From the IMG/VR virus record IMGVR_UViG_3300023174_000722, positions 1-21,202 of that record: DNA of 21,202 bases. One strand, 5' to 3'. A program made the translations under genes and the position numbers. How positions within the stretch are numbered: the first letter of the stretch is position 1; each line of letters opens with the position of its first letter. Shown here in pieces: positions 1 to 21,202 of this stretch. The stretch comes from a virus. Below the pieces are notes generated by a model. The model saw only the letters and a list, made by a program, of their open reading frames with translations, was not told where the DNA came from and did no database searches.

Positions 1-2
1 CC

Positions 3-1541
3 TTTAGTGTTCAAGCCCCAGGCTTCTTTGGGCTAAACACGCAAGACTCTCCTCTTACATTGGAGGCTGGGTATGCGTCTATTGCCACCAATTGCGTTAT
101 TGACCAATATGGACGTATTGGCGCACGAAAAGGTTTCTCAAGGGTTAATTCATCCTCTGGCAACTTAGGCGCAAACGATGTAAAAGTCATCCATGAGTTA
201 GTGCAACTTGATGGAACAATAACTGTATTGTTTGCTGGTAACAACAAGTTATTCAAGTTAGATGGCTCTAACGCTGTTGTAGAACTGACTTATGGTGGTG
301 GCGGTACTGCCCCAACTATTACTGCAAGCAATTGGCAATGTGCATCTTTAAATGGCATTACCTACTTCTTCCAATCTGGCTTTGACCCTTTGATCTATGA
401 CCCTGCGGTAAGCACCACTACATTTAGGCGTGTGTCTGAGAAGACGGGATATACAGGCACAGTTCCATTGGGAAACATTGTTATTTCTGCCTTTGGTCGC
501 TTGTGGGTGGCTGATACTACGACAGACAATGTAACGATTAGTTTCTCTGACTTGTTGGCAGGACATAACTGGACTGCGGGGACATCTGGAACTCTTGATG
601 TTTCTAGGGTCTGGGCTAATGGTGCAGATCAGATCATGGGCTTGGGCGCACACAATAACTTCTTGGTTATCTTTGGCAAGCGTCAGATATTAGTTTATTC
701 AGGCGCAACAACACCTTCCACAATGTCATTGGCTGACACCATAGGCAACATTGGTTGTTTATCAAGGGATTCCATAGTTTCTACGGGTTCAGACATTGTT
801 TTCTTATCTAACTCTGGTGTGCGTAGTCTTTTGCGTACTATCCAAGAGAAGTCTGCCCCATTGCGTGATTTGTCTAAGAACGTGCGTAATGATTTGATGA
901 CCTATGTGGCGAGTGAGACATTGGCAAATATCAAGGCTGTTTACTCAGAAGTAAATGCTTTTTATCTTTTAACGCTTCCTATTGCCAAACAAGTCTATGT
1001 CTTTGATACAAAGGCTCAGTTGCAAGATGGTTCTGCAAGGGTAACAACTTGGGACTCTATTGAACCAACTGCTCTTTTGTCTCGCAGAAATGGTGATTTA
1101 CTGATTGGCAAGAATGGGTATGTTGGTAAGTATGGGACATATCTTGACCATGCCTCTACCTATCGTTTTCAATATTACACCAACTATGCTGACTTAGGTG
1201 ATGCAAATGTCACATCAATCCTGAAGAAAATCTCTGTGGTGGTTATTGGTGGTACTAACCAAATATTGACAATCAAATGGTCTTATGACTTTTCAGCGCA
1301 ATATTACTCAACCCAAGCAACTATTCCTATTTCTACAATTGCAGAGTATGGAATCGCTGAATATGGTGCAAATGGTAGTCCAGTAGCATACTATTCGACA
1401 GGCATACAGATTGGCACTTTGGTTGGTCAAGCATCAGGATATGGCAAGGTTGTGCAAACTGCTTATGAGATTGAGATCAATGGCTCGGCTATTAGCATCC
1501 AGAAGATTGAGATTCAGGCTAAAAACGGAAAACTTGGGTAA
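3..1541 (+). CDS. Phage virion protein, beta-rich, N-terminus outside window
   Basis: The frame is open to the first base of the window, so the gene starts further left. A TTG at 60 is an internal codon, because the residues before it (PGFFGLNTQDSPLTLEAGYA) continue smoothly into NCVIDQYGRIGARKGF. That opening is typical, as I recall it, of a conserved tailed-phage structural protein. The visible 512 residues are rich in Gly, Ser, Thr, Val and short beta-like segments, suggesting a beta-propeller or beta-sandwich fold of tail or tail-connector type. No signal peptide or membrane segment is seen. It is followed 9 bases later by a tail-fibre-like gene, which fits the virion module. The exact role (tail tube, stopper, fibre base) is inference. 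Confidence 0.75.
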   Translation, partial: FSVQAPGFFGLNTQDSPLTLEAGYASIATNCVIDQYGRIGARKGFSRVNSSSGNLGANDVKVIHELVQLDGTITVLFAGNNKLFKLDGSNAVVELTYGGGGTAPTITASNWQCASLNGITYFFQSGFDPLIYDPAVSTTTFRRVSEKTGYTGTVPLGNIVISAFGRLWVADTTTDNVTISFSDLLAGHNWTAGTSGTLDVSRVWANGADQIMGLGAHNNFLVIFGKRQILVYSGATTPSTMSLADTIGNIGCLSRDSIVSTGSDIVFLSNSGVRSLLRTIQEKSAPLRDLSKNVRNDLMTYVASETLANIKAVYSEVNAFYLLTLPIAKQVYVFDTKAQLQDGSARVTTWDSIEPTALLSRRNGDLLIGKNGYVGKYGTYLDHASTYRFQYYTNYADLGDANVTSILKKISVVVIGGTNQILTIKWSYDFSAQYYSTQATIPISTIAEYGIAEYGANGSPVAYYSTGIQIGTLVGQASGYGKVVQTAYEIEINGSAISIQKIEIQAKNGKLG

Positions 1542-1550
1542 GGAATAACC

Positions 1551-1826
1551 ATGGCAAATTACACGAAAACCACCAACTTTGCGGCTAAAGATGCGCTTGC
1601 GTCAGGCAATGCTTCAAAGGTTGTCAAAGGTACTGAGATCGACACAGAGTTTACTAATATCCAAACTGCTATTACTTCAAAAGCAGATGGAACATTTACG
1701 AACTTCTCGTTTGTTGAAGCATCAAATGTCTTGTATATCTACAATATATCAACGCCTGTGGCAAAGATTGATGCCTCTGGTAATTTGACTGTGATTGGCA
1801 ACATCATTGCGAATGGATCAATGTAA
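1551..1826 (+). CDS. Short tail-fibre-like N-terminal domain protein
   Basis: A 91-residue protein with an AAGGA site before ATG 1551. The opening (MANYTKTTNFAAKDALASGN, then KVVKGTEIDTEFTNIQTAI) resembles the N-terminal, virion-attaching part of many phage fibre or structural proteins. The usual long beta-helical shaft and receptor-binding C-terminus are missing. The end (IDASGNLTVIGNIIANGSM) looks like a trimeric fibre repeat cut short. It may therefore be an adaptor to which another fibre protein binds, or a virion protein in its own right. Its stop overlaps the next ATG (TAATG at 1824-1828), so the two are probably translationally coupled. Function is by resemblance only. Confidence 0.65.
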   Translation: MANYTKTTNFAAKDALASGNASKVVKGTEIDTEFTNIQTAITSKADGTFTNFSFVEASNVLYIYNISTPVAKIDASGNLTVIGNIIANGSM

Positions 1827-2188
1827 TGAAAGCATCAGAAATCATCAAAGCAGATGCGGTCAAACGCAAAATTGACCCTGATAAAGCCTTGCGTACTATT
1901 AGTGCGTTGGTTAAGGCTAAGTCTGCTGTTTTGATGCAAGAGAGTGATTCTGTATTGCTAGTTCGTAAGATTAACCCAACATCCGCAGAGATTCACTTGT
2001 TTACTGAAGACAACCCAAAAACATTGGCAAAGGCTGTTATTGGCTTTGTCAAGAGAGGTAAAGAACTAGGTATTAAGACTGTCTATGGCAAAGCAGATAA
2101 CCAAGGAATTGTTGAATTGATGAAGCGTCTTGGCTTGAATGTACAAGCATCTGACTTGCAACAGTACAACTGGAAAGCACAGATATGA
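1826..2188 (+). CDS. GNAT-fold-like small phage protein
   Basis: A 120-residue protein starting at the ATG that overlaps the preceding stop; its own stop overlaps the next ATG (ATGA, 2185-2188). It has an alternating alpha/beta layout: an N-terminal helix (KASEIIKADAVKRK), a strand with charged partner (SDSVLLVRKI), a strand with AEIHLFTE, a helix (TLAKAVIGFVKRGKELGI), a strand KTVYGKA and a C-terminal helix (GIVELMKRLGLNV). This resembles a small GNAT acetyltransferase fold, but no clear acetyl-CoA loop (R/Q-x-x-G-x-G/A) is visible, so catalysis is doubtful. The position inside the virion operon suggests an assembly or structural role. The fold call is inference from secondary-structure pattern. 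Confidence 0.55.
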   Translation: MKASEIIKADAVKRKIDPDKALRTISALVKAKSAVLMQESDSVLLVRKINPTSAEIHLFTEDNPKTLAKAVIGFVKRGKELGIKTVYGKADNQGIVELMKRLGLNVQASDLQQYNWKAQI

Positions 2189-4056
2189 GAAATAGTCTTG
2201 CCCTTTTAGGTATACCAGACCTCCCAATCTATGCGTTTCGCCATGTGGGAGATAGAAGGATTCGTCCTCAAGGTGGTGTTTCTAGCGTTGTAGAAAGCGT
2301 ATCAGATACTGTTAGTAATGCGGTAAGTAGCGTTTCAGATGCTTTGGCAACTGTTGATGACACAGTAAATAGTGCTGTGCCTGGCGGTTGGGGAACTGTT
2401 GCATCAATAGCCGTTCCTGCCGCCGCACCCTATGTCCAAGCGGCTAATGCGGTTAATGTGCTTGACAAGGGTGGAAGTCTTGAAGATGTTGCCAAAAACT
2501 ATGCTATTAGCCAAGTTGCTGGTCAGGTTGGTGGTGAAGTAGGCGCAGAAACAGGCTCTAGTTTTGCTGGCAATGTGGCTAGTGGAACTACTGGTGGATT
2601 GCTTAGTGGCAAATCATTAGAGCAATCATTACAAGGTGGCTTAACAAGTGGTGCAATTAGCCAAGTAACACCATCTACTTTATTAAGTTCTAATGGAACA
2701 ACGGGAGCGACAAATATGGCTGATAATTTTGATTTTGCACCAAGTGCGCCTCCTAGTGTGGCGTATGAAGACCCCACTTTTTATCAACAATATTTCAATA
2801 CTGGTGAAGCAGTAAGTGGGAATTATGGTGATCCTAACGCTCTACAAAATAGTTTCTACGGCTATGGCGGTTTAGGCACAGAAAACCCGACAACTGGATT
2901 TGGTTCAACACCAATGACGCAAGCACAAATAGATGCCACTATGCAAACCTATGGTGGCAATAGTTCTTTGGATGCGGCTACACAAGCACTAATCAAACGA
3001 GCATTGGCGGCTGGTGGTACTGCGGCTCAAGGTGCAATGAACTTCTTAGGTCAAAAGGGTGTTATCCAAGGTGGCTTAGGCGCAATTGGCTCATTAAGGC
3101 AAATTGAGGCAGATAAGCAAGCGGCAATTAGGGCGCAAGAAAATCTTGCAAGAGCAACACAACAAGGCGTTGCTGGCTCACAGTTCAGACCAGTTGGCAC
3201 AACCACTCGTTTTGGTACATCCAACTTCCAAGTCGATCCCACTACTGGTCAGTTGACAAGTGCAGGATATACAGCCGCACCTGAGATCACTTCTGCCCAA
3301 AATAGACTTATGGGTTTAGGTGCTAGTTACTTAGCGCAGACTCCTGAAGAAGTTGCTCAACAATATATGTCTAAGCAATATGACTTGCTTGATCCTAGTC
3401 GGCAAAGACAGTTGGCAAACATTAGAAACCAACAGTTTCAGACAGGTCGTGGTGGTTTGTCAGTAGGCTCTACTGGTTTGCGTCCAAGTGGCGCACAAGG
3501 TTTGATGGGTTCTAATCCTGAGTTAGAAGCCTATTACAACGCCTTGGCACAACAAGATGCTCAGTTGGCGGCACAAGCACAACAGGCTGGTCAGCAACAA
3601 GTTTCTTTTGGTACGGGCTTATTTGGTCAGGCTGGTCAGTTAGAGCAACTTGCACAACAGCCATTTGCTTTAAGCCAAGGACTTGCAGAAAAGTCATCTT
3701 TAAGTGGATATAGGGCAGGAGATTTAGGTTATAGAGGCGCATTGGCTGGTGGTGTAATTGGAAGATCGGCAGAAGCAACAGTTAATCCGTATGCTCGTGC
3801 TTTAACAGGTCTTGCTGATCCTGCCTCGTTGTTGTCACAAGGAATAGGACAATCACTTAATGGCTTGTTTACAAATCAGTTTGGTGGGACGCCTCAAGGT
3901 GGGCAAGCGCAACTAGGTCAATACATGGCTGGTGCAATTGCTAACCCACAATCACAACAAGCCAGAATGTTAGCGGAACAAGAAGCCGCTTTCAGGGGAA
4001 CAGACAACTATACTTTTAACCCCATGTATTCTGGTGGTTATGGCGGTTACGCATAA
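2185..4056 (+). CDS. Large Ala/Gly/Gln-rich virion protein, candidate DNA-ejection protein
   Basis: A 623-residue protein. Residues about 32-75 form an amphipathic Ser/Val/Asp-rich stretch (repeats like SVSDTVSNAVSSVSDAL), followed by small-residue segments that could insert in membranes, and then Gln/Ala-rich helices from about residue 290 onward (for example ALAQQDAQLAAQAQQAGQQQ at about 455-474). The tail ends in a Gly/Tyr-rich sequence (YSGGYGGYA). Such composition, with no catalytic motif, is common in internal virion proteins that leave the particle with the DNA. It is coupled to the preceding gene by ATGA and to two further large proteins downstream, a typical trio of ejection proteins in short-tailed phages. 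I infer this role from composition and order; no family motif proves it. Confidence 0.6.
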   Translation: MRNSLALLGIPDLPIYAFRHVGDRRIRPQGGVSSVVESVSDTVSNAVSSVSDALATVDDTVNSAVPGGWGTVASIAVPAAAPYVQAANAVNVLDKGGSLEDVAKNYAISQVAGQVGGEVGAETGSSFAGNVASGTTGGLLSGKSLEQSLQGGLTSGAISQVTPSTLLSSNGTTGATNMADNFDFAPSAPPSVAYEDPTFYQQYFNTGEAVSGNYGDPNALQNSFYGYGGLGTENPTTGFGSTPMTQAQIDATMQTYGGNSSLDAATQALIKRALAAGGTAAQGAMNFLGQKGVIQGGLGAIGSLRQIEADKQAAIRAQENLARATQQGVAGSQFRPVGTTTRFGTSNFQVDPTTGQLTSAGYTAAPEITSAQNRLMGLGASYLAQTPEEVAQQYMSKQYDLLDPSRQRQLANIRNQQFQTGRGGLSVGSTGLRPSGAQGLMGSNPELEAYYNALAQQDAQLAAQAQQAGQQQVSFGTGLFGQAGQLEQLAQQPFALSQGLAEKSSLSGYRAGDLGYRGALAGGVIGRSAEATVNPYARALTGLADPASLLSQGIGQSLNGLFTNQFGGTPQGGQAQLGQYMAGAIANPQSQQARMLAEQEAAFRGTDNYTFNPMYSGGYGGYA

Positions 4057-4066
4057 AGGAGCAATC

Positions 4067-5353
4067 ATGGCAACAGATATCGTAGGTGGATTATTTGGGA
4101 TTACTCCTCAATCGTATGAGGAAGGTGTTTATAACAGATCATTAGAGCGGGCTAAGGCTTATGACGCTCCAGCACAACTGCAAGCATCTTTTGCACAACT
4201 AGGTCGTGGCATTGGTGGTGCTTTGGGTGCGGTAGACCCTACATTGCAGAAGATTTCAGCGTTTCAAAACTTATCTAGTCAGGCTGACTTGTCTACGCCA
4301 GAAGGATATATAAATTTTGGCAAACAACTATTGGCTTCTGGAGATACACAAAGAGGCATGGCGGCTATTCAAATGGGTCAGGATATGGCAAAAAATGTTG
4401 CCGAAACTACGCAAAGATATGCCCAAAGCGGTAAAGCAATAGCAGAAGCCCAAAAAATACAATTAGATTATTCTGATGAACAAGTTGCTAAAAGTACAGC
4501 AAGGAGCGCACTACAAGCGCAAGGTGTAGACGCAACACAAATAGATGCAATTATTAACAACAAAGATGCAAGAACTAGTTTTCTAAAAGATATACAAGAA
4601 AAAACTCAAACTGTTGAGGCAAATGGTCGTGTCTTTTTAATATCAAAACAAGACGGAACAAAAATAGCAGATTTAGGCACTGCACCAGAAAGAGGAACAA
4701 AACTCTCAATTGATCAAAGGCAACAAGATAAATTTGCTGAACGCAGAGGACTTACTCAGGCTGATGCTCTTGCTGAAACAAGTAATTTGGCTAGGGGAGG
4801 CTCACTTGCCTTGGGTTCAATTGCATCAATGAAAGAACAAGATGCTAGTGGACAGTTATTTACTGGCCCATTGGCTAACTCTTATGTTGGCGCAACCAAT
4901 CTTTTGGCTAGTGTTGGTTTGTTAAGTAAAGAGCAAACTGGAAAACTTACTTCCTCGCAAATTTATGACAAGAGTGCAAAAGACCTTGTTATGCAAGATT
5001 TGGGTGGAAAACTTGGCGCACAAATATCAGATGCTGATAGGAAGTTTGTCGAAGATCGTATTCCACAACTTACAACTAGCCAAAAAGCCAGAACTGAATT
5101 GCTCAATAAGTTAGAAGAAATACAGCGTGGCAAGATTGATTACTATAAGAAAATGAACGCTCATGCTAACAAGTATGGAAACTTGAATGACTTTGACTTT
5201 TCAGAAAAGTATTCTGGTGTTTTAAATGCGCCATCTAAATCCCCATCTGGTGCAAAACAATTATCTCCAGTCGATCAACAGGCATTAGATTGGGCTAATG
5301 CTAATCCAAAAGACCCTCGTTCTGCTCAAATTAAACAACGATTAGGGATGTAA
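4067..5353 (+). CDS. Internal virion protein candidate
   Basis: A 428-residue protein starting at ATG 4067, chosen over an in-frame ATG at 4034 because AAAGGAG (4055-4061) sits at the right distance and because 4034 lies inside the upstream gene. The protein begins MATDIVGGLFGITPQSYEEG, is largely helical, and has Gln/Ala-rich coiled segments (about residues 60-190) and a charged C-terminal part with several Lys/Glu helices. The last residues (LDWANANPKDPRSAQIKQRL) look like a conserved terminal motif and may bind another virion protein. No enzyme motif is visible. The neighbouring large proteins on both sides suggest an ejection-protein set. Function is inferred from context. Confidence 0.6.
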   Translation: MATDIVGGLFGITPQSYEEGVYNRSLERAKAYDAPAQLQASFAQLGRGIGGALGAVDPTLQKISAFQNLSSQADLSTPEGYINFGKQLLASGDTQRGMAAIQMGQDMAKNVAETTQRYAQSGKAIAEAQKIQLDYSDEQVAKSTARSALQAQGVDATQIDAIINNKDARTSFLKDIQEKTQTVEANGRVFLISKQDGTKIADLGTAPERGTKLSIDQRQQDKFAERRGLTQADALAETSNLARGGSLALGSIASMKEQDASGQLFTGPLANSYVGATNLLASVGLLSKEQTGKLTSSQIYDKSAKDLVMQDLGGKLGAQISDADRKFVEDRIPQLTTSQKARTELLNKLEEIQRGKIDYYKKMNAHANKYGNLNDFDFSEKYSGVLNAPSKSPSGAKQLSPVDQQALDWANANPKDPRSAQIKQRLGM

Positions 5354-5356
5354 AAA

Positions 5357-6877
5357 ATGGCTGACTTTAATCCTGATGAATATTTGGCTCAACAGCCAAC
5401 ACAACAACCAACTCAACAACCCGTTGAACAACCTACGCAACAGGAGTTTAATCCTAATGCCTATCTTGGAATTGCGCCAAGAACAATAGGACAGGAAATT
5501 TCTCGTCAAGTTGGTTTAACTGGTAGGGCGGCTTATGAAGGGTTTACTGCTCCAGCAACACTTGTTCTTGAGGGCGCAAGAACACTTTACAACTTATTTG
5601 CCCCAGAAAATAAAAAAATGCCTTCTATCGCTGAAGCGCAAGGTCAAATGTTGACATCTGCTGGATTGCCTCAACCAGAAACAGGTTTAGAAAGGGCTGT
5701 TCAGGCTGGAACACAAGCAATGACAGGTACTGCTGGTATTACTGGTCTTGCACAAAAAGTTGCTCCTGCCGCTACTGCATTAACACAAAATGTTGCTGGT
5801 CAACTTATTTCTGCTGGGGCAGGTGCTACTGCTGGAGAACCTACCGCAGAGGCAGTTAAGGCTTATACGGGTAGCGATTTGGCGGCAACTCTTGCAAATA
5901 TAGGAGTAAGTGGTGTAGTTGGAGGCGCAACAAGTAAAGGCGCAATGTCTTTAGTAGATAGAGCAAATAAAACCCCAACTATGACTATGGATGATGTGCG
6001 ATTACGTGCTAATCGTGCTTATACAGCAGTAGATCAGGCGGGAGTCAAATTAAGCCCTACTAATGCTCAATCAATGGTTACAAACATAACTAATGATATT
6101 GAAAAACAAGGATTCTTACTTACTCCAGATGTAAATGCTCCTGCTTTGCGTATGTTGGAGAAAATGAATAATACTTTTGCACAAGGTAAAACTGGATTAG
6201 AAGATATTGCTCAATTACGTACTGCCGTACAAAAAAATCTGTCTACATCAAATGATCCAACAATAAGAAAAATTGGCTCTGAAATTGTTACTGGAATAGA
6301 TAGTCACTTGGCTAATTTAAAACCAGACCCTCAAAATTTTATTTCTGGTGCGGGCAATTTTTCAGAGGCATTAAAAACATTGGGTGAGGCAAGAAAAGAT
6401 TGGAGAAATCTATCTCGTGCCACAACATTAGAAAATATTTTAAATATTGCTGAGGCTCGTGCGCTTGATCCAAAGGCATCTGAAAGTGAATTGATTAGAC
6501 GTGGCTTTATCAATTTGGCGGCAAGTCAAAATAAAATGAAACTTTTTACTGAGCAAGAGCGTAATGCTATTCGTGCTGTTGCTAATGGTGGCCCTGTTGA
6601 TGCTTTACTATCTTTTGTTGGTCAATTTAACCCTGAAAGGGGAAAAATGGCGGCTCTTGCTACTGGTGCTACTGTTGCAAATAAACCCGAATTTGGTATC
6701 CCCTTGGCTACGACTGGGTTCTTAGCAGATAGATTACAAGGTTTATTGCGTAGACAGTCAGCCGAGAAAGCCATTGGTGGAATGTTGTCTGGAAACTTAC
6801 CACCAATTCGTTCTGATATGACTACTGGAGGTCTTTTGGGAGGCATCCTTACAGAACCATTGTCAGCACCTTATTAG
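5357..6877 (+). CDS. Virion protein with N-terminal FNPxxYL repeat
   Basis: A 506-residue protein, start ATG 5357, 3 bases after the previous stop, with only a weak AGGG site upstream. Residues 4-10 and 31-37 are two copies of a FNPxxYL motif (FNPDEYL, FNPNAYL) separated by a Gln/Pro/Thr linker of repeating QQPT units. Residues about 100-200 are Ala/Gly/Thr-rich and could form membrane-interacting helices; the middle (about 210-400) is charged and helical. The two short motifs on a flexible linker look like docking peptides for another virion protein. It is the third large protein of this group, and I infer an internal virion or ejection role. No lytic transglycosylase motif was seen. Confidence 0.6.
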   Translation: MADFNPDEYLAQQPTQQPTQQPVEQPTQQEFNPNAYLGIAPRTIGQEISRQVGLTGRAAYEGFTAPATLVLEGARTLYNLFAPENKKMPSIAEAQGQMLTSAGLPQPETGLERAVQAGTQAMTGTAGITGLAQKVAPAATALTQNVAGQLISAGAGATAGEPTAEAVKAYTGSDLAATLANIGVSGVVGGATSKGAMSLVDRANKTPTMTMDDVRLRANRAYTAVDQAGVKLSPTNAQSMVTNITNDIEKQGFLLTPDVNAPALRMLEKMNNTFAQGKTGLEDIAQLRTAVQKNLSTSNDPTIRKIGSEIVTGIDSHLANLKPDPQNFISGAGNFSEALKTLGEARKDWRNLSRATTLENILNIAEARALDPKASESELIRRGFINLAASQNKMKLFTEQERNAIRAVANGGPVDALLSFVGQFNPERGKMAALATGATVANKPEFGIPLATTGFLADRLQGLLRRQSAEKAIGGMLSGNLPPIRSDMTTGGLLGGILTEPLSAPY

Positions 6878-6886
6878 GAGTAACCC

Positions 6887-7624
6887 ATTGATCCTTTCAG
6901 CCTCCTCCTCCTTGCCCAAGGCGCAGTCTCTGCCATCAAGTCAGGGTGCGCCATGCTCCACGAGGGAAGGATGGAAATTGTTAATGCTAAGAAGACAATT
7001 GAAGGGGCTGTTGGGGATGCAAAGGCTATTGTCAGCGAACTCTCAGGTCTATGGTCGTGGGTTAAAGGTCTATTTGCGCCAACTAACGACAGAATCACGC
7101 CAACTAGCGACACAACTGCGCCAAATGTAGCCAAGCAAAAGGTTGCAAAACAAAAACAATCGTATGAGGAACTGGAACTAAAACTAATCAGCGAAGTAGG
7201 TGCAAATATTGGCGTTTTGTTTGATACACAACAACAAATCAGCAATTACTATCACGAACTAGAAGAAGAATCTAAGACCAATTACAACCCTGAACAAAAC
7301 ACAAGCAAGAAGGCAATTGAGAGGGCGTTGATTGAGTTGCAGTTAGAAAAGTTAATGGAGCAGACAAGAGAGGCGATGGTGTATGCCCCTGCTGAGTTAA
7401 AGGACTTGTATAGCAGATTCTTGGTTATGCACAACAAGATAGAACAAGAGCAAGCGTGGGCTAGGTCAGAGATGATTCAAAGGTCTAGGTTGGCTAGATG
7501 GAAGAAGGAACAAGAAGAAATCTGGGTTATTGAACTTATAAGTGGAGCAATTGCTGTGACGTTTATATCTATATTTTTTGGGTGGATGATGTGGCAAATA
7601 CGAAACTTATCTGGTGGATTCTGA
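6887..7624 (+). CDS. Phage protein with C-terminal membrane anchor, probable ATT start
   Basis: The frame gives 245 residues if started at ATT 6887. TTAGGAG (6873-6879) lies at normal distance from that ATT, whereas the first in-frame ATG (6953) has no comparable site. Residues 2-17 from ATT (IDPFSLLLLAQGAVSAIK) look like a conserved hydrophobic N-terminus. The middle is helical and Lys/Glu/Gln-rich (about 80-205), likely coiled coil. A single membrane segment near the C-terminus (WVIELISGAIAVTFISIFFG, then WMMW) ends in a short tail. The gene sits between virion and lysis genes, and its end overlaps a small membrane-protein gene. It might anchor a complex in the inner membrane; the actual role is unknown to me. 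Confidence 0.65.
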   Translation: MDPFSLLLLAQGAVSAIKSGCAMLHEGRMEIVNAKKTIEGAVGDAKAIVSELSGLWSWVKGLFAPTNDRITPTSDTTAPNVAKQKVAKQKQSYEELELKLISEVGANIGVLFDTQQQISNYYHELEEESKTNYNPEQNTSKKAIERALIELQLEKLMEQTREAMVYAPAELKDLYSRFLVMHNKIEQEQAWARSEMIQRSRLARWKKEQEEIWVIELISGAIAVTFISIFFGWMMWQIRNLSGGF

Positions 7625-7758
7625 TAGGTGTATCTATATGTCTCATTGTCGGTGTAACTTCAATGGCGTATGTAGAAACTCTATACATGAGGGCGCAACT
7701 TAAACAGGAAATGAAAGAGTTGCGTAAGTTGAAACGTGAACTAAAGGAAGAAAAATGA
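7591..7758 (+). CDS. Small membrane protein, i-spanin-like candidate
   Basis: A 55-residue frame starting at GTG 7591, nested in the last 34 bases of the upstream gene in another frame, and ending in an ATGA overlap (7755-7758) with the holin gene. It has an N-terminal hydrophobic segment (LIWWILIGVSICLIVGVTSM, residues 6-25) followed by a Lys/Glu-rich helix (QLKQEMKELRKLKRELKEEK). This one-TM-plus-coiled-coil plan in a lysis block is that of an inner-membrane spanin (Rz-type), though it is much shorter than known Rz proteins. No lipobox partner (Rz1) was found. The AAAGGAAGAA before the next gene lies inside this frame. The overlaps on both sides support a real gene; the function is inference. 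Confidence 0.6.
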   Translation: MANTKLIWWILIGVSICLIVGVTSMAYVETLYMRAQLKQEMKELRKLKRELKEEK

Positions 7759-8228
7759 ATGACCTACTCAATTTACTCAAGGGTGTCGCACCCACGTTGG
7801 CAACTGCTGTCGCTGGCCCTCTGGGTGGCATGGCTATTACCGCTTTGGCTAATAAGTTTGGCGTTTCTGATTCCGTTGATGCTGTTGCTAAGGCTATTGC
7901 GGGTGATCCACAGGCGGCTCAAAAGATTGCTGAGATGGAGTTAGAGTTTGCCAAGTTAGCGGCAGACGCCATGAAGAACGAAGATAACAATGTCTCTACC
8001 CGTTGGTCAGCAGATATGTCATCTGACTCTTGGTTGTCTAAGAACATTCGCCCCATGAGCCTTGTAGCCATCTTTATAGGCTACTTCCTGTTTGCAATGA
8101 TGTCTGCCTTTGGTTTGAATGCTAACGAAGCCTATGTGACTTTGTTAGGTCAATGGGGAATGTTAATCATGGGTGCTTACTTTGGCGGTAGGACTGTTGA
8201 GAAACTTGCAGAGATGAGAAAGAAATAA
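7755..8228 (+). CDS. Holin, 3-TM type
   Basis: A 157-residue protein whose ATG overlaps the previous stop (ATGA) and is preceded by AAAGGAAG. Hydrophobic segments lie at about residues 14-33, 99-120 and 126-145. The region before the second segment (SDSWLSKNIRPM, 90-101) is characteristic of the 3-TM holin family found in phages and gene-transfer agents (Holin_3TMs). Between them runs a charged amphipathic region (about 55-90), and the protein ends in a basic tail (EKLAEMRKK). Holins form holes in the inner membrane at a set time, releasing endolysin or collapsing the membrane potential. The peptidase gene follows after 2 bases, completing a lysis cassette. Family call is good; topology is predicted by eye. 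Confidence 0.85.
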   Translation: MNDLLNLLKGVAPTLATAVAGPLGGMAITALANKFGVSDSVDAVAKAIAGDPQAAQKIAEMELEFAKLAADAMKNEDNNVSTRWSADMSSDSWLSKNIRPMSLVAIFIGYFLFAMMSAFGLNANEAYVTLLGQWGMLIMGAYFGGRTVEKLAEMRKK

Positions 8229-8230
8229 TC

Positions 8231-8659
8231 ATGTTGTTAACACCACACTTCACCCTTGAAGAACTGACGCATACTGACCATAGAGAGTTAGACAATACAC
8301 CTAACAGTTCTGAGATAAACAACTTGAAGCGTTTGGCTGAGATGCTTGAAGAAGTTAAAGACTTGCTAGATGGCAAGCCGATCATGGTTAACTCTGCATT
8401 TAGGTCAAAAGCCGTGAATGACGCTGTGGGTTCAAAAGACACATCACAGCACAGAGTTGGTTGTGCGGCTGACATTAGAGTGCCTGGGCTTACTCCTGAC
8501 CAAGTAGTCAAAGCCATCATTGGTTCGCCAATAGCGTTTGACCAAATCATTCGAGAATTTGATTCTTGGACACATATCTCTGTTCCTAATGCTCCTTCAG
8601 GTACACCACGCAAGCAAGCGTTAATCATTGATAAACAAGGCACACGGGCTTATTCATAA
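8231..8659 (+). CDS. M15-family peptidase, probable endolysin
   Basis: A 142-residue protein typical of the zinc-dependent M15 D-Ala-D-Ala carboxypeptidase-like / L-Ala-D-Glu endopeptidase family used as phage lysins. The zinc ligands are visible: H74 and D81 in SQHRVGCAADI, and H115 in SWTHISV; the acidic residue at 109-111 (EFD) may be the catalytic base. The conserved helix start (FTLEELTHTDHRELDN) and SAFRS (55-59) also fit the family. There is no signal peptide, so it needs the holin just upstream. No cell-wall-binding domain is present, as is usual for lysins acting on thin Gram-negative peptidoglycan. The upstream region GAAATAATC is a poor SD, so translation may be coupled to the holin gene. 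Confidence 0.88.
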   Translation: MLLTPHFTLEELTHTDHRELDNTPNSSEINNLKRLAEMLEEVKDLLDGKPIMVNSAFRSKAVNDAVGSKDTSQHRVGCAADIRVPGLTPDQVVKAIIGSPIAFDQIIREFDSWTHISVPNAPSGTPRKQALIIDKQGTRAYS

Positions 8660-8691
8660 ATTGTTCATATTGATAACGCCTAATACGCAAC

Positions 8692-9114
8692 ATGAAAATA
8701 CAGCGTGTGAATATACGGCAATCTGCCGTACAGACGAGATTGTCAGTACTTCAAAAGAAGTGCTTACCTTACGATAAGCCTTATGAAACAGATCATGGAT
8801 ATTGGTGGATTGCTACTAAGGATGGCGTGGATTGTGGTTTCGCAGGTCTTGTTTATTCTTCTCGCTGGAGTGATTGCGGTTATCTTGTACGCTGTGGCGT
8901 TGTGCCTAATTGTCGTGGACAAGCGTTACAGAAGAAGTTTATTCGGGTCAGAATCAGACAAGCGAAGGCTCTTGGATTAAATTGGTTAATCACTAGCACC
9001 TACGATAACCCTGCTTCAGCAAACTCTCTCATCTCGTGTGGGTTCAAGATGTTCAATCCAACTAATCCTTGGATGACAAAACACACAAGTTACTGGCGAT
9101 TAAAACTGGAGTAA
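8692..9114 (+). CDS. GNAT-family N-acetyltransferase
   Basis: A 140-residue protein with the GNAT core: strands GYWWIATKDG and DCGFAGLVY, then the acetyl-CoA-binding strand-loop-helix VVPNCRGQALQKKFIRVR (about 71-88) with an R-G-Q-A loop, and the C-terminal motif ITSTYDNPASANSLISCGF, in which Asn/Ser residues and a late Phe match the usual motif B. The substrate is unknown; protein or small-molecule acetylation are both possible. It lies just downstream of the lysis genes, in the late block, and is followed closely by the phosphoesterase gene, so it may be delivered late or modify host or virion proteins. The start at 8692 has no strong SD. Family call is solid; role is open. Confidence 0.8.
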   Translation: MKIQRVNIRQSAVQTRLSVLQKKCLPYDKPYETDHGYWWIATKDGVDCGFAGLVYSSRWSDCGYLVRCGVVPNCRGQALQKKFIRVRIRQAKALGLNWLITSTYDNPASANSLISCGFKMFNPTNPWMTKHTSYWRLKLE

Positions 9115-9116
9115 TC

Positions 9117-10082
9117 ATGGATCAACACCCCGTCCTGACTGATGCTGAGTTCATTGAATTATGGAAATTACATGGTTCTGCGACTTCTATACATAAAGTC
9201 ACAGGAGGTAATATACGAACCATTCAAAGGCGTAGAGCCGCTTTAGAGACAAAATATGGTCTTTTATTGGAAGCCAAGAATCCTAATGGAAGACCAGAGA
9301 GATCACAAGTTGCTTACGAGCGCAAGCAATTAGGAGTCTTAAACGGCACAGGAATAGTATTTTCAGACGCACATTATTGGCCTGGCATCGTTACAACGGC
9401 TCATAAAGGTCTTTTGTGGGCTATTAAAGAGTTTAAGCCATCATTTGTGGTATGTAATGGAGATGCCCTAGATGGTGCATCTATCAGCCGATTCTCCCCG
9501 TCTGGTATTGCTGGAAAAGAACCAAGTCTTATAGAAGAGTTAAAAGCCTGTCAAGAACGTCTTGCAGAGGTCGAGGAGGCCGCCAAGGAAGCCCGACACA
9601 ATGTCAGATTAGTCTATACATGGGGCAACCACGATGCTCGCTTTAACGCCCGTTTAGCGGCTAATGCGCCTGAATTTGCACAAACCTATGGGTTTAAGTT
9701 GGAAGACCATTTCCCAACTTGGGAGTTCTGTATGACCTGTTGGGCAACAGACGATGTGATTATCAAACATAGATATAAGGGTGGAGTCCATGCTACCCAC
9801 AATAATACCGCAACAGCAGGTAAAAGTATTGTTACTGGACACTTACATAGCCTAAAAGTAACACCTTATGCTGACTATAATGGCAACCGATTTGGTGTGG
9901 ATACGGGTACACTGGCAGAACCTTATGGCCCACAATTCAGTTATGGCGAGGACAATCCTTTAAATCATCGGTCAGGTTTCGCAATTCTGACATTTAACAA
10001 TGGGAAACTGTTATGGCCTGAGTTGGTTCATAAGTGGGATGAAGGTCAGGTTGAGTTTAGAGGTCAGATCATCAATGTTTAA
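9117..10082 (+). CDS. HTH plus calcineurin-like metallophosphoesterase
   Basis: A 321-residue protein; ATG 9117 is chosen because CTGGAG precedes it and because the longer in-frame start (9069) runs back into the acetyltransferase gene. Residues about 8-48 look like a helix-turn-helix (LTDAEFIELWKLHGSATSIH, then TIQRRRAALETKYG). From about residue 80 the metallophosphoesterase motifs appear in order: SDAHYW (D84, H86), NGD (D116), GNHD (N171, H172, D173), a His in the HATHNN segment (225-228) and GHLH (241-244). Members of this superfamily include SbcD/Mre11 nucleases and 2',3'-cyclic and phosphomonoesterases. All metal ligands are present, so it is probably active. Fusion to an HTH suggests a DNA substrate, but that is inference. 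Confidence 0.85.
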   Translation: MDQHPVLTDAEFIELWKLHGSATSIHKVTGGNIRTIQRRRAALETKYGLLLEAKNPNGRPERSQVAYERKQLGVLNGTGIVFSDAHYWPGIVTTAHKGLLWAIKEFKPSFVVCNGDALDGASISRFSPSGIAGKEPSLIEELKACQERLAEVEEAAKEARHNVRLVYTWGNHDARFNARLAANAPEFAQTYGFKLEDHFPTWEFCMTCWATDDVIIKHRYKGGVHATHNNTATAGKSIVTGHLHSLKVTPYADYNGNRFGVDTGTLAEPYGPQFSYGEDNPLNHRSGFAILTFNNGKLLWPELVHKWDEGQVEFRGQIINV

Positions 10083-10091
10083 AGGATTTTT

Positions 10092-10349
10092 ATGTATACA
10101 GTAGAAATTGAGTTGGGTTGGGAAGAAAGTATCACCATCAAGACAGCAGACTTTAACAAAGTTACTCTGTTGCAAGCGTTTATTGCTGAACAAGAAGAGT
10201 GTGGTTGGGTTGAAGAAGGTGAAGAGGATAGCGAACTGTTGTCTTTCACTGACCCTGAAGGCGTAACTTGGTACTATGACGAAGACGAAGACGATTGGCT
10301 TGAGTTAGAAGAAGACGAAGAAGACGAAGAAGACGAAGATCAAGAGTAA
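10092..10349 (+). CDS. Small highly acidic protein
   Basis: An 85-residue protein with AAGGA (10081-10085) before ATG 10092. The first half is an ordinary small alpha/beta sequence (MYTVEIELGWEESITIKTAD, then a helix FNKVTLLQAFIAEQEE). The second half contains TDPEGVTWYYDEDEDDW and ends in a run of Glu and Asp (about 65-85), encoded by GAAGAC-type repeats at 10279-10345. It is the last rightward gene of the late block and its end overlaps by 10 bases the end of the convergent leftward gene. An acidic tail could mimic DNA or bind a basic partner; no family is recognised with confidence. Confidence 0.7.
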   Translation: MYTVEIELGWEESITIKTADFNKVTLLQAFIAEQEECGWVEEGEEDSELLSFTDPEGVTWYYDEDEDDWLELEEDEEDEEDEDQE

Positions 10350-10531
10350 AGCAACTGGCTCACATCTGACAAGATTTCCTGAATACTGGCTATTGTTTGT
10401 GTTTCAGAAACATCGTGTTTAGTATGTGAGCGCATTGCTTGGTTGATGTCTAACAAGGCTGTCCATACATCATGTGCATGGATAGCCTGTTTTGCTTCGA
10501 TTAAGTCATCAAATTCCATAGTTATTTTCAT
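10340..10531 (-). CDS. Small conserved phage protein, unknown function
   Basis: A 63-residue protein with a strong GGAGGA site (read on the minus strand) before its ATG at 10531. It begins with a short strand (MKITMEFDD) followed by amphipathic helices (LIEAKQAIHAHDVWTALLDI, then NQAMRSHTKH), and a second helical part near the C-terminus (IASIQEILSDVSQLL). The pattern strand, EA helix, W...LxxINQAMR is one I recall in small proteins of many environmental phages, always without known function. It is the last gene of the leftward operon, coupled by ATGA to the tiny membrane protein upstream, and convergent with the acidic protein. Possible role: small DNA- or protein-binding regulator (guess). 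Confidence 0.7.
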   Translation of the reverse strand: MKITMEFDDLIEAKQAIHAHDVWTALLDINQAMRSHTKHDVSETQTIASIQEILSDVSQLLYS

Positions 10532-10629
10532 TTATCCTCCGATAGCATAAAGATTGCAACACCGACAATCACTACGATTGCCGCCCCAGATAGCATTAGC
10601 ATTACCGCCCAAGCAATAGTTTCTAACAT
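10528..10629 (-). CDS. 33-residue single-TM protein
   Basis: Read on the minus strand, ATG 10629 is preceded by AAAGGAAAGAA and opens a frame of 33 residues that stops in an ATGA overlap (10528-10531) with the following gene. Nearly the whole protein is one hydrophobic segment (AWAVMLMLSGAAIVVIVGVA, residues 6-25, then IFML) with a short charged end (SEDK). Good SD, correct overlap and clear membrane character make it likely real although very short. Such peptides in phages can act in membrane signalling, inhibition of host proteins or superinfection exclusion. Nothing here tells which; function is unknown. Confidence 0.6.
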   Translation of the reverse strand: MLETIAWAVMLMLSGAAIVVIVGVAIFMLSEDK

Positions 10630-10711
10630 TTTCTTTCCTTTATGTCCCGATTAGAACATTTTTTATCATTTAAATGTGTTTTTGTGCATTTATGACCCTA
10701 TCGGGATATTT
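10630..10711. other. Intergenic gap with a 7-bp inverted repeat
   Basis: This 82-base AT-rich gap in the leftward operon separates the tiny membrane-protein gene from its upstream neighbour. It contains TCCCGAT (10645-10651) and its inverse ATCGGGA (10700-10706), 48 bases apart. The region is rich in T runs. It may hold an internal promoter for the last two genes or an RNA processing site, but no convincing -35/-10 pair is visible. Confidence 0.3.
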
Positions 10712-10957
10712 TTACTCATCGGAAGGTTTCACTTCCACAGGCCAACACCTGACCGCCCATGATTCCCCATATTCCTTAATTGTCAGAAGTGGATAGCCTT
10801 TTCTGACAATCCAATCGCTCATCTGACCATCTTTCTCAGGGTCATATATGGCAGGAAAACCATACTTCCAGCCTTCTGGTGGGTCAACCCATATCATAGG
10901 CAAATTGTCGTGTTTTTGTTCATTATGGTGAACATTCCGTTTACGCCACAGGCTCAT
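10712..10957 (-). CDS. Small phage protein with W-rich core, unknown function
   Basis: An 81-residue protein started at ATG 10957 because this ATG overlaps the previous stop (ATGA, 10954-10957); an in-frame ATG at 10969 would overlap more and is less likely. It begins with a basic stretch (MSLWRKRNVHHNEQKHD) and continues with an alpha/beta sequence rich in aromatic residues (PMIWVDPPEGWKYGFPAIYD, SDWIVRKGYPLL, YGESWAVRCWPVEV). No motif of known enzymes. The tight coupling to the winged-helix gene suggests they are used together. I recall short proteins with a PPEGWKYGFP-like segment in other environmental phages, but no function. Confidence 0.65.
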   Translation of the reverse strand: MSLWRKRNVHHNEQKHDNLPMIWVDPPEGWKYGFPAIYDPEKDGQMSDWIVRKGYPLLTIKEYGESWAVRCWPVEVKPSDE

Positions 10958-11313
10958 AGGATGATCCACTCACGCTCTTGTCTACCAGAATTGGATGCAA
11001 CTGTCTTGCCAGTTAGCCCAATCATTCCTAGTTTCTGCATCTCTGGCAACCTACGCCATACTTGGTCATTTCTCAGACCAGTTTGCTTTGCTATTCCATC
11101 CTTGCCTAGTGGCCCAAACCGCTTTAAACAAGCGTGAATGACATCCATGTGGGCTGGTGCTACATTAGTGACGCTTTCAGCCGCCATGTGGCTTGTTAAT
11201 GGATCAATGATCCTTGCCCTTACGAATGACTGTGAACCAAAGAACTTCTCTACTCCACCATCAAACCATGTTTTGTCTAATATACTCATTTGTGAATTCC
11301 TATTAAAACTCAT
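10954..11313 (-). CDS. Winged-helix DNA-binding protein
   Basis: 119 residues from ATG 11313, or 111 from the internal ATG at 11289; both have their own SD (AGGAG and AGGAA) because the start region is duplicated. The C-terminal two thirds look like a winged helix: helix HMDVIHACLKRFGPLGKDGI, recognition region AKQTGLRNDQVWRRLPEMQK and a wing (LGMIGLTGKTVASNSGRQER, then EWIIL). The Q-x-G-L-x-x-x-Q-V-x-R-x-L segment is typical of a turn plus recognition helix. It probably binds DNA as a regulator or replication accessory. A copy of the 17-bp motif that is clustered near the terminase lies just upstream of this gene (11335-11351), so autoregulation is possible. No enzyme motif. Confidence 0.7.
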   Translation of the reverse strand: MSFNRNSQMSILDKTWFDGGVEKFFGSQSFVRARIIDPLTSHMAAESVTNVAPAHMDVIHACLKRFGPLGKDGIAKQTGLRNDQVWRRLPEMQKLGMIGLTGKTVASNSGRQEREWIIL

Positions 11314-11331
11314 TTGTGAACTCCTGTTAAT
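11284..11331 (-). repeat. 24-bp tandem duplication of SD and start codon
   Basis: Two adjacent 24-bp units (11284-11307 and 11308-11331) share 21 or more positions. On the minus strand each holds an SD (AGGAA or AGGAG), the sequence TTCACAA and ATGAGT. Because 24 is a multiple of three, both ATGs are in the same frame of the winged-helix gene and give products differing by eight N-terminal residues (MSFNRNSQ). Confidence 0.85.
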
Positions 11332-11334
11332 TAA

Positions 11335-11351
11335 GTTAGTGGGTACTTACT
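11335..11351 (+). repeat. Dispersed copy of the 17-bp iteron
   Basis: GTTAGTGGGTACTTACT differs at two positions from the consensus GTTAGTTAGTACTTACT of the five-copy cluster at 20243-20362. It lies in the 59-base gap upstream of the winged-helix gene, 4 bases from its duplicated start region, where an operator would be expected. Confidence 0.6.
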
Positions 11352-11372
11352 TACGCTTTCCCCGTATTGATA

Positions 11373-11630
11373 TCAGAAAGGCACGTCTTCTAGATCACGA
11401 CCTTCTTTTGTAGTTCCACCTTGACCATAAGGCACTTTACCTGTTGGTGGCTGTGCATCCTTTGGTGATACTGCCAAGCCCATAAACTTACCAGACTTGC
11501 CTTCTTTTATCCAAGCAGACAACCAGTATTCGTTGCCGTCTACCATGATGCTACCTTTGTAGTCAGGTTTTTTCTCGTTATCTTTGTTTTCATTCTTAAA
11601 AAGAACGCCAGAGTTATCACGTTTTTCCAT
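11373..11630 (-). CDS. SSB-like small protein with acidic C-terminal tip
   Basis: An 85-residue protein with AAAGGGGTG before ATG 11630. The N-terminal part is charged (MEKRDNSGVLFKNENKD), the middle is a compact beta sequence (DYKGSIMVDGNEYWLSAWIK, then GKFMGLAVSPKD), then a flexible Gly/Pro/Gln linker and the last seven residues DLEDVPF. This ending matches the acidic Asp-rich, Pro-Phe tip of bacterial single-stranded DNA-binding proteins (DDIPF), which recruits repair and replication enzymes. The core is shorter than a full OB fold of SSB (about 110 residues). It sits in the recombination operon with the exonuclease and annealing protein. I infer ssDNA binding or mimicry of the SSB tip; family membership is not proven. 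Confidence 0.65.
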   Translation of the reverse strand: MEKRDNSGVLFKNENKDNEKKPDYKGSIMVDGNEYWLSAWIKEGKSGKFMGLAVSPKDAQPPTGKVPYGQGGTTKEGRDLEDVPF

Positions 11631-11632
11631 TT

Positions 11633-12106
11633 TTACACCCCTTTATATGTTAAACCGCCAATGACACGCTGAATGGTAATCATGGACACATTGAATTGAT
11701 CGGCTAATCCACCAATCTGTTTTGACCCACGAATGAATTTAACCATTTCGTCTGTCAACTTTGCCGCCCCATTTCTAGAGCCTATTGTTGCTGTGCCATG
11801 TTTAATAGCATCTGCAACATTCTCTTTTCTAGTCCCCCATCTTAGATTCTCTAAGCGGTTATCTAGTCTGTTTCCATTGATATGCAAAGCCTCACAATTG
11901 TCTGGGCAAGCCCCTACAAAAGCATGAAGCATTAGCCTGTGTTTGTAATATGTTTTTGTTTTGTTGTTTGTAGAAAAACTCACAACTTCATACCCAATTG
12001 GAGAAACTGTAAATTTCTTTTCTTTACCATTACGCCACAACCTTCCATCACGGGAAATTTGCGTGTTTGGCAAAAAATCAATGGATACTGTATTGTTGAC
12101 TTCCAT
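11633..12106 (-). CDS. HNH endonuclease, free-standing homing type
   Basis: A 157-residue protein with AAGAGG before ATG 12106. After a beta N-terminal part (GRLWRNGKEKKFTVSPIGYE) it shows the HNH core: YKHRLMLHAFVG (about 54-65), ALHINGNRLDNRLENLRWGT (73-92) and N96, with H75 and N84/N87 as the expected metal and catalytic residues. The C-terminus (GAAKLTDEMVKFIRGSKQIG, then GLADQFNVSMITIQRVIGG) looks like a helix-turn-helix DNA-binding module, as in other phage homing endonucleases. It is inserted between the SSB-like gene (2 bases away) and the exonuclease gene (1 base away), with no intron seen. It may be a selfish element; cleavage specificity is unknown. Confidence 0.85.
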   Translation of the reverse strand: MEVNNTVSIDFLPNTQISRDGRLWRNGKEKKFTVSPIGYEVVSFSTNNKTKTYYKHRLMLHAFVGACPDNCEALHINGNRLDNRLENLRWGTRKENVADAIKHGTATIGSRNGAAKLTDEMVKFIRGSKQIGGLADQFNVSMITIQRVIGGLTYKGV

Positions 12107-12107
12107 A

Positions 12108-12722
12108 TTAACCTCTTGATTTAACTTTATTTAACTTGTCATCGAGTTCGGCCAAGAACTTGATAACCTCTTTTTCCAGCGTTGCAATAAAGGCATCATC
12201 ACGCTCAAAACGCTTGATAACTAATTGCAATTCTGCGGGAAACCTTGGGTCAAACGAACATAGGTCTGTCCATTTAGCCCCTGTGCAGGCCATCTGCCAA
12301 TTTACTTGCACCTTATACTGATCGTCAATGCCGCCCAAAATGCTTTCCAAGTGCGTATGCGACATTGGGGCTTTTAGTTCAACCAAGCCCTCTCCAACAA
12401 TCCCGTCTGGAGATGCACCTGATTGCTCAATCGTAGGATGGTTAACAAACGCTACCTCGTCAACCAATACGCCCATCTTGGACTCATAGGCGGCTCTGGC
12501 AAATGGTTCTTGCTCAGTTCCCCAAGCCATTGCATCGTTGCTATACGATTCTGCTACTGAGTTTGTAAGGCGTTCCAACAGCAACTGCGTCATGTATTTA
12601 TCTCTGCTTGTTGAATAGCCTGACTTAGTGGTGGCAACAATGTCCTTTACTCGACTAGCAGTTACTTTGCCTAGTCTGAGCATTTTCCATTCGTCTGTGC
12701 CTTGGATGATTTCGTCACTCAT
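12108..12722 (-). CDS. YqaJ-type viral recombinase exonuclease
   Basis: A 204-residue protein whose ATG overlaps the annealing protein's stop (ATGA, 12719-12722) with AAGGTG upstream. It has the lambda-exonuclease/YqaJ nuclease layout: QGTDEWKMLRLGKVTASR (7-24, substrate-handling helix), WGTEQEPFAR (67-76), GASPDGI (102-108, metal-binding D106), VELKAP (114-119, E115 and K117) and YKVQVNWQMACTG (136-148). All catalytic residues are in place. It digests one strand of double-stranded ends 5' to 3', leaving ssDNA for the annealing protein encoded next to it. This pair is the classical phage recombination unit. Length matches the family. Confidence 0.88.
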   Translation of the reverse strand: MSDEIIQGTDEWKMLRLGKVTASRVKDIVATTKSGYSTSRDKYMTQLLLERLTNSVAESYSNDAMAWGTEQEPFARAAYESKMGVLVDEVAFVNHPTIEQSGASPDGIVGEGLVELKAPMSHTHLESILGGIDDQYKVQVNWQMACTGAKWTDLCSFDPRFPAELQLVIKRFERDDAFIATLEKEVIKFLAELDDKLNKVKSRG

Positions 12723-13348
12723 TTCAGCACCTTCTTCTTAGCATCCTTGGCGGCAATCATCTTGGTCTGCCATGCCTTGTTTCCATCGGTAGCGGCAAAT
12801 GCCTCAATGTAGATGTTCTTTAGTTCATCAACTGTTGTGGTGGCTTCAATGGCGGCAATGTAGTCAATCATCTTGCCTTCATCAGGTGAACCTTCATCGC
12901 TCTCGCCATCTGGAATATCCTGACCCGCATAAATGTATAGACCCAATCCATGCAACCCTAATGCCTTTGTCATACAACGCATGATTGCTGTATTGACTGC
13001 AAATGCGTCTGGGTTAGGGATTGCTTTGTTGCGATAGTCCATCACGGGAAGTTGGCAAGTCATTGGTTTGCCATACATAGTGACTGTTACGAACACCATT
13101 GCTGTGCCGTTGATATCCATGTAACACTTATCGCCAAACATTTCTATCTTGTACCATGCGCTTGAATCAGCCTTTAAAGCCTCTGCCCAAGCCCATGCCC
13201 ATGATAGGTATGTCAGGCCATTTTTCTTCTCTGTATGCTCGTTGACGTTAGTCTTAAGCAATTTCTCTATTAACTCCTTGCGTTCAACCAAGTAACCCTT
13301 TGTTTGTGGATCGATTACAAGGTCTTCCGTATTAACTTTATCTTTCAT
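12719..13348 (-). CDS. Phage ssDNA-annealing protein, DUF1071/Sak type
   Basis: A 209-residue protein with AGGAG before ATG 13348. The core has the signature GLTYLSWAWAWAEALK (about 44-59) typical of DUF1071/Sak-type single-strand annealing proteins (Erf/Rad52-like fold), a beta part (WYKIEMFG, MDINGTAMVFVTVTMYGKPM) and a helix-turn segment PDAFAVNTAIMRCMTKALGL (about 122-141) followed by GLYIYAGQDIP. A charged helical C-terminus (GKMIDYIAAIEATTTVDELK) completes it. Such proteins coat ssDNA and anneal complementary strands in recombination-dependent replication. It is coupled to the exonuclease gene. Confidence is high for the family, moderate for the exact subclass. Confidence 0.85.
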   Translation of the reverse strand: MKDKVNTEDLVIDPQTKGYLVERKELIEKLLKTNVNEHTEKKNGLTYLSWAWAWAEALKADSSAWYKIEMFGDKCYMDINGTAMVFVTVTMYGKPMTCQLPVMDYRNKAIPNPDAFAVNTAIMRCMTKALGLHGLGLYIYAGQDIPDGESDEGSPDEGKMIDYIAAIEATTTVDELKNIYIEAFAATDGNKAWQTKMIAAKDAKKKVLK

Positions 13349-13350
13349 TC

Positions 13351-13539
13351 TTAACTCCTATTTTGTTGACTTTGTTTAACTTGCTCTTGACCTATCCAAT
13401 GACTAAGACCAATCAGGTTTGAAATGATGGTGTTTATCTCTGAATAGAACCCAGTATATTGCTTATTCAAGCACATTTCACTAAGTGTTTTCACTGATCT
13501 TTCGATGTTCATTAGAAATGTTGAATAATCATTGAGCAT
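13351..13539 (-). CDS. Small helical protein, unknown function
   Basis: A 62-residue protein, start ATG 13539 overlapping the upstream gene by 11 bases; its end (QSQQNRS) lies over the SD of the annealing protein. It is predicted helical (YSTFLMNIERSVKTLSEMCL, SEINTIISNLIGLSHWIGQE) with Gln-rich tail. The position directly before the annealing protein suggests a recombination accessory role or simply an operon filler. No family recognised. Confidence 0.55.
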   Translation of the reverse strand: MLNDYSTFLMNIERSVKTLSEMCLNKQYTGFYSEINTIISNLIGLSHWIGQEQVKQSQQNRS

Positions 13540-13714
13540 CGTATTCGCCCTTTGCTATTTCCATCTGTGTCTCGTGGTCAAAGTCTTTCAACTGGATGAA
13601 ATGATTCTCTTGACAACAAGATATTTTGTCGTCTTTTGGCTCATAGCAATAACAGCAATAGTCCACATGGGAATAGCGTTTTAAGATGTCCTCAAAGGTA
13701 TATTTCATGTTCAT
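13529..13714 (-). CDS. Small cysteine-rich, probable zinc-binding protein
   Basis: A 61-residue protein whose ATG (13714) overlaps the preceding stop by ATGA (a second in-frame ATG lies at 13708). The centre holds C20-C21-Y-C23, then a loop and C33-C34-x3-H38 (YCCYCYEPKDDKISCCQENH), a compact CxxC/CC-H arrangement that could bind one zinc. The rest is charged (IQLKDFDHETQMEIAKGEYD). I recall similar CC-E-N-H mini-proteins in T7-like and other phages without assigned function. Possible role: zinc-stabilised inhibitor or adaptor. It is in the middle of the leftward operon of short genes. Confidence 0.6.
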   Translation of the reverse strand: MNMKYTFEDILKRYSHVDYCCYCYEPKDDKISCCQENHFIQLKDFDHETQMEIAKGEYDAQ

Positions 13715-13920
13715 GATGTCCCCAATACTTTATGAATTTCTGCAATCATTTCATTCTTGATTCTTAACTGCAATTCATGCTCTGCAAGGATTCTGTGCAA
13801 CTCTGCAATCTCTGCTTTGAGATGCTCTGCTTCTGTCTGATACATGACGACATTGACTGCCAGTTCGTCTTCATAATCAAGTTCGTGGAAGGCTTTGTTT
13901 AACTTTTCTTGATCCGTCAT
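13711..13920 (-). CDS. Small coiled-coil protein
   Basis: Started at ATG 13920 because GGGAG lies 5 bases before it; a GTG at 13926 is also possible but overlaps the previous stop. The 69-residue product is almost wholly helical with heptad-like spacing (AEHLKAEIAELHRILAEHEL, then QLRIKNEMIAEIHKVLG). It ends in an ATGA overlap with the cysteine-rich protein gene. Coiled-coil proteins of this size in phages are often oligomerising accessory factors; no specific function can be given. Confidence 0.6.
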   Translation of the reverse strand: MTDQEKLNKAFHELDYEDELAVNVVMYQTEAEHLKAEIAELHRILAEHELQLRIKNEMIAEIHKVLGTS

Positions 13921-13922
13921 TT

Positions 13923-14114
13923 TCACTCCCTTATTCGGATGGTATCTACTATTGATTGGGCTTTAGCGTGATCGTCAATCATGCCAAATACGATAGAACA
14001 AGCAATGTCTCGCTCATTCTCTACGCCCATGTCGTAGGCGTTGGACATAGCGGTAATTGTGTTTTCATCAACAGCCGCCATGCGTAAGAAACTAATCATT
14101 TCATGTTTAGTCAT
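13923..14114 (-). CDS. Small helical protein, unknown function
   Basis: Chosen start ATG 14114, which overlaps the preceding stop (ATGACTAA) and has AAGGAAAC upstream; a longer in-frame start at 14135 lacks an SD. The 63-residue product has a helix (MTKHEMISFLRMAAVDENTI) and a second part (AYDMGVENERDIACSIVFGM, IDDHAKAQSIVDTIR) and is Met- and Asp/Glu-rich. No motif is recognised. It belongs to the chain of overlapping genes 14561 to 13351 that is read leftward from the control region. Confidence 0.55.
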   Translation of the reverse strand: MTKHEMISFLRMAAVDENTITAMSNAYDMGVENERDIACSIVFGMIDDHAKAQSIVDTIRIRE

Positions 14115-14286
14115 TTGAAGTTGTTTCCTTGTCATTCTTTACCAGTTCGTTTAGTTTTGTTTTTAAATCGTAATAGCCGTTGGTGTTAGCCCCTGTCATA
14201 ACAACAATATCTTCCACTCGTTGTTTCAGGGCATTAACTTGGAAACGCAAGTCATTCACTAAGTCCGTGAGTTCCTGTTCTGTCAT
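14107..14286 (-). CDS. Small coiled-coil-like protein, unknown function
   Basis: Start ATG 14286 is chosen because it overlaps the previous stop (ATGA, 14283-14286); a longer start at 14301 is possible. The 59-residue product begins with a long helix with heptad spacing (MTEQELTDLVNDLRFQVNAL, KQRVEDIVVM), a loop (TGANTNGYYDL) and a second helix (KTKLNELVKNDKE). It may dimerise. No known family. Confidence 0.55.
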   Translation of the reverse strand: MTEQELTDLVNDLRFQVNALKQRVEDIVVMTGANTNGYYDLKTKLNELVKNDKETTSND

Positions 14287-14561
14287 ACAGAATCTTCCCA
14301 TTCTTTACGCCATGCAGTCGTAATGTCAAACATTTCGTCTGTTGCTTTGTTTTCGCAATAGTTGTAATGTCTTTTGCTGATGTCGTAAGTAATATGACGA
14401 TCTTGCTCGTCAAAGACTGCGAAATCTATTTCGTACCCGTCTGAGTGGTCAGCGTCTAATTCATCGCCAGGCGTCAGTATGTCGAAACACACTAAGCACT
14501 CGCCAACGCCCTCAAGGTAGATGCATATCTGATGTTTGAAATCACTTATTTTTACTGTCAT
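14283..14561 (-). CDS. First gene of leftward operon, unknown function
   Basis: Started at ATG 14561 (with AGGAGTTAATG just before it); an ATG at 14564 is the neighbouring alternative and ones further upstream lack an SD. The 92-residue protein has beta-rich character (VKISDFKHQICIYLEGVGEC, CFDILTPGD) and an acidic middle (DADHSDGYEIDFAVFDEQDR), then a helical end with Trp (MFDITTAWRKEWEDSV). It is the promoter-proximal gene of the leftward block, so it is probably made early. Two Cys (C32 and C35 region) are present but no full zinc motif. Family unknown to me. Confidence 0.6.
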   Translation of the reverse strand: MTVKISDFKHQICIYLEGVGECLVCFDILTPGDELDADHSDGYEIDFAVFDEQDRHITYDISKRHYNYCENKATDEMFDITTAWRKEWEDSV

Positions 14562-14593
14562 CATTAACTCCTGTTTAGTAACCCACTTGTTGT

Positions 14594-14704
14594 GGTGCAT
14601 GAATTGTCAATCAAAATAAATGTTTGAATATTAGGATAAACCCTATGTTTATTAAATATTTTTAGGGTTAGCATTGCTTGTCAACAATCAAATAAGGACT
14701 GACT
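14594..14704. promoter_or_regulatory. Divergent control region between leftward and rightward operons
   Basis: This 143-base AT-rich gap (14562-14704) separates two divergent operons. On the minus strand a perfect TTGACA -35 box lies at 14679-14684 with AATATT (14655-14660) 18 bases on. On the plus strand TTGTCA (14604-14609) is followed after 17 bases by AATATT (14627-14632). TTGTCAA occurs twice (14604-14610, 14678-14684). A 7-bp inverted repeat AACCCTA / TAGGGTT (14639-14645, 14663-14669) lies between the two, as an operator might. A GGTGCAT copy is at 14594-14600. Promoter strength and the binder are unknown. Confidence 0.5.
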
Positions 14705-15079
14705 ATGTATTTAAAGACTTATCACAAACAGATGCTCAGAAGGTTAGAACACAAGCCTAGCCCACTAAAAGGGTTTACCCATGGAGACAACAACGCTGGT
14801 AATGTAAGCGTTCATTTTGAGAACTACCTCAATGACTTGCAGAACTTTGGCTATGTTGTAAACATTGAGGATACATGGCACATAACGGGCTTTGGCTTGG
14901 CGGCACTACACGAAAAAAAGAATGTAGCAACCCCTACCAAAATGTCTAATGGCACTACGACTGAATTCTATGATGGAAAAGAGTTAAAGCAGACCTGTGC
15001 AAGGATAGGCGCATACGATTTTCTAAAATACCCTAGTAAATTTGGTGAACATTTGAGTTATCCACGAATTTATCTATAA
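14705..15079 (+). CDS. Winged-helix-like protein, possible regulator
   Basis: A 124-residue protein with AAGGA (14694-14698) before ATG 14705. The N-terminal 60 residues look like a winged helix: helix TYHKQMLRRLEHKPSPLKG, a turn and recognition-type helix (VHFENYLNDLQNFGYVVNIE) and a wing (DTWHITGFGLAALHEKKN). The C-terminal part is a separate basic segment with FYDGKELKQTC and LKYPSKFGEHLSYPR. It is the first gene of the rightward block and faces the divergent control region, a typical place for a regulator that acts on both promoters. Whether it is a repressor, activator or replication protein cannot be told. Confidence 0.6.
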   Translation: MYLKTYHKQMLRRLEHKPSPLKGFTHGDNNAGNVSVHFENYLNDLQNFGYVVNIEDTWHITGFGLAALHEKKNVATPTKMSNGTTTEFYDGKELKQTCARIGAYDFLKYPSKFGEHLSYPRIYL

Positions 15080-15168
15080 TGGTTTGAAACACGGCTAGAT
15101 ACGAAGTCATGAGCGTATTGAAAAGAGAACAGACCCCTCCTGCCGAGGTTTCTTTCAAGGGTCTATTT

Positions 15169-15921
15169 ATGGGTCTGCAAAAAATGCACTATTACCAGTT
15201 CAATATTGGGGACTATGCTTCCCATACACGGCACTTAAATGTCATAGAAGACTGCGCCTATCGCAGGTTGCTGGACTTCTACTATCTCCACGAAAAGCCG
15301 ATAAAGCAACACGACATTGCTCGGCAGATCAACATGAGAGAGCATGAACAAGAGGTCTTATCTGTCCTAAATGAGTTCTTTTTGTCATCAGATGATGGCT
15401 TTGTTAGTCCACGGGCAAACAAGGAAATTGAGCACTATCACTCGAAGATTGTCCAAGCATCAAAGGCGGGTAAAGCGTCTGCTGAACGGAGGTTCAACGG
15501 GCGTTCAACGGACGTTCAACCAACCAAGAACCAAGAACCAATAACCATTAACCATAAACCAAAGGTAGAGAGCACTAGAGGCTCACGCCTCTCACCAGAC
15601 TTTTGTTTAACAGAAGAATGGAAAGACTTTTGCCAACAAGATAGACCTGACCTTAACCCGTCTAAAGTATTTGAGTCATTTAAAGATTATTGGATAGCCA
15701 AGGCTGGACAACAAGGTGTAAAACTAGATTGGTTTGCTACATGGCGTAATTGGGTAAGAAGTCAAAATCAAGCCCCTGTAAACAAAGCAGATCAAGTATT
15801 CACGACTGTGCCAAGCAGATTTGAGCGTGATCCAGCCTTGGTTGCTGTTGAGCAAAAACTAAAAGAGGGTGTTCCGATGCCTCCTGAGATTCGGGCAGCA
15901 ATAGAACGACTCCGTAAATAA
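15169..15921 (+). CDS. DUF1376 replication-associated protein, DnaT-like C-terminus
   Basis: Start ATG 15169 is chosen because AAGGG lies 7 bases upstream; an ATG at 15109 would add 20 residues of unconvincing sequence. The 250-residue protein begins with the DUF1376 core (MHYYQFNIGDYASHTRHLNV, then EDCAYRRLLDFYYLHEKPI), a winged-helix-type domain found in phage replication proteins. A basic linker (SKAGKASAERRFNGRS) follows. The C-terminal part (EEWKDFCQQDRPDLNPSKVF, then YWIAKAG...DWFATWRNWVR) resembles the DnaT/DnaC-interacting domain that loads helicase. So it probably recognises the origin and recruits host replication proteins. It precedes the methyltransferase gene by 18 bases. Family call good, role inferred. 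Confidence 0.8.
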   Translation: MGLQKMHYYQFNIGDYASHTRHLNVIEDCAYRRLLDFYYLHEKPIKQHDIARQINMREHEQEVLSVLNEFFLSSDDGFVSPRANKEIEHYHSKIVQASKAGKASAERRFNGRSTDVQPTKNQEPITINHKPKVESTRGSRLSPDFCLTEEWKDFCQQDRPDLNPSKVFESFKDYWIAKAGQQGVKLDWFATWRNWVRSQNQAPVNKADQVFTTVPSRFERDPALVAVEQKLKEGVPMPPEIRAAIERLRK

Positions 15922-15939
15922 ACAAGAAAGGTTGGATAA

Positions 15940-16707
15940 ATGAATGAGTTGGCTTTATTCGCAGGTGCTGGTGGAGGAATACTTGGGGGACATCTCCTTG
16001 GATGGAGAACAGTCTGTGCAGTCGAGTGGGAATCCTATCCCGCAAGCGTACTGTGCGCCAGGCAAAATGACGGACTTCTCCCGCCTTTCCCGATTTGGGA
16101 TGACGTTCAAACCTTTGACGGAAAACCTTGGAGAGGAATTGTTGATGTCATATCGGGAGGGTTTCCCTGTCAAGATATTTCAGTTGCAGGAAACGGAGCT
16201 GGAATTGACGGAGAAAGAAGTGGAATGTGGGGAGAAATGGCAAGGATCATTCACGAAGTACGACCAAGATTCGTGTTCGTGGAAAACTCACCAATGCTCA
16301 CTTCTAGGGGACTTGGGAGAGTTCTTGGAGACCTGGCCAACATGGGGTTTAATGCGGAATGGGGAGTGTTGGGACATGACCGATTCGGTGGTCAACACAG
16401 GAGAGACAGAATCTGGATTACTGCCTACACCTGTAAGAAGTCTTTTCGCTCATTGGTCAAGCGCCAAGGCAAAGTTCTTGAACAATGGAAAAAGAAAGAG
16501 CGGAGTGAAGGTTGGGTCGATTTTGTGGTGGGAGATGACGGAACAACACCTCCGTCTTGGAGGGTTAGAGGAAAAGAAAATGATTCCAGACCCATCATGT
16601 GGAGAAGTAGTGATGGGATGGCCGATGGGGTGGACAGAATTGCGGCCATTGGCAATGGACAAGTTCCAAGAGTGGCGGCAGCAGCATGGAGTTTATTAAA
16701 TGACTAG
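15940..16707 (+). CDS. C5-cytosine DNA methyltransferase
   Basis: A 255-residue protein with AAAGGTTGGA before ATG 15940. It shows the family motifs in order: I, LFAGAGGGILGG (6-17), the AdoMet loop; acidic VEWE (28-31); IV, GGFPCQDIS (73-81) with catalytic C77; VI, VENS (114-117; the usual form is ENV); VIII, GGQHRRDRIW (150-159); and X, IGNGQVPRVAAAAW (237-250). The target-recognition region between VIII and X (about 163-225) is short. It transfers a methyl group from AdoMet to cytosine C5 and probably protects phage DNA from host restriction. No cognate nuclease gene is near. A second full-length open frame overlaps it in +1 and is described separately. Confidence 0.9.
   Translation: MNELALFAGAGGGILGGHLLGWRTVCAVEWESYPASVLCARQNDGLLPPFPIWDDVQTFDGKPWRGIVDVISGGFPCQDISVAGNGAGIDGERSGMWGEMARIIHEVRPRFVFVENSPMLTSRGLGRVLGDLANMGFNAEWGVLGHDRFGGQHRRDRIWITAYTCKKSFRSLVKRQGKVLEQWKKKERSEGWVDFVVGDDGTTPPSWRVRGKENDSRPIMWRSSDGMADGVDRIAAIGNGQVPRVAAAAWSLLND
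15944..16699 (+). CDS. Overlapping +1-frame protein inside the methyltransferase gene
   Basis: 251 codons, open from ATG 15944 (4 bases after the methyltransferase ATG, in ATGAATGAG, so both can use the same SD) to TAA 16699. It covers almost the whole methyltransferase in another frame. The product has a normal, non-repetitive composition. Notable segments are YDQDSCSWKTHQCSLLGDL (106-124), FLETWPTWGLMRNGECW (127-143), ETESGLLPTPV (154-164) and GWPMGWTELRPLAMDKFQEW (225-244), Trp/Leu-rich patterns I recall from phage proteins annotated without function. The same DNA encodes motifs VI-X of the methyltransferase in frame 1. Its stop abuts the next ATG (TAAATG). It may be a genuine overprinted gene or a conserved shadow; not settled. 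Confidence 0.5.
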   Translation: MSWLYSQVLVEEYLGDISLDGEQSVQSSGNPIPQAYCAPGKMTDFSRLSRFGMTFKPLTENLGEELLMSYREGFPVKIFQLQETELELTEKEVECGEKWQGSFTKYDQDSCSWKTHQCSLLGDLGEFLETWPTWGLMRNGECWDMTDSVVNTGETESGLLPTPVRSLFAHWSSAKAKFLNNGKRKSGVKVGSILWWEMTEQHLRLGGLEEKKMIPDPSCGEVVMGWPMGWTELRPLAMDKFQEWRQQHGVY

Positions 16708-16948
16708 ACTAGAAGCACATGAAATACTTGATAGACAAAAACGAGGATTCCTCTGCTTACCTAGCGAGGTTAATCAAGCACTATGGGTCTGCGGAGACAC
16801 GAGAGGAGATTTTGTCGTGTCTAGCGATGGAATGGAAAAGACGATACATAGACAAGATGAAGACCTTGGGGAAACACAAAGCCTCTTCATGGTGGGCGAA
16901 ACAGATAGACGATATGGAAAAGAAGCGTGGGAAGCCATTTGTGGCTGA
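16700..16948 (+). CDS. Small protein, overlapping frame A
   Basis: 82 residues from ATG 16700, which follows directly on the TAA of the +1-frame protein, is in that same frame, and overlaps the methyltransferase stop by eight bases (ATGACTAG). GGAG (16688-16691) sits at correct distance, better than for its rival. The first 36 residues (MTRLEAHEILDRQKRGFLCL, PSEVNQALWVCGDTRG) resemble a short helical N-terminus seen, as I recall, in small phage proteins (AHxLL...ALxxTGD). The rest is polar and less convincing. It shares 230 bases with the frame starting at 16719, so probably only one of them is the main gene, unless both are used or a frameshift joins them. Confidence 0.45.
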   Translation: MTRLEAHEILDRQKRGFLCLPSEVNQALWVCGDTRGDFVVSSDGMEKTIHRQDEDLGETQSLFMVGETDRRYGKEAWEAICG

Positions 16949-16988
16949 TTTACGATTAAGAATGAACAAACTGAAAGAGACAAAATGA
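16719..16988 (+). CDS. Small basic helical protein, overlapping frame B
   Basis: 89 residues from ATG 16719, in another frame than the 16700 gene, ending in an ATGA overlap with the zinc-ribbon gene (16985-16988). No SD precedes it, so coupling or frameshifting would be needed. The product is helical and charged with a good hydrophobic pattern: YLARLIKHYGSAETREEILS (14-33), then MEWKRRYIDKMKTLGKHKAS and SWWAKQIDDMEKKRG, VADLRLRMNKLKETK. The SWWAKQIDDMEKKRG stretch looks like a real conserved phage helix. The ATGA link to the next gene supports this frame; the good SD supports the other. Function unknown. Confidence 0.55.
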   Translation: MKYLIDKNEDSSAYLARLIKHYGSAETREEILSCLAMEWKRRYIDKMKTLGKHKASSWWAKQIDDMEKKRGKPFVADLRLRMNKLKETK

Positions 16989-17182
16989 AATGCCCTACTT
17001 GTGGTGCTTGGACAACAATCAAAGAAAGCAGAGAATCAACCATTTTTGGCTATACAAGGCGCAGAGAATGTGGAAATCAGCACCGATTCACAACGCAAGA
17101 GAGAGTTGTCCCTGAAGATGCTATCAAGCAATATCAGCGTTTACATATTCTTAAAGTAGCAAAGAAAAAGGTTAAAAAATGA
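16985..17182 (+). CDS. NrdR-like zinc-ribbon protein without ATP cone
   Basis: 65 residues from ATG 16985, coupled by ATGA to both neighbours. It holds CPTCG (C3, C6), a basic stretch (YTRRREC, C29) and GNQHRFTTQERV with H33 in place of the fourth Cys. The order C-x2-C, R-R-R-E-C, RFTT closely follows the zinc ribbon of NrdR, the repressor of ribonucleotide reductase genes, whose next domain is an ATP cone. Here the protein stops after a basic tail (ILKVAKKKVKK), so the nucleotide sensor is missing. It may bind NrdR boxes or other DNA and interfere with host control, or act as a generic zinc-ribbon protein in replication. Inference. Confidence 0.75.
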   Translation: MKCPTCGAWTTIKESRESTIFGYTRRRECGNQHRFTTQERVVPEDAIKQYQRLHILKVAKKKVKK

Positions 17183-17667
17183 TTTACATAGGAATTGATC
17201 CAGGCTCAGTTTCAGGTGCTGTGGGTGCAGTTGATTCAAATGGGGACTATTTGGGCTCATTCATGATTGAACACGAAGACAAGCATATTCTGCCAATGGT
17301 CTTCAAAAACATGATTCTGCGCTTGGTAGACCCAAAGGAAGGGGCAGAAATTTGTTGTGAATTAGTCCATTCAATGCCAAATCAAGGCGTTGCAAGCACG
17401 TTCCAGTTTGGTAGAGCTGTGGGTGTGATTACGGCCGTTTGTACCCTGACTAATTATCCATTGCACATGGTTTCGCCCCAAAAATGGAAAAAGCACTTCC
17501 ATCTATCAAGTGATAAAGATGAAGCCTTAGATTGCGCTCGAATGTTATGGCCGCAAGCACCCCTTAAAAGGAAAAAGGATATCAATATCGCAGAAAGTTT
17601 ACTGATAGCCGAATATTGGCGAGATTGCATTAATGGAAAAATCAGAGAAAAAAGCCCTACACGTTAA
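17179..17667 (+). CDS. RuvC-like Holliday-junction resolvase
   Basis: A 162-residue protein, ATG overlapping the previous stop (ATGA, 17179-17182). It has the RNase-H-fold resolvase core: YIGIDPGSVSGAVG (3-16) with D7, CCELVHSMPNQG (59-70) with E61, a conserved MVSPQKWKKHF (97-107) and KKDINIAESLLIAEYW (132-147) with D134 and E139. These match the four acidic catalytic positions of RuvC-type enzymes. Phages use them to cut branched DNA left by recombination before packaging. Length (about 160) fits the family. It belongs to the rightward replication block together with the methyltransferase and the zinc-ribbon protein. Confidence 0.85.
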   Translation: MIYIGIDPGSVSGAVGAVDSNGDYLGSFMIEHEDKHILPMVFKNMILRLVDPKEGAEICCELVHSMPNQGVASTFQFGRAVGVITAVCTLTNYPLHMVSPQKWKKHFHLSSDKDEALDCARMLWPQAPLKRKKDINIAESLLIAEYWRDCINGKIREKSPTR

Positions 17668-17848
17668 ATTCACACCCAATGATCACAAAATCCTGACTAC
17701 CATAGGTGGTGGCAATATGTCTGAGGGTTTTAGGATTGCAATTATGTGGGCGGCACATTTCTACAATCTAGGTCTAACCCCTGACATGGATTTGGACGTA
17801 ATTGGATTAGTTACTGTATCAAGTACAGATAACCATCCACATGAATAG
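17633..17848 (+). CDS. Small ribbon-helix-helix-like protein
   Basis: 71 residues from ATG 17633, overlapping the resolvase gene by 35 bases. The N-terminal part KALHVKFTPNDHKILTTIG (7-25) and the GNMSEGFRIAIMWAAHFYNL (27-46) segment fit a short strand plus two helices, as in ribbon-helix-helix DNA-binding proteins; the GNMSEGFR turn is typical. The last 25 residues are polar. There is only a weak SD, so coupling to the resolvase is likely. It is the last gene of the rightward block and may be a small transcription regulator. Confidence is moderate because the overlap is long. Confidence 0.6.
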   Translation: MEKSEKKALHVKFTPNDHKILTTIGGGNMSEGFRIAIMWAAHFYNLGLTPDMDLDVIGLVTVSSTDNHPHE

Positions 17849-17913
17849 CATTTAAACTCATTTAAACCCTGTTTTTAGACATTATTTTGTGCGGGTAATG
17901 GTATGGGTTAGGC

Positions 17914-17942
17914 TAACACCTAAAAATGCATTCTAGGGGTTA
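17914..17942 (+). terminator. Possible weak hairpin after rightward operon
   Basis: TAACACCTA (17914-17922) and TAGGGGTTA (17934-17942) can pair at 8 of 9 positions around an 11-base loop. No U-run follows on the plus strand (AAATTTAGG), so at best a weak terminator for the rightward block ending at 17848. The rest of 17849-18000 shows nothing coding. Confidence 0.3.
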
Positions 17943-17955
17943 AAATTTAGGACAT

Positions 17956-17977
17956 AAAAAAACCACCCGAAGGTGGC
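17956..17977 (-). terminator. Rho-independent terminator with UUCG loop, leftward
   Basis: Read on the minus strand: stem CCACC, loop TTCG, stem GGTGG, then a run of seven T (plus-strand A run at 17956-17962; stem 17963-17967 and 17972-17976). The stable UUCG tetraloop plus U-run makes a classical intrinsic terminator for the leftward cassette ending at 18001. On the plus strand no U-run follows. Confidence 0.85.
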
Positions 17978-17980
17978 TTA

Positions 17981-18001
17981 GTTAGTTAGTGCTTACTAAC
18001 T
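17981..18001 (+). repeat. Iteron copy forming an inverted repeat
   Basis: GTTAGTTAGTGCTTACT (17981-17997) is identical to the fifth copy of the cluster near the terminase (20346-20362). Here it extends into a perfect 7-bp inverted repeat AGTTAGT-GCTT-ACTAACT (17984-18001), a possible hairpin or dyad operator, directly between the terminator and the end of the leftward cassette. Confidence 0.6.
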
Positions 18002-18159
18002 TATGCTTCAGGGTGATCTTTGTGAAAACAATCCCGTGCTAAATCTATAAGGGTTTTCGCTTCATTAGGATAAAGCCCATTATGTTCTGCAAATTTTTCT
18101 ATGGTTAGGTAATTATTCACCCAATCCAAATAAATTTCCGATAGTTTTTCCCGTGTCAT
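18001..18159 (-). CDS. 52-residue helical protein, unknown function
   Basis: Read on the minus strand, AAAGGAGTTAACA leads into ATG 18159 and a frame of 52 residues. It is helical with two short segments (REKLSEIYLDWVNNYLTIEK, FAEHNGLYPNEAKTLIDLAR) and a His/Asp-rich end (DCFHKDHPEA). The shape (LxxWxNxYLT...F A E...G) resembles small phage proteins that I recall as common partners of larger early genes. The SD is one of the best in the window, so it is likely expressed. It is the last gene of the leftward cassette, just before the UUCG terminator. Confidence 0.65.
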   Translation of the reverse strand: MTREKLSEIYLDWVNNYLTIEKFAEHNGLYPNEAKTLIDLARDCFHKDHPEA

Positions 18160-18170
18160 TGTTAACTCCT

Positions 18171-18356
18171 TTAATAATCAAGAGAAATGGCGGTTATTTT
18201 GAAATGGCAAGGAGTATTTGTCTCATTATGTAAGGATCGGATTTCTTCCAAAACCTTATTTAAACTATACAATTCAACCAGTCCAAAATTAGCATCACCC
18301 AATAAGTTTTCTAATTTATCGTCTTCGTAGATTTCTATTTTTGCTTTGATTAACAT
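18171..18356 (-). CDS. Small alpha/beta protein, unknown function
   Basis: 61 residues from ATG 18356 with AAAGGTG upstream. Strand MLIKAKIEIYED, acidic loop KLENLLGDANFGLVELYSL, helix NKVLEEIRSLHNETNT and a closing strand FKITAISLDY suggest a compact mini-fold. No motif known to me. It belongs to the leftward cassette whose members share the same leader type (AAAGGYGTTAAT before ATG). Confidence 0.6.
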   Translation of the reverse strand: MLIKAKIEIYEDDKLENLLGDANFGLVELYSLNKVLEEIRSLHNETNTPCHFKITAISLDY

Positions 18357-18367
18357 ATTGACACCTT

Positions 18368-18421
18368 TTATTTGCGTTTAAGAATGATTTGTAAAACTAA
18401 CCCAATGATTGCATAGATCAA
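18368..18421 (-). CDS. Possible 17-residue hydrophobic peptide
   Basis: On the minus strand AAGGAG is followed by TTG 18421 and 17 codons giving a hydrophobic stretch (IYAIIGLVLQIILKRK) with a basic end. The good SD and the resemblance to the other tiny membrane proteins of this phage (at 10528 and 19165) are the only support; a TTG start and very short length keep this uncertain. Confidence 0.3.
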   Translation of the reverse strand: MIYAIIGLVLQIILKRK

Positions 18422-18431
18422 TATATTCTCC

Positions 18432-18668
18432 TTATTTTTTTATTAATTCAGAATCACGATATGCACGACCGATTTCTATTTCTGTATAAAAAACACAATC
18501 GTCATCAAGAACACCCACAGAAGTCCATTCCTTCCACCAATCTGAGGGAAGTCCATAATCTTTGGAATGCTGCAGTAACCCTTTTTTCAAGGTTTTTAAT
18601 GCATCGGATTCAGTTTCACCATATGCAGTGAAATGGAAATTACGTGATTCAAAATTTGCTTTAATCAT
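18432..18668 (-). CDS. HicB-like small phage protein, unknown function
   Basis: 78 residues from ATG 18668 with AAAAGGGG upstream, overlapping the previous gene's end by 8 bases. The sequence (FESRNFHFTAYGETESDALK, then TLKKGLLQHSKDYGLPSDWW) has a strand, a GETESDA turn and a helix ending in LLQHSKDYGLP, reminiscent of HicB-type or DUF small folds. A helical W-containing end follows (VGVLDDDCVFYTEIEIGRAY). No HicA partner with the toxin motif is nearby, so a toxin-antitoxin role is not supported. I recall similar small proteins in phages. Confidence 0.6.
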   Translation of the reverse strand: MIKANFESRNFHFTAYGETESDALKTLKKGLLQHSKDYGLPSDWWKEWTSVGVLDDDCVFYTEIEIGRAYRDSELIKK

Positions 18669-18906
18669 AGTTAAACCCCTTTTTTGGCAAAATGTTTAAT
18701 TCACGATAGTCAATTTCAGCTTTAATATAGTTTACTAATATTGAATGAATTGCATTGAAATTTTCACCAGTAAAAAACAATTCTGATACTTTATCATTTG
18801 AATCATTTAATAATGCGTGTTGAATGGTTAGGCAAGCAGAATCAATTGCATCATTTGCCAAATTGTATTTCTCTTGATATGTATAAGCATATAAAGGTTT
18901 TGTCAT
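18661..18906 (-). CDS. Small helical protein, unknown function
   Basis: 81 residues from ATG 18906 with AAAGGCG upstream. Helical segments TYQEKYNLANDAIDSACLTI and QHALLNDSNDKVSELFF, then FNAIHSILVNYIKAEIDYRE and a short end (KKGFNYD). No motif or membrane segment. Part of the leftward early-type cassette; its stop overlaps the next gene. Confidence 0.6.
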   Translation of the reverse strand: MTKPLYAYTYQEKYNLANDAIDSACLTIQHALLNDSNDKVSELFFTGENFNAIHSILVNYIKAEIDYRELNILPKKGFNYD

Positions 18907-18918
18907 GATTAACGCCTT

Positions 18919-19152
18919 TCAGAATTTAAAATTATCGATGTCTTGATTGTCAACCCATTGGTCAACGGCATTCTGGATTGTTTCCCCTAGGTTTCCATCA
19001 ATGCAATGACGAATCCTTGTCGAACTAAGCCAATCCAATATTTGTTCCTCAGTAAGTCCTTTTTTAATTAAAGCCTCGGCCAGGTGATTACTGACCTCGT
19101 ATCCAATACGCTTAAAACTGAGGAAATTCTCAATTTGTCCATATAGTTCCAT
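18919..19152 (-). CDS. Small helical protein, unknown function
   Basis: Chosen start ATG 19152, preceded by AAAGGTG; a longer in-frame start (19161) lacks that site. 77 residues: helices MELYGQIENFLSFKRIGYEV, then HLAEALIKKGLTEEQILDWL (a UBA- or helix-bundle-like stretch, SSTRIRH follows), CIDGNLGETIQNAVDQWVDN and an acidic end. No family recognised. In the leftward cassette. Confidence 0.6.
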   Translation of the reverse strand: MELYGQIENFLSFKRIGYEVSNHLAEALIKKGLTEEQILDWLSSTRIRHCIDGNLGETIQNAVDQWVDNQDIDNFKF

Positions 19153-19164
19153 GATTAACACCTT

Positions 19165-19260
19165 TTAATAGTAAAGAACATCAAAATAAGCCAATGCAAG
19201 GGATGCAAAGGCAATACCAATAATGAGTGCTGCAAGCAAGTCCAAGAGAGTTTGTCGCAT
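19165..19260 (-). CDS. 31-residue single-TM protein
   Basis: On the minus strand GAGAGG leads to ATG 19260, 3 bases after the previous stop. The 31-residue product is a single hydrophobic segment (LLAALIIGIAFASLALAYF, residues 8-26) after a short basic start (MRQT) and before a Tyr-rich end. The good SD, tight position and membrane character resemble the peptide at 10528. It probably inserts into the inner membrane; role unknown. Confidence 0.55.
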   Translation of the reverse strand: MRQTLLDLLAALIIGIAFASLALAYFDVLYY

Positions 19261-19263
19261 GGT

Positions 19264-19569
19264 TTAACCTCTCGCAAATTCTTCTTTGGCATTGGTGATC
19301 AGATGATTGGCAATTTCGTACCAATTAACATCTCCAATGAATGACAGGGCATAGGCAAGGACTTTGGTATCAGTTCCTTGAACCTCACACTCAAGTTGGT
19401 GTTCAACCAATTCTTGAAGATCATTCTTCAAGTCAGACGGGTCTAGTTCGTCAATATCTTCTTGGGTGTAATAACCCATTCCAACACCAAGGTCAAAATC
19501 ATCAAACCATTCAAGGTGAACCCTCCATGTAGAGTAATTAGTCCATCCATTGTATTTTGTATCAGTCAT
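19264..19569 (-). CDS. NGWTNY-type conserved phage protein
   Basis: Start ATG 19569 chosen for its AAGGGCG leader; an ATG at 19599 is less likely. The 101-residue product begins with TKYNGWTNYSTWRVHLEWFD, very like a conserved small-protein family of many phages (NGWTNYETW...), with a second part (LVEHQLECEVQGTDTKVLAY) and GDVNWYEIANHLI near the C-terminus. No enzyme motif; the family has no firm function (I recall it as a DUF). It is usually found among early genes, which fits this cassette. Confidence 0.7.
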   Translation of the reverse strand: MTDTKYNGWTNYSTWRVHLEWFDDFDLGVGMGYYTQEDIDELDPSDLKNDLQELVEHQLECEVQGTDTKVLAYALSFIGDVNWYEIANHLITNAKEEFARG

Positions 19570-19570
19570 A

Positions 19571-19912
19571 TTAACGCCCTTCTTTATATCCACTAACAAT
19601 TAGTTTTGAAGATAATGCATTTGCAAAAACCAGTGCATTGTCAAACGTATTAAACCATCCCATGGGTTCGTAGTGATCTTCACCTAGTTCGTCAAGTGTC
19701 TCAATGGAAACTGCAAACTGTTGACCACCATTAAAATCTCGCATGGATGGATCTTTGTAGTCACACCAAATGACTATGGATAACTTCTTAGAGAAGATTT
19801 TTTTAGTTATTGATGGACACGCATTGTTATGCCATGAACTATCAATCCATCCACTAGGGATGGTCAGGGTATCGTCATACTCAGGAAATTCAGGGAAGAG
19901 AGGATTTTTCAT
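19571..19912 (-). CDS. First gene of leftward cassette, unknown function
   Basis: Start ATG 19912 with AGGTG upstream (an ATG at 19930 is an alternative). 113 residues: acidic start (NPLFPEFPEYDDTLTIPSGW), IDSSWHNNACPSITKK, a strand KLSIVIWCDYKDPSMRDF, then NGGQQFAVSIETLDELGEDH and a helix (DNALVFANALSSKLIVSGY). The PSGW-x-D-x-SWHN-x-x-CPS / DYxDPxxRDF pattern is one I recall as conserved in environmental phages. No catalytic motif is obvious. As promoter-proximal gene of the cassette it would be made first. Confidence 0.65.
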   Translation of the reverse strand: MKNPLFPEFPEYDDTLTIPSGWIDSSWHNNACPSITKKIFSKKLSIVIWCDYKDPSMRDFNGGQQFAVSIETLDELGEDHYEPMGWFNTFDNALVFANALSSKLIVSGYKEGR

Positions 19913-19922
19913 ATTTACACCT

Positions 19923-19947
19923 ATTAACAAAGATTATTAACAAAGAT
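19923..19947. repeat. Short tandem repeat upstream of leftward cassette
   Basis: ATTAACAAAGAT occurs twice with a 13-base period (19923-19934 and 19936-19947). It lies between the first leftward gene and its probable promoter, in the 5' untranslated region, and may be part of the leader or a regulator site. Confidence 0.5.
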
Positions 19948-19977
19948 ATCCTTTCGGACAATTAATACTATGCACGA

Positions 19978-19986
19978 AGTATACCA
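19978..19986 (-). promoter_or_regulatory. Extended -10 promoter candidate for leftward cassette
   Basis: On the minus strand TGGTATACT forms an extended -10 (TGn then TATACT, five of six matches to TATAAT; plus-strand 19978-19986). The -35 region (about 17 bases upstream) is poor, as is common for extended -10 promoters. Distance to the first ATG (19912) is about 60 bases. This is a sequence match only. Confidence 0.45.
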
Positions 19987-20048
19987 GTTTTAGCATTTAG
20001 AGAATATCTATATAAATCAACAACTTACGATAACTTAACATAATAAGT

Positions 20049-20219
20049 ATGCACCTATTCAGTGCTGATATTTCCACAATATAAAATCATGCACCAACTG
20101 GCTACAAGTAAGCACTCACTAACTATCTATATTGGTGCATAGATGTAATCTATTGGTTTACGTTTGTTGATAGTGTTTATTTATTGTGATGTTTTGCAAG
20201 TGTCGTTGGAATGGTGCAT
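20049..20219. repeat. Four GGTGCAT motifs, two in each orientation
   Basis: GGTGCAT lies at 20134-20140 and 20213-20219 on plus, and as ATGCACC at 20049-20055 and 20089-20095. The plus copies share a wider context (GGTGCATaGATGtaATctATT and GGTGCATcGATGacATtcATT). Another copy is at 14594-14600 in the divergent control region. They may be sites of a DNA-binding protein in the origin-like region. The 7-mer also occurs in genes by chance. Confidence 0.4.
20107..20123 (-). repeat. Inverted copy of the 17-bp iteron
   Basis: AGTAAGCACTCACTAAC is the reverse complement of GTTAGTGAGTGCTTACT, one mismatch from the fifth iteron of the nearby cluster. It is the only visible inverted copy close to the cluster. 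Confidence 0.55.
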
Positions 20220-20242
20220 CGATGACATTCATTACCTGACTG

Positions 20243-20362
20243 GTTAGTTAGTACTTACTAGCATCACAAGTTAGTTAGTACTTACTCAGCATAAGTTAGT
20301 TGGTACTCACTTGCCTGGCTGCAGTTAGTTAGTACTTACTTCGATGTTAGTTAGTGCTTACT
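20243..20362 (+). repeat. Five 17-bp direct iterons, origin or packaging-type array
   Basis: Copies start at 20243, 20270, 20295, 20324 and 20346. Three match GTTAGTTAGTACTTACT exactly; the third reads GTTAGTTGGTACTCACT and the fifth GTTAGTTAGTGCTTACT. Start-to-start distances are 27, 25, 29 and 22 bases. The spacing is too irregular and spacers too short for CRISPR. Direct iterons in an intergenic stretch beside the terminase genes suggest binding of a phage replication initiator, regulator or terminase. Single copies occur at 11335, 17981 and 20107. Confidence 0.75.
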
Positions 20363-20369
20363 TATGTAT

Positions 20370-20381
20370 GGGGGGAGGGGG
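20370..20381 (+). other. G-run next to iterons
   Basis: GGGGGGAGGGGG stands out in an AT-rich phage. It directly follows the fifth iteron (8 bases later) and lies 430 bases before the terminase small subunit gene, where packaging start (cos or pac) sites often are. It is a candidate cut or binding site; no cleavage evidence exists here. Confidence 0.4.
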
Positions 20382-20402
20382 TAGGCGTGCTGTGGAATAT
20401 TT

Positions 20403-20777
20403 GTGGGTACATCCCATCCACAAGTAAAGGAAAATCAGAAATCTATACAAGTCACAGAGGATGTGTATAGCAAAGTAGGTAATCAGACTGGGTACGTATG
20501 GACGATAGCCTGTAACCCGTATATACAGGTATATCTCAAGAAGAGAGAGCCTCTCGTTTATCTAAGTTACAACCATGTTTGTCAGACGATGGAAGCCCAA
20601 GCAACGTTGCCCCGTTCGCCTTGTCTGCGGTGTTATCACAACATTAGCAGAGGGTTACTAGAAACTCGCCCAGTTCACTACGTTTATCCTACTTGGTCGG
20701 CTCAACCGCATAGAGGGGTGGGTCATGCCCCCGTTGTCTTTACTATATCAGGGATTACCCTATTGTTTAACAAATAA
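20403..20777 (+). CDS. Doubtful 124-codon frame upstream of terminase
   Basis: An open frame from GTG 20403 to TAA 20777 with no SD. The codon choice (many ATA, CTA and AGA codons) and Tyr/Val/Cys-rich product differ from neighbours. Only the stretch CLRCYHN (a C-x-x-C) and YVYPTWSAQPHRGVGHAP hint at protein character. The region also holds small stem candidates (TTGTGG 20401-20406 with CCACAA 20418-20423; a GGGG/CCCC pair near 20713-20732). It may be non-coding RNA or packaging-region DNA rather than a gene. Its last seven bases overlap the open frame of the terminase small subunit, in a different frame. Confidence 0.25.
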   Translation: MGTSHPQVKENQKSIQVTEDVYSKVGNQTGYVWTIACNPYIQVYLKKREPLVYLSYNHVCQTMEAQATLPRSPCLRCYHNISRGLLETRPVHYVYPTWSAQPHRGVGHAPVVFTISGITLLFNK

Positions 20778-20812
20778 ATCTAGTTCATAATCAGTTCTCC
20801 CTTACCAGTTAT

Positions 20813-21112
20813 GCTGATAAGCCTGAACTCATCACCCTTCCAAAGACTGAGACTGCCCAACTAAAAGAACTCAAGAACCTCCTGATAAATAGCGCAGGTT
20901 CTAGAGTTGTCCACAAAGCAGTAGAGATTGCCCTTAATGACGAACACCCTGCCCAACTAGCCGCTATCAAACTCTGCATGGACAGAATGTTGCCTGTCTC
21001 TATGTTTGAGAAAGAAGGCAAGTCCCGTAGTGCTGTAACCATCAACATTACTGGAATAGGCGAGATTTCACATGGTGAGACTGTTGATGCTGAAGACATT
21101 GAGGCGAAATAA
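20813..21112 (+). CDS. terS: Terminase small subunit, start unresolved
   Basis: The open frame (starting after TAA 20770) encodes a terminase small-subunit-like protein; conserved sequence begins near ADKPELITLPKTETAQLKEL (from 20813) and continues GSRVVHKAVEIALNDEHPAQ, AAIKLCMDRMLPVSMFEK and AVTINITGIG. The helix-turn-helix-type core and the RMLPVS segment fit small subunits that bind packaging-site DNA. No ATG, GTG or TTG exists in frame before residue 1 of this core. An ATG at 20811 is one base out of frame: restoring one G (ATGGCTGATAAG) would give MADKPEL. So a one-base deletion or sequencing error, or a non-standard start, is likely. Its TAA overlaps the next ATG. Confidence 0.75.
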   Translation, partial: ADKPELITLPKTETAQLKELKNLLINSAGSRVVHKAVEIALNDEHPAQLAAIKLCMDRMLPVSMFEKEGKSRSAVTINITGIGEISHGETVDAEDIEAK

Positions 21113-21202
21113 TGAGTGATCTGAACTTTAGCCTACTGCCTTGGCAAGAAGAAGTCTTCAAGGATAAGACTAGGTTCAAGGTAATTGCGGCTGGTCGTAG
21201 GT
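21112..21202 (+). CDS. terL: Terminase large subunit, N-terminal fragment
   Basis: ATG 21112 overlaps the stop of the small subunit (TAATG). The visible 30 residues (MSDLNFSLLPWQEEVFKDKT, then RFKVIAAGRR) match the start of a terminase ATPase: LLPWQxEVF is the adenine-binding Q-type motif and AAGRR begins the Walker A-like loop. The window ends here, so the ATPase and nuclease domains are outside. The enzyme pumps DNA into the prohead and cuts it. The order small-large confirms the direction of the late block, which would continue past the right edge toward the virion genes at the left edge in a circular map. Confidence 0.85.
   Translation, partial: MSDLNFSLLPWQEEVFKDKTRFKVIAAGRR

Follow-up and report, generated by a model that had tools for sequence, protein, structure and literature searches.

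The closest known case to the locus described here is M.EcoHK31I of E. coli (YGGCCR). Lee, Kam and Shaw reportedly found in 1995 that the frame of its small chain lies inside that of the large chain, in another reading frame, and that both chains are needed in vitro. M.EcoHK31I and M.AquI are two-polypeptide C5 methyltransferases; in M.EcoHK31I the large chain carries motifs I–VIII and X together with a predicted recognition domain, and the small chain carries motif IX (PMC3404938). M.AquI is also naturally split, with a small chain made up of the distal variable region and motif IX (PMC3404938), as well as motif X. A different kind of modularity is found in the multispecific phage C5 methyltransferases of the SPR, phi3T and H2 types, in which tandem recognition modules occupy the variable region of a single chain (PMC8936443). 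A second protein encoded in another frame of a phage methylase gene has also been described: the out-of-frame HNH endonuclease known as the ShiLan element (PMC11855218).

Here, we analyzed a 21.2-kb virus record, referred to as the window, containing a pair of genes, alpha and beta, that share almost all of their bases. We read this locus, with a probability of roughly 80% and on the strength of sequence comparisons, as a single DNA segment that encodes a nested C5-cytosine DNA methyltransferase of two chains. Given the precedents of M.AquI and M.EcoHK31I, the kind of system is already known; as far as the literature was searched, what appears to be new is the near-total overlap, the location of the recognition modules in the hidden frame and the wide occurrence, which takes in phages, prophages, several bacterial phyla and one archaeal contig. 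Compared by motif layout, not by sequence, alpha resembles the large chain of M.EcoHK31I in holding motifs I–VIII and X, with motif IX assigned to beta; however, the variable, exchangeable modules here lie in beta, and the two genes, whose starts are offset by 4 bases, overlap almost completely. Unlike in M.AquI, motif X remains in alpha. The PTP modules of beta are reminiscent of the tandem modules of the SPR, phi3T and H2 types, but they reside in the hidden frame, and recognition is their putative role. A ShiLan-type element was ruled out: that endonuclease is an inserted homing element, whereas alpha is uninterrupted and beta shows homology to methyltransferase sequence, making it part of the enzyme family and not an insertion.

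Organization of the locus

Alpha, the C5-cytosine methyltransferase chain, extends in frame 0 from ATG 15940 to TAG 16707 (15940–16707, 255 aa; all features given here lie on the plus strand). Beta is nested within it in frame +1, from ATG 15944 to TAA 16697–16699 (15944–16699, 251 aa), precisely the 251-codon frame beginning 4 bases into alpha that the preliminary description had delineated. That description had the bases of beta also encoding enzyme motifs VI–X; the sharing is real, but it is not limited to these motifs, as beta overlaps every motif of alpha. It had also credited alpha with a motif IX, which is not recognizable there; the segment that we assign to motif IX is in beta. Finally, the stop of beta does adjoin the next ATG, at 16700, as had been claimed, but the downstream frame kept in relatives begins at 16719. 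Two ORFs in different frames, 16700–16948 (82 aa) and 16719–16988 (89 aa), overlap directly 3' of the pair. Homologs of the latter follow the pair in 18 related loci and homologs of the former in only 5; the 16719 frame is therefore the likelier gene, lying outside the pair, and the 16700 frame may be passive.

The catalytic chain

Alpha matched phrog_363 (E 2.6e-59) and Pfam PF00145 (E 9.8e-29), the latter over residues 4–175 only, whereas PF00145 spans residues 1–347 of the single-chain enzyme JoeyJr gp71. Matches to both PF00145 and TIGR00675 stop near residue 165–175 of alpha, and the TIGR00675 dcm cut-off was missed, at 78.8 vs 100.65 bits. In the AlphaFold2 model, the catalytic domain is confident and matches M.HaeIII and M.HhaI over ~168 residues, and pLDDT is about 45–50 over residues 171–240, staying below 50 for most of 169–238. 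Across 51 aligned alphas, G74, P76 and the catalytic C77 of motif IV (GGFPCQDI, 16156–16179) are invariant, as are R155 and R157 of motif VIII (HRRDRIWI, 16396–16419) and G238 of motif X (RIAAIGNGQVPRVAAAAW, 16636–16689), where N239 and P243 are nearly so. The alignment, the PF00145 match and the fold match thus place motifs I–VIII and X in the large chain, the distribution seen in M.EcoHK31I.

The linker between motifs VIII and X (16435–16629) is variable and modeled with low confidence; neither Pfam nor the AlphaFold2 model revealed anything recognizable in it, including a target-recognition domain. Alpha does not, then, combine the motifs, a target-recognition domain, motif IX and motif X in one chain, as a single-chain C5 methyltransferase does. 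As judged from these comparisons, it is without exactly the part that beta appears to carry.

The nested chain

No Pfam or NCBIfam family matched beta. Its residues 33–170 matched phrog_1008, annotated 'DNA methyltransferase' (E 1.6e-15), assigning it to PHROG 1008, which also matches the C-terminal half (residues 177–361) of the single-chain methyltransferase JoeyJr gp71 (E 6e-65) and the second half of the split enzyme of Blue7, gp91. The C-terminus matched phrog_35493 (E 5.7e-11) and phrog_26627 (E 3.7e-8), small PHROGs of unknown function. The core of the protein, SWKTHQCSL..ETWPTWGLMRNGECW (residues 99–145; 16238–16378), has P132, W134, G135, M137 and G140 invariant in 51 betas. It is followed by a variable region (residues 160–215; 16421–16588) with a PTP module (LLPTP..), and then by a motif IX-like segment, EVVMGWPMGWTELRPLAMD, within residues 216–240 (16589–16663), which was matched by hhalign and is more conserved in beta than in alpha (0.675 vs 0.609).

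Profile comparisons with single-chain actinophage enzymes indicate how the two proteins may complement each other. In JoeyJr, Ramsey and prophi91-4, the order along the single chain is motifs I–VIII, PTP modules, EWMMGWPxGW and motif X. By hhalign, the alpha profile aligned to motifs I–VIII (E 6.7e-38) and the beta profile matched EWMMGWPxGW directly before motif X (E 1.3e-8), with beta residues 214–235 forming the part aligned to the segment that precedes motif X. From its position, its resemblance and this one profile match, we infer that EWMMGWPxGW is C5 methyltransferase motif IX; its location in the small chain, as in M.EcoHK31I, is assigned by homology. The PTP-like motifs, numbering 0–5 per beta, are likely target-recognition modules, as suggested by their variability, their exchange between divergent betas and their position. 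We therefore propose that beta most likely serves as a target-recognition and motif IX subunit, a role suggested by its PHROG matches, its conserved open frame and the synonymous suppression described below. The earlier idea of a helper or modulator of methylation pointed in the right direction but was too vague. Modeled alone with AlphaFold2, beta gave a poor, low-confidence structure (pLDDT 54, pTM 0.25), and sequence searches of the PDB returned nothing credible with either the beta profile (best 3nng, E 0.05) or the single-chain C-terminus.

Members of the nested family conserve the first ~95 residues of beta, which are absent or different in distant members; among the loci found, no relatives of this part occurred outside nested loci. 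In JoeyJr, Ramsey and prophi91-4 (L226:1256–1852, L227:893–1198, L225:1120–2028), a +1 ORF containing the SxTxPxSGMTRxG part of beta lies nested over motifs VI–VIII, with the recognition modules and motif IX located in the main chain. Since the SxTxPxSGMTRxG part stays nested in these single-chain actinophages, beta may consist of two separable parts.

Openness of the +1 frame and translation start

The expectation of roughly a dozen chance stops, voiced in the preliminary description, is right for ordinary genes: the other genes of the window have 5–19 per 251 codons. Given the alpha protein, synonymous codon shuffling yielded 5.8 stops in the +1 frame on average and no stop-free version in 500, and recoding alpha with the codon usage of 12 other window genes yielded an expectation of 9.4, with 0 of 5000 versions stop-free. 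Relatives were gathered with the alpha protein alone, such that beta had no part in their selection, giving 71 distinct complete genes. In all 71, the beta ATG lies 4 bases past the reference start of alpha and the +1 frame is open, ending ≤8 codons from the end of alpha; the +2 frame of each contains 11–26 stops. When these were pooled with relatives found through beta (128 distinct genes), internal +1 stops numbered 0, against ~5.2 expected per gene.

Close relatives with stops in the +1 frame, which would have spoken against a second gene, were sought, and none was found in the family studied here. Among six distant methyltransferases picked as likely negatives, five proved to carry beta-like +1 frames, leaving the C5 methyltransferase of Klebsiella phage KP15, which is without beta, as the only true negative. 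This control fits the chance expectation, with 14 stops and a longest run of 63 (P 0.55). The open +1 frame of the nested family is far beyond chance.

The shared translation start (15927–15946) reads ATGAATGAG, comprising the alpha ATG (15940), one base and the beta ATG (15944), with a weak Shine–Dalgarno-like AAAGG upstream (15927–15931). The beta ATG is unchanged in 71 of 71 genes, and the alpha codon at the start position is ATG, GTG, TTG, TTA or CTT; relatives with the non-start codons TTA or CTT begin alpha further upstream, and several of them have AAGGAG after the upstream alpha ATG and before that of beta, a position well suited to beta. In E. coli, dual initiation has been documented where start codons overlap as AUGUG or GUGUG (PMC9841429), and by analogy it may occur at AUGAAUG.

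Selection on the nested frame

In the +1 frame, the second codon position of beta is the third of alpha. At 80–90% protein identity, third-position differences in alpha amount to 0.277, vs 0.405 in flanking genes. Likewise, for the same genome pairs at matched protein identity, fourfold sites diverge by 0.26 within the overlap and by 0.52 in flanking genes, with the overlap lower in 95% of comparisons; because the pairs have ancestry in common, the accompanying Wilcoxon P is not to be read at face value. These fourfold-site tests and the codon-position tests described below were used in place of an initial pairwise test of beta conservation, which gave z near 0 and was uninformative, as its null permitted resampled codons to equal those of the other sequence.

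The suppression is not uniform along the gene. Synonymous divergence of alpha is 0.18–0.20 over the conserved beta motifs (FSRLSRFGMTFKPL, LGEFLETWPTWGLMRN, VMGWPMGWTELRPLAMD), drops to 0.20 across codons 121–140, at the beta core, and reaches the level of ordinary genes (0.52–0.54) over the variable stretch of beta, codons 161–200. This pattern is the strongest point for selection on beta, and it answers the check on synonymous sites that had been suggested at the outset: suppression is found where beta motifs are conserved. The identity of alpha is 0.91 at its N-terminus and 0.11 across beta residues 171–215. As alpha is highly conserved at its N-terminus, part of the N-terminal conservation of beta is passive.

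The PTP module gives a view of the variable region. Over 35 residues, freshwater phage contigs and Sulfitobacter phage phiGT1 share 27 identical residues, and phiGT1 alone was matched in a phage-wide search with the module (84% over 32 residues, E 3e-10). Summed over related pairs, differences within the module fall 173/116/384 at beta codon positions 1/2/3; individual comparisons with phiGT1 give 11–16, 7–9 and 19–25. Their concentration at the third codon position of beta indicates that beta, not alpha, is constrained in the module. The second frame is thus under purifying selection beyond that of the main frame. The overprinted gene pair suggested by the preliminary description is supported by a conserved open frame, by suppression in the right places and by the existence of non-nested relatives of the +1 product.

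Arrangements among relatives and distribution

Three ARRANGEMENTS were found among relatives: a single chain, two partly overlapping genes, and full nesting, the last being the arrangement of the window. The single chain, with a nested SxTxPxSGMTRxG +1 frame, occurs in JoeyJr, Ramsey and prophi91-4. Partial overlap is found in the mycobacteriophages Firecracker (gp6/gp5) and Blue7 (gp92/gp91), where a beta homolog forms the C-terminal protein and has its start within the catalytic gene, in the +1 frame, as in the window; however, the overlap is only partial, and the second protein comprises the recognition region and motifs IX and X. Abidatro gp40/41 is a close variant of this arrangement. The search for relatives of the +1 product outside nesting, proposed earlier, was therefore fruitful, yielding these partly overlapping and single-chain forms in actinophages. 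In a tree of alphas, in which most nested rows came from a beta query, the single-chain and split actinophage forms make up one clade (support 100/100), and the remainder consists of nested forms, which fall to either side of the midpoint root.

Phages of Pseudomonas, Salmonella, Acinetobacter, Vibrio, Microcystis, Stenotrophomonas, Synechococcus and Bacteroides carry nested pairs, and similarity searches revealed them in hundreds of environmental virus contigs. They also occur in bacterial contigs of Pseudomonadota, Verrucomicrobiota, Lentisphaerota, Planctomycetota, Chloroflexota, Bacillota and Nostoc, and in one archaeal MAG contig; because a beta query was used to find the bacterial loci, they are uninformative on the frequency of nesting among all C5 methyltransferases. 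A beta-like +1 segment, partial in some cases, was found in phages of Paenibacillus, Streptococcus, Latilactobacillus and Rothia and in a Synechococcus phage. A more distant enterobacterial nested family, reached through a search of 392 genomes from the taxonomic family of Pantoea allii, includes the well-studied phages epsilon15 and K1ind3. The nested frame of epsilon15 (L247:1135–2178) has four GWPTP/GWVTP-like modules and no annotation.

Annotations choose either frame. Beta is a 'hypothetical protein' in Vibrio phage 1.236.O and Pseudomonas phage phPA-G, and the gene annotated 'methyltransferase' elsewhere is alpha; the K1ind3 record lists both frames, as ORF30 and ORF29 'Mte8-like', the latter annotation belonging to the nested frame (L246:1177–1974). 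In E. coli ECCTRSRTH03 (L248:1489–2658), a distant enterobacterial relative, RefSeq splits a DNA cytosine methyltransferase into two pseudogene pieces, both incomplete. In Nostoc mirabile (L218, genome G006), eight places match the beta profile, several with long open frames, which suggests that the pair has expanded in some cyanobacteria. Alpha is interrupted by a stop in the MAG contigs L179 and L190, and alpha and beta swap frames in L219; these interrupted frames may reflect sequencing errors or decay.

Proposed mechanism and alternative explanations

Both frames are conserved and constrained, they share a start, and the C-terminal half of other methyltransferases is where beta finds its homology. 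From these features we infer translation of both chains, complex formation, activity, site choice and a purpose for the pair, as follows. Alpha would be the catalytic chain, providing AdoMet binding, the PCQ nucleophile loop and motifs I–VIII, after which come a loose linker and motif X. Beta would supply the target-recognition modules and motif IX, both missing from alpha. The two chains, most likely initiated from one ribosome-binding region (ATGAATG), would pair, and the complex would methylate phage DNA at sites set by the beta modules, probably allowing escape from host restriction.

Among other explanations, it is hardly credible that the +1 frame is open by accident, with the composition of alpha excluding stops and the conservation of beta mirroring that of alpha. 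The 0.91 identity of the alpha N-terminus does make some of the beta conservation passive, but shuffled or recoded versions of alpha acquire stops, the +2 frame is full of them, synonymous suppression tracks conserved beta and is released elsewhere, and module differences follow the codon periodicity of beta. Improbable, though less so, is that programmed ribosomal frameshifting makes beta only as a fusion to the alpha N-terminus, so that a single long alternative methyltransferase results. Such a fusion would join motifs I–VIII to the recognition modules and motif IX in the canonical order, and single-chain forms exist in actinophages; however, it does not require the first 95 codons of beta to be open and constrained, it leaves unexplained a beta ATG that stays at +4 regardless of where alpha starts and that is closely preceded in some loci by a Shine–Dalgarno-like AAGGAG, and alpha retains its own motif X. 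Beta could also be translated yet act separately from the enzyme, for example as an anti-restriction or regulatory protein that arose inside the gene. The proposed alpha–beta link is drawn here from sequence, and the N-terminal part of beta lacks relatives outside the nested loci found, both of which would suit a separate protein. We nonetheless consider this unlikely, since the C-terminal half of beta is homologous to that of single-chain and split C5 methyltransferases and alpha is without exactly what beta has.

Implications

A broader proposition, for and against which we see the odds as evenly balanced, is that a large share of phage and prophage C5-cytosine methyltransferases, those of epsilon15 and K1ind3 included, are nested enzymes made by two genes: the hidden +1 gene would bear an array of exchangeable target-recognition modules, the alpha linker would be the coding space of that array, and phages would re-target the enzyme by swapping cassettes readable in both frames. 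If this holds, many annotated DNA cytosine methyltransferases that pass for complete would be only half an enzyme, and recoding the codons of the annotated gene for expression would silently destroy the other half. It would also explain why either a methyltransferase or a 'hypothetical protein' is annotated at the same place. These enzymes would be naturally split, modular methyltransferases, a type sought for targeted DNA methylation (PMC3439449, PMC3404938), and the family would give phage biology an old and widespread example of same-strand overprinting that can be tested.
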